DNA from: Spirochaetaceae bacterium
Lineage (GTDB): Bacteria > Spirochaetota > Spirochaetia > Treponematales > Treponemataceae
Length of the DNA stretch: 64,000 nucleotides
Reading direction: 5' to 3'
Assembly (NCBI GenBank): GCA_017614995.1
Contig: JAGAAX010000050.1
Coordinates: forward strand, 1-64,000
Shown: positions 1 to 64,000 of the stretch, piece by piece
Layout: every line of letters begins with the position of its first letter
Position numbering within the stretch: position 1 is the stretch's first letter
Program-made: the position numbers and the translations under genes
Notes under the pieces: generated by a model
Databases searched by the model: none
What the model was told of the DNA's origin: nothing
The model's input: only the letters and a program-made list of their open reading frames with translations

Positions 1-310
1 CGGCTGATAGCTCTTCATTCTCCTTTCCAGAGGTCATCGCCCCTACTAAAAATGCCGAACTAACGCCTGGGTTCCGCTGAATCACTTCAGCGTATCACAT
101 ATCCGCCTGCTCGTTTATATTTTTATCACGCCTCCTTTTTTAAGGGTTTTGTTATATAGATTCCGAAACAAGTTCGGAATGACAGAACTTCAAATCTGGT
201 ATGACAAGTATGTAAATCTGAAATAAGCCCAATTTTCGAGATGAAGTGAGAAAGCTTGTCTACCTTTAGGCTGGCTTTTTTATGCCCGTTGGACTTTTCA
301 GGCAAATGTC
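1..310. other. Non-coding stretch with two short hairpins
   Basis: I see no convincing gene here. Two perfect inverted repeats stand out: CGCTGAA/TTCAGCG around a TCAC loop (75-92) and ATTCCGAA/TTCGGAAT around a 5-base loop (160-180). The second may be a terminator-like or dispersed element. The stretch lies beyond the 3' end of ppk1 and could contain its terminator. Its left part belongs to whatever lies outside the window. Confidence 0.4.
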
Positions 311-2434
311 CTACGAATTGCGTCTTACTACAAATTCTTTGGGCTTGCCGCTGTCAAAAACTGAGGCTTTTTTCATCTGTTCAAGGTAAAAGAAAGCCTG
401 CGCTCTTGCCGGCTCTTCTGAGGTCTGTTTTATCTGCCATGTGCCGTCACTGTTAAGCTCAAAAGACTGAACCGTATCAGAAAAATATGCGTTTAAGGCT
501 TCTTTAAGCTGTTTTACCAAATCATCCTGCACAACGGGGAACATAAGTTCCACGCGCCGTTCTAGGTTTCGCGGCATCCAGTCTGCGCTGGAAAGATAAA
601 GCTCTTCATCGCCGCCGTTCTGAAAATAGAAAATCCGCTCATGTTCAAGGTATCTGTCTATTATGCTGACAACCTTTATGTTGGCGCTCATGTTTTTTAC
701 GCCCGGAACAAGCATACAGATTCCGCGCACATTGAGAAGAATGTTTACACCGGCGTTGCTTGCCTTGTAGAGCGCGCGTATAATCTCTTCGTGGCCGAGG
801 CTGTTCATTTTTGCCATAATCAGCGCACTCATTCCGCGTTTTGCGTGTTCTGTTTCGCGCTCAATCATCGTAAGCAGGCGCGTCTTTAAGTCAATCGGTG
901 CCATCGAAAGCCATTTCATAGTCTGAATTGAAGAATAGCCCGAAATCATGTTGAAGAAGACAGTGGCATCGTTTGCTATTTCAGTTCTGCTCGTGAAAAG
1001 CGAAAAATCTGCATAAGTTCTTGCCGTCTTGTCGTTGTAATTGCCCGTTGAAAGATGTACATAACGCTTTATGCCCTCGTTTTCGCGGCGAATAACCAGA
1101 AGCATTTTTGCATGAACTTTAAGATTTACAATGCCGTAAACGACGATTACACCAGCGCGCTCAAGCTGTGTGCCCCATGAAATGTTCCGCTCCTCGTCAA
1201 AGCGCGCTTTAAGCTCAATAAAAGCCGTTACGTGCTTGCCGTTGTGCGCCGCCCGCTCAAGTGCCTGTACAATCGGCGAATTTCCGCTTGTTCTGTAAAG
1301 CGTAATCTTAATTGCAAGCACGTCCGGGTCGTCTGCCGCCATATTCAAAAAATTGACGACAGAATCATAAGATTCATACGGAACATGAAGCAGTACGTCT
1401 TTAAGCTTCAGCACGTCCCATGGAGAATTTCTTAAAAGCGCGGAAGTCTTAAAATGCTTCCACTGCGGGTATTTAAATTCTGGTGCGGAATCTATACTGC
1501 CAAGCTCTGTAAGAAAGCCCAAATCTACAAGCCCGTCAACCTCGTAAACGTCCTGCTTTTGCAGCTTAAGCATGTCCGTTAAGGCTTTTGCAATCGTTTT
1601 GCTCGAAGAATTTGTCATTATGCGCACAATAAACGAATTCTGCCTCTGCTCAAGCACTTCTTCCATTGCCTGAATGAAATCGCTGCTGCGGTCTTCGTCT
1701 ACGGCAAAGTCGGCGTCTCTTGTAATCTTGAAAATAAGCGTTTCTTCAACCGAAAAACCCGGAAAAAGATAAGTGCCGAAAGTCTGTATCACGTCGTCGA
1801 GAGTTGTAAAGCTCCGCAAGTCAGAATCTTCCGGCAGCCAGACAATGCGGTCTATGCTCGAAGGAACTTGTACAATGGCGAGCGGCTTTTCTTCTAGCGG
1901 CACTGCGCCGAGAAAGTTCTGCGTCTCTTTGTTGCTGAACATCGGCTTTAAAAGAAACGCCGCGTGAAGCCGCAGATTTGAGACATGCGGAAACATCAGC
2001 GAATTTGTTCTAAGCGGCGTAAGAAGCGGGAAAATCTCGTTTAGAAAAAGCTTTTTAAGATATTCAAGCTGCTTTTCGGTGTAATCATTCCGGCTTATGT
2101 ATTTTATTCCGCATTGAGAAAGCGACGGCAGAATTTCACTGTTAAAGCATTTGTACTGCTGCTTTAAGATTTGGTGCACGCGCTTTGAGATTGCGTCAAG
2201 CTGAGCCTGCGCTGTCATGTCAGAAATATCTTTCCATTCGGGGTTTTTGCGCTGCTGGCGCTTAAGGCTTGCAACGCGCACCATAAAAAATTCGTCAAAA
2301 TTAGAGCTTACTATTCCTAAGAATTTTACACGTTCCAAAAGCGGAACATCGCTGCGCTCCGCCTGCGCCAGAACGCGTGCGTTAAATTCAATCCATGAAA
2401 GTTCTCTGTTGAAAAAACGATATTTCTCAGGCAT
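311..2434 (-). CDS. ppk1: Polyphosphate kinase 1
   Basis: Reversible transfer of the ATP gamma-phosphate to long-chain polyphosphate in the cytoplasm. The 707-residue length is normal for Ppk1. The N-terminus carries the family signature FFNRELSWIEFNARVL. The central part has the PLD-like catalytic region with VHAKM, which holds the phospho-accepting His, followed by HLSTGNYN. The start has an AAGGGA ribosome site about 6 bases upstream. It follows the Ppx/GppA gene by 9 bases on the same strand, so synthesis and breakdown of polyphosphate (or ppGpp-linked phosphate) appear co-transcribed. It ends in TAG. Confidence 0.97.
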   Translation of the reverse strand: MPEKYRFFNRELSWIEFNARVLAQAERSDVPLLERVKFLGIVSSNFDEFFMVRVASLKRQQRKNPEWKDISDMTAQAQLDAISKRVHQILKQQYKCFNSEILPSLSQCGIKYISRNDYTEKQLEYLKKLFLNEIFPLLTPLRTNSLMFPHVSNLRLHAAFLLKPMFSNKETQNFLGAVPLEEKPLAIVQVPSSIDRIVWLPEDSDLRSFTTLDDVIQTFGTYLFPGFSVEETLIFKITRDADFAVDEDRSSDFIQAMEEVLEQRQNSFIVRIMTNSSSKTIAKALTDMLKLQKQDVYEVDGLVDLGFLTELGSIDSAPEFKYPQWKHFKTSALLRNSPWDVLKLKDVLLHVPYESYDSVVNFLNMAADDPDVLAIKITLYRTSGNSPIVQALERAAHNGKHVTAFIELKARFDEERNISWGTQLERAGVIVVYGIVNLKVHAKMLLVIRRENEGIKRYVHLSTGNYNDKTARTYADFSLFTSRTEIANDATVFFNMISGYSSIQTMKWLSMAPIDLKTRLLTMIERETEHAKRGMSALIMAKMNSLGHEEIIRALYKASNAGVNILLNVRGICMLVPGVKNMSANIKVVSIIDRYLEHERIFYFQNGGDEELYLSSADWMPRNLERRVELMFPVVQDDLVKQLKEALNAYFSDTVQSFELNSDGTWQIKQTSEEPARAQAFFYLEQMKKASVFDSGKPKEFVVRRNS

Positions 2435-2443
2435 ATAATTCCC

Positions 2444-3973
2444 TTAGTGCAAAATAACCTTATAACCGAATATGTTTTCAAATAAATCAGCTTTTTCTGC
2501 AAGCGCGTTGCGCTCAAGCGTCGTATTGTTGATTCCGTTGACCGCAAGATGCATTGCCTCGTCTTTCAGCTCAATCTTAAAGTCTTTGATGCGCTGCGTG
2601 TGTCCTCTGTCGAGCGCGTCAGCAAGTCTAAGAATTGCCGCTAATTTCTGAACCGTAATTCTGTCCTGTGGCGGAAGCGCGTAAAATTTGGTGTCTGTCG
2701 GTCTTGGCGGCACGCCTTTGTGGTAGCGCGCAACATTAGAGACTATAATCATGTCGTCTTTGCTTAAACCGAAAATCTCAGAATTCGAGATTATGTAAAG
2801 GCTGTGAAGTTCGTGGTTCTGGCTGCGTATAAAAGCCCCTACATCGTGGAGCAGGGCTGCAACTTCAAGAAGAAGCCGCTCGCGCCCTCCAAAGCCAAGC
2901 TCGTCCTGAAGTTTGTCGTAAAACTTAAGCGCGGTTGCCCTTACATATTGGGCATGTGCTTCGTCAACGCGGAATTTGCGGCAGAGGTTCAGCGCAGACG
3001 CAATTACCTGACTTGTAAAGTTTGCCTGCAATGCCTTGTTCGGGGCTGTGTATTTTCCGGCGATTATTCCCTCACGTATAGAAGCTTTTACTACAAGAAT
3101 TTCTTCTGCGGCGGTCAAATTTATAAAAAGCTGGTAAGTAAGCAGATTTATCGTCAGCGAGCGCGCCTCTGTGTACGGAATCTTGAAATGAGCCGTACAT
3201 TCGTCAATAGAATAATTCTGAATCGTTGTTACAAATTCCTGAAAATCGTCGCGGCTTATAATCCAGCAGTTATCAGAAATGCTTTTGCCGATTTTGCCCG
3301 CGACAAGCTGAGCTTCCTGGCCGGTGGCGATAAACTGGTGTACTTTTGCAAGAGAAAGCTCTTTGTTTAAGTTTAAGCCTGTATTGTTGATGAATTCTTC
3401 GAGGAAGCGGCGTGCGTCTTTTTCTGTGCCCATCATAGATTTGATGTGCTGTTCTATAATAACTGTGCCGAGGCGGAGACTGTGTACTGCAACCATTTCG
3501 CCGCGGTGAAGCAGCATAAGCTCTGTAGAGCCGCCGCCTACGTCTATGATGATTGAATTATACTTTTTGAACCTCGGCATCTGCTCTTTTAGCGCGTTGA
3601 GGACCGCGATGTACATAAGCCTGTTTTCTTCAATGCCGTCGATTATTCTTACAGTAAAGCCGGTCTTTATCCGTATGCGGTCTAAGACGGCGTCTCTGTT
3701 TCTTGCCTCGCGGAGTGCGCTTGTAGCTACAATTGTGGTGTGTGCGCCGTCAATCTGCCATGTGGCAATCTGTTCTTTAAATCTGTTTAAAATCTGAAGG
3801 CACTGGATAAGCGTTTCTCTTGAAACGGAAGACGTTGTAAAAACGTCCCAGCCGAGTGCAGCGGGTAGTTCTGAGTAATCGATAAAAGACCAGCTATTGT
3901 CATCAGAAATTTCTGCAACAGCCAGTCTTATGCCAGTTGAGCCAATCTCTATAACGGCTTCAAGTTTTGTCAT
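2444..3973 (-). CDS. ppx: Ppx/GppA phosphatase with C-terminal HD domain
   Basis: Predicted exopolyphosphatase and/or pppGpp 5'-phosphatase. The N-terminal half is an actin-fold (ASKHA) domain with the opening EIGSTGIRLAVAEI, and IIDVGGGSTELML as the second phosphate loop. The C-terminal ~200 residues are HD-like (LLHDVGAFI, later ARYHKG). I chose the ATG at 3973 because it makes an ATGA overlap with the stop of the upstream glycosidase and begins directly at the conserved MTKLEAVIEIGSTG. An upstream in-frame start at 3997 would add eight unconserved residues. Whether polyphosphate or pppGpp is the main substrate cannot be told from sequence. Confidence 0.93.
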   Translation of the reverse strand: MTKLEAVIEIGSTGIRLAVAEISDDNSWSFIDYSELPAALGWDVFTTSSVSRETLIQCLQILNRFKEQIATWQIDGAHTTIVATSALREARNRDAVLDRIRIKTGFTVRIIDGIEENRLMYIAVLNALKEQMPRFKKYNSIIIDVGGGSTELMLLHRGEMVAVHSLRLGTVIIEQHIKSMMGTEKDARRFLEEFINNTGLNLNKELSLAKVHQFIATGQEAQLVAGKIGKSISDNCWIISRDDFQEFVTTIQNYSIDECTAHFKIPYTEARSLTINLLTYQLFINLTAAEEILVVKASIREGIIAGKYTAPNKALQANFTSQVIASALNLCRKFRVDEAHAQYVRATALKFYDKLQDELGFGGRERLLLEVAALLHDVGAFIRSQNHELHSLYIISNSEIFGLSKDDMIIVSNVARYHKGVPPRPTDTKFYALPPQDRITVQKLAAILRLADALDRGHTQRIKDFKIELKDEAMHLAVNGINNTTLERNALAEKADLFENIFGYKVILH

Positions 3974-5409
3974 AGCTTGTCTATAAGCATAGAACATTTA
4001 CCGGAAGGAATCGGCAATGTCTTTTTCTTTTCTCCGAGAATGTTGATTGTAAAATAATAGAGCTTTTCGCTTTCCATGTGAATTTCCCAACCGCGCTGGC
4101 TCTTGTTAGAGAGAATCGTGATAAGGTTGCGTTTCAATGAAAGGTTTTCTATACCCATTATTTCAAGGTTCGGAATAATCCAGTCAACAGTCTTTCTCGG
4201 CAGGCTTATGTAAAGACCGATGACGTTTTCAATCATCAGCGCAATTGTAGAAAGACCTGTGTAATGTATGTAGCGCTTCTTCGGAAAGTTCGGGTTTGTG
4301 GCTGATTTTGCAGGGCCGTCTTTTACAGGCGAATAAGCTTCCCAGAGGTCGCCCTTTGTGTGACCGTCTAAGAGCAGTGCGTCAAGAATCTGGTAAAGGT
4401 GTCTGATTGAACATTCACGCGCCAAATCCCATTTCTGGTATTTTTCAAGACCTTTGATTACAACAAAAGTGAACGGCGGATAAACACTTCCGCAGAATTC
4501 GTTGCCGTCCGGGTCAAAATGCGGATCGTCGGCAGAAAGAGTAGGGAACGGGTGCGTTGTTCCGAAAGCCTCTGGATTTGTCAGATGTTCTACAAGCTGG
4601 TCTGCCTTATCCTCATTTGGAATTTCTGCAATCATCGGCCAGAAGCCCGCAATTGTTTTTACAGGAAGCCGCTCGCCGTTCTCGTCAAGGTCGTGATAGA
4701 AGCCTGTGTCAGGGTTCCACATAAGCGAGTTGATGCGCGTCTTTAAAGAGAAATACATGCGCTTGTACATAAAGCTCAAGTCTTTGTCGTTGAGAATGTC
4801 GCCCATTGCAGACATGTACAAAGCATTTACGGCGAGCGCACTGTTGAAATCAACAAGATATTTTGCGCCCTCTCTCGGTGAGTTGGTCATTGTTGTTGCG
4901 GCAACAGGGCATGTATAAAGACCGTTTTCGCATTTAAAGGTTTTTTCAAGCCATGTCATGTATTTCTGCATAACGGGCATAACTTCTTTAATGCGCTTCT
5001 TGTTTGCAGACTTGTGGTAGAGGTTATATTCAACCCAAGCAAATAAAGGAATTCCTACACCTTCAGGATTTTCCTTTGAAATGACAGGTTCGCCTGTCTT
5101 GGTGTTGTACTTCCAGCGGATAGCGCCGCTTTCTTCCTGCTTTGAGTAAAGATAGTCTAAATTCTGGTTTGCAGGGAAGTTTCTGTTTGAATAAACGAGA
5201 AAGAACGAGGCAAAGATAGATTCAAACTGGTCGATAATCAGCTCGTTATTCTGCGGATACAGAAACAGCTCTGAACCGATTTTATCTTCGGCAACAGCGC
5301 CAGTTTTGGGATCCTGCCAGAAGTCCTGTAACCATGACCATGCCTTATCATAGATGTCAACAAAATCCTGATCGTAAAAATGGACTTTAGGAAAATCGCG
5401 TTTATTCAC
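3970..5409 (-). CDS. (alpha/alpha)6-barrel glycoside hydrolase, MGH1/GH63-like
   Basis: A 479-residue protein without a signal peptide, so cytoplasmic. Stretches such as SLMWNPDTGFYHD, KTIAGFWPMIAEIP, FCGSVYPPFTFVV and DLWEAYSPVKDG match the pattern of GH63/trehalase-like six-hairpin barrels, where D and E residues in these loops are catalytic. The exact sugar substrate is not predictable; alpha-glucosides or mannosylglycerate-like compounds are possible. It starts with GTG 5 bases after an AGGAG site. Its stop overlaps the ppx start by 4 bases, so it heads a ppx-ppk1 operon, which suggests a storage or stress link. Confidence 0.75.
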   Translation of the reverse strand: MNKRDFPKVHFYDQDFVDIYDKAWSWLQDFWQDPKTGAVAEDKIGSELFLYPQNNELIIDQFESIFASFFLVYSNRNFPANQNLDYLYSKQEESGAIRWKYNTKTGEPVISKENPEGVGIPLFAWVEYNLYHKSANKKRIKEVMPVMQKYMTWLEKTFKCENGLYTCPVAATTMTNSPREGAKYLVDFNSALAVNALYMSAMGDILNDKDLSFMYKRMYFSLKTRINSLMWNPDTGFYHDLDENGERLPVKTIAGFWPMIAEIPNEDKADQLVEHLTNPEAFGTTHPFPTLSADDPHFDPDGNEFCGSVYPPFTFVVIKGLEKYQKWDLARECSIRHLYQILDALLLDGHTKGDLWEAYSPVKDGPAKSATNPNFPKKRYIHYTGLSTIALMIENVIGLYISLPRKTVDWIIPNLEIMGIENLSLKRNLITILSNKSQRGWEIHMESEKLYYFTINILGEKKKTLPIPSGKCSMLIDKL

Positions 5410-5540
5410 AGAGGCTCCTTTTTCAGCTTGCAGTTGAACTTTTTAGAAATGCTAAATATCACTATATCATAAATTTGCAAAAAATAGTATAGTTTTCTAA
5501 TAAAAATCTGAAATTGTTTTCTGAGCGCAAAGAAGGTCGT

Positions 5541-7916
5541 ATGTTTCAGTCTCACATTTATCTTGAAGTCCGAATTTTAGTTTCAACACAAAGAAAAGCT
5601 TTTATGCCGGGCGAAAAGCCTGTTCTTAACAGCGAAGTCTGCAAAAAAGTCTGTGCGTTTTTAAAAGCCTTCAACTGCAATATTTTAAAGACCGTATATT
5701 ATGAGCGCCATAAAGAAAAACTGAATGTGCCTGAATCAGCCGGTTTTTCGGGGCTTTCTGTAAAAGTTGCTGAAAAAGGCGTTATGCCGATTGAATTTCA
5801 TAAAAGGCAGAAGCTTATAAAAATTGAAGAAGTCCGCATTGAAGAAGATGCCGGCCGTCTTACGCATTCAAACAATGTTTCAAGAATGGATTACACTTGG
5901 GCGGGTTATGCCAGTGTTCGCATAAGAACTGCTGCCGATTTTGAGCTTGGTGAAGAAGCCGAGCTTTTCTTGAATGAGCTCCGCCGCCGCATTCAGTATA
6001 TGCGCCTTGTCGAGAATATTCCGGTTGAGAGCCTGATAAGGTGCAATGCTTATGTTGCGCTTGCCCGCTATCCCGAAAAGCCTGATTATTATGTAAAGCT
6101 TAGAAACTTGAATTCGTTCAATTTTGTAAGAAAAGCTGTAAATGCAGAAATTGACCGCCAGGAGTCTGTGCTTTCGTCGGGCGGAACGGTAGATTCAGAA
6201 AGCCGTCTTTGGAACGAAAGACAGAATCTGACAGAAAGCTATAAGCCGCGCCCGACAGAGCCTTCTGAAAAAAGGCAGTTTGAGCTGCTTGAAGATGCAG
6301 AACCTTTTGACATGTCGGAAATTCTTTCGGAACTTGCCGGAGAAGATTCTGCCGGTGTTTCGGTTGACTCTAAAATTGAACAGCCTGCGGAGCGGTGCAG
6401 GCGGCTTTGCAGCCAGTATGGGCTTGTAAAAGTGCGCGCCGAATTTATCTGCGACGACAAGGCGAGAGCCGATTTTTTTGAAAAAGCTGTTTCAGCCGGA
6501 GCAGAACCGGTAATGGCGGCGCACTGGCTTTGCAGCGAATTTATGAAGCTTTTGAAATGGTCTGGTGCTTCAATTTCGCAAAGCCCTGTAACACCAGAGC
6601 GGTTTGCGCGTGTAATGATTCTTCTGAAATCAGGTGAAATTCACAGCAGCATTGCAAAGCAGCTTTTGCAGCACCTTCACGAGAAGGGCGGCGAGCCTGA
6701 CGAGATTTTAGCCGAAAACAACTGGAAGCAGATTACCGACAAAGAGGTTCTGCTCCCTCTGGTGCAGAAAACAATAAGCGCAAATCCCGAAGAAGCTAGA
6801 AAACTACGCAAAGGCGAGATGGCGCCGCTTGAGTTTTTGACAGGTCTTATAATGAAAGAGACTGACGGACTTGCGTCTCCGCTTGTTGTCAAAAGTCTTT
6901 TAAAAGAAGAGCTTCACATCAATATTGTCTATGTAATTTCCATGGGCGGCTCTATCTGCGGCCGCCGCACAAAAGACGGTGCTGTTATTGCCGCAGACGG
7001 GCGTGTCTTAAAGTCAATGCTTCAAGATATAGACCCTTCGATTCATTATCAGGTTGTGCAGCTTGGGCGTATGCTGAGCGAGGAGATTGAGCCGGCCGAC
7101 TGGGCTGTTCTTATTTCAGAGATTGCCTCACTTATTGCAACAGGCACAGCAACCGGCATTGTAGTTGCGCATGGAACAGACACGCTCTCTTATACGGCGC
7201 CGCTTTTGTACTGGCTTTTTTCTGATGCGGAAGTTCCTGTCGTTGTTACAGCTTCTTCTAAGCCGAGCGATGAATCGTCTGAAGCAAAAGAGAATCTGCA
7301 TTTTGCAGTTGAAACCGCCTGCAAAGAAAAGCAGGGTGTGTTTGTCGCTTTTGGCGGCAAGCTGCTTTCGCCGCTCAACCTTAAATTTGAGCGCCCTTCG
7401 CCGGACGGTTTTTCTAACTGGAATATGAAGACACCGCTTTATACTTGCGGTGCAGGGCCTTTGAGCGGTCTTTTCAATGGCTTTTTGGACGCTGACGAAT
7501 TTGTTATGCGTCAGGTTTTGCGCGAGGCGGCAAACCACATGCTAGTCTGCCGCGTTTATCCGGGGCTTAGAGCCGAAAGTTATGTTCAGCTTGTAGAAAA
7601 CGGAATAACCCACATTTTCTTGGAATTATACGAAACAGGCACAGGCAGTATGCGTAACGGCGATTATTCGCTTAAACCGCTTCTGACCAAAGGCAGAAAG
7701 AAAGGCTGCACATTCTTCTGCACTTCGCAGCAGCAGAGCCTTCTTGACTTTTCTGGCTACACAACAAGCCGCCGCATGTGGCGCGAGGGTGCAGTGCCGA
7801 TGGGTCGTCTGACGACAGAATCTGCGGTTGCGCTTTATTTTGCGGCAAGCCTTGTCTCTGACACAAACGAAGAATTAAACCAGTGCATGGAAGCCTACGC
7901 CGAGCTTTTTGAATAG
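5541..7916 (+). CDS. GatB/GatE-like domain fused to L-asparaginase (GatD-like) domain
   Basis: About 791 residues from the ATG at 5541, chosen for the GAAGG site just upstream; an earlier start at 5514 adds nine residues. Residues ~1-460 align along their whole length with GatB/GatE. Seen are PGEKPVLN, the EEVRIEEDAGRLTH block, KLRNLNSFNFVRKA, SRLWNE, and a YqeY-like tail (GEMAPLEFLTGLIMK). Residues ~465-791 are a type I/II asparaginase fold with MGGSI (Ser471 in place of the usual Thr), HGTDT (544-548) and a Lys at 615. Archaeal GatD supplies ammonia for GatE in Gln-tRNA formation; here both folds are one chain. Several GatB active-site blocks are altered (YLEVR for GLEVH, VRIRTAADF for the IEIVTEPDI-type block), so kinase and transamidase activity is doubtful. 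It stands alone, convergent with radA. Confidence 0.85.
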   Translation: MFQSHIYLEVRILVSTQRKAFMPGEKPVLNSEVCKKVCAFLKAFNCNILKTVYYERHKEKLNVPESAGFSGLSVKVAEKGVMPIEFHKRQKLIKIEEVRIEEDAGRLTHSNNVSRMDYTWAGYASVRIRTAADFELGEEAELFLNELRRRIQYMRLVENIPVESLIRCNAYVALARYPEKPDYYVKLRNLNSFNFVRKAVNAEIDRQESVLSSGGTVDSESRLWNERQNLTESYKPRPTEPSEKRQFELLEDAEPFDMSEILSELAGEDSAGVSVDSKIEQPAERCRRLCSQYGLVKVRAEFICDDKARADFFEKAVSAGAEPVMAAHWLCSEFMKLLKWSGASISQSPVTPERFARVMILLKSGEIHSSIAKQLLQHLHEKGGEPDEILAENNWKQITDKEVLLPLVQKTISANPEEARKLRKGEMAPLEFLTGLIMKETDGLASPLVVKSLLKEELHINIVYVISMGGSICGRRTKDGAVIAADGRVLKSMLQDIDPSIHYQVVQLGRMLSEEIEPADWAVLISEIASLIATGTATGIVVAHGTDTLSYTAPLLYWLFSDAEVPVVVTASSKPSDESSEAKENLHFAVETACKEKQGVFVAFGGKLLSPLNLKFERPSPDGFSNWNMKTPLYTCGAGPLSGLFNGFLDADEFVMRQVLREAANHMLVCRVYPGLRAESYVQLVENGITHIFLELYETGTGSMRNGDYSLKPLLTKGRKKGCTFFCTSQQQSLLDFSGYTTSRRMWREGAVPMGRLTTESAVALYFAASLVSDTNEELNQCMEAYAELFE

Positions 7917-7918
7917 CT

Positions 7919-8052
7919 GGTTCGCATTTAGATTTATCTAAGAATAATGAATTATTATGCGAACCCTTGCAGTTTTCTATGAAAACTGCAAGGCGGAAAC
8001 ACAAGGAGGTCTGTTCGCATTTAGATTAATCTAAGAATAGTGATTTATTATG
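7919..8052. repeat. Two-copy structured repeat between convergent genes
   Basis: A 39-base sequence at 7921-7959 recurs as an imperfect direct copy at 8014-8052. The first copy folds as a cloverleaf. The outer stem is GGTTCGCAT/ATGCGAACC, with inner hairpins TTAGAT-TT-ATCTAA and AATAAT/ATTATT. The second copy keeps the inner palindrome TTAGATTAATCTAA but has lost outer pairing. An AAGGAGG string (8003-8009) between them leads to no gene. It resembles the other hairpin clusters in this window. Confidence 0.7.
7966..7992. terminator. Perfect 12-bp hairpin between convergent genes
   Basis: CTTGCAGTTTTC and GAAAACTGCAAG pair perfectly around a TAT loop, 49 bases after the fusion gene and 89 bases from the radA stop. 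There is no clear T run, so intrinsic termination is uncertain. A symmetric stem here could protect or end transcripts from both sides. Confidence 0.4.
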
Positions 8053-8081
8053 TGGGCAAGGACTGAAACTGCCAGCCAATG

Positions 8082-9434
8082 TCATTTTGCGAAAAGTTCT
8101 TTTATAAGGCTTTTGATGTCGCTTACAAAGACGGTTTCGGCGCTTCTTTCGGGTGCAAGAACGCGGTTAAAGCCGAGGCTCTGCGCCGTCTTTACGCGCT
8201 GCTTAAGTCTGCTTACCGGGCGTATTTCGCCTGCAAGGCTTATTTCGCCGGCAAGAGCGGTTGATTCAGGGCAGGGCAAGTCTGTTCTTGCTGAATAAAG
8301 CGCCGCCGCGAGCGCAAGGTCTATTGCGCTTTCGTTAAGGCGCACGCCGCCTGCTACATTCACGTACAAGTCATATTCGCTGAGTTTTAAGCCGGACTTC
8401 TTTTCAAGAACGGCGGCAACGCGGCTGACTCTTGCCGATTCAATTTTTTCTGAAAAAACACGCGCAATAGACGCTTTTGCCGGTACGGTTAAAGCCTGAA
8501 TCTCAACCATAAATACGCGCGAGCCTTCAAAAACAGGCACAATCGCAATTCCGGCAGGCAGCTTGCCTTCGCGCTGTGTAATAAACATTGCGGAAGGGTC
8601 TTCTACAGGTAGAAGCCCTGCTTCAGTCATTGAGAAAATACCAAGCTCGTCTACCGAGCCGAATCTGTTCTTTTGTGCGCGTAAAAAGCGCACGTCGTCA
8701 GAATTGCGCTCAAACGAGATAACCGTATCAACCATGTGCTCAAGCGATTTTGGGCCGGCAATTACGCCGTCTTTTGTTACATGCGCCGAAAGAAAAAGTA
8801 CAGAATCGCGCTCTTTAACCCAAGAAATAAGCTCATTCGAGCAGAATTTAAGCTGGTTCACTGTGCCGGGCACAATACCCGCTTCTGCGCTGTACACAGT
8901 CTGAATTGAATCGACTATAACGCACATCGGGTTGAGCGAATTGAGCGCATTGTCAATGTCGTCAAGCCTTAACGTGCAGAGAATGTCTATATTTTCAAGA
9001 TTTATCTTTAATCTGTCGGCGCGCGCCCTAATCTGCGAGGCTGATTCTTCGCCTGAAATGTAGAGAACCCTTCCGCCGCTTTGAACCGAAGAAGCGGTCT
9101 GCAAAAGCAGCGTAGATTTTCCTATGCCGGGTTCTCCGCCTATTAGAATTGCAGAGCGCTTTGTTGCGCCGCCGCCTAAAACGCGGTCAAATTCGGTGTT
9201 GCCGGTTGAGATTCTTTCGCACTCCATCGGGTCTACAGAAGAGAGCGGAATTGGTGTTATTCTTTCTGATGAAGCTGGAATTCTTCCATAAGGCAGAGAA
9301 GATGCACCTGCGTCTTCGATGTGCTCTTCTAAAGTATTCCATTCGCCACATTCAGGGCAGCGGCCAAGCCAGCGCGGCTGCGTAAAACCGCAGTTTGAGC
9401 ATTTGTATACAACATTTGCTTTTTTCTTTGCCAC
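8082..9434 (-). CDS. radA: DNA repair protein RadA/Sms
   Basis: RecA-family ATPase that helps branch migration in recombination and repair. The 450 residues show an N-terminal C4 zinc finger (CSNCGFTQPRWLGRCPEC), Walker A GEPGIGKST, Walker B-like CVIVDSIQTV, the RadA-specific KNRFG motif, and a C-terminal Lon-protease-like domain. It starts with GTG, six bases after an AGGAG site, and lies 66 bases downstream of the cysE-like gene on the same strand. Confidence 0.97.
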   Translation of the reverse strand: MAKKKANVVYKCSNCGFTQPRWLGRCPECGEWNTLEEHIEDAGASSLPYGRIPASSERITPIPLSSVDPMECERISTGNTEFDRVLGGGATKRSAILIGGEPGIGKSTLLLQTASSVQSGGRVLYISGEESASQIRARADRLKINLENIDILCTLRLDDIDNALNSLNPMCVIVDSIQTVYSAEAGIVPGTVNQLKFCSNELISWVKERDSVLFLSAHVTKDGVIAGPKSLEHMVDTVISFERNSDDVRFLRAQKNRFGSVDELGIFSMTEAGLLPVEDPSAMFITQREGKLPAGIAIVPVFEGSRVFMVEIQALTVPAKASIARVFSEKIESARVSRVAAVLEKKSGLKLSEYDLYVNVAGGVRLNESAIDLALAAALYSARTDLPCPESTALAGEISLAGEIRPVSRLKQRVKTAQSLGFNRVLAPERSAETVFVSDIKSLIKELFAK

Positions 9435-9500
9435 ATCTCACTCCTTAATGCGCAATTAAATCCGCAGCCGGCTTTAAAAGCTGTTCAGCCGGTTTTTGTG

Positions 9501-10382
9501 CTAATCTGCTTCGTCTGCCGGTCTGTCTGTAAGCTGATATTTTACCTTGCTGTACGGCGGAACAGAAGAAATAACCCAGACATTGCCGCCGATAATGCTG
9601 CCTTTGCCGATTACGGTATTTCCGCCTAAAATTGTAGCACCCGGATAGATTGTAACATCGTCTTCGATTGTCGGGTGGCGTTTTTTTGCCTGCATCTCTT
9701 TTTTGACGCTCAACGCGCCGAGCGTTACGCCCTGAAAGATTTTGACCCGGTCGCCGATAACGCAGGTTTCGCCGATTACTACGCCCGTTCCATGGTCAAT
9801 GTGAAAAGACTCGCCGATTGTAGCGCCCGGATTTATGTCGATGCCGGTTCTTCCATGAATGTACTCGGTCATAATGCGCGGAATTATCGGCACGCCGTTT
9901 TGGTGCAGAAAATGCGCGATGCGGTACACAAGAATTGCCTGCAAGCCCGGATATGAGAGAATAACTTCTTCGATGCTGTTTGCAGCCGGGTCGTTAATAA
10001 GCGCTGCCTCTGCGTCAAGTCTTGCAAGACGGCGGATTTCGGGTATGTATTCCACAAGCGAGAGTACCGTCTTTTCGGCAAGCCCGAAGCAGTTCATCTC
10101 GCCTTTGTTTGCACTTTTGCAGATGTAAAGCAGCGCCTTCTGTGTTTCGGCTGTAAGGTTGCTTATAAGCCTGTTGACGCGTATGCCCGTTGTGTATTTC
10201 AGGCTTTCCCTGTCAAGCTTTTCTGCCGTATTAAAGCCCGGAAATACTATATTCTGAAAGTCTCTTAAAATATCTTGAACAGTCTGCCTGTTTGGAAAAT
10301 TTTCAGCTTCTGAAAAATTGATTCCGCCATAATTTTGATATGAGTCTAAAATGTCATCGACAAGATTGTCTATCGTTTTCAT
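9501..10382 (-). CDS. cysE: Serine O-acetyltransferase
   Basis: Makes O-acetylserine from serine and acetyl-CoA, the first step of cysteine synthesis. The C-terminal half is a left-handed beta-helix of hexapeptide repeats. It contains [24 protein letters not shown], whose His and Asp residues are the expected catalytic pair, then TLGALSV and [22 protein letters not shown]. The ~150-residue helical N-terminal domain is longer than in short CysE forms and fits the SatA/EpsC-type enzymes. The ribosome site is weak. Confidence 0.92.
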
Positions 10383-10509
10383 AGGCTGATAATAGCGATT
10401 ATGACAGAACTTTTCAATAATGGCGGTGATTTTATCTCATCTGGCGGACGCGCTTTTTATGCAAACTGTCAGTTGTATGAAAAAAAATCAAAAATATAGC
10501 ATTTTATTG

Positions 10510-10538
10510 TTGACAAAATGAGATTTTATCGTTATTCT
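10510..10538 (+). promoter_or_regulatory. Sigma-70 type promoter for tRNA-Thr / rpmG
   Basis: TTGACA (10510-10515) and TATTCT (10533-10538) are separated by 17 bases. They lie about 35 bases before the tRNA-Thr gene, as expected for a strong stable-RNA promoter. It faces away from cysE and probably drives the head of the expression gene cluster. Confidence 0.65.
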
Positions 10539-10579
10539 CTACAAACTGAATCTGCTTATAAACACTAAGTTGAGAGCAT

Positions 10580-10652
<73 letters not shown>

Positions 10653-10717
10653 TTTGCTTAAAATGTGTATACAGAAAAGTAACGCGAGTTACTGTTTATA
10701 TAGTAAGGGGAATTAAA

Positions 10718-10891
10718 ATGGCTTCAAAAAAGACTGCTGTTGAAATTATTGCATTGCAGTGCAGTGAATGCAAGAGAAAGAACTATACTACTTATAAAAA
10801 CAGAAAAAACATTCAGGGAAAGCTTGAATTGAACAAGTATTGCCCTTTTGACCGCAAGCATACTTTGCATAAAGAAACAAAGGCAAAATAA
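10718..10891 (+). CDS. rpmG: 50S ribosomal protein L33
   Basis: A 57-residue small ribosomal protein of the large subunit. It has C15-x2-C18 and C42 with nearby D45/H48, so it is of the zinc-binding (C+) kind or close to it. The start is the ATG at 10718 after AAGGGG. A longer reading frame upstream runs through the tRNA gene and is not real. It is followed by a strong hairpin and tRNA-Trp. Confidence 0.96.
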
Positions 10892-10925
10892 TGTTTTTCC
10901 AGCGGCGAGCAGTCTGTGTTCGCCG

Positions 10926-10968
10926 GTAAAACTAAAAGACTGCGTGCGGTTTTTTAGTTTTACTTTTT
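10926..10968 (+). terminator. Terminator-like hairpin just before tRNA-Trp
   Basis: GTAAAACTAAAA (10926-10937) and TTTTAGTTTTAC (10952-10963) pair perfectly over 12 bases and are followed by five T. The T run abuts the first base of tRNA-Trp. It may end the tRNA-Thr/rpmG transcript or attenuate read-through into secE-nusG. Confidence 0.6.
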
Positions 10969-11041
10969 AGGCCAGTAGCTCCAATGGTAGAGCGTCGGTC
11001 TCCAAAACCGAGTGTTGCGAGTTCGAGTCTTGCCTGGCCTG
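10969..11041 (+). tRNA. tRNA-Trp (CCA)
   Basis: 73 bases with acceptor AGGCCAG/CTGGCCT, anticodon stem TCGGT/ACCGA, loop CTCCAAA (anticodon CCA), T arm GCGAG-TTCGAGT-CTTGC and discriminator G. Lying between rpmG and secE is a common bacterial arrangement. Confidence 0.96.
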
Positions 11042-11119
11042 TATTTTGTGGCTGCCCTGTTCTTTAATTGTTCAGTGCAGCATTTTTTTAGATTCTAAAG
11101 TCGAAAAACGAGGTTCGTG

Positions 11120-11299
11120 ATGGGAAAGGTCACAAATTTCTTTAAAGAAAGTGTTGCAGAACTTAAGAAAGTAGTATGGCCGGGCTTTGATGACGTAGTT
11201 TCATCAATAAAGGTTGTTTTGCTTTCAACTTTATTGGTTGCAGTTGTACTCGGCCTGCTTGACTGGTTGTGTGTTTCTGGCATGAATTTGATTTTTTAA
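11120..11299 (+). CDS. secE: Preprotein translocase subunit SecE
   Basis: A 59-residue single-span membrane protein that clamps SecY in the translocon. It has the conserved amphipathic segment FFKESVAELKKVVWP before one membrane helix (about residues 28-55). The ATG at 11120 lies 6 bases after AGG; a GTG three bases earlier is less well spaced. It is followed by nusG after 9 bases, as is usual. Confidence 0.95.
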   Translation: MGKVTNFFKESVAELKKVVWPGFDDVVSSIKVVLLSTLLVAVVLGLLDWLCVSGMNLIF

Positions 11300-11308
11300 G
11301 GAAGTTCA

Positions 11309-11869
11309 ATGGCAAAGGGCTGGTATATCCTTCACGTTTTTTCTGGTTACGAAGCCAAGATTGAAAGAACAATCCGTTCTATGCTTGAACAGGGCGAGCT
11401 TTCGCCTGAAGTTGTTCTTGATGTTAAAGTTCCTGTTGAAACAGTTGTAGACGTTAAGGACGGAAAAAAGAAAGAAGTGAAGAAGCTTCTCCTTCCTGGC
11501 TATATCATGGCAGAACTTAATTTGCCTGACGGCTTGGGCTGGAAACCTGTCTGCTCGGCGATCCGCCGCATTAACGGTGTTACAGGCTTTGTAGGCACTG
11601 CAAACAGCGTGCGCCCGCGTCCTATTCCGGCAGAAGAAGCAAAAGCCTTGCTGCAGAAAGCCGGTGACATTAAAGGTGAAAAAACTCCGCGCGTCAGACA
11701 GACATTTGCTGTCGGTGAGACAGTTAAGGTTATTGACGGACCTTTTGCAAGTTTTACCGGTACTATTGACGAAGTTAATCTCGAAAAGAATAAGCTCAAG
11801 GTTGTGGTAGGTATTTTTGGCCGCGCTACACCTGTAGAGGTAGATCTTTTACAAGTTGAAAAGGTTTAA
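11309..11869 (+). CDS. nusG: Transcription termination/antitermination factor NusG
   Basis: 186 residues with the NGN domain ([16 protein letters not shown] at the N-terminus, [10 protein letters not shown]) and a C-terminal KOW domain ([21 protein letters not shown]). It binds the RNA polymerase clamp and couples elongation to Rho or to S10 on ribosomes. It is preceded by an AGGAA site and sits directly after secE. Confidence 0.97.
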
Positions 11870-11879
11870 TCCTTAAGAG

Positions 11880-11993
11880 AAGCCCTTGAAAGAGGGTTTT
11901 TCTGTTTTGGGAGAGATTGCGCACCGTTGGTGAAGGGCATCTCGTTAAAGCCGGTCTTTATTCCGGTGTCACCAATTAAATAAGGAGACATAT
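11880..11993 (+). promoter_or_regulatory. nusG-rplK leader with a weak terminator-like hairpin
   Basis: An AAGCCCT/AGGGTTT stem (11880-11899) followed by a short T run could be an attenuator. The ~90 bases after it contain GC-rich pairing segments and end in AAGGAG before rplK. In many bacteria L1 binds the rplK-rplA leader to repress translation. That is only an analogy here; I have not identified the L1 site. Confidence 0.35.
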
Positions 11994-12425
11994 ATGGCAA
12001 AGAAGAAGGTAACGGCCATCATCAAGTTGCAGTGTCCGGCAGGAAAAGCTACTCCTGCTCCTCCAGTTGGCCCTGCACTTGGTCCGTATGGTGTCAGTGC
12101 TCCTCAGTTTGTACAGCAGTTCAATGACCGTACAAAGTCTATGGAACCGGGACTCGTTATTCCGGTCGTAATCACAGTCTATCAAGACAAGTCTTACACA
12201 TTTGTTCTCAAGACTCCTCCTGCAGCAGTTCTTATCCGCAAGGCAGCCGGAATCGAAAAGGGTTCAGACAATCCTCTTAAGAACAAAGTCGGCAAACTTT
12301 CAAAAGAAAAACTTGAAGAAATTGCAAAGACTAAAATGCCTGACATCAATGCAAACGACATTGAAGCAGCGAAAAAAATCATCGCAGGTACTGCTCGCAG
12401 TATGGGCGTAGAGGTGGAGCGGTAA
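11994..12425 (+). CDS. rplK: 50S ribosomal protein L11
   Basis: 143 residues, with [16 protein letters not shown] at the N-terminus and the C-terminal rRNA-binding domain ending in [11 protein letters not shown]11 forms the GTPase-associated centre with 23S rRNA and takes part in the RelA response. The AAGGAG site is well placed. rplA follows after one base. Confidence 0.98.
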
Positions 12426-12426
12426 T

Positions 12427-13107
12427 ATGAAACATGGAAAAAAATATCGCGAGTCGCTGAAAAAGTATGATCCGACAAAGTCTTATGCGCTTGCTGAAGC
12501 ATGTTCTTTGGTAAACGAATTGAAATTTGCAAAGTTTGATGAAACTGTAGAGCTTCATGTAAGCTTGAATCTTGGCAAATCTCAGACTGTCCGTGATACT
12601 TTGGTTCTGCCGCATCAGTTTAAGGGTGAAAAGAAAGTGCTTGTTTTCTGTAAAGAAGACCGCGTAAAAGAAGCTCTTGATGCCGGTGCAGCTTTCGCCG
12701 GTTCAACAGAATACATCGACAAAGTAAAGGGCGGCTGGCTCGACTTTGACGTTGCTGTTGCAACACCTGACATGATGAAAGACGTTGGTCGTCTTGGTAT
12801 GGTTCTCGGCCGCAAAGGTTTGATGCCTAACCCAAAAACAGGAACTGTTACAACAGACATTACTGCCGCTATCAACGAACTTAAGAAAGGTCGTGTTGAA
12901 TACCGTGCAGACAAAGGCGGAGTTGTTCACCTTGCTGTTGGCAAAGTATCTATGGGTTCTGACAAAGTTGCTGAAAACATCTCAACTTTGCTTGCTGAAA
13001 TTTCACGCAAGAAGCCAGCTGATGCAAAAGCTGATTATATTCAGTCTGTTTCAGTAAACTCAACAATGGGTCCTGGAATCTGGATTGACTACAAGGATGG
13101 TGAGTAA
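12427..13107 (+). CDS. rplA: 50S ribosomal protein L1
   Basis: 226 residues with the L1 signature block FDVAVATPDMMKDVGRLG..LGRKGLMPNPKTGT. It forms the L1 stalk, guides E-site tRNA and often represses its own operon by binding mRNA. The ribosome site lies inside the rplK end (GGTGGAG), so translation of the two is probably coupled. Confidence 0.98.
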   Translation: MKHGKKYRESLKKYDPTKSYALAEACSLVNELKFAKFDETVELHVSLNLGKSQTVRDTLVLPHQFKGEKKVLVFCKEDRVKEALDAGAAFAGSTEYIDKVKGGWLDFDVAVATPDMMKDVGRLGMVLGRKGLMPNPKTGTVTTDITAAINELKKGRVEYRADKGGVVHLAVGKVSMGSDKVAENISTLLAEISRKKPADAKADYIQSVSVNSTMGPGIWIDYKDGE

Positions 13108-13109
13108 TT

Positions 13110-13625
13110 ATGGCTATAAAAGCAAAAAAACTCCAACCAGCAAAAGTAGAAGCAATTGCCGAAGTTAAGTCAGTTTTGGAAGGATACAGCGATTTTATCT
13201 TTGCTGAATACCGCGGCTTGACTGTTGCTCAGATTACTGATTTGCGCAAACAGCTTCGTGCAAAAAATTGCGAATTCAAAGTTGTAAAAAACAATTTTGC
13301 TCGTGTTGCTTTTGATGAGCTCAAAGTTGAAAACGTTGCAGATTATCTTTCTGGCCCGACAGCTATTGCGCTTGCAAAAGAAGATTCAAACGAAGTTGCA
13401 AAAATCATGTTTGATTTTGCAAAAGAAGTTCCAGCATTAGTAGTAAAAGGCGCATACATTGAAAAAACAGTGTATGACCAGGCTAAGATTGAAGCTTATT
13501 CAAAATTGCCAAGCAAAATGCAGCTTTATACTATGTTTGCTTGTGCTCTCAATTCTACAACACAGAAACTTGCTGCTACATTGCAGGCTGTTGTTGATAA
13601 GAAAAACGCAGAAGGTGCAAACTAA
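13110..13625 (+). CDS. rplJ: 50S ribosomal protein L10
   Basis: 171 residues, with FIFAEYRGLTVAQITDLRKQLR near the N-terminus and a C-terminal helix that carries L7/L12 dimers. It starts two bases after the rplA stop. The ~100-base gap to rplL is larger than others in this run and may hold a processing or regulatory site. Confidence 0.97.
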   Translation: MAIKAKKLQPAKVEAIAEVKSVLEGYSDFIFAEYRGLTVAQITDLRKQLRAKNCEFKVVKNNFARVAFDELKVENVADYLSGPTAIALAKEDSNEVAKIMFDFAKEVPALVVKGAYIEKTVYDQAKIEAYSKLPSKMQLYTMFACALNSTTQKLAATLQAVVDKKNAEGAN

Positions 13626-13724
13626 TCTGCAAAACGGTTTCGGAGAAACTGAATTAAATGTGTCAGGCTTCATTGCTGTCGTCCTGTCACAAAAAAATAA
13701 TGCCTATTTTAAGGAGAAGATAAT

Positions 13725-14105
13725 ATGGCAGCTTTAACTAACGATCAGATTTTGGATGCAATCGCATCAATGACAATTCTTGAACTCTCAGACCTCGTAA
13801 AGGCAATTGAAGAGAAGTTCGGTGTAACAGCAGCAGCTCCAGTTGTAGTAGCTGGCGGTGCAGCTGGTGGTGCAGCAGCAGCTGAAGAAAAAACAGAATT
13901 TAACGTATCTCTCGAAGCAGCAGATCCTGCTAAGAAAATTGCTGTTATCAAAGCCGTACGCGAAGTTACAGGACTTGGTCTTAAAGAAGCAAAAGACCTC
14001 GTTGAAGGTGCTCCAAAACCACTCAAAGAGGGTGTTTCTAAAGAAGAAGCAGATAAGATTAAATCAACTGTTGAAGCAGCTGGTGGAACAGTTAAGATTG
14101 CATAA
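13725..14105 (+). CDS. rplL: 50S ribosomal protein L7/L12
   Basis: 126 residues. The N-terminal dimerisation helices ([24 protein letters not shown]) are followed by an Ala/Gly-rich hinge (about 35-52). The C-terminal factor-binding domain has [24 protein letters not shown]. It recruits EF-Tu and EF-G. The ribosome site is AAGGAG. Two strong hairpins follow before rpoB. Confidence 0.98.
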
Positions 14106-14121
14106 TTTTAGCTTGAAAATT

Positions 14122-14222
14122 AAAAGCTTTGCTGCCGGTGCAAATCTACGGCAAAGCTTTTCAAACAGCGTTTGTTTTACTCAAAATTAAGCGTGTGCTA
14201 CCGGAATACATATTCCGGTAGC
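14122..14222 (+). promoter_or_regulatory. Two hairpins in the rplL-rpoB gap
   Basis: The first pairs AAAAGCTTTG with CAAAGCTTTT (14122-14161) and has inner pairing. The second is a perfect 11-bp stem GCTACCGGAAT/ATTCCGGTAGC around ACAT (14197-14222). In other bacteria this gap holds an attenuator and an RNase III site that lower rpoBC expression relative to L7/L12. The same role is likely here but unproven. Confidence 0.5.
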
Positions 14223-14343
14223 TGTATCTATTTATAGAGTTTTTGAACTCCGGGAAAATGTGAACTAAAGCCATAGACGGCCAGTGAATAAAGTCACAAC
14301 CCGTATAAGATGAAGCCACGTAGGCAAAAGGCAAGGGGGATCG

Positions 14344-17300
14344 ATGTCCGCAAAAAAAGCGATAATCAATCGTCAGTATATTGGTAAAAATATCCAGAAC
14401 TTTATGGAACTTCCTGACTTAATAGGAATCCAGACTTCTTCATACGAAAGTTTCCTTCAGAAAGAGAAACTTGACGCAAAACAGGAACCTGCCGTTCAAG
14501 GTTTGGAAGAAGTATTTCGCTCGACGTTCCCTATTGAAAGCCCGAATGGCGACATGTCTCTCGAATATGATTCTTATGAACTTGATGAAGCAAACATCAA
14601 ATTCTCTGAACTTGAATGTAAACAGAAGGGACTGACTTATGCAGTACCTTTGAAAGCACATATAAATCTTGTTTTCCAGCAGACCGGCGAAATCCGTATG
14701 AAAGACATCTACATGGGTGATATTCCGCTCATGACAGACCGTGGTACTTTCATCATTAACGGCGCAGAACGCGTTGTTGTTTCGCAGATTCACCGTTCGC
14801 CTGGTGTTATTTTCTGCCACGAGAAAGGCGTTTTCTCAAGCCGCATTATTCCGTACCGCGGTTCTTGGCTCGAATTTGAAATTGACCAGAAAAAGGAACT
14901 TATCTACGCAAAGATTGACCGCAAGAAGCGCATCTTGGGAACAATTTTCCTGCGCGCTTTGGGTTATGAAACACGCGAAGAAATTATCAGATGTTTCTAC
15001 AAAGTTACAGACATTGATATTTCAGCCTGCAAAAAAGAAGACCTTGTCGGAAAAGTTCTTGCAAGTGCTATATATATAGAAGATAAAGAAACAGATACAA
15101 CCAAAAAGTTGTTCCGCGCAGGTGAAAAACTTCATCCTCACAGCATTGACGAACTTTTTGCAAATGAAATCAAAAACATTACAGTCATTGATTTTGAGGC
15201 TGAAGGCTCGCTCAATTCTCAGATGCTCATCAACTGTTTTGAAAGGGAAGAAATCCGCTTTACAAAAGAAGGCTCTGAGTCTGACGAACCGACAAAAGAA
15301 GATGCTCTCGCAGCAGTTTATTCAGTATTGCTTCCTGGCGAACCAATCACAGTTGAAAACGCAGAGAAAGACTTGAATACAATGTTCTTTACATTGCGCC
15401 GCTATGACTTGGGCCGCGTCGGACGCTACAAGCTCAACAAGAAATTTGACTATAAAGAAAATATCGAAGAACACACGCTCGTTAAGCAGGATATTATCTC
15501 TACAATGAAATATCTTATTACAGTTTACTGTGGCGATGAGCCTGTTGATGATATTGACCACCTCGGCAACCGCCGCGTCCGCTCTGTAGGCGAATTGATG
15601 ACAAATCAGCTTAAAACAGCATTCAGCAGAATGGAAAGAATTGCCAAAGAAAGAATGAGCATGAAAGAAACTGAGACTATGAAGCCTCAGGACTTGATTT
15701 CCATTAAGCCGATTGTTGCAGCTATCAAAGAGTTCTTCGGTTCAAGCCAGCTTTCACAGTTCATGGATCAGGTAAACCCTCTTGCAGAACTTACACACAA
15801 GCGCCGTTTGAATGCGTTAGGACCGGGCGGTCTTTCACGCGACCGCGCAAGCTTTGAAGTCCGCGATATTCACTATACACATTATGGTAGAATGTGTCCT
15901 ATTGAGACACCTGAAGGCCCGAACATCGGTCTTATTGTTTCGCTTGCAATTTATACACGCGTAAACGACTACGGCTTCCTTGAAGCTCCGTACAGAAAGA
16001 TTGTAGACGGAAAGGCTACACAGGACGTTGAATATCTTTCAGCTATGGAAGAAGACCGCTACTTCATCGGTACTGTTTCAGAAGACATGAAAGAAGACGG
16101 TTCATTTATTACTGACACAATTTCTTGCCGCCGCCGCGGTGACTATACATCGCGCTCGCCAAAAGATGTTCAGTACATGGACGTTTCACCAAAACAGATT
16201 ATTTCTGTTTCTGCTGCACTTATTCCGTTCCTTGAGCATGACGATGCTAACCGTGCATTGATGGGCTCTAACATGCAGCGTCAGGCTGTTCCTCTTCTTT
16301 TCCCGGAGCCACCACGCGTTGGTACTGGTATGGAACGCAAATGTGCCTACGATTCAGGCGTTCTTGTAAAAGCAAAACGCGCCGGCGAAGTTGTTTGGGT
16401 AACATCTGAAGAAATCCGCGTAAAGCCGGTAACACAGAACAACCCGGACGACATCGACGTTTATCCTGTATTGAAGTACCAGCGTACAAACCAGGATACA
16501 TGTTATCACCAGAGACCGATTGTTTCGCTTGGTCAGCACGTAGAAAAGGGAACGCCGCTTACAGACGGTCCTGCAACATATAACGGCGAGCTTGCTCTCG
16601 GAAGAAACATTCTCGTTGGATTCGTTCCATGGAACGGCTACAACTATGAGGACGCTATTCTCATTTCTCAGCGCGTTGTCAAAGAAGATATGTTTACTTC
16701 TATTCATATCAAGGAATTCTCAACAGAAATCCGCGAGACAAAGCTTGGTCCTGAAAAGATTACACGTGATATTCCGAATACAGGCGAGAAAGCTTTGGAC
16801 AACCTCGACTCAGAAGGTATCATCAGAATCGGTGCAAAAGTACGTTCCGGCGATATTCTGGTCGGAAAAGTTACTCCGAAGTCTGAAACAGAGACAACAC
16901 CTGAATTCAAGCTGTTGAACTCAATCTTCGGTGAAAAGGCTAAAGAAGTACGTGATTCTTCACTCCGCGTTCCGCATGGAATTGAAGGAACTGTTATTGA
17001 TGTTCAGCGCATGAGACGCACAGCCGGTGACGACTTGAACCCTGGCGTTGATGAAATTGTTAAAGTTCTTATTGCCACAAAACGCAAGCTCCGCGAAGGT
17101 GACAAAATGGCAGGACGCCATGGTAACAAGGGTATTGTTGCCCGCATTCTTCCGGTTGAAGATATGCCGTACATGGAAGACGGAACTCCGCTTGACATCT
17201 GCTTGAATCCGCTTGGTGTTCCTTCTCGTATGAACATCGGTCAGATTATGGAATCAGAGCTTGGCCTTGCAGGTTTGTACCTTGATGAATGGTACGAAGC

Positions 17301-17844
17301 ACCTGTTTTCCAGTCTCCTTCAAATAAACAGATTGGTGAAAAGCTTGAGCAGGCAGGTTTCTTGAGCAACTCAAAAGCAATTTTGAGAGACGGTAGAACC
17401 GGTCAGCCTTTCGAGAACCCTGTTTTCGTCGGTGTTATCTACTTTATGAAGCTGCACCATTTGGTTGATGACAAGATGCATGCCCGTTCAACCGGTCCGT
17501 ACTCACTTGTTTCACAGCAGCCGTTGGGCGGTAAGGCTCAGTTTGGTGGTCAGCGTCTTGGTGAAATGGAAGTTTGGGCTCTTGAAGCTTATGGTGCTGC
17601 AAATACATTGCAGGAACTTCTGACAATCAAATCAGATGATATGACAGGCCGTTCTAAGATTTACGAATCTATCGTAAAGGGTGAACCTACAACAGCAGCC
17701 GGTGTTCCGGAAGCATTCAATGTTTTGGTTCAGGAACTGCGTGGTCTTGCCCTTGACTTCACAATTTATGATGCACAGGGCAAAGAGATTGGCTTGACAG
17801 AACGCGACCGCGAACTTATTGAAAAGTCAAATTCAGCATTCTGA
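14344..17844 (+). CDS. rpoB: DNA-directed RNA polymerase subunit beta
   Basis: 1166 residues, normal for spirochaete RpoB. The fork/rifampicin region reads [22 protein letters not shown] followed by LNALGPGG. Asn490 stands where E. coli has Ser531; the same Asn in Borrelia and Treponema is linked to natural rifampicin resistance. The C-terminal part has [13 protein letters not shown] and [18 protein letters not shown]. It starts with ATG after GGGGGA and precedes rpoC by 43 bases. Confidence 0.99.
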
Positions 17845-17887
17845 TTTGTTAAGTGTTTAATGCAAAGTAACTAGATAGGAGAAATAG

Positions 17888-20800
17888 ATGCGAGATATAC
17901 AAGAGTTTGATAGTTTGCAGATTAAACTCGCTTCACCGGAGACTATCCGTGCATGGTCTTATGGCGAAGTAAAGAAACCTGAAACAATAAATTACCGAAC
18001 ATTGCGCCCGGAGAAAGACGGTCTTTTCTGTGAAAGAATCTTTGGTACAACTAAAGAATGGGAATGTTATTGTGGTAAATTCAAGTCAATCCGCTATAAG
18101 GGCGTTATCTGCGACCGTTGTGGTGTTGAAGTTACTCATTTCAAAGTCCGCCGTGAACGCATGGGACACATTGACCTTGCCGCTCCTGTATCTCACATCT
18201 GGTACTACCGCTCTGTTCCGTCACGCATGGGTCTCCTGCTTGACTTGCAGGTTGCCGCACTCCGTTCTGTACTGTACTACGAAAAGTACATCGTTATAGA
18301 TCCGGGTGATACAGACCTTAAAAAGATGCAGCTCTTGAGTGAGGACGAATATTCTGAAGCACAGGAACGCTACGGCGGTTCGTTCTCAGCAGGTATGGGT
18401 GCTGAAGCAATCAAAATTTTGCTTGAAAACCTCAACCTTGATGAGCTTGCAGCAGAATTGCGCGCAAAAATGATTGAAAAGGGCGCAAAAAGCGACAAGC
18501 GCCTTTTGAAGCGCGTTGAAATCGTAGAAAATTTCCGCTCATCTGAAAATAAATGTTCATGGATGATTCTCGATGCAATTCCGGTTATTCCACCTGAACT
18601 GCGCCCGATGGTTCAGCTTGACGGCGGACGTTTTGCAACTTCAGACTTGAACGATTTGTACCGCCGCGTACTTAACAGAAACAACCGCTTAAAGAGACTT
18701 ATGTCTCTTTCTGCTCCTGACATCATTATCAGAAACGAAAAGCGTATGCTTCAGGAAGCAGTTGATGCTCTGTTTGACAACTCAAAGAGAAAGCGCGTTG
18801 TAAAAGGCGCTTCAAGCCGTCCGCTTAAATCAATTTCAGATATGCTGAAAGGTAAGCAGGGACGCTTCCGCCAGAACCTTCTCGGTAAACGTGTAGACTA
18901 TTCCGGCCGTTCTGTAATTATCGTCGGCCCTGAGTTGAAGCTGTGGCAGTGCGGTCTGCCTACAAAAATGGCTCTTGAATTGTTCAAGCCGTTTATAATG
19001 AAAAAACTTGTCGATAAAGACATCGTTTATAATATTAAGAAAGCAAAAATGCTCGTTGAAAGCGAGGCAACTGAAGTTTATCAGATTCTTGATGAAGTTG
19101 TACGCGAGCACCCTGTTATGCTGAACCGTGCGCCGACACTGCACCGTCTTGGTATTCAGGCATTTGAACCTGTTCTTGTTGAAGGCAAGGCTATCCGTCT
19201 GCACCCGCTTGTTTGTAAGGCTTTCAACGCTGACTTTGACGGCGACCAGATGGCTATCCACGTTCCGCTGACACAGGCTGCCCAGATGGAATGTTGGACA
19301 TTGATGCTTTCTGCGAGAAACCTGCTTGACCCTGCAAACGGCAAGACAATCGTTTATCCGTCACAGGACATGGTTCTTGGTATTTACTATTTGACAAAGA
19401 TTAAGCCGTCAGGTAAAGGCAAAGGCAAACGTTTCTCTTGTGCAAACGAAGTTCAGCTTGCTGCTGAAGCCAAGAACATTGACTGGCAGTCAGAAATCAA
19501 GGTTCCTGCAACAAAAGACGCAATCGACGGTTCTTTCAAGAAAGGCGATTTGATTGCAACAACTGCCGGCCGCCTGATTTTCAATGAACTGATGCCGCCT
19601 GAAGTTGATTATGTAAACGAACTTCTTGGTGATAAAGAAATCCGTAAGCTTATTGAAAAGGTCTACAAGAAGAGCGGACCTTGGCTCACTGTAAAAATGC
19701 TTGATGCTATCAAAGCCTGCGGTTACAAATATGCAACTTTCTTCGGTGCAACACTTTCTATGGACGATATCATCGTTCCAGAAGAAAAGCCTGCAATTAT
19801 GGAAGAAGCTAACAAGAAAGTAGCTGAAATTGAAAAGCAGTACAAACATGGTGTTATTACACAGGACGAAAGATACAACAAGGTAGTCGAAGTTTGGCAG
19901 AAAACTAACGATAACCTTACAGACATCATGTATGAAAAGCTTGAAAAAGACAAAGAAGGCTTCAACACAATTTACATGATGGCTACTTCTGGTGCCCGTG
20001 GTTCTAAGAAGCAGATTTCTCAGCTTGCTGCTATGCGCGGTTTGATGGCTAAGCCTAACGGAGACATCATTGAGTTGCCGATTCGTGCAAACTTCAAAGA
20101 AGGTCTTTCGGTTATCGAGTTCTTCATTTCTACATCTGGTGCACGCAAAGGTTTGTCAGATACAGCTCTTAAGACTGCGGAAGCAGGTTATTTGACAAGA
20201 CGTCTTGTTGATATTGCCCAGGACGTTGTAGTAAACGAAGACGACTGCGGTACAATCAACGGTATTGAATATACAGCCTTGAAAGACGGCGACAAAGTTA
20301 TTGAAACTTTGAAAGACCGCATCGTAGGCCGCTTTACTCTTGAAAGAGTACGCCACCCGATTACACGCGAAGTTATCTGCGATGTAAACCAGTACATTAC
20401 AGACGAGCTTGCTGCAAAAATTGATGAAGCCGGAGTAGAGAGTGTTAAGCTCCGCACTGTTTTGACTTGCGAAAGCCGCCACGGCGTATGCTGCAAGTGT
20501 TATGGTAGAAACCTTGCAAGAAACAAGATTGTAGAAATCGGCGAAGCTGTCGGTGTTATTGCCGCACAGTCAATCGGTCAGCCTGGTACACAGCTTACAA
20601 TGCGTACATTCCATGTTGGTGGTACTGCTACAAAAGTTACAGAAGATGACCGCATTGTACTTAAAGACAAGGTGCTTGTTCAGTCTATTACCGGTACTCA
20701 CGTTGAAATGGAAGACGGCACATGGCTCTTTACTCGTAAGGGCAAGATGCTCGTAACAAGAATTCTTGACATTGTTGATGTTCCGAAAGGTGCAGAGCTT

Positions 20801-22144
20801 CTTGTTAAGGACGGTGACCGCGTTCTCAACGATGTTCCTTTGTTCAAAGTAAAGGGACAGGAAACAAAATCTACTCAGATTGCTCAGGTTCTTTTGCGCG
20901 ACGATAAAATCTATCTTGCAGGAAAAGACCAGGAAATTGAAATCCAGAACGGTTCTACTGTTAATGTTAAGGTCGGTCAGCTTGTCAACGAAGGCGAGAC
21001 AATCGCAAAGTTTGACCCGTATTCAGATCCTATTATTGCTGAAGCTTCTGGTCTTGTTCACTTTGAAGATATTATTGAAGATTTGACTCTTGAAGTTGAA
21101 GTAAACGAAGAAACAGGAACTGAAGAAAAGCGCATTTCAGACCTTCACCTTGATACACACCAGCCACGCATCTGGATTGGTGATGATGACGGTTATGAAT
21201 TGAGCTCATACAGCTTGCCTGCGGGCGCTATTCTTCAGGTTGAAGCCGGAAAGAAGATTAAAGCCGGTGACCTTATCGCCAAGATGCCGAAAGAATCATC
21301 AAAGACAAGCGATATTACCGGTGGATTGCCGCGTGTTGCAGAACTTTTTGAAGCCAGAAAGCCTAAGAACCCGGCCGTTCTTGCACAGATTTCTGGAAAG
21401 GTATTCCAGAAAGGTGTTTCAAAAGGCAAGCGTATTCTGGTTGTTGAAGACAAATACGGCAAGACATTTGAGCATCAGATTCCGATGACAAAGCGTCTGC
21501 TTGTCCGCGACGGTGACGAAGTAGTAGCAGGCGAACAGCTCTGTGACGGTTCTTTGAGCCCGCACGATATTCTTGCAATTTCAGGCGAGAATGCTTTGCA
21601 GCGCTACTTGATGGACGAAATCCAGCAGGTTTACCGCGCTCAGGGTGTAAATATCAACGACAAGCACATCGGCGTTATCGTAAGACAGATGCTCCGCAAG
21701 GTTGAGATTGTCGCTGTAGGTGATACAAGATTCATTTACGGCCAGCAGGTTGATAAATACAAGTTCCATGAAGAGAACAATAGGGTTATGGAAGAAGGCG
21801 GACAGCCGGCTGTTGCAAGACCTTTGTTCCAGGGTATCACAAAAGCTTCATTGAATATTGATTCGTTCATGTCTGCTGCTTCGTTCCAGGAGACAACACG
21901 TGTATTGACAAATGCTGCTATTGCAGGTGCTGTAGATACACTGCATGGTCTTAAGGAAAACGTAATTATCGGTCACATGATTCCTGCCGGAACAGGAAGC
22001 AGAAAATACCGCGACATCAAGCTCTTTGACTCTAATGAGACAGATCTTGATGCACAGATGAACGAAATCCTCGAAAGACGTAAGCTTGAAAAACAGGCTG
22101 AATCTGAGGACGGAGAAGACGGCGACAGCAGCAGCGAAGAGTAG
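17888..22144 (+). CDS. rpoC: DNA-directed RNA polymerase subunit beta'
   Basis: 1418 residues. It contains the N-terminal zinc site ([20 protein letters not shown]), the catalytic [12 protein letters not shown] with three Asp that bind Mg, the second zinc site ([17 protein letters not shown]), and the trigger-loop region with [25 protein letters not shown]. The acidic C-terminal tail is rich in E/D/S. The ribosome site is AGGAG. It ends in TAG. Confidence 0.99.
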
Positions 22145-22181
22145 CCGCCGGACTGAAAGCTTGTGCCATAGACTGTGTCTG

Positions 22182-22211
22182 TTGACATAGGCTTGCAGTT
22201 TCTGCTATCTT
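22182..22211 (+). promoter_or_regulatory. Promoter for rpsL-rpsG
   Basis: TTGACA (22182-22187) and TATCTT (22206-22211) lie 18 bases apart in the 151-base gap after rpoC, about 85 bases before rpsL. This suggests the str genes can be transcribed apart from rpoBC. Confidence 0.55.
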
Positions 22212-22295
22212 TAACAAATCTTGCAGTGAGCTGCGGATTTTCGTAATTAAATTCTGCCGGGGTGCTGACCGGTGTAAATAAATAGGAGAAGGCTA

Positions 22296-22670
22296 ATGCC
22301 TACAATTAATCAGTTGATTCGTCAGGGACGTAAATCAGCCGCGAACAGAACGAAGTCTCCCGCGCTTCAGTCTTGTCCGCAGAAACGTGGCGTTTGTACA
22401 CGTGTTATGACTGTTACCCCTAAAAAACCGAACTCGGCTCTCCGTAAGGTTGCCCGTGTTCGCTTGAGCAATGGTATTGAAGTTACTGCATATATTCCTG
22501 GAATTGGACACAACTTGCAGGAACACTCAGTTGTTCTTATCCGTGGTGGACGTGTAAAGGATCTTCCTGGTGTACGCTACCACATCATCCGCGGTACAAA
22601 AGATACTCTTGGTGTAGAAGACCGCAAGCGCGGACGCTCAAAATATGGCGCAAAGCGTCCTAAGGCATAA
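22296..22670 (+). CDS. rpsL: 30S ribosomal protein S12
   Basis: 124 residues with [20 protein letters not shown] and the decoding-centre segment [14 protein letters not shown] ([11 protein letters not shown] here). Lys in KKPNS and in RVKDLPG are wild-type, so no streptomycin-resistance change is seen at those sites. The ribosome site is AGGAGAAGG. rpsG follows after 11 bases. Confidence 0.98.
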
Positions 22671-22681
22671 GGAGACATAAG

Positions 22682-23152
22682 ATGGGAAGAAAGAATAAAT
22701 CGATTGACCGTCATGTAATGCCGGATGCCAAATACAACAGTGTAGTTGTATCAAAATTCGTCGGCAGAATGATGCTCGACGGCAAAAAAACAACTTGTGT
22801 CGGAATTATCTACGATGCAATGGACAAATTGAAGGAAAAGACTGACAAGGATCCTCTCGAAGTATTCTTGAAGGCTCTTGATAACGTAAAACCTTTGGTT
22901 GAAGTTAAGTCACGCCGCGTCGGTGGTGCTACATATCAGGTACCTATCGAAATCCGCGAAGCACGCCGTGAAGCACTTGCAATGCGCTGGATTATCGGTG
23001 CAGCACGTGCAAAGAGCGGTCACAACATGAGTGACAGACTTGCTTCTGAACTTTTGGATGCTTACAACAACACAGGTACAGCATACAAAAAGAAGGAAGA
23101 TACACATAAAATGGCTGATGCTAACAAGGCATTCGCTCATTTCAGATGGTAG
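22682..23152 (+). CDS. rpsG: 30S ribosomal protein S7
   Basis: 156 residues with the S7 signature [15 protein letters not shown] and [10 protein letters not shown], and the C-terminal FAHFRW. It organises the 3' domain of 16S rRNA. In most bacteria fusA follows; here a strong terminator follows and fusA is absent from this position. Confidence 0.98.
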
Positions 23153-23180
23153 TATCAATAGTCACTTAGGTGATGCAAAA

Positions 23181-23209
23181 AGAGCTGTTTTTGAACAGCT
23201 CTTTTTTTA
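23181..23209 (+). terminator. Rho-independent terminator after rpsG
   Basis: AGAGCTGTT and AACAGCTCT form a perfect stem around TTTG and run straight into seven T. This clearly ends the rpsL-rpsG transcript and separates it from tuf. Confidence 0.85.
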
Positions 23210-23798
23210 TGCCCAAAAGCATGAATTTGCGCGCGGTAGCTTCAGTTTAAAGAGAAAAACAGTCTGTTTCTGCAATTAAGTGCTATAAATTTGCAAAAAA
23301 ACGCAAAGAATTGCGCTAATTTCATTATAGCTCTTGCATAAAAAAATAATAATTGGTATAAAAGAAGTCCGAGTATTTTGCAGAAGTGTGAGAAAACTCA
23401 GGTTCTTTGAGAGTCAAAGCGTTTAGCGCAGGGCGATTAACCGTAAAGATTGCAAAATCAGGTTTCGCCGCCCTTGATGAAAAAGTTACCTGCCGTTGGC
23501 AGCAACTGCAAAAATGGTCATTAAGGGTTTTGATTGCACCGTGTTGTGCCAGGCTCTTGGATGCCAGACCGGTCATTGAACGAAGTTTGATGGTGATTGG
23601 TGGTTCCGAGCGAATCAGTTCGAAAATTATGGGCTGATATGCAAGAAAATCCGCAAAAGCGGTTATCCCATCTTTTAATCTAAATCAAATTTCTACAGGT
23701 ATATGTGTGTAATAGGTTTTTCTATTTATTATTGAGGAATCTTAAAATTAAAACACATAAATTAAATGCGATTGCCTTTATCTGTTAAGGAGGATCAA
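23210..23798. other. Long gene-less stretch upstream of tuf
   Basis: About 590 bases without a gene I can support. Short open frames on both strands (23407-23637 plus, 23325-23576 minus) have no ribosome site or family resemblance. The middle (23400-23650) is more GC-rich than its AT-rich flanks, which could mean a decayed gene or a structured RNA. One small hairpin, CCGC-AAAA-GCGG, lies at 23651-23662. The AT-rich last 120 bases presumably hold the tuf promoter and end in AAGGAGG. Confidence 0.4.
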
Positions 23799-24986
23799 AT
23801 GGCAAAGGAAAAGTTCGAGAGAACAAAGCCGCACATGAACGTTGGTACTATCGGTCACGTTGACCATGGTAAGACAACTCTTTCAGCGGCAATCACAATG
23901 CATTGTGCCAAAAAATATGGTGACAAGGCTATGAAGTATGACGAAATTGATAATGCCCCAGAGGAAAAAGCTCGTGGTATTACAATTAACACACGTCACC
24001 TTGAGTATCAGTCAGACAAACGTCACTATGCTCATATCGACTGCCCGGGACATGCTGACTATGTTAAGAACATGATTACTGGTGCTGCTCAGATGGATGG
24101 TGCTATCCTCGTTGTTTCTGCTCCAGACTCAGTTATGCCACAGACACGCGAACACATCTTGCTTGCCCGTCAGGTAGGTGTTCCAAAGATTATCGTTTTC
24201 TTGAACAAAATCGACTTGTTGGACGACCCGGATCTTCTTGAATTGGTAGAAGAAGAAGTTCGTGACGTTCTCGAATCTTACGGCTATCCACGTGATACAC
24301 CAATCGTTAAGGGTTCAGCATTCAAAGCTTTGGCTGACGGTGCTACAGCAGACGACACAAAGTGTATCGACGAATTGCTCCAGGTAATGGATACATATTT
24401 CGACGATCCAGTACGCGACAGCGATAAACCATTCTTGATGCCAATCGAAGACGTATTTACAATTTCTGGCCGCGGTACAGTAGTTACTGGCCGTATCGAG
24501 CGCGGTGTTGTAAACATGAACGATGAAGTTGAAATCATCGGTATCAAACCTACACAGAAAACTGTTGTAACAGGTATCGAAATGTTCCAGAAGACACTCG
24601 ATCAGGGTATCGCTGGTGATAACGTTGGTATTCTTCTCCGCGGTATTGAAAAGAAAGACGTTGAACGCGGTCAGGTTCTTGCTAAACCGGGTTCAATTCA
24701 CCCACATACAAAGTTCGAAGGTCAGATTTACGTTCTTACTCAGGAAGAAGGTGGACGCCACAGCCCATTCTTCACAGGTTACCGTCCTCAGTTCTATTTC
24801 AGAACTACAGACATCACAGGTTCTATCACTCTTCCAGAGGGCACTGACATGATTAAACCTGGTGACAATGCTAAGATTATCGGTGAGTTGATTCATCCAG
24901 TTGCTATGGACAAGGGTCTTAAGTTCGCTATCCGTGAGGGTGGACGCACTATCGCTTCTGGTCAGGTAACAGATATTAAAGAGTAA
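23799..24986 (+). CDS. tuf: Elongation factor Tu
   Basis: 395 residues from the ATG at 23799, which follows AAGGAGG; the frame is open for 11 more codons upstream but without a site. G motifs are GHVDHGKT (19-26), DCPGH, and NKID in [10 protein letters not shown]. It delivers aminoacyl-tRNA to the ribosome. A hairpin (TGAAATCAGGT/ACCTGGTTTCA with one mismatch) lies between tuf and rpsJ. tuf probably leads the S10 operon as well. Confidence 0.99.
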
Positions 24987-25042
24987 ATAAGATTTTGGGT
25001 CTGAAATCAGGTCATTGACCTGGTTTCAACCCTGGAGGAAAC

Positions 25043-25351
25043 ATGGCGACCGAAAAGATTCGTGTCAGACTTCGTGCTTTTGATGTAGAGTTAATCGATC
25101 AGAGTGCAAAAGCTATAGTGCAGACTGTACAGAAAGCAGGTGCAAAGGTTTCAGGCCCTATCCCGCTTCCTACAAGAATCAATAAGGTAACTGTTTTGCG
25201 TTCTCCTCACGTAAACAAAAAGTCACGTGAGCAGTTTGAAATGAGAACACATAAACGTCTTATTGACATCATTGAGCCATCAGCAGATGTTATGGATTCA
25301 TTGATGAAGCTTGAACTGCCTGCCGGCGTTGATGTAGAAATTAAACAATAA
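25043..25351 (+). CDS. rpsJ: 30S ribosomal protein S10
   Basis: 102 residues with [22 protein letters not shown] and the [27 protein letters not shown]-type loop ([12 protein letters not shown] here). It is a 30S head protein and, as NusE, an antitermination partner of NusG. It is the first gene of the S10 series, 56 bases after tuf. Confidence 0.98.
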
Positions 25352-25454
25352 GCACTTTGTGCTGAATTGAAAAAAACAGTACGGTCCCCAGGATCAGGGG
25401 ATGGCGGCTGAAAAACGGGAACGGCGAAAGCTATTCTCAAGGAGAAATGTCAGA

Positions 25455-26078
25455 ATGAAAGGTCTGATTGCAAAAAAAGTGGGTATGACCCAGGTTTTTG
25501 ACGAAGACGGTAACTTGACACCTGTTACCGTGATCCACGTCGAGCCTAATACGGTTGTAGCACTTAAAGACAAGAAAACTTTTGGTTATGACGCAGTAGT
25601 TTTGGGTCTTGGTGACAAGAAAAAGTCACAGATCAAGAAACCTTATGCTGGTCAGTTTCCGGAAGGAATTACACCAAAACAGCAGCTTAAAGAATTCCGT
25701 GATTTTGAAGGCGAAGTAAAAGTTGGTGATCAAGTTGGTGTTGAGCTTTTTGAATCAGTTCGTTACCTCGATGTAACTGCAACTTCAAAAGGAAAAGGCT
25801 TCCAGGGCGTTATGAAACGCTGGGGATTCCATGGTGGACGTGCTACACATGGTTCAAAGTTTCATCGCGAGCCGGGTGGTACCGGACAGTGTACTTCACC
25901 AGGAAGATGTTTCAAGAACATTAAGATGCCTGGCCGTATGGGCCGTGAGCGTGTAACTGTTCAGAATCTTAAGATCGTTAAGATTGATCCTGAAATGAAA
26001 GTAATGATGGTTCGCGGGTCTGTGCCCGGGAATAAAGACTGTGCGCTGATCATCAAGTCTGCGGTTAAGAAATCCTAA
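25455..26078 (+). CDS. rplC: 50S ribosomal protein L3
   Basis: 207 residues. The ATG at 25455 was chosen for AAGGAG upstream and the conserved KGLIAKKVGMTQVFDEDG start; an open upstream extension to 25401 is not conserved. The L3 central block RWGFHGGRATHGSKFHREPG..GQCTSPGR is present; it reaches the peptidyl transferase centre. A small CCCC/GGGG hairpin lies in the 100-base gap after rpsJ. Confidence 0.97.
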   Translation: MKGLIAKKVGMTQVFDEDGNLTPVTVIHVEPNTVVALKDKKTFGYDAVVLGLGDKKKSQIKKPYAGQFPEGITPKQQLKEFRDFEGEVKVGDQVGVELFESVRYLDVTATSKGKGFQGVMKRWGFHGGRATHGSKFHREPGGTGQCTSPGRCFKNIKMPGRMGRERVTVQNLKIVKIDPEMKVMMVRGSVPGNKDCALIIKSAVKKS

Positions 26079-26093
26079 CGACAGGAGAAGACA

Positions 26094-26732
26094 ATGGAAA
26101 AGAAAGTCTATTCAGTCGATGGCAAAGAACTTAGAACGATTAATCTTGATGATACCGTGTTCGGCCTTCCGGTCAATGAAGATGTTATCTATTATGCCAT
26201 CAATAATGAATTAGCCAACAAGCGTGTTGGTACTGCATGTACAAAAGGACGTGCAGAGGTTCATGGCAGCAATGCTAAACCATACAAACAGAAGGGTACA
26301 GGTAATGCCCGCCGTGGTGATAAGAAATCACCTCTTGTAAGAGGCGGCGGTGTTATTTTTGGACCGAAACCAAGAGATTTTAGCTTTGCATTACCTAAAA
26401 AGGTAAAGCGTTTGGCAATGAAATCTATATTGAGCCTTAAAGCTCAGTCAGATAAGCTTACAATCGTTGAAGATTTTACTGTTGCAAGCGGAAAGACAAA
26501 AGACCTCGTAAAGATTTTGAGCAACTTCGGAAAAGATGAACGTACTGTAATCGTTCTCAAAGACGATGATGCAAAAATCAAGCAGGCCGGACGTAATATT
26601 CCGACTGTTTCGTTCCTTTCATTCAACAGACTTCGTGCACACGATTTGTTCTATGGAAAGAAGATTGTTATGCTTGAAACAGCTGCAAAGAATCTTGGTG
26701 ATTTTTACAAGGCAGAAGAAGGAGCTGAATAA
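26094..26732 (+). CDS. rplD: 50S ribosomal protein L4
   Basis: 212 residues with [24 protein letters not shown], the loop that lines the exit tunnel. In E. coli L4 represses the S10 operon; whether it does so here is unknown. Its stop shares one base with the rplW start. Confidence 0.97.
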
Positions 26733-27016
26733 TGAATTACGAAGATGTCCTTATTGAGCCTGTAATGACAGAGAAAGCAACTTTGCTTCGCGAAGAAGGC
26801 AAGTACGTATTCAAAGTACATCCTGATGCAAGCAAAATTGAAATTAAAGAAGCAGTTCGCCGTCTTTTTAATGTTAAAGTGGTTGATTGCACAGTGATGA
26901 ATGTTGACGGAAAGGTTAAGCGTGTACGCTATAGACCTGGCAAAACATCAAGCTGGAAAAAAGCAATCGTCAAATTGGCAAAAGGCGAATCAATCAAAGT
27001 GTTCGAGGGTGTATAA
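26732..27016 (+). CDS. rplW: 50S ribosomal protein L23
   Basis: 94 residues, with VLIEPVMTEKATLLREEGKYVF and the C-terminal RYRPGKTSSWKKAIVKL. It sits at the tunnel exit and docks trigger factor and SRP. Overlap with rplD (TAATG) implies translational coupling. Confidence 0.97.
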   Translation: MNYEDVLIEPVMTEKATLLREEGKYVFKVHPDASKIEIKEAVRRLFNVKVVDCTVMNVDGKVKRVRYRPGKTSSWKKAIVKLAKGESIKVFEGV

Positions 27017-27043
27017 CCTCGACGTAGTAAAAGGGGAACCTAG

Positions 27044-27868
27044 ATGGCTCTAAAAGTATATAAGCCGGTAACTGCAGGAACTCGAACACGAATCGATCTT
27101 CGCAGAGATGAAATAACCTGTGACAAACCAGAGAAGAGTTTGACATATGGTTTGCGTTCAAATGGTGGACGCGGTGCTGGTGGACGTCTTTCAGTTCGTC
27201 ACCAGGGCGGCGGACATAAACGCAAGTACCGTGAGATAGATTTTAAGAGAGAAAAGCACGGAATTCCTGGAACAGTTCGTTCTATCGAATATGATCCAAA
27301 CAGAAGTGCAAATATCGCTCTGATTTTCTATGCAGACGGTGATAAACGTTACATCATTGCACCGAAAGGTTTGCAAGTTGGACAGAAAATTCTTTCAGGT
27401 GAAAATGCAACTCCTGAAATCGGAAATGCCTTGCCGTTAGAGGTAATTCCTGTAGGTTTTACTGTTCATAATATTGAATTGACACTGGGACGTGGCGGTC
27501 AGCTTGTCCGTTCGGCCGGCGCCAGTGCACAAGTTCAGGGTAAAGAAGGTGAATATGTAATTATTCGTCTTCCTTCAGGTGAATTGCGCAAGGTTCACAA
27601 AAAGTGCTATGCAACTATTGGTATCGTTGGCAATGAAGACCACATGAACACCAGTCTTGGAAAAGCTGGTCGTGCAAGATGGAGAGGTATCAGACCTACC
27701 GTTCGCGGTATGGCTATGAACCCTGTAGATCATCCGCTCGGTGGTGGTGAAGGCGCTGGTAAAGGCCGTAACCCGGTTACTCCGTGGGGACAGCCTTGTC
27801 GTGGATACAAGACACGCAACAAGCGCAAGGTTTCTGACAAGTTTATTGTCTCGAGACGTAAGAAATAG
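27044..27868 (+). CDS. rplB: 50S ribosomal protein L2
   Basis: 274 residues with [21 protein letters not shown], and [21 protein letters not shown], which holds the catalytic-centre His. It is essential for subunit joining and peptidyl transfer. The ribosome site is AAAGGGG. It ends in TAG. Confidence 0.98.
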
Positions 27869-27883
27869 TTGTAGGAGTTAACC

Positions 27884-28162
27884 GTGTCAAGATCTGTAAA
27901 AAAAGGTCCTTTCATTGAAAAGAGCCTTCTTAAAAAGGTTAATGAAATGAACAAGGTGAGCGACAAGAAAATGATTAAGACATATTCGCGTTGCTCAACA
28001 ATTATACCTGATATGGTTGGAAACACCATTTCTGTGTATAACGGCAAGTCATGGGTGCCTGTATACGTTACGGAAAACCTCGTCGGCCACAAGCTCGGCG
28101 AATTTGCTCCTACACGTACTTTCCGCGGCCATGGCGGTTCAGACAAAAAGGCTGGTAAATAG
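27884..28162 (+). CDS. rpsS: 30S ribosomal protein S19
   Basis: 92 residues beginning [18 protein letters not shown], with [24 protein letters not shown] and the C-terminal [12 protein letters not shown]. It starts with GTG after a TAGGAG site. It lies in the 30S head and contacts S13. Confidence 0.97.
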
Positions 28163-28171
28163 GTGGATATG

Positions 28172-28528
28172 ATGGCTGATACAAATAACTATAAAGCCAC
28201 TACAAAATTCCTTATTGCATCACCTACAAAGGTTCGTCCAGTAGCTAATGTAATTAAACGGAAGACCTGTTCAGAGGCTATGGCAATTCTTGAGAATATG
28301 CCGCAGAAAGGCGCTAGTCTGATTCATGAAACTATGAAATCAGCTATGGCAAATGCTCTTTATGCAAATAAAAAGCTTGATGAAGATATGTTGTACGTAA
28401 AGGAAATTCGCATTGACGAAGGTCCGCGTCTTAAGAGAGTTTGGTGCCGTGCTCGTGGTAGAGCTGACATGCTCATCAGACGTATGTGCCATATTACAGT
28501 CGTAGTAGCTGAAAAGGCAGGTAAATAA
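28172..28528 (+). CDS. rplV: 50S ribosomal protein L22
   Basis: 118 residues. I prefer the ATG at 28172, five bases after AGGTGG, over the GTG at 28163 or the ATG at 28169. It contains [24 protein letters not shown] and the C-terminal beta-hairpin region [21 protein letters not shown], which lines the exit tunnel beside L4. Confidence 0.96.
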
Positions 28529-28529
28529 C

Positions 28530-29312
28530 GTGGGACAGAAAGTAAATCCGATTGGACTGCGGCTTGGAATTAACAAAACTTGGCAGTCACGCTGGTATGC
28601 TGACCCGCGTGAATATGCTGATTTGCTTCACGAAGATCTGAAAATCAGAAAGCTCGTAAGCGAATTGCCGGAATGCAAAAATGCTGATATTGCTGAAGTT
28701 GAAATCGTAAGACATCCTCAGCGTATCACAATTGTAATTCACACAGCACGTCCTGGTGTAATTATTGGTGTTAAGGGTGCTACAATCGAAAAGATTGGTG
28801 CTGAAATTCAGAAAAGCCTGACTAAAAAGGTTCAGATTAAGATTAAAGAAATCAAAAGAGCCGAAGTCAAAGCTTCTCTTATTGCGCAGAACATCGCACG
28901 TCAGCTCGCTGGCCGCAGTTCTTTCCGCAAGTGCCTCAAACAGGCTTCTAGCAGTGCTATGAAAGCCGGAGCACAGGGCATCAAGATTCGTTTGAGCGGC
29001 CGTCTCGGCGGTGCTGAAATGACCCGTTCTGAAGAGCACAAAGAGGGACGTGTTCCTCTTCACACACTTCGTGCTGATATTGATTATGGATTCGTTGAAT
29101 CACTTACAACATTCGGAAAAATCGGTGTTAAAGTTTGGGTTTTCAACGGAATGAATTATGGTCGCGACTTAAATGAAGATGCTGGACAGCTTCTGAAAAA
29201 ACGCCGCGAACGCACTGATAAAGCTGATTCTGCTAAAGGTGATAAGCCTGCTGCTGAAAAGTCTGAGCGTAAAGAACGCGCACCACGTGCTGCTAAATCT
29301 TCAAGGAGCTAG
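28530..29312 (+). CDS. rpsC: 30S ribosomal protein S3
   Basis: 260 residues, starting with GTG one base after the rplV stop. It has [13 protein letters not shown], the KH domain with [16 protein letters not shown], and [20 protein letters not shown]. The C-terminal ~40 residues are a charged K/E/A-rich tail beyond the standard fold. It guards the mRNA entry site with S4 and S5. Confidence 0.97.
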
Positions 29313-29315
29313 TAG

Positions 29316-29735
29316 ATGCCACTTAGTCCTAAAAGAGTTATTCACCGAAAGGTACAGCGCGGCAGAATCCATGGCAATGCTACACGCGGAAACGAATTGG
29401 ATTTCGGTGACGTAGCACTTGTTGCAATGGAACCATTTTGGTTGACAAACCGTCAGCTGGAAGCTGCTCGTGTTGCCCTTAACCGTTATATGAATCGTCG
29501 CGGACAAGTATGGATTCGTATTTTCCCTGACAAGCCATATACAAAGAAACCTGCTGATACCCGTATGGGTAAAGGTAAGGGTGCTCCGGAATACTGGGTT
29601 GCAGTAATTAAACCGGGTCAGATTATTTTTGAAGTAGGCGGTGTTGACCGTGCAATAGCTGCAAGCGCTATGGAACTTGCAGGAAGCAAATTGCCGATTA
29701 AAACTAAAATCGCTTACAGTAATGATGTGCAATAA
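29316..29735 (+). CDS. rplP: 50S ribosomal protein L16
   Basis: 139 residues with [37 protein letters not shown] and the C-terminal [16 protein letters not shown]. It helps position tRNA in the A and P sites. The AAGGAG site overlaps the end of rpsC. Confidence 0.98.
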
Positions 29736-29746
29736 GGAGGAATAGC

Positions 29747-29950
29747 ATGGCTAACAAAAAACAGAAAGAAATGTCTTATTCCGAATTGGTTGCTCAGCGT
29801 AATGAGCTGAAGAAGAAGTATATGGATCTTCGTTTCCAGATGGTTATCGGACACGTTGATAATCCAATGCAGAAGCGTACAATGCGCAGACAGATTGCGA
29901 CATTGAATACGCTCATCCGGCAGAAAGAAATTGCCGGACAGGATAAGTAG
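29747..29950 (+). CDS. rpmC: 50S ribosomal protein L29
   Basis: 67 residues, two helices, with LRFQMVIGHVDNPMQKRTMRRQIATLNTL, matching the L29 pattern. It sits beside L23 at the tunnel exit. It has a strong AAGGAGG site and ends in TAG. Confidence 0.95.
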   Translation: MANKKQKEMSYSELVAQRNELKKKYMDLRFQMVIGHVDNPMQKRTMRRQIATLNTLIRQKEIAGQDK

Positions 29951-29960
29951 GAGCTGACCC

Positions 29961-30230
29961 GTGGCAGAACAAGAAGTTCGTAAGGCAGTAAAACGTGAAT
30001 TTGTTGGTAAAGTAACAAGCGACAAAATGGAAAAAACTATTGTAGTTGCAGTTACAACCAAGAAATTGCACAGACTGTATAAAAAATATGTAACGCGCGT
30101 CAAGAAGTATAAGGCACATGATGAAAAGAATGATGCACACATTGGCGATACAGTTCGTATTGTTGAATGTCGTCCTCTTTCAAAAGACAAGTGCTGGCGA
30201 CTTACTGAAATTATCGAGCGGGCTAAATAA
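29961..30230 (+). CDS. rpsQ: 30S ribosomal protein S17
   Basis: 89 residues, GTG start after AGGAG. The OB-fold signature shows as [19 protein letters not shown] and [20 protein letters not shown]. It is a primary 16S rRNA binder. Confidence 0.97.
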
Positions 30231-30248
30231 GCATAAGGAGAAGAAGCT

Positions 30249-30617
30249 ATGATTCAGATGCAGACGTATTTGAACGTCGCCGATAACTCCGGCGCAAAAC
30301 AAGTCCAGTGTATTAAGGTAATCGGTGGTTCTCACCGCCGTTATGCTAGTATTGGCGACGTTATCGTTGTTGCTGTAAAGGATGCAATTCCTACATCAAC
30401 AATCAAGAAGGGTACAGTTGAAAAGGCTGTTATCGTTCGCATTTCAAAGGAATATCGCCGTCCTGACGGTACTTATGTTCGTTTTGATGACAATGCTTGC
30501 GTTATCATCGACAACAACAAGAACCCGAAAGGAAAGCGTATATTTGGCCCTGTGGCTCGTGAACTTCGTGATATGGATTACATGAAGATTGTTTCACTTG
30601 CACCAGAAGTTCTGTAA
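30249..30617 (+). CDS. rplN: 50S ribosomal protein L14
   Basis: 122 residues with [24 protein letters not shown] and [23 protein letters not shown], which matches L14 closely. It lies at the subunit interface and binds L19. The AAGGAG site is nine bases upstream. Confidence 0.98.
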
Positions 30618-30629
30618 GGAGAATAAACA

Positions 30630-30944
30630 ATGGAAAAGAAGTTTAAGATCCGCAAGGACGATATGGTTGAGATCATTGCAGGTAAAGACAAGGGTAAGCG
30701 CGGTAATGTAATCCGCGTTATCCGCGACAAGGACAGAGTTATTGTTGCAGGCGCAAACCTTGTTAAAAAGGCAATGAAGAAACGCAGCCAGCAGGATCGC
30801 GGCGGAATTGTAGAAGTTGAAGCTCCGCTGCACATTTCAAATGTTATGATCGTATGTAAAAAATGCGGTCCTACCAGAATCGGATATAAGCTCGACGGCG
30901 ACAAGAAAATTCGTGTTTGCCGTAAATGTGGAGACACACTGTAA
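30630..30944 (+). CDS. rplX: 50S ribosomal protein L24 with CxxC pairs
   Basis: 104 residues with the KOW motif [19 protein letters not shown] and [18 protein letters not shown]. The C-terminus has Cys76, Cys79, Cys97 and Cys100, a likely zinc ribbon present only in some bacterial L24 proteins. It starts 50S assembly. Its TAA overlaps the rplE start by one base. Confidence 0.97.
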
Positions 30945-31495
30945 TGAGTAATTACGAACCTCGGCTTAAGAAAGTCTATAAAGACACAATCGCCCCAGAG
31001 CTCTTCAAAGAGCTCGGTTATAAGTCAGCCATGCAGATTCCTGCAATCAAAAAAATTGTAGTCAGCATGGGTGTTGGCGAAGCTCTTGCAAATAAGAAAC
31101 TCCTTGATGCCGCAGTTACTGATATAACGGCAATTACCGGTCAGAAAGCTGTAAAAACCAAGGCTAAGAAATCTATTGCAAACTTCAAGCTTCGTCAGGG
31201 AAATGAAGTTGGTGTAATGGTAACATTGCGCGGAGCACGTATGTACGAGTTCCTCGACCGTCTTATCAATGTTGCATTACCACGTGTTAAGGATTTCCGC
31301 GGAATCAAAGCAACAGGCTTTGACGGCCACGGCAATTATTCTCTTGGTATTACAGAACAAATTATTTTTCCGGAAATCGACTTTGATAAAATCGAAAGAG
31401 TTGCCGGCTTGAATATTAATATCGTAACAAGTGCAGCAACTGACAACGATGCCCGTGTTCTTCTTACCAAATTTGGCATGCCCTTCAGAAAATAA
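30944..31495 (+). CDS. rplE: 50S ribosomal protein L5
   Basis: 183 residues from the ATG at 30944, which overlaps the rplX stop (TAATG); a frame opening at 30926 inside rplX is not conserved. It has [33 protein letters not shown], and [18 protein letters not shown]. It binds 5S rRNA and contacts S13. Confidence 0.98.
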
Positions 31496-31506
31496 GTGAG
31501 GAGTTC

Positions 31507-31692
31507 ATGGCTAAGAAATGTTTGATTATTAAATCGAATGCGGAACCAAAATACAGCACAAGAAAATACAACCGCTGTAGAGTTTGTGGCCGCCCCCGTG
31601 GATATTTGCGCAAGTTCCAAATGTGTCGTGTTTGCTTCCGCAAATTAGCAAGTGAAGGCCTGTTGCCAGGCGTTACAAAGTCTAGCTGGTAG
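31507..31692 (+). CDS. rpsZ: 30S ribosomal protein S14, zinc type
   Basis: 61 residues, the short zinc-binding form, with C24-x2-C27 and C40-x2-C43 ([20 protein letters not shown]). Most Gram-negative bacteria carry the longer zinc-free form. GAGGAG site. It is in the 30S head. Confidence 0.97.
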
Positions 31693-31701
31693 GAGAATAG
31701 A

Positions 31702-32100
31702 ATGAGCGTTTCAGATCCGATTGCAGATATGCTGACAAAGGTAAGAAATGCGGCTCAGGCCGGACACGAAAGTGTTGACATTTCTACTTCAAAATTAAAG
31801 CTGGAAATTGTTAAGATCTTGAAGAACGAAGGTTATATCAAGAACTTCAAAAAAGTTACCCAGGACGGTTTGAACATTATCCGTGTTTCTTTGAAATATG
31901 ATGATGAAAACAAATCAGTTATTCATGGCATTCAGAAGATTTCTACTCCTGGCCGCCGTGTATATTCTGGCTACAAAGATATGCCGCGTGTTTTCAATGG
32001 CTATGGTACCGTTATCGTTTCAACATCTATCGGTGTAACAACCGGTAAAAAAGCTGTTGAAAAGCTCGTTGGCGGTGAATTGCTCTGTAAAGTTTGGTAA
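31702..32100 (+). CDS. rpsH: 30S ribosomal protein S8
   Basis: 132 residues with [16 protein letters not shown] and the C-terminal [17 protein letters not shown]. In E. coli S8 represses the spc operon by binding near the rplE start; not tested here. AGGAG site. Confidence 0.98.
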
Positions 32101-32111
32101 TAGGAGGAAGT

Positions 32112-32648
32112 ATGTCAAGACTTGGTAAACTTCCGGTGTCTATTCCAGCGGGAGTAAAAATTAGCGTTAATGACAATGTTGTTACTGTTGAAGGGCCGAA
32201 AGGAAAACTTTCTCAGAAATTTGACAACGTTGATATTAAGGTTTCAGGTTCAGACATAGAAGTTACCCGCAAGGATGACTCACGTGCTGCAAGAGCTGCA
32301 CATGGTTTGTACCGCAACCTTATTAAGAATATGGTTACCGGTGTTTCAACAGGTTTCACAAAATCATTGATTATTAATGGTGTTGGTTATCGTGCTGAAG
32401 TACAGGGAAAAACGATTGTAATGAATCTTGGTTTTTCTACAGATTTTATTGCACTCATTCCGGAAGGTCTTACTGTTACTGCTGATGCTCAGGGAAAAGT
32501 TACAATTACCGGCGTTGACAAACAGTTAGTTGGTGAATTTGCTGCTGAGATTCGTAGTCTGCGCAAGCCTGAACCTTACAAAGGAAAGGGTATCCGCTAT
32601 GAGAACGAATACATCAGAAGAAAAGTCGGTAAATCCGGCGTTAAATAA
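32112..32648 (+). CDS. rplF: 50S ribosomal protein L6
   Basis: 178 residues from the ATG at 32112, after TAGGAGG. It has [16 protein letters not shown] and the C-terminal signature [19 protein letters not shown]. It lies near the factor-binding site. Confidence 0.98.
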
Positions 32649-32660
32649 GGGTAATGCGAT

Positions 32661-33023
32661 ATGTTTAAGAAACTTAATGATAAAGATAGAAAACGCCTTA
32701 AGAGAAAGATTCATATCCGCAAGAACCTTCGCGGTACAGCAGCCCGTCCAAGAATGACCGTTACACGCAGCAATGCGAATTTGTATGTTCAGGTTATTGA
32801 TGACGACACTGGAAAAACATTGGCTTCTATTTCAACTCTTGAAAAAGAATTTGCATCACTTAAGCCTAACACTGAAGGTGCTGCAAAACTCGGTGAAGCT
32901 ATGGGTGCTCGCTTAAAGGAAAAGAAAATTACAACAGTAGTTTTCGACAGAAATGGCTATCTCTACCATGGTGTAGTAAAAGCTCTTGCTGACGGAACCC
33001 GTGCAGCCGGTATTGTATTTTAG
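32661..33023 (+). CDS. rplR: 50S ribosomal protein L18
   Basis: 120 residues with [24 protein letters not shown] and the C-terminal [25 protein letters not shown]. It binds 5S rRNA with L5. The ribosome site is weak (AAGGG), so coupling to rplF translation is likely. Confidence 0.98.
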
Positions 33024-33032
33024 GAGTTGGCT

Positions 33033-33545
33033 ATGGAACACCAGAAAAATTATGATAAAGACCAGCCAAAGGAATTCATTGAAAAGCTTGTAAAGCTTAA
33101 CCGTACTTCAAAAACTGTAAAAGGTGGACGAAGAATGTCTTTCTCTGCTCTTACTGTAGTAGGCGACCAGAAAGGACGTGTTGGTTATGGTTTCGGCAAG
33201 GCTAACGATGTTTCTGAAGCTATTAGAAAGAGTATCGATAAAGCCAAGAAGAATTTGGTAACTGTTCCTCTTAAAAACGGAACAATTCCACATGATATTC
33301 AGGCTGAATACAAGAGCTCGTCAGTGCTTCTTAGACCGGCTTGTTCTGGTACTGGTATTATTGCCGGTGGTGCAGTTCGTGCTGTTATGGAAGCTGTAGG
33401 TGTTACAGATGTTTTGTCTAAATCACTTGGATCAAACTCTTCTGTAAACGTAGTACGTGCAACTTTTGAAGCAATCAATTCTTTGATGGATGCTAAAGTA
33501 GTTGCTAAAAACAGAGGCAAATCTCTGGAAGATTTGTGGGGTTAA
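33033..33545 (+). CDS. rpsE: 30S ribosomal protein S5
   Basis: 170 residues from the ATG at 33033 (AGGAG six bases before). It has KTVKGGRRMSFSALTVVGDQKGRVG and ACSGTGIIAGGAVRAVMEAVGV. It takes part in translational fidelity. Confidence 0.98.
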   Translation: MEHQKNYDKDQPKEFIEKLVKLNRTSKTVKGGRRMSFSALTVVGDQKGRVGYGFGKANDVSEAIRKSIDKAKKNLVTVPLKNGTIPHDIQAEYKSSSVLLRPACSGTGIIAGGAVRAVMEAVGVTDVLSKSLGSNSSVNVVRATFEAINSLMDAKVVAKNRGKSLEDLWG

Positions 33546-33547
33546 TC

Positions 33548-33739
33548 ATGGCAAAGACAAAAAAGCTTAAGATTACACTTGTAAGAAGTGCCATCTCACA
33601 GAAACCTGCTGTTGTAGCAACTGTAAAAAGTCTCGGCTTAAGAAAAATTAATTCATCAGTTGAGCAAAATGCTACTCCGGATATTCTTGGAAAAATTAGA
33701 GCAGTTTCTCATCTTGTTGAAGTAGAGGAGATGAAATAA
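33548..33739 (+). CDS. rpmD: 50S ribosomal protein L30
   Basis: 63 residues from the ATG at 33548, two bases after rpsE, with KKLKITLVRSAISQKP and SLGLRKINSSVEQ. Its stop shares a base with the rplO start (TAATG). Confidence 0.96.
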   Translation: MAKTKKLKITLVRSAISQKPAVVATVKSLGLRKINSSVEQNATPDILGKIRAVSHLVEVEEMK

Positions 33740-34191
33740 TGTCTGATTTCAATCTGAGCGCACCTGTAGGCGCAAACAAGAAGAAGCGGATTGTTGGTCG
33801 CGGTTCATCTTCTGGTCGCGGTACAACTGCTGGAAAAGGAAACAAGGGTCAGCAGTCTCGTTCTGGCGGCAAAGTATACGTTGGTTTTGAAGGCGGTCAG
33901 ATGCCTCTTTACCGCCGTATTGCACAGCGTGGTTTCTCTAACTACTGGTTCAAGAAAGAATATGCAATATTCAATCTTTCACAGCTTGAAGCAAAATATG
34001 CTGACGGCGAAACAGTAGATAAAGAATCATTAATAAAGAAAGGTTTGCTTAGCAAAGCAAATGTGTTGGTAAAAGTTCTTGGTGATGGAGATTTGACCAA
34101 AAAACTTACTGTTGCTGTAGACAAGGTTTCTGCTTCTGCAAAGGAGAAAATCGAAAAACTCGGCGGAACAGTATCTGTTACTAACGAATAA
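33739..34191 (+). CDS. rplO: 50S ribosomal protein L15
   Basis: 150 residues with the Gly/Arg-rich N-terminus KKKRIVGRGSSSGRGTTAGKG and GGQMPLYRRIAQRGFSN. A late assembly protein of the 50S subunit. It starts inside the rpmD stop. Confidence 0.97.
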   Translation: MSDFNLSAPVGANKKKRIVGRGSSSGRGTTAGKGNKGQQSRSGGKVYVGFEGGQMPLYRRIAQRGFSNYWFKKEYAIFNLSQLEAKYADGETVDKESLIKKGLLSKANVLVKVLGDGDLTKKLTVAVDKVSASAKEKIEKLGGTVSVTNE

Positions 34192-34208
34192 ACGGAGCAA
34201 GTGGAAAA

Positions 34209-35528
34209 ATGGCAAACAATCCAATAGTTAATATGCTAAAGGTTAAAGAACTGCGCGAGCGCATTTTCTTTACCTTCGTCATGCTTGCAGTTTTCCGCTT
34301 GGGAAGTGTTCTCACTATTCCGGGAATCAGTGCCCAGGCTTTAACTGCTTACTTTAAGTCACTTACTCATGGCAATGCGTTTGTTGATTACATGGACTTT
34401 TTCGCAGGCGGTGCCTTCTCGAATTTCTCTGTGTTTATGCTTGGTGTTATGCCTTATATTTCTACTCAGATTATCATGCAGCTTGCATTGATAATCCTGC
34501 CGTCACTCAAGAAGATTGTTCAAGATGACGGCGGACAGAAGAAATTTAATGCCTGGACAAGATTTGGTACAGTTATTGTATGTTTGATCCAGTCAGGAAT
34601 TGTTGTTGCTTATGCTTCTAGCATTCCGGGCGCAATCATCATTAATAACCGTATTATGTTTACTGCAATTGTTCTGATTACTGTTACAACAGGTTCAATG
34701 ATTACTGTTTGGATGGGCGACCAGATTACTGCACGTGGTATCGGTAACGGAATCTCAATGTTGATTTTCGCCGGTATCGTTGCACGCTGGCCTTCTGCCG
34801 TTTGGGAACTTATCCGTTTGGTAAGAAACGGTGATATTAACCTTGTATTTGTAGTAATCGTTTTAGGTATGTTTATAGCCATAATCGGCTTAGTAATTAT
34901 GGAACAGCAGGGAGAGCGCAAAATACCTATTCACTACGCTAAACGTGTTGTAGGACGCAAAATGTATGGCGGTCAGAGCACATACATTCCGTTCAAAATC
35001 AATCCGTCTGGTGTTATTCCGGTAATTTTTGCTTCAACATTCCTGACTTTCCCGTTACAGATTATTAACGGTCTTGCAGCATCAAACCGTTTCTTGAACA
35101 AAGTTGCTGCATTCCTTAATCCGGCCGGTTTGTGGTATAACGTTATACTGATTTTGTTAATTGTTTTCTTTGCTTACTTCTACACTCAGGTAACACTGAA
35201 CCCCACTGAAATAGCAAAGCAGATTCGGGAAAACGGCGGCTCGATTCCTGGAATCAGAACAGACAAAACAGAAGAATATATGCAGAAGGTATTGAACAGA
35301 CTTATTCTGCCAGGTTCTTTGTATCTTGCTGTAATTGCAGTTATTCCAACTGTAATTCAGAATGCGTTCCATTTCCCGCAGTCAATTTCAATGCTTATGG
35401 GCGGTACATCTTTGTTGATTGTCGTCGGCGTTGACTTGGATACAATGAGTCAGGTTGAAGCCTTGCTGAAAATGCATCACCATGATGGATTAGTAAAAAA
35501 AGGCAAGTTAAGATCAAGAAATCTGTAG
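34209..35528 (+). CDS. secY: Protein translocase subunit SecY
   Basis: 439 residues with ten predicted membrane spans. Conserved pieces are LGVMPYISTQIIMQL, GMFIAIIGLVIMEQQGERKIPIHYAK, and KINPSGVIPVIFAST. It forms the protein-conducting channel with SecE (encoded at 11120). adk and map, which often follow secY, are missing. Confidence 0.98.
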   Translation: MANNPIVNMLKVKELRERIFFTFVMLAVFRLGSVLTIPGISAQALTAYFKSLTHGNAFVDYMDFFAGGAFSNFSVFMLGVMPYISTQIIMQLALIILPSLKKIVQDDGGQKKFNAWTRFGTVIVCLIQSGIVVAYASSIPGAIIINNRIMFTAIVLITVTTGSMITVWMGDQITARGIGNGISMLIFAGIVARWPSAVWELIRLVRNGDINLVFVVIVLGMFIAIIGLVIMEQQGERKIPIHYAKRVVGRKMYGGQSTYIPFKINPSGVIPVIFASTFLTFPLQIINGLAASNRFLNKVAAFLNPAGLWYNVILILLIVFFAYFYTQVTLNPTEIAKQIRENGGSIPGIRTDKTEEYMQKVLNRLILPGSLYLAVIAVIPTVIQNAFHFPQSISMLMGGTSLLIVVGVDLDTMSQVEALLKMHHHDGLVKKGKLRSRNL

Positions 35529-35532
35529 TTTT

Positions 35533-35619
35533 TTAATCTAACCTGTAGATTAAGTTTGGAATTTAGTGTTTAATACAAAGATGCCGGTGCTGCCATTGAG
35601 GCGTGTGAATCCGGCATCT
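35533..35619 (+). promoter_or_regulatory. Two hairpins in the secY-rpmJ gap
   Basis: TTAATCTA/TAGATTAA around ACCTG (35533-35553), then AGATGCCGG/CCGGCATCT enclosing 23 bases (35579-35619), in the 119-base gap before rpmJ-rpsM. It could be a leader for the alpha-operon part, which S4 controls in other bacteria, or a partial terminator. Inferred only from position and pairing. Confidence 0.45.
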
Positions 35620-35647
35620 CTTTGACACAAAATCCAAGGGGGATTTT

Positions 35648-35761
35648 ATGAAAGTACGAACCAGCGTAAAGCCCATCTGTGATAAGTGCAAGGTTATCAA
35701 GAGAAACGGCATTGTCCGCATTATCTGTAGTAATCCAAAACACAAGCAGCGCCAGGGCTGA
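35648..35761 (+). CDS. rpmJ: 50S ribosomal protein L36, zinc type
   Basis: 37 residues beginning [19 protein letters not shown], with C11, C14, C27 and H32 as zinc ligands. GGGGGA site. infA, its usual upstream neighbour, is not here. Confidence 0.97.
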
Positions 35762-35773
35762 GGAGTAAATTAG

Positions 35774-36139
35774 ATGGCTCGAATTGCGGGAGTTGACCTC
35801 CCAAATAAACATGTAAATGTTTCGTTGACCTATATTTACGGTATTGGACGTTCATCAGCAGAGACTATTTGCAAAAGAGCAAAAGTTGACCCGAACAAAA
35901 TGATGAACGATTTGTCTTTAGATGAAGTTAACGAACTTCGCAAACTGATTGAATCAGAATACAAGGTTGAAGGACGTCTCCGTTCTGAAATCGGTTTGAA
36001 CATCAAGCGTTTGATGGATATCGGTAGCTATCGTGGTCTTCGTCATAGAAAAGGTTTGCCAGTTCGCGGTCAGCGGACTCGTACAAATTCTCGTACACGC
36101 AAGGGTAAGAAAAAGACCGTTGCTGCAAAGAAGAAGTAA
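35774..36139 (+). CDS. rpsM: 30S ribosomal protein S13
   Basis: 121 residues with [24 protein letters not shown] and [22 protein letters not shown]. It bridges the 30S head and the 50S subunit. It follows rpmJ by 12 bases with GAGGAG. Confidence 0.98.
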
Positions 36140-36161
36140 TAGCTAACCGGAGGTAGATCAA

Positions 36162-36542
36162 GTGGCAACCGTAAAAAAACGAAAAGAGAAAAAGAGCGTT
36201 TATGAAGGTAATGTGTACATTCAGGCAACGTTCAACAATACAATCGTAACAATCACTGACTTGAACGGAAATGCACTTTCTTGGGCATCTTCTGGCGGAC
36301 TTGGTTTCCGTGGTGCTAAAAAATCAACACCTTTCGCAGCTCAGTCTGTTGCAGAAACAGCTGTACAGAAAGCAGCTAGTTATGGTTTGCGTGAAGTACA
36401 TGTGTTCGTAAAAGGACCAGGCGTTGGTCGTGAATCTGCTGTCCGCTCTTTGGGAGCATTGGGATTAAAAGTTAAATCTATCAGCGATATAACTCCTATT
36501 CCACACAATGGCTGTAGACCAAGAAAAACACGCCGCATGTAA
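36162..36542 (+). CDS. rpsK: 30S ribosomal protein S11
   Basis: 126 residues, GTG start after a CGGAGG site. It has [34 protein letters not shown], and [17 protein letters not shown]. It shapes the mRNA exit region with S7. Confidence 0.98.
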
Positions 36543-36560
36543 TCAAGGAGAACGTGAATA

Positions 36561-37154
36561 ATGGGAAAAAGCACACAACCGTTATTAAAACGCTGTAAAG
36601 CCTTGGGAATTAATCCAATTGTAATGGGTTACGGAAAGGTTTCTAAAAGAAACCAGAAAGAAACCCGCAGAAAGATTTCTGAATATGGCCTTCAGCTTAA
36701 AGAAAAACAGAAAGTAAAATTCATTTACGGCATCATGGAAAAACAGTTCCACCGCTATTATGTTATGGCAACTAAAAAACATGGTGTTGCAGGTGAAATG
36801 CTTCTTCAGCTTTTGGAGAGCCGTATCGACAATGTAATCTTCAGAATGGGTTTCTCTAAGACCCGTGATGAAGCACGTCAGATGGTAAGCCATGGACACA
36901 TTCTTGTTAATGGCAAGAAAGTTGATATTCCGTCATACCTTGTAAAAGTAGGCGATGTAATTTCTATCAAGGAAAAGAGCAAATCTTTGTCAGGAATTAA
37001 ACTGATCCTTGCTAAGAATGGTGACAGAGCTGTTCCAGGTTGGCTTGAAGTTGATAGAGATAACTATACCGGCAAAGTAGTTGCTTTGGCTACAAAAGCT
37101 GATATCGATTATTCTGTACAAGAAAACCTCATTGTTGAGTTTTACTCTAGATAA
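36561..37154 (+). CDS. rpsD: 30S ribosomal protein S4
   Basis: 197 residues with LESRIDNVIFRMGFSKTRDEARQMVSHGHILVNGKKVDIPSYLV, the S4 RNA-binding domain. The N-terminal Cys cluster of zinc-type S4 is missing, so it is the zinc-free form. It initiates 30S assembly and may regulate the alpha operon. Confidence 0.97.
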   Translation: MGKSTQPLLKRCKALGINPIVMGYGKVSKRNQKETRRKISEYGLQLKEKQKVKFIYGIMEKQFHRYYVMATKKHGVAGEMLLQLLESRIDNVIFRMGFSKTRDEARQMVSHGHILVNGKKVDIPSYLVKVGDVISIKEKSKSLSGIKLILAKNGDRAVPGWLEVDRDNYTGKVVALATKADIDYSVQENLIVEFYSR

Positions 37155-37163
37155 GGAGCATAA

Positions 37164-38222
37164 ATGGCCCGCAAAAATCTGCTTAAAGGATTTAAGAAAC
37201 CTAAAGGCGTTACATTTGAACATATTGAATCAAATCCTGATTATGGAAAGTTCATTGCATACCCGTTTGAAACTGGTTTCGGATCAACCGTAGGTAACAC
37301 CCTGCGCAGAGTATTGTTATCATCAATTCAGGGCTATGCAATAACCTCTGTTCGTATTACATCATACGACGCTGATGGCGTTGCACATGTAATTTCGAGT
37401 GAGTTTGAAACCATACCGAATGTTGTTGAAGATACACTTGAGGTAATCAACAATCTTAAACAGCTTCGTGTACGGCTTCCTGCTGACGTTGAACAGGATA
37501 CTTTGGAATTTGAATTCAAAGGACCGGGAACTGTTGTAAGCGATATGCTTAACAAAGAAGGTGCTCTTGAAATTTTGAAGCCAAAGGATTTTACCCTTTT
37601 CACGATGATGGAAAATGCAAATCTGCTTTTCGAAATTCAGGTTGATTTGGGAAGAGGATATGTTCCTGCGGAAGTGAATGAGAATTACATCGACATCGTT
37701 GGAACTATTCCAATGGATGCAATTTTCACTCCGATTCCAAAAGTAAACTATTCAATTGAGCCTTGTCGTGTTGGACAGCGTAGCGATTACGATAAGCTGG
37801 TTATTGAAATTTGGACAGACGGTACTATTGCTCCAGATGATGCTTTGGCAGAAGCTGCAAAAATTGCGAAAGATCATTTCTCAGTTTTTGTAAACTTTAA
37901 TGATACAGAGCAGAGTCGCAATGATGAACTTGATGACGGCGACGACCGCATCAAACAATTGCTTAATACACCGGTAGAAGAACTCGAACTGTCTGTTCGT
38001 TCTTCTAATTGTCTGAAGAACGCAAATATTCGTACTATTGGCGAATTGACCCGCAAGACTGAAGATGATATTGCCAAAACACGTAACTTTGGTAAGAAGA
38101 GTCTTCTTGAGATTAAAGAGAAGTTGCTTGAATGGAACCTTAATCTCGGCATGACAGACTATTCACATCTTAAAAATGCGGTAAATTTACCAAAGCAGAA
38201 GGAAGAATCTGATGAATCATAA
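37164..38222 (+). CDS. rpoA: DNA-directed RNA polymerase subunit alpha
   Basis: 352 residues. The N-terminal dimer domain has [23 protein letters not shown], and the C-terminal domain has [23 protein letters not shown], which binds UP elements and activators. It overlaps rplQ by 11 bases. Confidence 0.98.
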
Positions 38223-38724
38223 AAACGGTTTTAATCCGCTTTCACGGACTACGGCTCATCGCCGTGCAATGTCTCGGAATATGGTGACTTCACTTTTCAG
38301 ATATGAACGCATTACCACTACAAAGGCAAAAGCTCTTGAAGTGCGCAAGGCAGCTGAAAAATTAATTACACGCAGTAAGGTTGATTCTGTTCACAACCGC
38401 CGTCAGGCTGCGCGCTATATCCAGGACGATATCGTTTTGGCAAAATTGTTCAATGAAATTGGACCAAGAATGAAAGATCGTGCAGGTGGTTACACCCGCA
38501 TTCTTAAACTCGGTTTTCGCCAGGGCGATGCTGCTGATATGGTTATTCTTGAATTGGTTGACTACAAACTTGATGTAGAAGGCAAAAAAGAAAAGAAAGA
38601 ATCAAAACCAGCAAAGAAAGACGCTGAAAAGGCTGAGGCTAAAAAGCCAGCTGAAAAAGGCAAGAAAAAGGCTTCTGCAAAAAAAGCAGATGCAGAACCC
38701 GCATCGTCAAAGAGCGATGAATAA
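38212..38724 (+). CDS. rplQ: 50S ribosomal protein L17 with charged C-terminal tail
   Basis: 170 residues. The L17 fold ([22 protein letters not shown]...) ends near residue 122. The last ~45 residues are a low-complexity K/E/A/S tail seen in some species. It starts inside rpoA. Confidence 0.97.
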
Positions 38725-38744
38725 TTTAGTATAGGAGAAAAACT

Positions 38745-38921
38745 ATGTCAAAATCTCATCGCGGAAAAGGTCTTCTTGACAAGCCAGCACATGGTCGCGG
38801 TACTTGCGCACGTTGCAAGAAAGACGGAATCAAAGTTCTTTATGAACAGGAAATTGATGGAACAAAAGCTCAGATTTGCAAATACTGCAAAGCTGCCATC
38901 AAAAACGGAAAATCTGTCTGA
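38745..38921 (+). CDS. Small zinc-ribbon protein of unknown function
   Basis: 58 residues: basic N-terminus (SKSHRGKGLLDKPAHGRG), then CARC and CKYC pairs ~24 residues apart with a short hairpin between, ending in KNGKSV. The ATG follows AGGAG by 7 bases. It lies 20 bases after rplQ and before the operon terminator, so it is co-transcribed with ribosomal genes. The basic charge and zinc ribbon suggest RNA or ribosome binding. I do not recognise a named family. Confidence 0.8.
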   Translation: MSKSHRGKGLLDKPAHGRGTCARCKKDGIKVLYEQEIDGTKAQICKYCKAAIKNGKSV

Positions 38922-38952
38922 TAACTAAGCATGTTTCTACAAATGCAAAAAG

Positions 38953-38989
38953 AAAGCTGTCCTGTATAGAGGGCAGCTTTTTCTTTTTT
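38953..38989 (+). terminator. Terminator of the ribosomal gene series
   Basis: AAAGCTGTCC/GGGCAGCTTT forms a 10-bp stem (one G-T) with an 8-base loop, followed by TTCTTTTTT. It lies 31 bases after the zinc-ribbon gene. Confidence 0.85.
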
Positions 38990-39060
38990 AAAGACTGAAA
39001 TGTGATAGGCTGTGCGCGGTTTCCGCTAGTGTAGCGCGGGTATAGTTTCCGGCAAAATAA

Positions 39061-39090
39061 AAGGCTTAACACTAAAAAGTGCTAAGCCTT
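39061..39090 (-). terminator. Terminator of the cyclic-nucleotide-domain gene
   Basis: AAGGCTTAACAC and GTGCTAAGCCTT pair with one mismatch around TAAAAA. A-rich sequence on its left gives a U-rich tail for the minus strand, and the T run on its right may serve the plus strand too. Confidence 0.65.
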
Positions 39091-39115
39091 CTTTTTGGAA
39101 AAACCTGTTTCAGTT

Positions 39116-40384
39116 TTATGCAGAACGGATGTTCTTTCTCTGTTCTACAAGACGCTGAATTTCGTTGATGTTCTTAACTATGATGTAGTTTTCCATAACT
39201 TCGATGCGGCGCTTTTCAACATAACGGTTGATTTCATCGCGGGTTTCGTCCAAAGACAAGCCTGCCCAGTGCGAAATGTCCTGAATTGTAACATCGAAGC
39301 GTCTTGTTGGACTTGATGTCGGCATAACCTGCGGCTGTGTTTCATCAAGCATAAGGAATACATCGCCGATACGTGCTGTTGTATCAGAAATTACGAGAAT
39401 TCTTAATCTGCGTTTCTGCTCGTTAATGCGGCGGCAGAACATTTTCAAAAGAATCAGAGCAATTGCTGGGTTATTTGCAATCAAAAGCTCAAAGTTAGCT
39501 TTATTGAATTCAAGAACTTCTACAGTGTTTACTGCAACACAAGTTGCTGAACGCGGTGTGTTTTCAAGAATTGCCATTTCGCCCAAGAATTCAGATGGTC
39601 CAAGAATGTCGATGTTCTTGTTGATTCCGTTCATTGCCTTAGAAAGCTGAACGCGGCCAGATTTAACTAAATAGAAGCAGTCGCCCGGTTCAAATTCTGC
39701 GATAAGAACTTCACCCGGCTTGTATGTTTTTGCAAAGCGGCTGAATGCAGGCAGAGAAAACTGTTTCATTGTTGAATTCTCGCCAGCAGCAGCAGCGTCT
39801 TCTTCTGTTGTGTCTTCAATTGTATGCTTTTTGCCAGGGCGGTTCATTTCAATTTCGTTTTTGCGCTTAGCATCTGCCATGTATTTGGCAATTTCCATTT
39901 TGTGAGTAGTGTTTGGAAATTTTGTAAGATAGCGTTTGCACAAATCGAAAGTTGTAACATAGTTTTCGTCATCATAAAAACTTTTAACAACGTCAAGAAT
40001 TCCGTCGTCTATGCTTTCTTCTGCACTATTAAGAATTGATTTAATTTTATGATGTATTGTTCTAAGCTGACCAGAGAAAACCTGAAGCATCTTCATAATG
40101 ATGGCTTTATTTCCGCTGAAAAGCTTCTCAAATTCAGGTACAGTCATAGCAACAGCTATGGAATCTGTCAAAACGCGAACAGTTTCCTCTCGTACAAAAT
40201 GTCCTAATGCAGATTTAACACCAAAAAATTCACCTTCACGAACCTGCTCGGCGACTTCTTTTCCGGTCTCGACATCTATAGAACTTAAAATCATTGTACC
40301 TTTTTGAAGAATAAAAATTCTGTCGTCTTTATCACCTTCGAAATATACAACAGAACCTTTTGAATATTGCATCACCTTTGGCAT
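39116..40384 (-). CDS. Regulator with two cyclic-nucleotide-binding domains
   Basis: 422 residues. The first cNMP domain is residues ~8-110 (GSVVYFEGDKDDRIFILQKG). A helical linker has a charged, Ala/Glu-rich piece (~170-205). The second cNMP domain is ~215-330 (KPGEVLIAEFEPGDCFYLVKSG; FLGEMAILENTPRSATCVA, a good phosphate-binding cassette). A C-terminal winged helix (~350-410) holds QDISHWAGLSLDETRDEINRY. It is Crp/Fnr-like but double, a form seen in treponemes. Ligand and targets are unknown. It is divergent from the PHP gene over 59 bases. Confidence 0.85.
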   Translation of the reverse strand: MPKVMQYSKGSVVYFEGDKDDRIFILQKGTMILSSIDVETGKEVAEQVREGEFFGVKSALGHFVREETVRVLTDSIAVAMTVPEFEKLFSGNKAIIMKMLQVFSGQLRTIHHKIKSILNSAEESIDDGILDVVKSFYDDENYVTTFDLCKRYLTKFPNTTHKMEIAKYMADAKRKNEIEMNRPGKKHTIEDTTEEDAAAAGENSTMKQFSLPAFSRFAKTYKPGEVLIAEFEPGDCFYLVKSGRVQLSKAMNGINKNIDILGPSEFLGEMAILENTPRSATCVAVNTVEVLEFNKANFELLIANNPAIALILLKMFCRRINEQKRRLRILVISDTTARIGDVFLMLDETQPQVMPTSSPTRRFDVTIQDISHWAGLSLDETRDEINRYVEKRRIEVMENYIIVKNINEIQRLVEQRKNIRSA

Positions 40385-40443
40385 TTATGTACATCCTTGA
40401 ATATATGATACCACATTTTTTCAATTTATGCTATTGTTTTTTT

Positions 40444-41298
40444 ATGGTAGATTTGCATACTCATTCTAATATATCGGACGGAATTCTAAATCCAATAGGC
40501 TTAATTTCTTATGCTGTAGAACAAAATTTGTCTGCTATTGCTTTGACTGACCATGATTCAACAGACGGAATAGATGCGGCTGCAAAACAGGCTGAATTAA
40601 AGGGAATCGATTTTATTCCAGGGGTTGAGCTTACAATTTCCTGGCCAACCGGCGAGTTTCATCTGCTCGGGCTTGGCATTAAGCGGGTTTCAGCGCGTCT
40701 TGCAGAAATAACTGAAATTTTGCAGAAAAACAGAATCGAAAGAAACAAACAGATAATTCTTAAAATGCAGGAAAATGGTTTTGATGTTTCTTATGAGGAG
40801 CTTGTAGCTTCGGTTGAGACCAAATGTATTGGACGGCCGCATTTTGCTGAATATCTGGTCAAAAAAAAGCTTGTAAGAAACCGTCAGGACGCTTTCAACA
40901 AATATATTGCGAAAGGCAGACCATATTACGTAGAGAAAACCGGCTGCAACCTTGATGAGGCGATTACGGCTATAGTTGAGAGCGGGGCAGTGCCGGTGCT
41001 TGCGCATCCATTATCGCTTTATGTTTCATGGGGAAAAATGCAGAATGTTCTTGAAGATCTTAAAGAGCGCGGCATTGTCGGCATAGAAGCCTTTCATCCG
41101 GGCGCAAGGCTTAATGACTGTCTGCGTCTTGAAGAATTAGGAAAAAAACTTGGATTCTGCATTACTGCCGGAAGCGACTATCATGGTGAAGCTGTAAGAA
41201 AAGACCGCCATCTAGGCTATACTGCCGGCGACAGAAAAATAGAAGACAGGTTTTATTACGAAGAACTAAAACCTCTTATAGATAACGCTGAAATTTAG
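40444..41298 (+). CDS. PHP-domain phosphoesterase
   Basis: 284 residues from MVDLHTHSNISDG. Metal-binding motifs are HTHS, DHDS, PGVELT, AHPLS, and GSDYHGE near the end, all typical of the PHP family (YciV/RNase AM or nucleotide 3',5'-bisphosphate phosphatases). No ribosome site is visible before the ATG at 40444, so a leaderless start is possible; the frame is open upstream to 40360 with an unlikely hydrophobic extension. Substrate not determined. Confidence 0.88.
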   Translation: MVDLHTHSNISDGILNPIGLISYAVEQNLSAIALTDHDSTDGIDAAAKQAELKGIDFIPGVELTISWPTGEFHLLGLGIKRVSARLAEITEILQKNRIERNKQIILKMQENGFDVSYEELVASVETKCIGRPHFAEYLVKKKLVRNRQDAFNKYIAKGRPYYVEKTGCNLDEAITAIVESGAVPVLAHPLSLYVSWGKMQNVLEDLKERGIVGIEAFHPGARLNDCLRLEELGKKLGFCITAGSDYHGEAVRKDRHLGYTAGDRKIEDRFYYEELKPLIDNAEI

Positions 41299-41369
41299 CC
41301 AACTCTCGGACTTGAACCGAGTACCTGCACGTTACGAGGGTGCTGCTCTACCGGGTGAGCTAAGTTGGC
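41297..41369 (-). tRNA. tRNA-Thr (CGT)
   Basis: 73 bases on the minus strand. Acceptor GCCAACT/AGTTGGC, D arm GCTC/GAGC, anticodon loop CTCGTAA (CGT), T arm CTCGG-TTCAAGT-CCGAG. The top pair of the anticodon stem is a C-C mismatch (stem GCACC/CGTGC). Its 3' end overlaps the stop codon of the PHP gene by two bases. Confidence 0.93.
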
Positions 41370-41528
41370 AAATATAGAGCTAATATAACAAAATAAGTAT
41401 GGTCGGTCAACTAAAGAAACGCTGACAAAGTCATAAATATTAACTTGAAATTTGCAGTTAAATTATTCAGTGTTTCCTTCGATTTGTCTTTTGAAGAATT
41501 TATCTTTATGTTATTATGTAATAACCAG

Positions 41529-42521
41529 ATGAAAAATAGTACAACCAAAATGATATCTTTTGTTTTCTCAATGATGCTTGTCTTTGTGGTCATTCTTGTG
41601 ATCTTTTCAGTAAACATTTTGAACAAGCAGGAAAGCTATGTTGCTTTGCCGGCAGAGGGATATAAAAATCATATTTTGGTTGTCGGCACTCATACAGACG
41701 CTGCTTTTTTGCAGGAAGTCTACGAAGGTGCCGCCTCTGTTGCAGACGATTATGACGCGGTTGTAGAACTGCTTCTGCCGGATTCTCATGCTGACGATGT
41801 TTCAATTTCTTCATGGCTTGAATACGCAGAATACATCGGGGCTTCAGGCGTTATTGCTTATATAGACGACGAAAAAGAAATTGTTAAATCCCCTGTGGAT
41901 ATTACCGGCAAAAAAATTCCGCTGGTGACAATAGGAAACGATAACCCGAACTCAAGCCACATTTCATACATTGGTACTAACAAATATGAACTTGGAAAAC
42001 AGCTTGCAAAGCTTGTTAATTCAATAAAGCCGCAGAACGCTCAACTGCTGATAGTAGCAGATACAAATTACAATAGCGAAGCAACAAATATTATGGTTGC
42101 GGCTTTTTCAGAAAGCCTCGGTTCTTCATCAAATTTGAGCTGGCATCTGCTTGAAACCGGCAGAAACAAAAATGTAAGCTCTGATGAGATTATAAGACAG
42201 ACTTTTTTGAAAAGACCTGAAATAAACATGGTTATCTGCCTTTCACTTGAAGATACCCTGCGCGTAGCACAAAGCGTAATTGATTTGAATAAGACCGGCG
42301 ACATAAAGATAATCGGTTTCCATGAAAGCGAAAAAACTTTGGAGTATTTAAGCAAAGGAATTTTATCTGCTATAATATCGTTCAATCCTGAAAAAATCGG
42401 TAAAGCTGCAATGAAGGAAATCTTCGATTATAAGCAGAACGGCTATGCAAATGGATATATCGTAAGTGATATCAATATTATAACAAAACAGACGCTGTCG
42501 CGGCGGGAACATCTTAAATGA
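41529..42521 (+). CDS. Membrane-anchored sugar-binding sensor protein (XylFII-like)
   Basis: 330 residues from the ATG at 41529; 41508 and 41445 are alternative starts. One N-terminal membrane helix (~8-30) has no cleavage or lipobox signal, then comes a Peripla_BP_4 domain: HILVVGTHTDAAFLQEVYEG, GVIAYIDDEKEIVKSPV, PLVTIGNDNPNSSHISYIGT, IIGFHESEKTLEYLSKGILSAII. It overlaps the kinase gene by 4 bases (ATGA). In clostridia such an anchored XylFII binds sugar and activates LytS. The ligand here is unknown, likely a pentose or other monosaccharide. Confidence 0.75.
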   Translation: MKNSTTKMISFVFSMMLVFVVILVIFSVNILNKQESYVALPAEGYKNHILVVGTHTDAAFLQEVYEGAASVADDYDAVVELLLPDSHADDVSISSWLEYAEYIGASGVIAYIDDEKEIVKSPVDITGKKIPLVTIGNDNPNSSHISYIGTNKYELGKQLAKLVNSIKPQNAQLLIVADTNYNSEATNIMVAAFSESLGSSSNLSWHLLETGRNKNVSSDEIIRQTFLKRPEINMVICLSLEDTLRVAQSVIDLNKTGDIKIIGFHESEKTLEYLSKGILSAIISFNPEKIGKAAMKEIFDYKQNGYANGYIVSDINIITKQTLSRREHLK

Positions 42522-44023
42522 ATCTGATACTTGCTGTAAGAAAATGGTTTTTGAACACAACAATACGCAAAAAGCTCCTTTTATCATTTATTGTTTCAAC
42601 TTCCATTATGTGTTTTGTTGTTATTTACATAATTTTCATTTTCAGCACAGTCGTAAATTCTGTAGCCATTGCATACAGAAGCAACGCAAAACTGGACGAA
42701 TATTCAATAAAACTTTCTGAAATGGAAGCTTCGCTTGAACAGTATATAAAGCTCGGCTCTTTTGACAGCATTGACAGCTATTACCGCCTTAAAGGCAAAA
42801 TTGAAGGTGAAACCGCTTCTATCTTTGCAACAAAACCCCAGAAAAATGAAATAATCTTGCGTGAATATTCGCTTACAAAGCTTGTTGAGTCTTTTATTTT
42901 TTATGCTGATGCGGCAGTGGCTGCGCGGAGGGCAAACAATATCGGAGTCTCTGACATGTGGTACACAAAGGCAGGCAGGGGCTACAAGCTGATTAACTCG
43001 AACATTCTTGAGTTGAGCAACCTCTATTTTCAGCGGAATATCCGCGAATATAAAAAAGCGCTTGAAAATTTGCGGAGCGTTTCGTTTTTCTGCATTTTGA
43101 TTGTGATTCTGATGGCTTTGCTTGATTTGCTGTTTGTTTATATGCTCGTCAACAACATTACGCAGCCGCTCGAAAGAATCTCGAACGTGGCGAACAAGCT
43201 TGCCGACCGCGAATTTGATATTCCATTATTGCAGTCAAACACAAATGATGAAGTGGGCAACATCTGCCGCGCCTTTAACGGCATGATTATAAGCATAAGG
43301 GAATACATCGACACAATTTGGGAAAAAGCCGAAAAAGAAAACGAGCTCCGCAAAAAAGAGATGGAGATGGCTTCGCTTTACAAAGACGCGCAGCTTAAAG
43401 CCTTGCAGTCGCAGATTAACCCGCACTTTTTGTTCAATACGCTCAATACCGGTGCGCAGCTTGCCATGCTTGAGGACGCGGACAAAACCTCGTATTTTAT
43501 TACGCAGGTTGCGGACTTTTTCCGTCACAATATTCAGCAGAACAGCATAGACACAACTTTAGAAAACGAGCTTAGCCTTATCGATAATTACGTTTATATT
43601 ATGAAGATGCGGTTCGGTTCAAAATTGAATTTTGAAAAAACTATTGAATGTTCTTCATTGAGCCAGCGGATTCCTACAATGGTGCTTCAGCCAATTGTAG
43701 AAAACTGCATAAGGCATGGGCTTAAAAATATAGAAAAAGGCGGAATTGTCAGGCTGAATGTTACCGAAAACAGCGACATAATAGAAATAAGAGTAACGGA
43801 CAACGGCTCCGGCGTTCCGCCAGAGATAAGAGAACAGCTTTTAAGTGAGAATGGTGCGGTTATAGCTGACAAAGAAAAATCGGCTACTTCAGAGCATGGA
43901 GTCGGTTTGTATAATGTAATTTCGCGCCTGAGGCTGTTTTATTCAGATATTTCGGTTTTTGATATTTTGCAGAATGAAGGCGGCGGCGCCTGCTTTGTGT
44001 TGAAGCTGCCAAAGACAAAATAA
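42518..44023 (+). CDS. LytS/YesM-type sensor histidine kinase
   Basis: 501 residues. Membrane helices are at ~19-45 and ~187-211 with an external ~140-residue helical segment, then HAMP (NNITQPLERISNVANKLADREF). The His_kinase domain has QINPHFLFNTLNT with the phospho-acceptor His303. The ATPase has the N box PIVENCIRHGLKNIEKGG, and DNGSGVP and HGVGLYNV. No response regulator is adjacent, unlike most YesMN or LytSR pairs. Confidence 0.92.
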   Translation: MNLILAVRKWFLNTTIRKKLLLSFIVSTSIMCFVVIYIIFIFSTVVNSVAIAYRSNAKLDEYSIKLSEMEASLEQYIKLGSFDSIDSYYRLKGKIEGETASIFATKPQKNEIILREYSLTKLVESFIFYADAAVAARRANNIGVSDMWYTKAGRGYKLINSNILELSNLYFQRNIREYKKALENLRSVSFFCILIVILMALLDLLFVYMLVNNITQPLERISNVANKLADREFDIPLLQSNTNDEVGNICRAFNGMIISIREYIDTIWEKAEKENELRKKEMEMASLYKDAQLKALQSQINPHFLFNTLNTGAQLAMLEDADKTSYFITQVADFFRHNIQQNSIDTTLENELSLIDNYVYIMKMRFGSKLNFEKTIECSSLSQRIPTMVLQPIVENCIRHGLKNIEKGGIVRLNVTENSDIIEIRVTDNGSGVPPEIREQLLSENGAVIADKEKSATSEHGVGLYNVISRLRLFYSDISVFDILQNEGGGACFVLKLPKTK

Positions 44024-44051
44024 ATTAGGCGTATTAAAAGGTGGGGTAAAA

Positions 44052-45113
44052 ATGAAGATAAAACTAACTGTATTTTTTTTGAGCTTTTTGGTTTTGTTTG
44101 CCGGATGCTCAAAAAAGGAAATAAACAAATCTGCTGAAAGCCAGGACAAGAAAAACCTGACGATTGGCTTTTCCATTGACAGTTTTGTAATTGAGCGGTG
44201 GCGGCGCGACTGCGACATTTTTATGGCATCCGCAAAAGAATACGGCGCGTCTGTTATAGTTCAGAATGCCGGCAACAGCATAGACGAGCAGATAAAGCAG
44301 ATTAAATATCTAATAGATCAGAATATTGATGTTCTTGTGATTGTGCCTAAGAATGCTTCGTCTTTAACAGACGTTATACAAAAAGCACATGCAAAAAATA
44401 TTCCGGTAATTTCTTATGACAGGCTTATTTTAGACGCGCCTATTGATTTGTACGTGACAATTGATACCAAAAAAGTAGGAACTTTAATGGCGGAGGAACT
44501 CTGCAAGATTAAGCCGAAAGGCAACTGGTTCTGCATTTACGGCGCAGAAGAAGACTATAATATGCAGATGCTCAAAGAGGGCGTTTTGTCTGCCGTTAAG
44601 CTTATAAATGCAAGAGCGCACAATGATATAAAAATCGATATGGAATATTTTACAGCCGGCTGGAATTATGATTTGTCTTATAAAAAGATGAACGAAATGC
44701 TTGAAGCCAAACGGATTCCGGAAGCTGTTATCTGCGGAAACGACGCAATCGCTGAAAATATTCTGCGCGCCCTGTCTGAGCACCGTATAAACAATGTGGC
44801 TGTTTCCGGGCAGGACGCCGATATTGCGGCTTGTCAGCGCATTGTGGAAAGCAAGCAGGCAATTACAGTCTACAAGCCGATTACACAGCTTGCAAAATGT
44901 GCCGCCGAATGTGCGTGTATTCTGGCGCGCGGCAAGCCCAATATTTCCATTATTACCGGCAACAGCACAATCAACAACGGTTATGGAGAAGTTCCTGTTT
45001 TGTGGCTTGATCCGCAGGTTGTAACAAAAGAAAATATTGAAGACGTAATCATCAAAAACGGTTTTCACACAAGAGAAGAAGTTTACAGAAATATTGATAT
45101 TTCTGAGGAGTGA
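44052..45113 (+). CDS. Sugar ABC transporter substrate-binding lipoprotein (XylF-like)
   Basis: 353 residues with lipobox LFAGCSKK (Cys ~19). The Peripla_BP_4 domain has TIGFSIDSFVIERWRRDC, DVLVIVPKNASSLTDVI, VISYDRLILDAPIDLYVTIDTKKVG, NDAIAENILRAL and ISGQDAD-type VSGQDADIAAC. VISYDRL and TIDNKKVG-like strings are typical of xylose-binding XylF. The permease and ATPase genes are not nearby, so it may serve sensing with the upstream kinase or share a distant transporter. Confidence 0.88.
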   Translation: MKIKLTVFFLSFLVLFAGCSKKEINKSAESQDKKNLTIGFSIDSFVIERWRRDCDIFMASAKEYGASVIVQNAGNSIDEQIKQIKYLIDQNIDVLVIVPKNASSLTDVIQKAHAKNIPVISYDRLILDAPIDLYVTIDTKKVGTLMAEELCKIKPKGNWFCIYGAEEDYNMQMLKEGVLSAVKLINARAHNDIKIDMEYFTAGWNYDLSYKKMNEMLEAKRIPEAVICGNDAIAENILRALSEHRINNVAVSGQDADIAACQRIVESKQAITVYKPITQLAKCAAECACILARGKPNISIITGNSTINNGYGEVPVLWLDPQVVTKENIEDVIIKNGFHTREEVYRNIDISEE

Positions 45114-45118
45114 GATTT

Positions 45119-45919
45119 ATGAAAAAATGCTTTTTAGCTTTAATCTGTTTTTGTTTTGCCGCAGCCTGTTTTGCCGTTTCAAGAGACCGCTCAATTATAA
45201 CTTATAACCTTGAATATTTTTCAAACGGCGCACAGAAAGAGCTGGAATTTTATATCACAGATTCCAGTGTTGTGGTAAACAATTTTGACAAGACCGTTTT
45301 GAATGCAAAGAAAACCTTTGCAAGTGACAAAAAGCTGCATGAAGACTTGTCTGGCGATTTTAATTACAGGTTCAGAATTGATTTTTATTACGATATCAAC
45401 ACAAAAAAATCATATTATGTGAGAAACGGCTTTGATATTTTTGACTGCAAGAATAAAGTTTCTCTTGAACTTGATAATCTTATAAGAGATGTTTATGGAA
45501 ACTTTTCAACTTATGCAGTTGAGCACTTTTATAAAAAAGGAACTTTGAGACCTGATAAGCTTTCAGGTACAAAGAGAGTCTGCTTTTATCTTGATTCAAG
45601 ACCGTTTGCAATGGAATCAACTGGCGAACTCTGCGACCGCGGCAACATTCCGTTTTTTGACTGTGACTTGCGGACTGCTCCAAAAATTGTGAATCAGATA
45701 AAAAACTCAAGACGTATTCCAAACGGCTTTGCTATTAAAGAAGCTTTAATTGAAGGTTCTTACATTATGCAGATTTACCACGGCGACAAAGTAGATAAAA
45801 CTTTCAGAATTGTGAATTCTAAAAATGCTTTTGACGATTCAGACAATTTGCGGAAAGTTGCCGTTGCCGATGATCTTCTTGTTTTGTCTGTAGAATTCAT
45901 GATTGCCAACTGGCTTTAG
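45119..45919 (+). CDS. Secreted protein of unknown function
   Basis: 266 residues. The ATG at 45119 is 8 bases after GAGGAG and inside or next to the previous gene's end. A signal peptide (KKCFLALICFCFAAACFAVS) has a likely cut near residue 20. The mature part is rich in aromatic and charged residues with several short beta-like runs (FYITDSSVVVNNFD, VCFYLDSRPFAMEST). No family is recognised. It may be co-transcribed with the sensor cassette. Confidence 0.7.
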   Translation: MKKCFLALICFCFAAACFAVSRDRSIITYNLEYFSNGAQKELEFYITDSSVVVNNFDKTVLNAKKTFASDKKLHEDLSGDFNYRFRIDFYYDINTKKSYYVRNGFDIFDCKNKVSLELDNLIRDVYGNFSTYAVEHFYKKGTLRPDKLSGTKRVCFYLDSRPFAMESTGELCDRGNIPFFDCDLRTAPKIVNQIKNSRRIPNGFAIKEALIEGSYIMQIYHGDKVDKTFRIVNSKNAFDDSDNLRKVAVADDLLVLSVEFMIANWL

Positions 45920-45946
45920 ATTTTGTACTAAAAGCGGTGATTCTTG

Positions 45947-45955
45947 TGGTATAAT
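45947..45955 (+). promoter_or_regulatory. Extended -10 promoter of hsdR
   Basis: TGGTATAAT, an extended -10 element, ends 8 bases before the hsdR ATG. Transcription would start within a few bases of the ATG, so the mRNA would be leaderless or nearly so. There is no ribosome site before hsdR, which agrees. Confidence 0.5.
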
Positions 45956-45963
45956 TTATAGTC

Positions 45964-48372
45964 ATGGATAGTAAACGTGATCTTTCCGAAAGAGACATCA
46001 TTACAAAATACATTCTCCCCGCAATTGAAGCTTCTGGTTGGGATAAGCAGACTCAAATCAGAGAAGAGGTATCCTTTACTGCTGGTCGCATTTTTGTAAA
46101 AGGTAAGCTGACTAAACGCGGTGAAAAGAAACGAGCTGATATTATCATTTATTATAAATCAAACATTCCAGTTGCTGTTGTTGAAGCAAAAGATAATAAG
46201 CATACGGTTGGAGCTGGAATGCAGCAGGCCTTGGAATATGCAAATACTCTTGATATCCCAGTTGCTATTTCAAGTAATGGTGACGGTTTTGTAATTCAAT
46301 ATCGAAAGAATTGTGCAGATGTAGTTACCGAAAACGCAGACCTAGAAAACTTTCCAACACCATCGGAACTCTGGGCTTGTTACAAACGCTACAACAACAT
46401 CCAAACAAAAGAAGCCGAAGGAACTTCACTTTGCTCATACTTTTTTGATGCGGAAGGCCGGACTCCACGCTACTATCAGCGAATTGCAATTAATCGCACT
46501 GTGGAAGCAATTGCACGCGGTCAGAACAGAATCCTTCTTGTTATGGCTACAGGAACCGGCAAGACTTATACTGCATTTCAGATTATTTATCGTCTCTGGA
46601 AAGCTGGCTGTAAAAAGCGAATCCTCTATTTAGCAGACCGTAACAATCTTATTACTCAAACAAAGAAAGGCGACTTTAAACATTTTAAAGATAAATGCCA
46701 TATTATCAAGCATAAGAAAATCGACAAGTCCTATGAAATCTACCTTGCTCTTTATCAGGGGCTTACAAATTATGATGAAGAAACAGATGCTTACAAAGAA
46801 TTCAGTCCAGACTTTTTTGACCTTATTATTGTAGATGAGTGTCATCGCGGTTCTGTTGATGAAGATAAAGCCTGGCACAAAATTTTGAGCTATTTTAGTT
46901 CTGCGACACAGATTGGTATGACAGCAACACCAAAAGAAACAAAAGCTCTTTCAAATATTGAGTATTTTGGTGAACCGCTTTATACCTATTCTCTCAAGCA
47001 GGGAATTGATGACGGCTTTCTTGCTCCATACAAGGTTTTACGCGTAGGAATGAATGTAGATCTTGAGGGTTATCGTCCCGAGCATGGTAAAACTGATATC
47101 AACGGCGAGCTTGTAGAAGACCGTCTTTACAACACAAAAGATTTTGACCGCAATATTGTAATTGATGAGCGAACAAATCTTGTTGCCAAAAAGATTATGG
47201 AATATCTTACAAATTCCGACCCTATGGCAAAAACAATTGTTTTCTGTGTTGATATTGAACATGCAGAAAGAATGCGACAGGCTCTTTTGCAGTATGTGCC
47301 GCCAGAAATCACCGCGCGGTCAGATAAATATATCGTCCGCATTACCGGCGATGATCCTGTTGCTAAAGGATATCTTGAAGATTTTATAAATCCGGAAGAA
47401 CGATTCCCTGTAATTGCAACAACTTCAAAACTGATGAGCACAGGAACAGATGCCCAGACCTGTAAGCTGATTTGTCTTGATGAAAATATTGGTTCAATGA
47501 CTGAGTTCAAGCAGATTATTGGTCGCGGAACTCGTATTAACGAAGATTACGGAAAACAGTATTTTACAATTATTGATTTCAGAAATGTAACAGACAAATT
47601 TGCAGATAAAGATTTTGATGGTGCTCCGGTAAAAATCAAAGAATCAAAACAGGACGAACAGCTTTCAGAAGAAATAATCGATGAAGGAACTGGTGAAGAA
47701 CAGATAGATCCTGTAACTGGTGAAAATGTTCAGTTCGAAGAAGTTTATGGTTATGATGATGATTTTGGTGCAATGGAACTTGGAGAAAGTACACCCGAAT
47801 ACGGCAAAAAAGAAAAAGTCTACATCGCAGGTGTTGATGTAAGCATCTTAAGCGAACGCCGCCAGTTCCTTGATGCCAATGGAAAACTTATAACCTGCAG
47901 TCTAAAAGAATATACAAAACATGGAATCTTAACTTCATATCGTAGTCTCGACAACTTTTTACAGGCTTGGAACGATGCAGAAAAGAAACAGGCAATTATA
48001 GAAGAACTGGAAAATCAGGGGCTTAGTTTCGACGAACTGAAAGAAGAAATCAAATCTGATTTAGATATTTTTGATTTAATCTGTCATATTGCCTAGGATG
48101 CTCCAGCTCTAACCAGACGCGAAAGAGCAGAAAATGTCCGCAAACGAAATTACTGGACAAAATACGGAGATAAGGCACGCACAGTTCTGGAAGCGCTACT
48201 CGAAAAATACGCAGAAAACGGAATTGAAAATATAGAAAGTATGAAGATACTAACCGTTGACCCGCTTAAAGAACTTGGAACTCCAACAGAACTTGTAAAT
48301 GCATTCGGTGGTAAACCACAGTATCTGGCTGCCATAAAAGAACTTGAAGCAGAGATTTATAGTGTAGCATAA
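45964..48372 (+). pseudogene. hsdR: Type I restriction enzyme R subunit, interrupted by in-frame TAG
   Basis: The first 710 codons end at TAG (48094-48096). The same frame then stays open for 91 codons to TAA (48370-48372) and reads DAPALTRRERAENVRKRNYWTKYG, the usual C-terminal part of this HsdR family, where the TAG site is normally an aromatic residue. Domains: N-terminal nuclease (D59, E74-A-K76), Walker A MATGTGKT (194-201), DECH box (291-294), helicase C-terminal with IGRGTRINEDYG. It may be truncated but partly active, read through, or a pseudogene. TAG is a normal stop elsewhere in this window. Confidence 0.85.
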
Positions 48373-48412
48373 TCAAATTCGTTACTTTTTCTTGAAGTTT
48401 ATAATAAATTTT

Positions 48413-48452
48413 GTTACAATTTGTAACATTTTGACGATTTATATGATATAAT
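48413..48452 (+). promoter_or_regulatory. Operator palindrome and -10 box upstream of the XRE gene
   Basis: GTTACAA-T-TTGTAAC (48413-48427) is a perfect 15-base inverted repeat 20 bases before TATAAT (48447-48452). It covers the expected -35 area, as in autorepressed XRE or TA-type operons. An AAGGAAGG site follows before the ATG at 48475. Confidence 0.55.
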
Positions 48453-48474
48453 ATCTAATAAGGAAGGAATAAAT

Positions 48475-48816
48475 ATGAATTTTAATTTACAGAAATTTTC
48501 AGCTGATGTCAAAGAATTCCGCAAGGCAAATAATCTGACTCAGTCAGAGTTTGCTGGTAAATTGGAATTGGACAACCACACTTTAGTTTCTCTTTTTGAA
48601 CAAGGCAAACGGGCACCTTCAAAAGAAGTCTTTGCTAATTATTGCCGTACTACAGGACATCGTTCTGAAGAATATTGGGAAGCAACAAATGACATGCCGT
48701 CTGCTTATCTGATGGGAAAAATTCAGCAGGGAGATAAGAAGGCTTTGGAATCGGTACTTGAAAAAATCGGTATGCGTGAATATTTATTTGCGCTCTATGA
48801 CAGGGTGAATAAATGA
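48475..48816 (+). CDS. XRE-family helix-turn-helix regulator
   Basis: 113 residues. An HTH_XRE domain is at ~8-65 (VKEFRKANNLTQSEFAGKLELDNHTLVSLFEQGKRAPSKEVF), then a helical C-terminus. Good AAGGAAGG site. It overlaps the peptidase gene by 4 bases, so an ImmR/ImmA-type regulator-protease pair is likely. It probably represses its own promoter through the palindrome at 48413-48427. Confidence 0.85.
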   Translation: MNFNLQKFSADVKEFRKANNLTQSEFAGKLELDNHTLVSLFEQGKRAPSKEVFANYCRTTGHRSEEYWEATNDMPSAYLMGKIQQGDKKALESVLEKIGMREYLFALYDRVNK

Positions 48817-49676
48817 ATTCTAAAAACGATATCGATTCTATAATCAATAATCTGTCTCAAAATACGTACACTTTCGATGAAAACCTTTTGACAAAAGAAG
48901 AAATTGAACTTCTAAAGAATAGGGCAAGGGATTCACGAGCCATTTATGGATTAAATACTCCAATAGGTGCGAATATTTTTTCATTTCTAGAACAAAAGGG
49001 CGATATAGTTTTTCAGCTTCAGGATTTCAAAAAATCAGATTTAGATGCAATGATTATAAAGTATTCTTCTAAATCATTAAAAAAATATATCGTCATTAAT
49101 TCCGATAAACCGCTTATAAATCAAATCTTTGCAGCTGCGCATGAATTATATCATTACTCATACAGCTTTATTGAAAATCAGCTGGATTCATTTGTGTGTT
49201 CATTTAGTAAAAATGACAAAGAAGAAATAAAAGCAAACAGATTTGCAGCAGAATTCTTGCTTCCGGAAGAAGCTTTGCGAAATGAATTAAAATCTTTCTT
49301 ACAATTTTCAGAAGGTAAATTCCAGACAACTCCTCTATATAAACAAATTGCTTTCTGTTTTGTACTGGTAATAAAATATTGCATTCCTTTGAAAGCAGTT
49401 TTATATCGCCTAAAAGAAGAAGGTATTTCAAACACAGATTATTTACTCAAACATTATGAAGATGTAAAGAAGATTCTCCTCGAATTTTCAGAAGAAAATG
49501 TACGTGTAAAGGAATTGTATTCAAATAAGAATATTTATATTAACGAACAGCTTTATGATTTAGTTCCCCTTCTGTATAACAAAGGAAGATTGGATGACTC
49601 TACATTAAACGAAATCATAAAGAAATTCGGCTTATCAGAAACAAAAATAAAGGAAGGTCTGATTGCCGATGAATAA
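48813..49676 (+). CDS. ImmA/IrrE-family metallopeptidase
   Basis: 287 residues. The zinc motif HELYH (110-114) is followed by EIKANRFAAEFLLPEEAL, which gives the third Glu ligand, and a long helical tail. In the ImmA/IrrE family the protease cuts the partner XRE repressor; in some TA systems the same fold is the antitoxin or toxin partner. Overlap with both neighbours suggests one coupled operon. Confidence 0.9.
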   Translation: MNSKNDIDSIINNLSQNTYTFDENLLTKEEIELLKNRARDSRAIYGLNTPIGANIFSFLEQKGDIVFQLQDFKKSDLDAMIIKYSSKSLKKYIVINSDKPLINQIFAAAHELYHYSYSFIENQLDSFVCSFSKNDKEEIKANRFAAEFLLPEEALRNELKSFLQFSEGKFQTTPLYKQIAFCFVLVIKYCIPLKAVLYRLKEEGISNTDYLLKHYEDVKKILLEFSEENVRVKELYSNKNIYINEQLYDLVPLLYNKGRLDDSTLNEIIKKFGLSETKIKEGLIADE

Positions 49677-50295
49677 GTTTTTTGAAATAAGCAAAGATTC
49701 TCCCATCATAATTGATACCTGTATATTTATGGTAGGAATTGAAAAGCGTCAAACAAATCCAGAATATTCTCTTGAAAACATGAAAAAGAACTGGATGAAT
49801 GATGCGCTTTCTTATTTTGAAAATATCAAGCTTCATGAAGTTGTTTATAACGAACTGGATGCTGACACAAAAAAAGTAATAGATGAACACGTTGGTAAAA
49901 ATGTTGAAATAGTTTCTGACAAAGATTTGTTTGATTCAGATCCTGAGTTTATGCGCATTTTTAATGAAATCCATGACCATCCATTGATGTACGCTCCATT
50001 TTCAAAATCAAAGAATCAGGGAGAAGTACATTCGCTCGCTTATGCCTGCTATTATGGTATTCCATATTTTTCTTCTAAAGATTCAGATGCCTGTGATGTT
50101 TGTAATGAAATTGAAGATTTAAAAGATGTTACTGTGGTCGGCTTTGAGAGTCTTGTTGGAATTGCATACAAGGCCGGTGGAAACAAAGAAAAAAGAAAAG
50201 CCCTAAAGGCCCTTTATAAAGAGTTTTGCGCTCCTAAAATAAGACAAGGCGTCATTCCAAAAACTTTAGCAGAATATTTGAGTGAAGAGGAATGA
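49669..50295 (+). CDS. PIN-like putative nuclease
   Basis: 208 residues from the ATG at 49669 (a TTG at 49663 is slightly better spaced to AAGGAAGG). The PIN-type acidic sites are IIIDTCIF (Asp16), VVYNELDADT, GEVHSLAYACYYG, and SSKDSDACDV. Possibly an RNase toxin of a three-gene system with the XRE and peptidase genes. It overlaps the peptidase by 8 bases and precedes hsdS by 3. AT-rich compared with the ribosomal region, which fits transfer. Confidence 0.7.
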   Translation: MNKFFEISKDSPIIIDTCIFMVGIEKRQTNPEYSLENMKKNWMNDALSYFENIKLHEVVYNELDADTKKVIDEHVGKNVEIVSDKDLFDSDPEFMRIFNEIHDHPLMYAPFSKSKNQGEVHSLAYACYYGIPYFSSKDSDACDVCNEIEDLKDVTVVGFESLVGIAYKAGGNKEKRKALKALYKEFCAPKIRQGVIPKTLAEYLSEEE

Positions 50296-50298
50296 TAA

Positions 50299-51603
50299 AT
50301 GAGCCAATGGAAAAAAGTAAAAATAGACTTTAAAACAATAAAACTCGGAGATTATATTGAACCAATAAAGACAACTGTCGCTGAAAAGAATATGAAAGAT
50401 CCAGTTGTATATGGAGTCACAAATAAAGAAGGAATAGTACAAACTGGGAAACCTGTTAGTAAAGATATTTCAAATTATATTGTATTAGAAGAGAATTGTT
50501 TTGCGTTTAATCCATATCGAATAAATGTTGGGTCTATTGGTATTAATGACAACAATTTAACAGGTTGCGTAAGTCCTGCATATGTTGTTTTTAAAACAAA
50601 AAATGGTCTTTTACCTAAATTCCTATTTTTCTATTTGAAAAGTGATTATGGAAATCATCTGATTAATTGGTACGGAAACAGAGGTGGTGTTAGAAATGCC
50701 CTTAGATATTCTGATTTATGTAATATAGATATTCCTGATATAAGAAATATTAATCAAGAATTATTACTTAAGAAATTTTCTTCCGTTTCAGAAACAATTA
50801 ATCAAATTAATCTGGAACTCGAAATACAAAAAACATATATTAAGCAACTCCGCCAGAACATTCTGCAAGATGCTATAGAAGGAAAACTCACCGTCGACTG
50901 GAGAAAATCGCACCCCGTAATCAAAGGCAATCCCGACTACGATGCAAAAGCATTGTTTGAGAAAATACAGAAAGAAAATGGTTATGACATATCGAAAATA
51001 AATAAAACAGGATATGGTTGGTGTTCTTCAATACTAGGAAATTTTGTAAAACTAAAAATAGGTGGAACACCCTCAAGAAATAATCCTGAGTACTGGAAAA
51101 GAGAAATTCCTTGGGTTAGTAGCGGAGAAGTTGCAAATTGTGAAATATTTTCTACTAAGGAACAGATTTCAATAACAGGATCAGAAAATTCCGCTGCTAA
51201 AATTTTGCCAAAAGGAACTGTTTTAATTGCAATGATTGGACAAGGTAAGACTAGAGGACAATCTGCAATATTACGAATTGAAGCTGCCACTAATCAAAAT
51301 GTATGTGCTGTATTATTACCAAACCAGTTAATAAAAAGTGAATACATGTATTTATATTTTTGTTCAAGGTATGAAGAAAGCCGTAAGGTTGCAACAGGTG
51401 GAAATCAGGCAGCATTAAGTGGAACAAAGATTAGTCAATTTGTATTTTCATTACCCCCTCTCGCTGAACAAGAAGAAATTGTTGCTCGTGTAGAAAAACA
51501 ACTACAGAAAATCTCTGAACTTGAAGCACAAATCACCGAACGAGAAACATACATAAAACAATTAATGCAAAGCATATTAAAAGATGCTTTTGAGGAGAGA
51601 TAA
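50299..51603 (+). CDS. hsdS: Type I restriction-modification specificity subunit
   Basis: 434 residues with two target-recognition domains (~10-160 and ~240-385), each followed by a coiled-coil conserved region. The first ends TYIKQLRQNILQDAIEGKL, the second TYIKQLMQSILKDAFEER, an internal repeat typical of HsdS. It binds DNA and joins HsdM and HsdR. It starts 3 bases after the PIN gene, so it is co-transcribed with the embedded module. Confidence 0.95.
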   Translation: MSQWKKVKIDFKTIKLGDYIEPIKTTVAEKNMKDPVVYGVTNKEGIVQTGKPVSKDISNYIVLEENCFAFNPYRINVGSIGINDNNLTGCVSPAYVVFKTKNGLLPKFLFFYLKSDYGNHLINWYGNRGGVRNALRYSDLCNIDIPDIRNINQELLLKKFSSVSETINQINLELEIQKTYIKQLRQNILQDAIEGKLTVDWRKSHPVIKGNPDYDAKALFEKIQKENGYDISKINKTGYGWCSSILGNFVKLKIGGTPSRNNPEYWKREIPWVSSGEVANCEIFSTKEQISITGSENSAAKILPKGTVLIAMIGQGKTRGQSAILRIEAATNQNVCAVLLPNQLIKSEYMYLYFCSRYEESRKVATGGNQAALSGTKISQFVFSLPPLAEQEEIVARVEKQLQKISELEAQITERETYIKQLMQSILKDAFEER

Positions 51604-51605
51604 TC

Positions 51606-51840
51606 GAACTATTTCCATTTTGGAAATAGTTCACAAGATACCAACTACCGAGAAATCCTCGGTAGTTCAAATCAGTTACCGAGAAAAACTCGGAAACTGA
51701 ACTTAAAATGAGTTATTCGAAATTTTCGAATAACTGAACTATTAAAAAAATTTTATTAGTTCAAAACGCCAAATTGACGTTTTAGATGACGTTTTGGGGT
51801 GTTGCGGGGTGTCCCCGCTAGAAGGGGAAGGCTTTCCCCT
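51606..51840. repeat. Array of about eight consecutive different hairpins
   Basis: Perfect or near-perfect stems follow one another: 51606-51632 (GAACTATTTCC), 51643-51667 (AACTACCGAG), 51672-51700 (TCAGTTACCGAG, one mismatch), 51711-51735 (AGTTATTCGAA), 51736-51762 (GAACTATTAAAA, one mismatch), 51763-51783 (AAAACG, weak), 51804-51818 (GCGGGG), 51823-51840 (AGGGGAA). The first five share GAACTA/AGTTA-like ends. It fills the hsdS-hsdM gap. No spacer regularity as in CRISPR and no attC core sites. Confidence 0.85.
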
Positions 51841-51872
51841 CCCAAATGAAAGGAAAATAGGAGACAACAAAA

Positions 51873-53360
51873 ATGTCAAACATATCAGGAATCATAAAAA
51901 CACTACAGAACATCATGCGAAAAGATCAGGGCGTTTCCGGTGATGCACAGTGCATTGAGCAGCTTGGCTGGATGATTTCTCTCAAAATTCTGGATGACAA
52001 AGATGCCGAGATGGAGCTTTTGAACGATGATTATGTTTCTGTGATTCCTGAAAAGTTGCGCTGGAGGTCTTGGGCTGGTGACAGTGAGGGCATTCGCGAG
52101 TTTGCATAGCAAACTCGTAACGAGAAAATGCAAAGCATTTTCTCGCGTGATGCTATGAAGGAGTTTGTGGACGGGGAGCTTCTTCCTGGTTTGCAAAATC
52201 TTGATGTTTCTGATGGTAACGATGGCGTAAACAGGCGTGCGGTTCTTGTTCGTGATATTTTTGCGGGCACTAACAACTACATGAAGAATGGTACGATTAT
52301 CCGCCAGGTTGTGAACAAGCTGAATGAGATTGATTTTAATGCCAGCGAAGACCGTCATACATTCGGCGATATTTACGAGAGCCTTTTGCGTGATTTGCAG
52401 AGTGCGGGTAACTACGGTGAGTTTTACACTCCGCGCGCTGTTACGGAAATAATGACTGAGATTATTAATCCTCGTCTTGGAGAAAAGGTGCTTGACCCTG
52501 CCTGTGGTACGGGTGGATTTTTGACGAGTGCGATTGAAAATATCAGAAAGCAGGATGTTCATTCGGTTGAAGATTTAAAGACTCTTGAAAGTACAATCCG
52601 CGGACAGGAGCTTAAGCCGCTTCCTTTTATGCTTTGCGTAACGAATCTGATTCTGCATGATATTGAAGTTCCGAATGTAATAAACGCCGACAGCCTGAAC
52701 CGCGAGTATACAAGCATTGGCGCTAAAGACAGAGTTGATGTAATCCTTGCGAATCCGCCTTTTGGTGCGAGTGTAAGCGATGGTGTTGAAACTAATTATC
52801 CAGCTCAGTTCCGTACTACAGAAAGTGCTGATTTGTTCCTGCTTTTGATGATTCGTTATCTTCGTGATGGTGGTCGCGCCGCAATTGTTTTGCCTGACGG
52901 TTCTTTGACTGGCGACGGCGTAAAGCAGAGAATCCGCGAGGAGTTTTTGAAGCAGTGCAATGTTCATACTATTGTGCGTTTGCCGAACTCGGTTTTCCAG
53001 CCATATGCTAGTGTTGCGACAAATCTTTTGTTCTTTACAAAAGGCGAACCGACCCGCGAAATCTGGTATTGGGAACACAAACTGCCAGAAGACCAGAAAT
53101 CATATTCTAAGACAAAGCCGATTCAAAAGAACGAGTTTGCTTCACTTAAGGAATGGTGGGGCAAGCGGGCCGAAAACGAACAGGCTTGGCGAGTTCCAGT
53201 TGAACGTATTGCAGAAAGCGGCTGGAATCTTGATATAAAAAATCCATTTGTAAAAGAAGAGGAAGTTACTCATACTACTGCGGAACTGCTTGATATGCTG
53301 AGTGCGTCGTTTAAGAAAAGTGATGAGTTAATTGAAGAGTTGCGGGATGGTTTGAAGTAA
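51873..53360 (+). pseudogene. hsdM: Type I restriction-modification M subunit, interrupted by TAG in a hairpin insertion
   Basis: The frame runs from the ATG at 51873 (AGGAG site) to TAA at 53360, 495 codons, with one TAG at 52107-52109. The first 78 codons are the HsdM N-terminal helices (MSNISGIIKTLQNIMRK). After the stop come the methyltransferase motifs DPACGTGG and ILANPPFGAS. Removing 48 bases (52095-52142) restores EGISRDAMKEFVDGEL, which matches the family's EGITGDELLDFVNN spacing exactly. An ATG at 52128 could restart the C-terminal 410 residues. Confidence 0.85.
52095..52145. repeat. Two-hairpin insertion inside hsdM
   Basis: CGAGTTTGC-ATA-GCAAACTCG (52097-52117) and CGAGAAAATGC-AAA-GCATTTTCTCG (52121-52145) are perfect stems. 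CGCGAG and CTCGCG outside can also pair, giving a cloverleaf like that at 7919. The TAG lies in the loop and stem top of the first hairpin. Confidence 0.85.
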
Positions 53361-53493
53361 CATATCCAGAGTGCAATTACAGAAATTGTTTTGCAAAACT
53401 AAAGCTGCTTTTTAATTAAGCCACTGTTTGCAACCGCAGAGGCTTGCCCCTACGATGCAGAAAATGCGTATTCTTGACGATAATTAAAAGAAT

Positions 53494-54693
53494 ATGCAAA
53501 AATTTATCAGGCTTTTTTTATGCCTTTATATATGCCTAATTTTAATTTCATGTGTTTCAGACAAAGATTCTCAGGCTGATCCGTTCCCGGAAACAGAAAA
53601 TTCGGAAGAGAAGCAGCTTAGCAGAAAAGAGATAATTCAATTAATTGAAAGAACTATAACAGATACAGAAGCCGAGGCTGCCGAAAAAGGCGTTATTCAG
53701 CCTGAACCAAAAGACACAAAGCAGACCGAAAAAGAAAAACTCGAGAATGTGCTGAATTTTCCTCTGCCGGAAGTGAAAAACACACGTGAAATTGCTGACT
53801 TTATAGAAAAAAACAGCAAAGAAAAGCTTGAAATTCCGTTTGAGGCTTATTCTGGCAGTATAGAAATTCCAGACAGAGATTTGCTACCGTTTGGCGCGCT
53901 TGTTCTTGAGTCTTACCGGCTTGCTTACCCCGACAAAAAGATGAAAGTCTACGAAAAAGAGGGCGACTGGTGCATTGAGCTTGACGGCATGGTTTTCGCA
54001 TGGGCAGACGGCAGACTTCTTCCGTTCAGCAGGCGTGTTGAAGCTGAAAACTACGGCAAGCAGATTATTTATCCCAACACAGGCAAGCCGCGGAATCCAA
54101 AGACTTACACACAGGAAGACATCGCAGAACTGATGAAAAAAGGCACAAAAGCCGCACTTGCCGCCGAAAAGCCTGTGGACAACACTTTTTCGCAGTTTCT
54201 TTTTCAGACTAACGACCGCATTGTAACGGAGCGCAACATAAGATCAATGTCGTTTTTGGGGCACAGGCTTAATGTGCACAAGATGGTTATTCCTTTTTTT
54301 GAAAAAATTGACCGCGAGATAAAAGCCGCCGCAAAAACTGATAAAGAGACAGCCAAATTTGTCGCTGATATTTCTGAGATTGGCGGCTATAACTGGCGCA
54401 CAATCGACGGCACAGCAGGCAGAAGAAGCTACCACAGTTATGGGCTTGCAATTGACATTGCGGTTAAAGGCAACAAAAAGCCAACCTATTGGGAATGGGT
54501 TAGAACTTGGAACAGCAAGTGGATGCTCGTTCCGCAGTCAAGCTTATGGCTGCCGCCGGAAACTGTTATCAAAATCTTTGAAAAATACGGTTTTGTCTGG
54601 GGCGGCACTTGGGACGAATATGACACCATGCACTTTGAATACAGACCTGAACTTGCTGTTCTGGCGTATTTGTACATGGCTGACGAAGAATAA
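53494..54693 (+). CDS. Lipoprotein M15-family peptidase (VanY-like)
   Basis: 399 residues with lipobox LILISCVS, a charged linker, and a C-terminal M15 (D-alanyl-D-alanine carboxypeptidase-like) domain. Zinc ligands are in SYHSYGLAIDIAV (His and Asp) and TMHFEYRPE (His), with Glu as catalyst. Probably trims cell-wall peptides in the periplasm. The ribosome site is weak. Confidence 0.85.
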   Translation: MQKFIRLFLCLYICLILISCVSDKDSQADPFPETENSEEKQLSRKEIIQLIERTITDTEAEAAEKGVIQPEPKDTKQTEKEKLENVLNFPLPEVKNTREIADFIEKNSKEKLEIPFEAYSGSIEIPDRDLLPFGALVLESYRLAYPDKKMKVYEKEGDWCIELDGMVFAWADGRLLPFSRRVEAENYGKQIIYPNTGKPRNPKTYTQEDIAELMKKGTKAALAAEKPVDNTFSQFLFQTNDRIVTERNIRSMSFLGHRLNVHKMVIPFFEKIDREIKAAAKTDKETAKFVADISEIGGYNWRTIDGTAGRRSYHSYGLAIDIAVKGNKKPTYWEWVRTWNSKWMLVPQSSLWLPPETVIKIFEKYGFVWGGTWDEYDTMHFEYRPELAVLAYLYMADEE

Positions 54694-54769
54694 CGCAAAA
54701 AAACAAAGAATTTACAAAATTTTCCTCTGAAACACACAAAAAAAATAACTTTTTTCTGATATTAAAGGC

Positions 54770-56320
54770 ATGAACATTTTTAGTTTTTCACCCTTTGGCT
54801 ACGAAGGGGCTATGGTTAATGTCGAAGTTGATTTACGCCGGGGCATTCCGTCTGTTGATGTCGTAGGGCTTGCAGACGGTGCTGTCAAAGAGTCGCGCGA
54901 ACGAATGCGTGCCGCTATCCGCAACTGCGGGTTTGAGTTTCCTCAGGACAGGGTGCTTATAAGTCTTTCTCCTGCTGACGTAAAAAAAGAGGGTGCAGGC
55001 TTTGATCTTGCAATTGCTCTTGCTGTACTTGCTGCTAAAAACAGCTTTGACGGCGGCGAAGATTGTCTTGTGATGGGCGAGCTTGACCTTTCCGGAAACA
55101 TACGTCCTGTCAGGGGAATAAATGCCGCCGTTTCTACGGCAAAAGAGCAGGGCATAAAATGGTGCATCATTCCATCAGAGAACGAAAGGGAAGCTTTGAA
55201 TTGCGGACTTGGAGTTTGTGCTGTTGAAAATTTGTCAAAAGCCTTTGAATGTCTTGCTTCTGCGGTTAAAGGTGAAAAGCCGTATTCTGAAGCCGGTGCT
55301 TCTGATGCTTTTGCGCATGAAACAGAAGAAGTGTGCTTTGCGCCTTTAGACCCAAGTATGGATTTTTCTTCGGTTAAGAATCAGGGAAAGCTTGTGCGTG
55401 CCTTGCAGATTGCCGCCGCCGGCGGACACAATCTTATAGCTTATGGCCCGCCCGGCTGTGGGAAAACTTTATCTATTCAGCGCATACCGTCAATTCTGCC
55501 CTGTCTTTCTTTAGAAGAATCGCGCACCGTAACTAGAATTTACAGCCTTGCAGGTTTAATTCCGCCGGGCGGTGAGCCGATAAAAGCGCGTCCGTTTAGG
55601 GCGCCGCATCAAAGTGCAACCCTCGAAGGCATGGCTGGCGGCGGCAACCAATGCCGGCCGGGCGAAGTTTCGCTTGCGCATAACGGTGTGCTCTTTCTCG
55701 ATGAGGCGGCAGAATTCCGCACAAATGTACTTCAAAGCCTGCGTATACCGCTTGAATTGGGCAGCATCACTTTGAGCAGGGCAGGGCGGCACACCGTTTT
55801 TCCTGCAAGATTTCAGCTTTTTATGGCGGCTAACCCATGCCCATGCGGCAATTACGGCTCTGAAAACAGAATCTGCGTTTGCAGTCCGCACGCCGTCGAA
55901 ACTTATTGGAAGAAGCTGTCCGGGCCTTTGCTTGACAGAATTGACATAAGAGTACCGCTGCTCGATTCATATTCTGAAAATTCTCAAGACAAATATGAAT
56001 ATTACAATAATGTTTCGTCTGCAAAATTAAGACCTTCCATAGCCCTTGCGGTTCACATGCAGCGTCGCCGGCAGGGAAAAAATAATGCCTCACTGACTCC
56101 CGAGGAGATAAGCACAAAAATTGTTCTTGAAGAAGATGCAGAAAGCACGTTTGAAGAATTGATAGTCAGCTCCAATTTTTCAGGACGCGCAGAGCACAGC
56201 ATTTTAAAGCTTTCAAGAACAATTGCGGATTTAGAGGGCTGTGAGAAGGTTAGCTCTAATCATATTGCTGAAGCCTATGAATTCAGAAAAAATGAGGGCG
56301 GACTTGAAATCTGCTTCTAA
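54770..56320 (+). CDS. comM: ComM/YifB-family Mg-chelatase-like AAA ATPase
   Basis: 516 residues. The N-terminal Lon-type ChlI domain has VDVVGLADGAVKESRERMRAA. The Mg_chelatase AAA core has GPPGCGKT (Walker A), GVLFLDEAAEF, and ANPCPCGNYG; the C-terminal lid is present. ComM is a helicase that aids branch migration of incoming DNA in transformation. No ribosome site is obvious at the ATG, so a short leader is possible. Confidence 0.93.
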   Translation: MNIFSFSPFGYEGAMVNVEVDLRRGIPSVDVVGLADGAVKESRERMRAAIRNCGFEFPQDRVLISLSPADVKKEGAGFDLAIALAVLAAKNSFDGGEDCLVMGELDLSGNIRPVRGINAAVSTAKEQGIKWCIIPSENEREALNCGLGVCAVENLSKAFECLASAVKGEKPYSEAGASDAFAHETEEVCFAPLDPSMDFSSVKNQGKLVRALQIAAAGGHNLIAYGPPGCGKTLSIQRIPSILPCLSLEESRTVTRIYSLAGLIPPGGEPIKARPFRAPHQSATLEGMAGGGNQCRPGEVSLAHNGVLFLDEAAEFRTNVLQSLRIPLELGSITLSRAGRHTVFPARFQLFMAANPCPCGNYGSENRICVCSPHAVETYWKKLSGPLLDRIDIRVPLLDSYSENSQDKYEYYNNVSSAKLRPSIALAVHMQRRRQGKNNASLTPEEISTKIVLEEDAESTFEELIVSSNFSGRAEHSILKLSRTIADLEGCEKVSSNHIAEAYEFRKNEGGLEICF

Positions 56321-56477
56321 TTTTTGTGTTAAGTACCTCATAAACGCGATATTAGGTTCCTCACATTTATATTGCGGAATCTGCTGCAATGGTTTATTAG
56401 TTTTTGTGTACGGCAGGCTTTTGTTCCAGTTTCAATTTGAATGAATGAAAGCAAAAAAGCCGTTACGAGAGGTTCTT

Positions 56478-57878
56478 ATGAAGAAATATCTTTTAATGAT
56501 TTTGTTTGCTTTGAGCACAATATGTTTTGCAGAAGCACCGGCGGCAAAGAAGCTGCCGGCTGAAAATCTCCAGCAGTTTGACGCTTATCTTAGCGAAATA
56601 AAAGAAGCTTATCATATTCCGGGAATGGCGTTTTTTATTACTACACCTGAAGAGACGGTTTTTGAAAGAACTTACGGTCAGTGCACAAGCTTAGACCAGC
56701 AGTTTTTCATCGGCTCAATGAGCAAGTCTTATACGGCGCTCTGCGTTATGCAGCTTGTAGAAAAAGGGCTGATTAATCTTGATGAAGATATTTCCACTTA
56801 TTTGCCGGATTATAAATTCCCCAAAAAAGTTAGTGTCCTTTCGCTTTTGAATCATACAAGCGGTTTTGACACACATGCCAAGCTGTTCAATGCAAAGATT
56901 ACTGATTCTTATGGAAAGTATGAGTATGCCAATGTCAATTATGACCTGCTTGGAAAAATTATTGAGACTGTGAGCGGCAAATCTTATGAAGACTATATTC
57001 AGCAGAATGTTTTTGCTCCGCTTGGAATGACTGATTCAAGAGCAAATGCACAGGCGCTGGATGAAAGCCCGAAATTGTTAAACGGCAACCGGAATTATTT
57101 CGGCTTTTTTAAGCAGGGCAGGGCTTCTTATCCGACAGCAAAATCTTGGTTCCATGAGCCGGCAGGTTATATTGCAACTACACCGCACGACCACGCAAAG
57201 TATCTGCGCATGTATTTGAACGGCGGGCTTTCAGAGCAGGGTGAAAGAATCATCAAAAAAGAAACAATTGATTCCATGTGGTACACGAATGTTCCATATA
57301 ATGAAGATAATGAAGTGTTTTATGGCAAGGGCTGGAACTATACAAAGATGAGCGGGCTTAAGCTTATTTTCCATGGCGGACAGGTTGAAACTGGAATTAC
57401 TTACATGTTTATTCTGCCTGAAGAACAGCTTGCAGTCTGCTTTATGCTGAATGGAAATGACGAATTTGTAACGAACTCGCTTATGGATAATGCAATTTGG
57501 GACAGCCTTGCAATTATAAAAGGCGAGCGTACAAAAAAGATAAGCCATTCCGCTTATATTGTCCGTCATACTGTTTATGACGCATTGTATTTGCTTGTGT
57601 TTGCCCTTTCACTTTTTATTTTGATTAAGGCTATAAAAACGAAAAACGGAATTAAACCGGCTGGCGCTGCAAAACTAAAAGCTGTTATATTCAATGCTGC
57701 TGCATATATTTTGTGGCCGCTGTTCCTTTTGACGGCTATAAAAATCTTTTTTGATACGCCTCTTTGGGTTGTGCGTCAGTTTGTTCCAGATTTGTATTTT
57801 GTGATTCTGATAAGTGCAGCTTTTGCTTTCACCGGCGGAATTTTCAGAATAATCAACGCGGCATGTCATACAAATTGA
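56478..57878 (+). CDS. Serine hydrolase, class C beta-lactamase/PBP fold, membrane-attached
   Basis: 466 residues from the ATG at 56478 after GAGAGG. A signal peptide is followed by the beta-lactamase fold with S80-M-S-K83, YAN in the YANVNYDLLG segment and HGG near residue 300 (HGGQVETG). Three C-terminal membrane helices from ~375 carry the rest. Such proteins are usually esterases or D-Ala peptidases rather than true resistance enzymes. A hairpin array follows its stop. Confidence 0.88.
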   Translation: MKKYLLMILFALSTICFAEAPAAKKLPAENLQQFDAYLSEIKEAYHIPGMAFFITTPEETVFERTYGQCTSLDQQFFIGSMSKSYTALCVMQLVEKGLINLDEDISTYLPDYKFPKKVSVLSLLNHTSGFDTHAKLFNAKITDSYGKYEYANVNYDLLGKIIETVSGKSYEDYIQQNVFAPLGMTDSRANAQALDESPKLLNGNRNYFGFFKQGRASYPTAKSWFHEPAGYIATTPHDHAKYLRMYLNGGLSEQGERIIKKETIDSMWYTNVPYNEDNEVFYGKGWNYTKMSGLKLIFHGGQVETGITYMFILPEEQLAVCFMLNGNDEFVTNSLMDNAIWDSLAIIKGERTKKISHSAYIVRHTVYDALYLLVFALSLFILIKAIKTKNGIKPAGAAKLKAVIFNAAAYILWPLFLLTAIKIFFDTPLWVVRQFVPDLYFVILISAAFAFTGGIFRIINAACHTN

Positions 57879-57886
57879 ATTATCTT

Positions 57887-58012
57887 GGCATCTCTAAAAA
57901 CTCACTATCGTGACTTTTTAGAGATTGCCGCCGAGTTGTAAATCGCTAAAATGGCGCGATTTACAACATCGCATTTTCAAAGTTACCTCTAAAAACTGAA
58001 GTTTTTAGAGGT
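57887..58012. repeat. Array of three hairpins between convergent genes
   Basis: Stems are GGCA-TCTCTAAAAA-C-TCAC pairing with GTGACTTTTTAGAGATTGCC (57887-57929, one mismatch and a bulge), GTTGTAAATCGC/GCGATTTACAAC (57935-57967) and ACCTCTAAAAAC/GTTTTTAGAGGT around TGAA (57985-58012). The first and third share CTCTAAAAA, so they look like copies. No long T run, so not ordinary terminators alone. Confidence 0.8.
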
Positions 58013-58021
58013 TCCCATCTG

Positions 58022-58762
58022 CTATTTTTGAAAAACAATTTTTGCGTTTGAATAAATTGAAAGAAAACCGATGCGGTCGCCGGTTTCAAGAATATGATAG
58101 ATTTTGTTGAGCCTGTTCTGAACAGTGCCAAGAGTCAGTTCATAGTCTATGGCGATTGCTTCGTATTTTGTGCCCTGCTGTACAAGCTCAAGCCACTTTG
58201 CGTCCCGCTCTGTGGTTTCGGGATAATCGGCAATATTCAAAACCTTGTCTTTCGGGCTTTGCGTTTTCAGATATTCATAAAGTATGAAAATGATTGAAAA
58301 AGTGATGAGAATAATCTGAATAATGTCAAAAAGCTGTGCTGCAAAAATGTTCCAGCCGAGACGCAGACTGAAAAGCAGCGGAATTATGTAGACAAGAACA
58401 AGCGCGCTGATTTTTAGTGCTTTGTGATTTTTGAAAAAGCCCCGGATCCAAAGCAGCAGGGCTGCAAGCTCCATAAAAATAACCGGAAAAGCCGGATTAG
58501 AATTTCCTATAGAATTTGAAATTGAAAAAAACAAAAGCGACGGAACAAACAAAGCAAGTTTTTCCGGCTTAAAGAACACGAAGCCCAGAATAACAAGACT
58601 TAAAGGCCCAAAAACAAGCCCTATAAGGCAGGGGTAATCATGCTGTATAAAGACGCTGTAAACAGCGCGGGCGGTCAAGTAAAGCAGAATCATAACAAAA
58701 AAAACTGAAACAATTCTGATAAAAAGCAGAAATGATTTTGAATAAAAGGCTTTTGTTTTCAT
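58022..58762 (-). CDS. Membrane protein with C-terminal LuxR-like HTH
   Basis: 246 residues from the ATG at 58762 (58825 is the longer alternative). Six or so membrane helices fill the first ~175 residues; the rest has an HTH-like KYEAIAIDYELTLGTVQNRLNKIYHILE. It may be a membrane-bound transcription regulator. A TATAAT lies about 8 bases before the ATG, so transcripts may be leaderless. It is convergent with the hydrolase. Confidence 0.7.
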   Translation of the reverse strand: MKTKAFYSKSFLLFIRIVSVFFVMILLYLTARAVYSVFIQHDYPCLIGLVFGPLSLVILGFVFFKPEKLALFVPSLLFFSISNSIGNSNPAFPVIFMELAALLLWIRGFFKNHKALKISALVLVYIIPLLFSLRLGWNIFAAQLFDIIQIILITFSIIFILYEYLKTQSPKDKVLNIADYPETTERDAKWLELVQQGTKYEAIAIDYELTLGTVQNRLNKIYHILETGDRIGFLSIYSNAKIVFQK

Positions 58763-58929
58763 AATTCGATTATATAATAAAATTGAGTTTTCGCCTATTT
58801 TGGTAAATGCTACGATAAGTAGCATGAATTTTTGCTTTTGTAATGCAAAGTTTCTGTTATAATTGAAAGCGCGGCTTTATGATTCGGGTACAAACCTGCG
58901 GAAAACTGCGGGTTGTACAAGGAGATAAT

Positions 58930-59820
58930 ATGAACTTTGCAGACAAACTTAAGGAACTTAGAAAACAGAAAGGCATTTCACAGGAACAGCTTGCTGAAAA
59001 AATACATGTAAGCCGTCAGGCAATCACTAAATGGGAAACTGGCATCGGAATTCCGGATATCGAAAATCTGCTTGCCATTTCTTCATTATTCAATGAATCG
59101 CTTGATTCTCTTTTAAGCGAAGAAAAAAGCCTCATCTCAAAGCACGAATTTTTCTATGAAAGCCGTACCGAATATGATTTGGACTGTCAGAAAAAGATTG
59201 ATTTGCACATCGGCGCAGCCCACGAAGTAATCATTGAAAAAACCAGGGACGAAAAGATTCAGGTAATTGCCGCTTCTAATAGACTCAATTATCTTGCCCA
59301 GCAGGTTAAGGTGAAAATCACAGAAAACGAAAAGCGCATGGATGTTATTGTAAAGCATTCGTCTGATTTGTCTGATATTGCGGCAATTGAAAATCTTTTT
59401 ATACTTGTGCGCATTCCGGAAAAATTTGTAGCTGACGCTGAACTTTCTTCTGAGCTTGAAAATCTTAAAGTCAGAGACCTTACTTTTGACGCAATTGAAT
59501 TTTCCGGCAAGGCAAAGAATGTGAGCTTTGTAAACGCAAAGGGAAATCTTGAGCTGGACACAAATTCTAATCTTTTTGTAAAAGTAAACGGCGCAAAAGG
59601 AAGAATTGACTTTAATCAGATTCACGCGGTTTCAAAAATCACTTTTGTTGAAAGCACGAATTATTATCTTAAGAATGCAGGGCGTTTCACCCGCTTTGTT
59701 GATGCAGATGCAAAAATCATCAGCGGCAGAAACAAAAAAGAAGAGCCGGAAGCTGACACAGACCTGATTGTAGAAATAAACGGTTGGAAATCTGAAGTTC
59801 AGATTGTAAAGGCAGAGTAG
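58930..59820 (+). CDS. XRE-type regulator with beta-helical DUF4097-like domain
   Basis: 296 residues from the ATG at 58930 after AAGGAG. HTH_XRE is at ~4-60 (LKELRKQKGISQEQLAEKIHVSRQAITKWETG). The rest, ~85-296, is beta-rich with repeating short strands (IEFSGKAKNVSFVNAKGNLELDTN), like the DUF4097/adhesin-type helix linked to envelope stress proteins. A CPBP protease gene follows at once. Confidence 0.8.
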   Translation: MNFADKLKELRKQKGISQEQLAEKIHVSRQAITKWETGIGIPDIENLLAISSLFNESLDSLLSEEKSLISKHEFFYESRTEYDLDCQKKIDLHIGAAHEVIIEKTRDEKIQVIAASNRLNYLAQQVKVKITENEKRMDVIVKHSSDLSDIAAIENLFILVRIPEKFVADAELSSELENLKVRDLTFDAIEFSGKAKNVSFVNAKGNLELDTNSNLFVKVNGAKGRIDFNQIHAVSKITFVESTNYYLKNAGRFTRFVDADAKIISGRNKKEEPEADTDLIVEINGWKSEVQIVKAE

Positions 59821-59829
59821 GGGGCGGAT

Positions 59830-60645
59830 ATGTACACATACAGACCGAAACGCTTTTACGCGCTTGTCTTTGTTTTTACCTGGACTTTCTGGTTTTTGGC
59901 AATTCTTTTTAATGAAAGTGTCTTCTGCACAATCGGAATGGTGCTTGGATTAATAAGCCCTGCAACACTTGCAATTATCACAGTATTCACTTCAAAAAGT
60001 GATGCGCTCAAAAAAGACTTTAAGCGGAAGATTTTCAACTTCTGGAAGCTTAAGCCGGTGTACATTGTCGGCGGCTTTCTGATTATGTCCGCTGTAATCT
60101 GTAGCTCGATTCTTCTTTCAGTTTTGTTCGGCGGCTCAATGGAACAGTTTTCAATTATTGAAGGCTTTACTTTTGACGGTCCGGGGCTTTTCTCTGCTTT
60201 TGCAACAATTACTCTGGCTGCAATTCTAGAAGAAGTAGGCTGGCGCGGTTACGGCGAAGATTCAATTGCGCAGTACTGCTCATGGTTTAAAGAGTCTGTC
60301 ATTTTTGGTTTTGTCTGGGCGCTGTGGCATCTTCCGCTTTTCTGGATTCCGGGAACTTATCACATAGAAATCCGCCAGATGAGCAATCTTTATATGTTTA
60401 ACTTCTTTATTTCAGTTGTGCCTATGGGGTTTATTACAACATGGGTCTATGTAAAGAACGGGCGCAGTATGCTCGCAAGCATTTTATTTCATCTTTTTGT
60501 AAACACAATACAGGAAAAAATTGCAATGACGCAGACTACAAAATGTATAGAAACGCTTTTTGTAACTGTTGCCGCTGTAATCATTGTGCTTACAAACCGC
60601 GACATGTTCTTTGAAAAGCGCCACATCGGGCATATTCTTGAATAG
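59830..60645 (+). CDS. CPBP-family intramembrane metalloprotease
   Basis: 271 residues, about eight membrane helices. Catalytic motifs are EEVGWRGY (two Glu and Arg) and FGFVWALWHLPLF (His). The family includes CAAX-processing and bacteriocin-immunity-type enzymes. It starts 9 bases after the XRE-type gene, so one operon; the protease may act in the same signal path. Confidence 0.9.
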   Translation: MYTYRPKRFYALVFVFTWTFWFLAILFNESVFCTIGMVLGLISPATLAIITVFTSKSDALKKDFKRKIFNFWKLKPVYIVGGFLIMSAVICSSILLSVLFGGSMEQFSIIEGFTFDGPGLFSAFATITLAAILEEVGWRGYGEDSIAQYCSWFKESVIFGFVWALWHLPLFWIPGTYHIEIRQMSNLYMFNFFISVVPMGFITTWVYVKNGRSMLASILFHLFVNTIQEKIAMTQTTKCIETLFVTVAAVIIVLTNRDMFFEKRHIGHILE

Positions 60646-60649
60646 CTTC

Positions 60650-60703
60650 TTGACAAGTTTACTTGGCGGTGCTATAAAATAATAGTTGCATAGTTTACTT
60701 GGC
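60650..60703 (+). promoter_or_regulatory. Promoter with repeated operator-like sites
   Basis: TTGACA (60650-60655), 17 bases, TATAAA (60673-60678). The spacer begins with AGTTTACTTGGC (60656-60667), repeated exactly at 60692-60703; the first copy sits in a palindrome CAAGT-TT-ACTTG. A repressor binding both would block the Fe-S gene promoter. The regulator is not next to it. Confidence 0.7.
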
Positions 60704-60741
60704 AAAGGCTGCTGAAGCGGCGGCTCATTCAGGAGGACTTT

Positions 60742-61494
60742 ATGAAATTACAGACATTCCGAAGATTTCTTATTACGTTTTCGATGCTGCTTTTTCCGCT
60801 TACGATTTATTATTTTTCGCCGTATCTCATAATTATGGCGGCGCTTCAGCATGTGATTAACGGAAGCTTTATTGTTTTTACGCTTATGTTTTTGTTCGGC
60901 ATGTTTTTCGGGCGGCTGTGGTGCGGCTTTCTGTGTCCTACCGGCGGAATGAGCGAATGCTTTGAGCGCTTTTCTCCGAAAAGCCCTAAGCAGGGCTGGC
61001 GCAATTATCTGAAATATGGAATCTGGGCTGTGTGGCTTTCCGGCGTTATTGTGTGCCATCTGCTCGGCAAGGGCGGCTACACAATTCAGCCCTTTTTTAT
61101 GACAGAGCACGGCATTTCTATTGCCAATATTTACAGTTACGTGATTTACTATGGAATTGTTCTTCTGTTTTTGATTCCGGCGGTTGTTCACGGCAAGCGC
61201 GCCAACTGCCACTATATCTGCTGGATGGCACCGTTCATGATTATGGGCTACAAGTTCGGCCGCCTTCTTCATCTGCCTCAGCTTAAAATCAAAACACAGC
61301 GCGAATCCTGCATCGGCTGCGGTGCCTGTAACAAGGCCTGCCCGATGAGCGTTGATGTAAAGAAGCTTGTGGCAGACGGCGGCAGCGGAAACAGCCAGCT
61401 TGGTGAACTCCGCACAGCCGAATGTATTCTCTGCGGTGAGTGCATTTCAGCCTGTCAGAAGAAGGTGTTGAACTATAAGATGGGGATAAAATAA
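60742..61494 (+). CDS. NapH/CcoG-like membrane 4Fe-4S protein
   Basis: 250 residues. Four or five membrane helices in ~1-170 with GFLCPTGG, then two ferredoxin-type clusters CIGCGACNKACP and CILCGECISACQ near the C-terminus. It fits electron-transfer proteins of the NapH, RnfC-accessory or CcoG type. Function otherwise unknown. It has a strong AGGAGG site and its own promoter. Confidence 0.85.
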   Translation: MKLQTFRRFLITFSMLLFPLTIYYFSPYLIIMAALQHVINGSFIVFTLMFLFGMFFGRLWCGFLCPTGGMSECFERFSPKSPKQGWRNYLKYGIWAVWLSGVIVCHLLGKGGYTIQPFFMTEHGISIANIYSYVIYYGIVLLFLIPAVVHGKRANCHYICWMAPFMIMGYKFGRLLHLPQLKIKTQRESCIGCGACNKACPMSVDVKKLVADGGSGNSQLGELRTAECILCGECISACQKKVLNYKMGIK

Positions 61495-61523
61495 ATTTGT
61501 GACAGCTTTGGGAGTATGAGAAT

Positions 61524-62069
61524 ATGCGGAAGTCAATCTATAGTTTGTGTCTGCTGTGCATTGTCTGCATGGCGTTTACATCGTGCCTAAGCATAGAGCC
61601 TGATTATTTAATCAAAGCAAAAAGCGATAATGGTTTTATTACTGCTTATCAGGCACATTTTGCAATAGAGGGCAATTCCATCACCGAAATTTCAGCGCAT
61701 CAATACGACGACCTAACACTTGGAGCAGACTCAAATTATAAAATGATTAGCGCCGACACCTATTCATTCGATATAAACGCTGCGGGCAGCAACCCGGCAG
61801 AATGGAAATATGTGCAGAACGAATATGACAAAACAAGCTATGATGTGCAGACTCTCATAGAAGATTTAAAACAGATGAAACTTGCATATATCGGAACGGT
61901 TTATGTGCTTATTACCACATTTGACGAATACAAGATTATTGAAGCTGCAAATCTTGACGGCAATACGCTTATTGATGATTCCTATATAATATTCAGGAAT
62001 AATGTGAAGCTTGAAAATTCTGACGCCCTTAAACTGAATCAGCTTAGCAAATTCTATAAACACAAATAG
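61524..62069 (+). CDS. Lipoprotein of unknown function
   Basis: 181 residues with signal and lipobox MAFTSCLS. The mature part is mixed alpha/beta (GFITAYQAHFAIEGNSITEI; FDEYKIIEAANLDGNTLIDD). No family recognised. It follows the Fe-S gene by 29 bases with GGGAG upstream, so co-transcription is likely. Confidence 0.7.
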   Translation: MRKSIYSLCLLCIVCMAFTSCLSIEPDYLIKAKSDNGFITAYQAHFAIEGNSITEISAHQYDDLTLGADSNYKMISADTYSFDINAAGSNPAEWKYVQNEYDKTSYDVQTLIEDLKQMKLAYIGTVYVLITTFDEYKIIEAANLDGNTLIDDSYIIFRNNVKLENSDALKLNQLSKFYKHK

Positions 62070-62148
62070 ACAGTGCATATTGAGCAATTTGTCCCATAGT
62101 AATTTTCTCTGAATTGATTAAACGATTAACTTAATTTATATTGTATAT

Positions 62149-64000
62149 ATGCAGGAAAACAAACTTATATTATCAGAGAAAACATCGAGAAAAATTACGC
62201 CGGACATGGTCGGGCTATTTTTTGAGGACATAAACTTTGCCGCAGACGGTGGTCTTTATGCGGAATTAATCGAAAACCGCTCGTTTGAGGCCGTAAAAAG
62301 CAAGGGCGAAAGCCATAACTATGTGCTTAAAGAGGACAATCTTTATGCATGGAATTCGATTGACGGCAAAGATGAAAATCTTGAAATTTCGTTTAATGAA
62401 CCTGTAAGCCAGAATAATCCGCATTATCTACGGTTTACGGCTGAAAAAGACGGCGAAGGTTTTGCCAACAAAGCTTATGACGGAATTAGTCTTAAAAAAG
62501 GCGCAAAATACAAGCTTTCGTTTTATGCGCGCGAGGTAAAATACCCTGAAGGCAAGCTCATTGCTTCTATAGTAAAAGACGGAAAAACTTTTGCCAAAGC
62601 CGAAATTGCCTTTAATAATGGAAAGAATCCGCCAAAAGAGTGGATGGACACAATTCATGTTGTCTGTGACACGCATGAATGGCAGAAATATGAGGCAGTG
62701 CTTAAAGCCGAAGCCGACGTTCAGGGCGCAAAATTCCAGATTCAGCTTTCAAAAGCCGGTTCTGTAGAATTTGACCTGATTTCGCTGATGCCGGAAGACG
62801 CTGTTGCAGGCATTTTCCGCAAAGACTTATTCGATGCGCTCAAAGACCTGCACCCTGCATTTTTGCGCTTTCCGGGCGGCTGTATTGTAGAAGGCACAAG
62901 CATTATGCGCCGCTATCAGTGGAAAAACACAGTCGGCGCGCTAAAAGACCGCAAGATTATGACAAACTTGTGGGCACTACAGGGCGGCAACACAATAGCC
63001 GAATGGGAGATGCAGGACTGCCATTATATGCAGAGCTACGGCATCGGCTTTTACGAATATTTCCTTTTGTGCGAGCTGCTTTCAAGCAAAAAACGTGCGT
63101 GTAAGCCGCTGCCGATTCTGAACATCGGCGTTGCCTGTCAGTTCCGCTCTTACGAAGTTGTGCCTGTAGATTCAGAAGAATTTCAGCAGTATGTTCAGGA
63201 CGCATTAGACCTTATTGAGTTTGCGAACGGCGCTGTTTCTACTAAATGGGGAAAGCTCCGCGCCGAAATGGGACACCCGGAAAGCTTTAATCTTGAAATG
63301 ATCGGCATCGGCAACGAGCAGTGGGAAAGCGGCGCAGTTGACCTTGCTCCGCGCTACCTTGCTTTTGAAAAGGCAATTCACGAAAAATACCCTGAAATTA
63401 AGACAATCGGTACAGCCGGGCCTTTCATCAAAAACGAAATGCACGCACAGGCTTGGGATTTTTACCACAAACAGGGAAAGTCAAACAAAAAGATTGCATT
63501 CGCTGTTGACGAGCATTATTACGTTGCACCGCAGTGGCTCTACGACAATGTTGCGCTTTACGACGATTATCCGCGCGATATTGCGGTTTTTGCAGGCGAG
63601 TATGCCGCCCATGATGACAATCTTTCTAATTCTATAGAAGGTGCTGTCGCAGAAGCCGCCATGATGACCGGCATGGAGCGCAACGGCGACGTTGTAAAGC
63701 TTGCTTCTTATGCGCCGCTTTTCAACAGAATCGGGCACTCACAGTGGACGCCGGACATGATTTGGTTTGACGCTGATAAAGTTGTGCTTACTCCGACTTA
63801 TTATGTGCAGAAAATGTTCTCTGATTATTCAGGTGTTGAGGCACTTGAATTAAACGGCCAGGAAAAAGTGCTCCGCGAAAATAAGCTTTACATTTCCGCA
63901 GTAAAAGCCGCTGACGGCAAGAAAATTGTCAAAATTGCAAATGCAGGCGACGAAGCGCAGACGCTCGCCTTATTTGATGAAAAAAACAATGCTCTAAAAT
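62149..64000 (+). CDS. Alpha-L-arabinofuranosidase, GH51 (cut by window end)
   Basis: 617 residues in the window without a stop. No signal peptide, so intracellular. It begins NKLILSEKTSRKITPDMVGLFFEDINFAADGG, has a CBM-like beta domain (~60-215), then the catalytic barrel with FLRFPGGCIVEG, MIGIGNEQWESG (acid/base Glu), and AVFAGEYAAH (nucleophile Glu). It releases arabinose from arabinan or arabinoxylan oligomers. The C-terminal beta domain is just starting at the window end. Confidence 0.93.
   Translation, partial: MQENKLILSEKTSRKITPDMVGLFFEDINFAADGGLYAELIENRSFEAVKSKGESHNYVLKEDNLYAWNSIDGKDENLEISFNEPVSQNNPHYLRFTAEKDGEGFANKAYDGISLKKGAKYKLSFYAREVKYPEGKLIASIVKDGKTFAKAEIAFNNGKNPPKEWMDTIHVVCDTHEWQKYEAVLKAEADVQGAKFQIQLSKAGSVEFDLISLMPEDAVAGIFRKDLFDALKDLHPAFLRFPGGCIVEGTSIMRRYQWKNTVGALKDRKIMTNLWALQGGNTIAEWEMQDCHYMQSYGIGFYEYFLLCELLSSKKRACKPLPILNIGVACQFRSYEVVPVDSEEFQQYVQDALDLIEFANGAVSTKWGKLRAEMGHPESFNLEMIGIGNEQWESGAVDLAPRYLAFEKAIHEKYPEIKTIGTAGPFIKNEMHAQAWDFYHKQGKSNKKIAFAVDEHYYVAPQWLYDNVALYDDYPRDIAVFAGEYAAHDDNLSNSIEGAVAEAAMMTGMERNGDVVKLASYAPLFNRIGHSQWTPDMIWFDADKVVLTPTYYVQKMFSDYSGVEALELNGQEKVLRENKLYISAVKAADGKKIVKIANAGDEAQTLALFDEKNNALK

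Follow-up and report, generated by a model that had tools for sequence, protein, structure and literature searches.

The window, a stretch of 64,000 nucleotides from a Spirochaetaceae bacterium (contig JAGAAX010000050.1), holds at positions 5541–7916 of the plus strand one unbroken frame of 791 residues. The open frame, the Pfam matches and a table of site residues identify it as a GatB paralogue joined to an asparaginase-like domain. The GatB cradle part covers residues 1–280 (5541–6380, plus strand); its site residues were compared with those of true GatBs, and the Cys residues of the Zn knuckle are absent. The GatB helical domain (residues 281–385, 6381–6695) and the YqeY or tail domain (residues 386–459, 6696–6917) follow on the same strand, as seen from Pfam and a conservation comparison. 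The asparaginase-like domain (residues 463–785, 6927–7895, plus strand) is placed by Pfam, a site alignment and a tree. The gene has no gatA or gatC operon partners. Its neighbours are radA and three minus-strand genes that belong to a conserved neighborhood: a divergent MGH1-like/trehalase-like glycoside hydrolase gene (3970–5409), a Ppx/GppA-like gene (2444–3997) and a polyphosphate kinase gene (311–2434). The hydrolase, ppx and ppk genes give no functional clue. Rfam at the gathering threshold reveals no RNA regulator, of the T-box or another type, close to the gene.

An earlier note on this DNA described a GatB-like part followed by an asparaginase-like part in one chain. The intact frame agrees with this, and a domain search matches both halves, the N-terminal half being recognized as GatB: the protein matches GatB_N at 1e-30 (profile positions 38–255 of 277, truncated at the N-terminus), GatB_Yqey at 9.6e-38 and the N-terminal asparaginase model at 1.7e-30, with a weak match to Asparaginase_C under the cut-off. 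GatB homology spans residues 22–459. The NCBIfam models for GatB, GatD, GatE and asparaginase each match the protein but under their own cut-offs. The score for TIGR00133 (GatB) is 216.6, below the curated threshold of 314.8 for functional GatBs; the scores for GatD (99.4, cut-off 310) and GatE (50.1, cut-off 456) also fall short. A predicted structure from a five-sequence input has a mean pLDDT of 41.6, with values over 70 for the tail domains only.

In the window's order, 94 of 394 genomes carry this fusion according to a profile search with the asparaginase half, which rules out both a sequencing error that joined two genes and chance. The fusion is real and old. Intact copies score 399–577 bits and lie in ORFs of about 780–990 aa (mostly 780–900); broken copies and those truncated at contig ends score below these, and standalone asparaginases reach at most 103 bits. 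A true GatB is also detected in 86 of the 94 genomes, the other eight being drafts of 74–92% completeness, and there is no fusion among the 72 genomes of the order without any GatB match. The gene is missing from many GatB-bearing relatives in the order, and copies in two genomes (L111 in G010 and L108 in G024) are interrupted by stop codons or by a break in the frame. This absence and these broken copies show that the gene is dispensable. L108 and L111 are possibly pseudogenes or assembly errors; a frame break near residue 737 is also seen in L036 (G006).

The genome of the window has one intact GatB gene besides the fused gene, located directly after gatA and gatC. The presence of gatCAB elsewhere in the genome, which the earlier note had proposed to check, is thus confirmed, and since this gatC-gatA-gatB set is complete and separate, the fused gene is an extra. 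No glutaminyl-tRNA synthetase match reached the cut-off in this genome, so its GatCAB presumably serves Gln-tRNA(Gln). A genome search found no second asparaginase-fold gene. In the order as a whole, GatB is present and GlnRS mostly absent in family f1, f5 genomes mostly have both, and most genomes of families f3 and f4 are GlnRS-positive and GatB-free. Three genomes of genus g3 in the window's own family (G296, G355 and G363) have a full GlnRS although the family is otherwise without it, which looks like a recent gain.

Yeast GatB binds ATP through E34, T189, N230 and S232 and Mg through H36, E156 and E186, and its YqeY and helical domains anchor the tRNA (PMC4027206). The window protein does not have this complete ligand set of E, H, E, E, T, N and S. 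It retains E9, E101 and T130, but His is replaced by R11 (5571, plus strand), Glu by R127 (5919, plus strand), Asn by Y171 and Ser by A173; outside these ligands N169 (6045) replaces an Asp and K186 (6096) a Glu of true GatBs, again on the plus strand. The same changes are found in the fusion relatives. The H36 column is Arg in 58/58, the E186 column is Arg in 56/59 and the N230 column is Tyr, Phe or His in 59/59, while all 59 have Asn for the Asp of RCDAN and Lys for the Glu of ELKNLNS. The columns of E34, E156 and T189 are unchanged among these relatives. In contrast, the original His, Glu, Asp, Asn and Glu are retained in 66/66 true GatBs compared. A comparison of the 88 columns that are invariant in the 66 true GatBs shows that 22 are kept in the window family, nine have fixed swaps, 49 are variable and eight are deleted, the deletions being mostly of the Zn knuckle, which the window protein lacks. 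The N-terminus of the family is eroding. However, the new fixed site residues are common to families f1, f2 and f5, and fixation of the same residues across relatives is not what random decay would produce and indicates that the GatB pocket was rebuilt. These columns provide good support for a GatB half that is predicted to be without catalysis, i.e., kinase-dead.

The asparaginase-like half is altered in a similar way. The Pyrococcus horikoshii asparaginase requires T11, Y21, S52, T53, T83, D84, K154 and K274 (PMC8470970), of which only S52, T83 and D84 are kept in the window protein. T11, S52, T83 and K154 are present in 16/16 standalone spirochaete asparaginases; in the fused domain T11 is Ala or Ser (rarely Thr), T53 is Glu and K154 is Phe or Tyr, with S52, T83 and D84 mostly retained. 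Aligned positions on the plus strand are S471 at the nucleophile position (6951), S513-E514 (7077), T546-D547 (7176) and F616 in the catalytic Lys column (7386, gap-free alignment). The HGTDT motif noted earlier is present and Ser does replace the nucleophile Thr, but the catalytic Lys that was thought to be kept is K615, one residue before the Lys column. That column is Phe or Tyr in 84/84 fused domains, i.e., in 59 relatives and 25 true GatBs that carry the domain (see below). With respect to the catalytic set of GatD (Thr, Thr, Asp and Lys), the second Thr and the Asp are kept, Thr is changed to Ser and Lys to Phe. The nucleophile column in the 59 relatives is Ala in 44, Ser in eight and Thr in six; Thr546 is retained in 53/59 and Asp547 in 56/59, and Ser513, Asp547 and Glu695 are nearly invariant. 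The asparaginase half thus looks catalytically dead as judged by its residues, although Thr or Ser at the nucleophile column in some members leaves some room for activity. The Thr in the six members (L102, L104, L117, L118, L119 and L069) looks like a reversal, since the putatively ancestral fused true GatBs carry Ala.

A class-wide search reveals many true GatBs in ORFs of 780–1000 aa. Among the genomes fetched, 25 spirochaetes have the same asparaginase-like domain on a true GatB, and all of these except G178 are outside the window's order. G178 has both an ordinary fusion and a second fusion with a fully intact GatB part, the latter being its only true GatB; apart from this genome, true GatBs in the order are encoded by separate genes that lack the domain. 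The GatB site is intact in 25/25 fused true GatBs, of which 24 have Ala and one has Ser at the nucleophile position. In every one of the 25 loci gatA lies before and aspS2 after the fused gene, in the arrangement gatC-gatA-gatB::asp-aspS2. AspS2 is assigned as an aspartate–tRNA(Asn) ligase in the two tested, and as it is a non-discriminating AspRS, these operons are part of the pathway to Asn-tRNA(Asn) that PMC4206432 describes. In fetched lineages that have a second, Gln-type gat operon the domain is on the Asn type only (G734, L212/L245; G726, L220/L249). The window family has the same domain order and shares the invariant SEE, CTSQQ and PMG..TTE signatures with the fused true GatBs (S513, E514, E515 and N613 in 84/84 domains; C727, Q730 and Q731 in 83/84) but not the intact GatB site. 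Loci of the fused working type are spread over many Spirochaetia families, within the series L163–L167, L208, L212–L229, L250 and L251 (not every one). In f5 genomes the window family occurs alongside aspS2 and a GatB that is free of the domain, and in the window's own taxonomic family the gat operon is without aspS2, yet the fused protein is retained.

A divergent hydrolase gene homologous to 3970–5409 adjoins the fused gat operon in 22/25 loci; two of the three loci without it are cut by contig ends. It also adjoins the window family in 51/58 loci, where ppx and ppk usually follow it, and this association of the three genes with the fused gene holds across families. The presence of the same divergent gene at both types of locus indicates that the window gene occupies the old operon site. 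In L163, ppx and ppk are also behind the fused gat operon.

A tree of the GatB half, made by a quick method with the altered site columns left out, groups the window family as a single clade (support 100). Fused true GatBs are dispersed over the tree, a pattern expected of an old fusion with losses. The sister group of the fused GatB of G178 consists of the GatBs in its family that have no such domain (support 100), and the separate GatB of the window's genome falls in a distant domain-free group. In the asparaginase-half tree the fused domains form one group against standalone asparaginases (100). A more careful tree of this half, unrooted, nests the window family within the fused true GatBs and has a split (96/97) that puts two archaeal GatDs together with the fused domains. 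The resemblance to GatD raised earlier thus has some phylogenetic support; descent of the domain from GatD is suggested rather than shown, as the tree is unrooted and has two GatDs only. That the window gene derives from a fused working spirochaete GatB, as a paralogue, is well supported by these trees and signatures.

Within the genus of the window, dN/dS is 0.06–0.10 for the GatB half and 0.03–0.05 for the asparaginase half; these values are rough because some dS values are greater than 1. Judged by them, the gene is under purifying selection. The ratio of distances in the GatB half to those in the asparaginase half is 0.58 for fused true GatBs and 1.27 for the window family. Compared with the true GatB of the same genomes, the helical and YqeY domains show higher conservation in 28/28 pairs and the N-terminus in 0/28; this comparison covers eight matched genomes, all of family f5, and tail conservation is lower in the window's own family. 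By these measures, constraint has shifted onto the asparaginase-like domain and the tail of helical and YqeY domains.

Selection has retained the tail, which is predicted to bind tRNA, together with a pocket that is without chemistry, and this is most simply read as a result of duplication and specialization. The window protein could well be a paralogue at the ancestral operon site that binds tRNA and a small ligand without catalysis and acts as a regulator or scaffold; this interpretation is preferred, but tentatively. Points against it are the absence of the gene from many relatives, the two broken copies, and its retention in the window's taxonomic family beside a gat operon that has no aspS2. 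The ancestral protein would have been the functioning GatB encoded in gatC-gatA-gatB::asp-aspS2, an operon of the Asn type, and its duplication would have been followed by a division of labor between the copies. The true GatB would have retained amidation and, in the window's order, either shed the domain (except in G178) or been replaced. The window-type copy in this order would have shed its operon partners and the kinase/transamidase site and retained the role of the domain. The tail and cradle would hold tRNA, ancestrally tRNA-Asn, and the pocket with Ser513, Thr546 and Asp547 a small ligand, probably Asn, Asp or a related amino acid. The protein with both bound may then regulate or scaffold amidation or Asn supply, similar to the regulation of HisG by HisZ. 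A more specific form of this proposal is possible but less probable: in many spirochaetes GatCAB may be amino-acid-sensing, with the dead GatD-like domain binding Asn (or Asp) and gating amidation of Asp-tRNA(Asn). The window protein would be a stand-alone derivative of this sensor, with the cradle pocket rebuilt and metal-free, and would link tRNA binding to the amino-acid level.

Alternatively, the domain may be a structural part of a transamidosome that dimerizes or docks AspRS or GatCA, with the window protein acting in trans and without ligand sensing. Asparaginases and GatD are dimers, which is consistent with such a role, as are the aspS2 gene that ends 25/25 operons of domain-bearing true GatBs and the pairing of domain-free GatB and aspS2 with the window family in f5 genomes. 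This is rather doubtful, however, since the window's taxonomic family keeps the protein with a gat operon that has no aspS2, and the near-invariance of Ser513, Asp547 and Glu695 exceeds the needs of pure docking.

The earlier suggestion of an amidase on a tRNA-binding scaffold survives in part, as the scaffold may stand. A deamidase that uses Ser471 or Thr546 as its nucleophile and acts on Asn or Gln, whether free or attached to tRNA, appears improbable. The Ser of the window protein, the Thr of six relatives and the retained Thr546-Asp547 pair would fit an enzyme, but Ala fills the nucleophile column in 44/59 relatives and 24/25 fused true GatBs, and the Lys column is Phe/Tyr throughout the 84 domains, as against Thr and Lys in all 16 standalone asparaginases. 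The idea of a retired amidotransferase is correct about the loss of chemistry but not about decay. Patchy loss, two broken copies and the eroding N-terminus are what a relic without function would show, yet the dN/dS of 0.03–0.10 within the genus, the new residues fixed across f1, f2 and f5 and the conserved locus make this very improbable. A one-chain bacterial GatDE-like amidotransferase, as first proposed, has the domain make-up and the 96/97 split in its favor and can practically be dismissed: all 59 relatives have replaced Mg/ATP ligands in the kinase, the Zn knuckle is deleted, the asparaginase nucleophile and Lys are gone, and a complete gatCAB is present elsewhere.

The presence of a nucleophile-less domain on a working GatB arguably outweighs the window gene itself as a finding. 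In many families of a single bacterial class, GatB, among the most conserved translation subunits, has an inactivated GatD-like asparaginase attached, and in the paralogue it is no longer catalysis but the tail and the dead domain that are under constraint. A search of open-licence papers gave no description of a GatB-asparaginase fusion and no paper on Treponema that brings GatB, asparaginase and fusion together; within this literature, neither the domain-bearing working GatB nor the dead paralogue seems to have been reported. A question that becomes testable is whether tRNA-dependent asparagine synthesis has an amino-acid-binding regulatory domain. Labels such as "GatB" or "asparaginase" on these treponemal proteins would mislead as to activity.

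Comparison with known systems shows partial similarities. The cradle, helical and YqeY domains are clearly homologous to those of GatB from bacterial GatCAB (TIGR00133), but the window protein has replaced ligands, no adjacent gatA or gatC and an extra C-terminal asparaginase-like domain. The spirochaete GatB::asparaginase fusion found in this analysis is the direct ancestor type, which has the same architecture and invariant signatures but keeps the whole GatB site and is located in gatC-gatA-gatB::asp-aspS2. Archaeal GatD/GatE has the same pairing of GatB-like and asparaginase-like parts, and two archaeal GatDs share the Ser-Glu substrate loop, YPG, TSQ and YST with the fused domain. However, these are separate chains, GatD retains its nucleophile Thr, the N-terminal part of GatD is absent from the window protein and GatE-specific models match weakly. 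Type I L-asparaginases (P. horikoshii 1wls and others) share the fold family, HGTDT and Ser52; the fused domain differs in Thr11 to Ser/Ala, Thr53 to Glu and Lys154 to Phe, and is on a separate branch (100). HisZ, a HisRS paralogue that regulates HisG (PMC9437257), is similar in logic only, with no homology: it is a copy of a tRNA-pathway enzyme that has lost catalysis and regulates.

Follow-up and report, generated by a model that had tools for sequence, protein, structure and literature searches.

The Hairpin Array between hsdS and hsdM

The window analyzed here, that is, the whole stretch of 64,000 nucleotides, belongs to a draft genome of 3.05 Mb (G000), which has Treponema among its relatives. 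It includes a type I restriction locus in which the hsdS gene (50299–51603, plus strand; Pfam PF01420) is followed by the hsdM gene (51873–53360, plus strand; PF02384 at 52128–53357), and the space between them holds an array of near-contiguous stems, denoted H1–H8 (51606–51840; 235 bp). The initial annotation described a dense run of hairpins at a density far above chance, and both points are confirmed by the present analysis. The stems stand back to back from 51606 to 51839, and the array is the peak of stem density in the whole 64-kb window. The segment 51580–51860 folds, as RNA, at −106.3 kcal/mol, against −58.3 ± 5.1 kcal/mol in 200 dinucleotide shuffles (z −9.4), and its reverse strand folds at z −11.3. 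Four stems with a score of at least 8 are found in 51606–51840, against a mean of 0.084 (maximum 1) in 500 shuffles, which makes strong stems some fifty times commoner in the array than in the shuffled sequences.

The array is also distinct from CRISPR, attC sites, and ordinary terminators, as had been proposed. Its units differ in sequence and are separated by spacers of at most about 10 nt, which is not the arrangement of a CRISPR, and intrinsic terminators are absent from the plus strand, while the minus strand has three weak sites, formed by units followed by weak T-runs, which lie against the direction of the genes. A scan of positions 51300–52000 for consensus promoters returned no excess over chance, although the promoters of spirochaetes may differ from the consensus.

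Other palindromes are found in the same genome. In hsdM, an insert at 52097–52145 contains two adjacent hairpins, CGAGTTTGC..GCAAACTCG and CGAGAAAATGC..GCATTTTCTCG, separated by TAA, and brings in an in-frame TAG at 52107, besides which no other stop was seen in this gene. This pair of hairpins is also present at the same site in the genome G001, where one stem is one base shorter on both arms, and similar pairs are found elsewhere in the hsdM of G015 and, apparently, G005. The hairpins of this pair are either recent inserts or elements that are skipped in expression. At 57890–58012 of the window, the gap between convergent genes contains a pair of strong hairpins that resemble each other (ATCTCTAAAAACTC..AGAGAT and ACCTCTAAAAACTG..AGAGGT) and lie about 60 bp apart. 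On contig 10 of G000 (L086, 16756–16937), five near-identical palindromes, AATCGTAATCATTACGATT, are arranged in tandem with a spacing of 40–41 bp and a central base that flips between C and G, and three further loci (L080, L083, and L093) contain palindromes, of the form GTCATTNNCGGGCTTGACCCGNNAATC, that are dispersed and often occur in pairs; these are REP-like and show compensated variation in their stems.

Composition of the Array

The eight stems do not form a single series, but are of three kinds, that is, H1–H5, H6, and H7–H8. The first five (51606–51761) make up one family of near-perfect palindromes of 25 bp (H1, H2, and H5) or 27 bp (H3 and H4), in which the outer arms are constant (AACT..AGTT or CAGTT..AACTG), the centre is 5 nt long, and the inner half-sites vary. 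The related ends that had been observed in these five stems proved to be meaningful; the stems share GAACT, AACT, or CAGTT on one side, and AGTT(C) or AACTG on the other.

The palindrome of H1 (51606–51632; 25-mer at 51607–51631), AACTATTTCC-ATTTT-GGAAATAGTT, has the half-site TTTCC, which is predicted for a RhuM protein with an ISKH helix, and its 25-mer is identical to one found within a RhuM gene of G058 (L255, GVGIPAISKHLKN). In H2 (51643–51667), AACTACCGAG-AAATC-CTCGGTAGTT, the half-site is CCGAG, predicted for a DNIxLH helix, and the 25-mer recurs unchanged in a RhuM gene of G328 (L621, GCTSDNISLHLKN). The same half-site, with one A-A mismatch, is found in H3 (51672–51700), CAGTTACCGAG-AAAAA-CTCGGAAACTG, which is of the 27-bp type and may be compared with CAGTTACCGAGGATTCCTCGGCAACTG in the rhuM of L103. 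The core of H4 (51710–51736), AGTTATTCGAAATTTTCGAATAACT, has the half-site TTCGA, with GAGTT replacing CAGTT on one side. Over 26 nt, this unit recurs exactly on another contig of G000, in the palindrome coded within a rhuM gene (G000:C52:90035) whose protein has the helix ETNTINYH. This was the only further copy recovered when the array was searched against G000, and of the RhuM proteins found in this genome, only this one fits a unit, as the other has a different palindrome. The last member, H5 (51737–51761), AACTATTAAAAAAATTTTATTAGTT, has the half-site TTAAA, is imperfect at one pair, and is followed by TTCAAAA, as in rhuM; it is comparable to AACTATTAAAAATTTTTTAATAGTTCAAAA of L266 and L267 (helix DVA[GN]INYH). 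All five half-sites (TTTCC, CCGAG, CCGAG, TTCGA, and TTAAA) are thus also present in rhuM genes, and this set would correspond to at least four types of RhuM helix. A repeat-forming process, as suggested initially, is possible, but the different types of unit match different rhuM genes and are not copies of one another.

The remaining stems are of other origins. H6 (51763–51795) contains no RhuM-type palindrome, but is a remnant of the segment that lies between rhuM and hsdM in the relatives, and it aligns to the sequence that comes directly after the stop codon of rhuM in both G001 and G098. H6 represents the former 3' flank of a rhuM gene that has since been lost. H7–H8 (51804–51839) is a GC-rich repeat, GCGGGGTGTCCCCGC..GGGGAAGGCTTTCCCC, which is dispersed in the Treponemataceae and sits upstream of rhuM in G001, a genome of the same genus. 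When the array was used as a query, 146 of the 245 genomes of the family were matched, nearly always through this part.

The Palindrome within rhuM Genes

Nearly all the rhuM genes (PF13310) of the family hold one palindrome of 25–27 bp at a fixed site, about 15 codons past the codons of the HTH helix and ahead of the YNLDAIIxVGYRV motif. The same palindrome is found in a wider set of rhuM genes, from Fibrobacter, Firmicutes, Proteobacteria, Bacteroidota, and plasmids. The peptides that it encodes are wholly different (SKME, SILE, TEDSS, RKFR, ANFA, KKFF, and KNFL), while the DNA is still palindromic. Among 1620 synonymous recodings of the same peptides, 36 gave a best stem score of at least 10, a value reached by 55 of the 81 rhuM genes themselves. 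In the 79 distinct arms, 740 of the 790 cells are Watson-Crick pairs, against 382 ± 11 when shuffled, with up to four types of pair at a given position, and a shift of one to three bases in the partner arm abolishes the pairing. It is as DNA, then, and through compensating substitutions, that the palindrome is maintained. The mismatches include 15 G.U and 12 A.C, and the two are equally common, which is what a site in double-stranded DNA would show, rather than an RNA stem. In addition, one asymmetric centre is found both ways round, CCAAAATGG and CCATTTTGG, in genes with a single type of helix (both ISKH), which indicates that it is the DNA arms that are conserved, and not the residues.

The surroundings of the rhuM genes showed no excess of sites of their own type, with five found against 14 expected from a control with foreign types, which speaks against a classical upstream (autoregulatory) operator. 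The exchange of cassettes between close rhuM genes was also considered and rejected, as cassettes are always at least 94% identical where the flanks are more than 80–85% identical, with no swapping. Within a single rhuM coding sequence (L121, 1440–1479), palindromes of the RhuM type stand in tandem (SVAEDSSATAEESSAV), as if duplicated in frame, and at a rhuM locus of the Clostridia (L181), a palindrome similar to TGAACTTTAAGGTCCGTCCCTAAAGTTCA has four dispersed copies around the gene (1803, 1859, 2925, and 4057).

A palindrome within the gene was also observed in the DUF1016/YhcG nuclease genes of eight loci (L036, L114, L309, L319, L333, L335, L338, and L339), where it precedes LSWSH and usually has the centre ACANTGT. 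All eight score 7–13, against mostly 4–6 in synonymous recodings, and these genes often adjoin type I restriction genes; they may represent a second family with sites of its own. Similar palindromes are expected in ORF6N genes, and a motif scan of the gathered loci found no genes of this family.

Coupling of the Half-Site with the Recognition Helix

In 130 rhuM genes, the similarity of the half-site follows that of the recognition helix, 12 residues long, with an r of 0.68 and, when the C-terminal part is controlled for, a partial r of 0.70, whereas the partial correlation with the rest of the protein is −0.24. None of 2000 permutations, which ignore phylogeny, reached the observed value or exceeded 0.075. 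When the segments of the protein were entered together in a regression, it was the helix alone that accounted for the half-site, with an R2 of 0.50 that dropped to 0.07 on its removal. Among pairs of proteins with C-termini less than 55% identical, at least six of the seven positions of the half-site are shared in 96% of those with helices 70–85% alike, but in only 0.1% of those with helices 25–40% alike. The joint inheritance of close codons could add to this correlation, although segments that lie nearer to the site do not show it. Almost no signal is found in the 14 residues before the helix, the 12-residue linker between the helix and the site, or the residues past the site. The mutual information with the half-site, calculated per position in 61 RhuM sequences less than 70% identical, has its peaks (z 10–18) at positions −8, −7, −5, −4, and −1, counted from the invariant His53, and none in the segments before, between, or after.

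An AlphaFold2 model of RhuM (pLDDT 80.6) places these coupled residues at the start (N-terminus) of the second HTH helix, and a strand encoded by the palindrome comes next. Among solved folds, the nearest is that of DdrC, a DNA-binding protein of Deinococcus radiodurans, with a VIA Z of 8.2 over 211 residues and an rmsd of 13.5 (Z 7.7 and rmsd 4.0 over 97 residues for the N-terminal domain of RhuM alone), although the identity is 7–9%, and a Z near 8 may reflect just a common arrangement. A sequence search of the PDB with the RhuM profile recovered no relative, and the NCBIfam models returned no more than hints of HTH regulators, all below threshold. The protein does match the PADLOC candidate models PDC-S05, which makes a role in conflict plausible, albeit unproven.

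These observations bear on the second suggestion of the initial annotation, that of an RNA with an unusual fold. The array may be transcribed and act through its hairpins, in attenuation or stability, or as an RNA partner of RhuM, as in the arrays of type III toxin-antitoxin systems, and this would account for the very low folding energy of both strands and the weak T-runs that follow three of the units on the minus strand. But the two strands fold equally, G.U pairs are not favoured over A.C mismatches, and the half-site is coupled to the recognition helix of a DNA-binding protein, while no Rfam family scores above its gathering threshold at the array, the only matches within the window being tRNAs. 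Given that the palindromes are conserved as DNA, an RNA structure is very improbable.

Distribution in Relatives and Other Spirochaetota

A rhuM gene occupies the position of the array, between hsdS and hsdM, in five relatives (G001, G029, G210, G118, and G098), and truncated pieces of rhuM with edges at or near the palindrome are found in three others (G193, G109, and G175). The array itself has a homolog in G240, which follows a different accessory gene and has four units. In an alignment of the two arrays, the spacers and outer arms match, while the inner half-sites are changed on both sides, from TTCGA in G000 to TTCGG in G240, and from TTAAA to a degenerate GTCGG type. Among 274 genomes of the family, no such array was found beyond these two, which are the only noncoding arrays known in the Treponemataceae, both in draft assemblies. 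Single sites do occur in the genomes of the family, and in G014 one of these is found upstream of an hsdR-like gene, at a distance of some 80 bp.

A search of 392 Spirochaetota genomes that started from the patterns of H1 and H2 recovered 21 sites, of which 17 are inside RhuM genes. Of the helices that could be read in these genes, those paired with CCGAG were DNIxLH-like, and those paired with TTTCC were ISKH. Two of the other four sites were those of the window itself. Control patterns, read backward, gave no sites in the same genomes.

The distribution in the relatives is an argument for the main alternative reading, in which successive rhuM genes entered the gap between hsdS and hsdM and were then deleted down to their palindromes, which would persist as end points of deletion or through repair against themselves. 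In addition to the complete and truncated genes described above, this reading is supported by H6, as the former 3' flank of rhuM, and by the rhuM-like bases (TTCAAA) that some units retain. It explains less readily why the palindromes alone remain, with arms that are near-perfect, and why the half-sites of G000 and G240 differ symmetrically while the spacers match, and it leaves unexplained the 158 viral contexts in which the fetched locus has no RhuM ORF. The symmetric changes in G240, together with these phage sites, favour the use of the sites over their persistence as relics, which we consider unlikely to be the origin of the array.

Sites in Viruses and Plasmids

Exact matches to the patterns of the units are found in viral contigs, in at least 120 stretches for H2, at least 88 for H1, and at least 41 for H4, whereas H1 patterns of the same composition, with the outer or inner arms scrambled, had no viral matches. 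Among the matches listed, there are 180 independent viral contexts, with one group of 12 sites that represents a single conserved phage gene being counted once; these numbers imply no enrichment of viruses over bacteria. Twenty-two are in RhuM ORFs, and about 158 are outside, the sequence fetched for the latter containing no RhuM ORF. Further stems are present within 120 bp in 18 of the 158 contexts, compared with 15 of the 707 windows used as a control (p 2e-6), and several of these neighbouring stems are of another RhuM type, so that mixed arrays are not peculiar to the window. The initial annotation had named the lack of similar arrays elsewhere as an outcome that would refute it; such arrays exist, both at the same locus in G240 and as mixed clusters in phage contigs.

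In annotated phages and plasmids, the sites are located in spacers or within ORFs, and some phage sites of the TTTCC type encode linkers rich in Gln, Asn, and Gly in SSB. In the SSB gene of a Streptococcus pneumoniae phage (L614, 801–854), for example, palindromes of the form TTTCCATTTTGGAAA are repeated in such a linker, and these are possibly either a coincidence of codon usage or sites of the RhuM type.

Of the sites that lie in frame within unrelated phage proteins, most (31 of 43 and 24 of 31) are read in the same phase as in rhuM. This is a feature that might be expected of selfish mobile palindromes, of the REP or Rickettsia palindromic element kind, which would insert in genes and spacers, rhuM included, and have no role in binding; the occurrence of the sites in clusters, and the several other families of dispersed palindromes in G000, are also compatible with such elements. 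On the other hand, the number of copies is one or a few per genome, the site is at the same position in rhuM from one phylum to another, and the half-site tracks the recognition helix, which a selfish insert would not do. This source is, then, distinctly unlikely.

A Putative Cluster of RhuM Binding Sites

Given that the same palindrome is found in the rhuM genes, and that the half-site is predicted by the recognition helix, H1–H5 are probably clustered sites in double-stranded DNA to which RhuM proteins, of at least four specificities, would bind. The simplest reading of the sequences is that each RhuM would bind the palindrome in its own gene. The protein, with an N-terminal winged helix-turn-helix, would bind as a symmetric dimer to a palindrome of 25–27 bp, in which the outer arms (AACT..AGTT) would be common to the family and the recognition helix would read the inner half-site. 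About 15 codons past those of the helix, each rhuM gene would bear its own cognate site, and the array in the window would be a collection of such sites, gathered without the genes, at a place where relatives carry rhuM.

As to their function, the sites most likely act in trans on RhuM proteins. It is quite possible, though short of probable, that they titrate or placate incoming RhuM proteins, while a role as operators, through which RhuM would control transcription into hsdM, is a weaker possibility. A broader proposal, which we offer tentatively and consider rather doubtful, is that RhuM is a sequence-specific defence or conflict family that carries a self site in its gene, and that the mixed arrays, in phages and at the present locus, have evolved as immunity or decoy arrays that neutralize several RhuM specificities simultaneously.

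Some known systems resemble the array in part. RptR is a small HTH dimer encoded at type I restriction loci, where it acts as a repressor by binding short palindromes that occur in series (PMC12255303), and a series of palindromes at a locus of this type is also what is found here. The sites of RptR are 6-bp palindromes, arranged as direct repeats of one promoter (PMC12255303), whereas those of the array are 25–27 bp long and of mixed specificity; a cognate site inside the gene of the protein itself is a feature of RhuM, unlike RptR, and the paper that describes RptR makes no mention of RhuM (PMC12255303). The REP/BIME elements, which are mobilised in many copies per genome by a TnpA-REP (RAYT) protein, and the Rickettsia palindromic elements are also dispersed palindromes, sometimes clustered and sometimes in frame within genes, although the RhuM-type sites differ from them in their low copy number, fixed outer arms, and inner half-sites that match the helix of a protein, as well as in their constant position in one gene family across phyla. 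A further resemblance is to the RhuM family (PF13310; PDC-S05) itself, in that the units of the array are equivalent to the palindromes within its genes and that relatives carry rhuM at this position, although the locus in the window has no RhuM gene. In the literature searched, there was no description of a DNA site for RhuM, of cognate palindromes within genes, of mixed arrays, or of a link between RhuM and palindromes, and the sequences of the units appeared only in papers with unrelated titles.

Through this reading, RhuM, a widespread candidate family of phage defence, gains a testable DNA target and a recognition code that can be read from the sequence. The sites span the interiors of genes, the genomes of phages, and mixed arrays, which are places where operators would not be sought. 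If the arrays neutralize RhuM, they would represent a new kind of DNA-encoded counter-defence, and if they are operators, RhuM would be tied to the control of type I restriction. The findings point to an unrecognized interplay between the RhuM proteins and mobile DNA.
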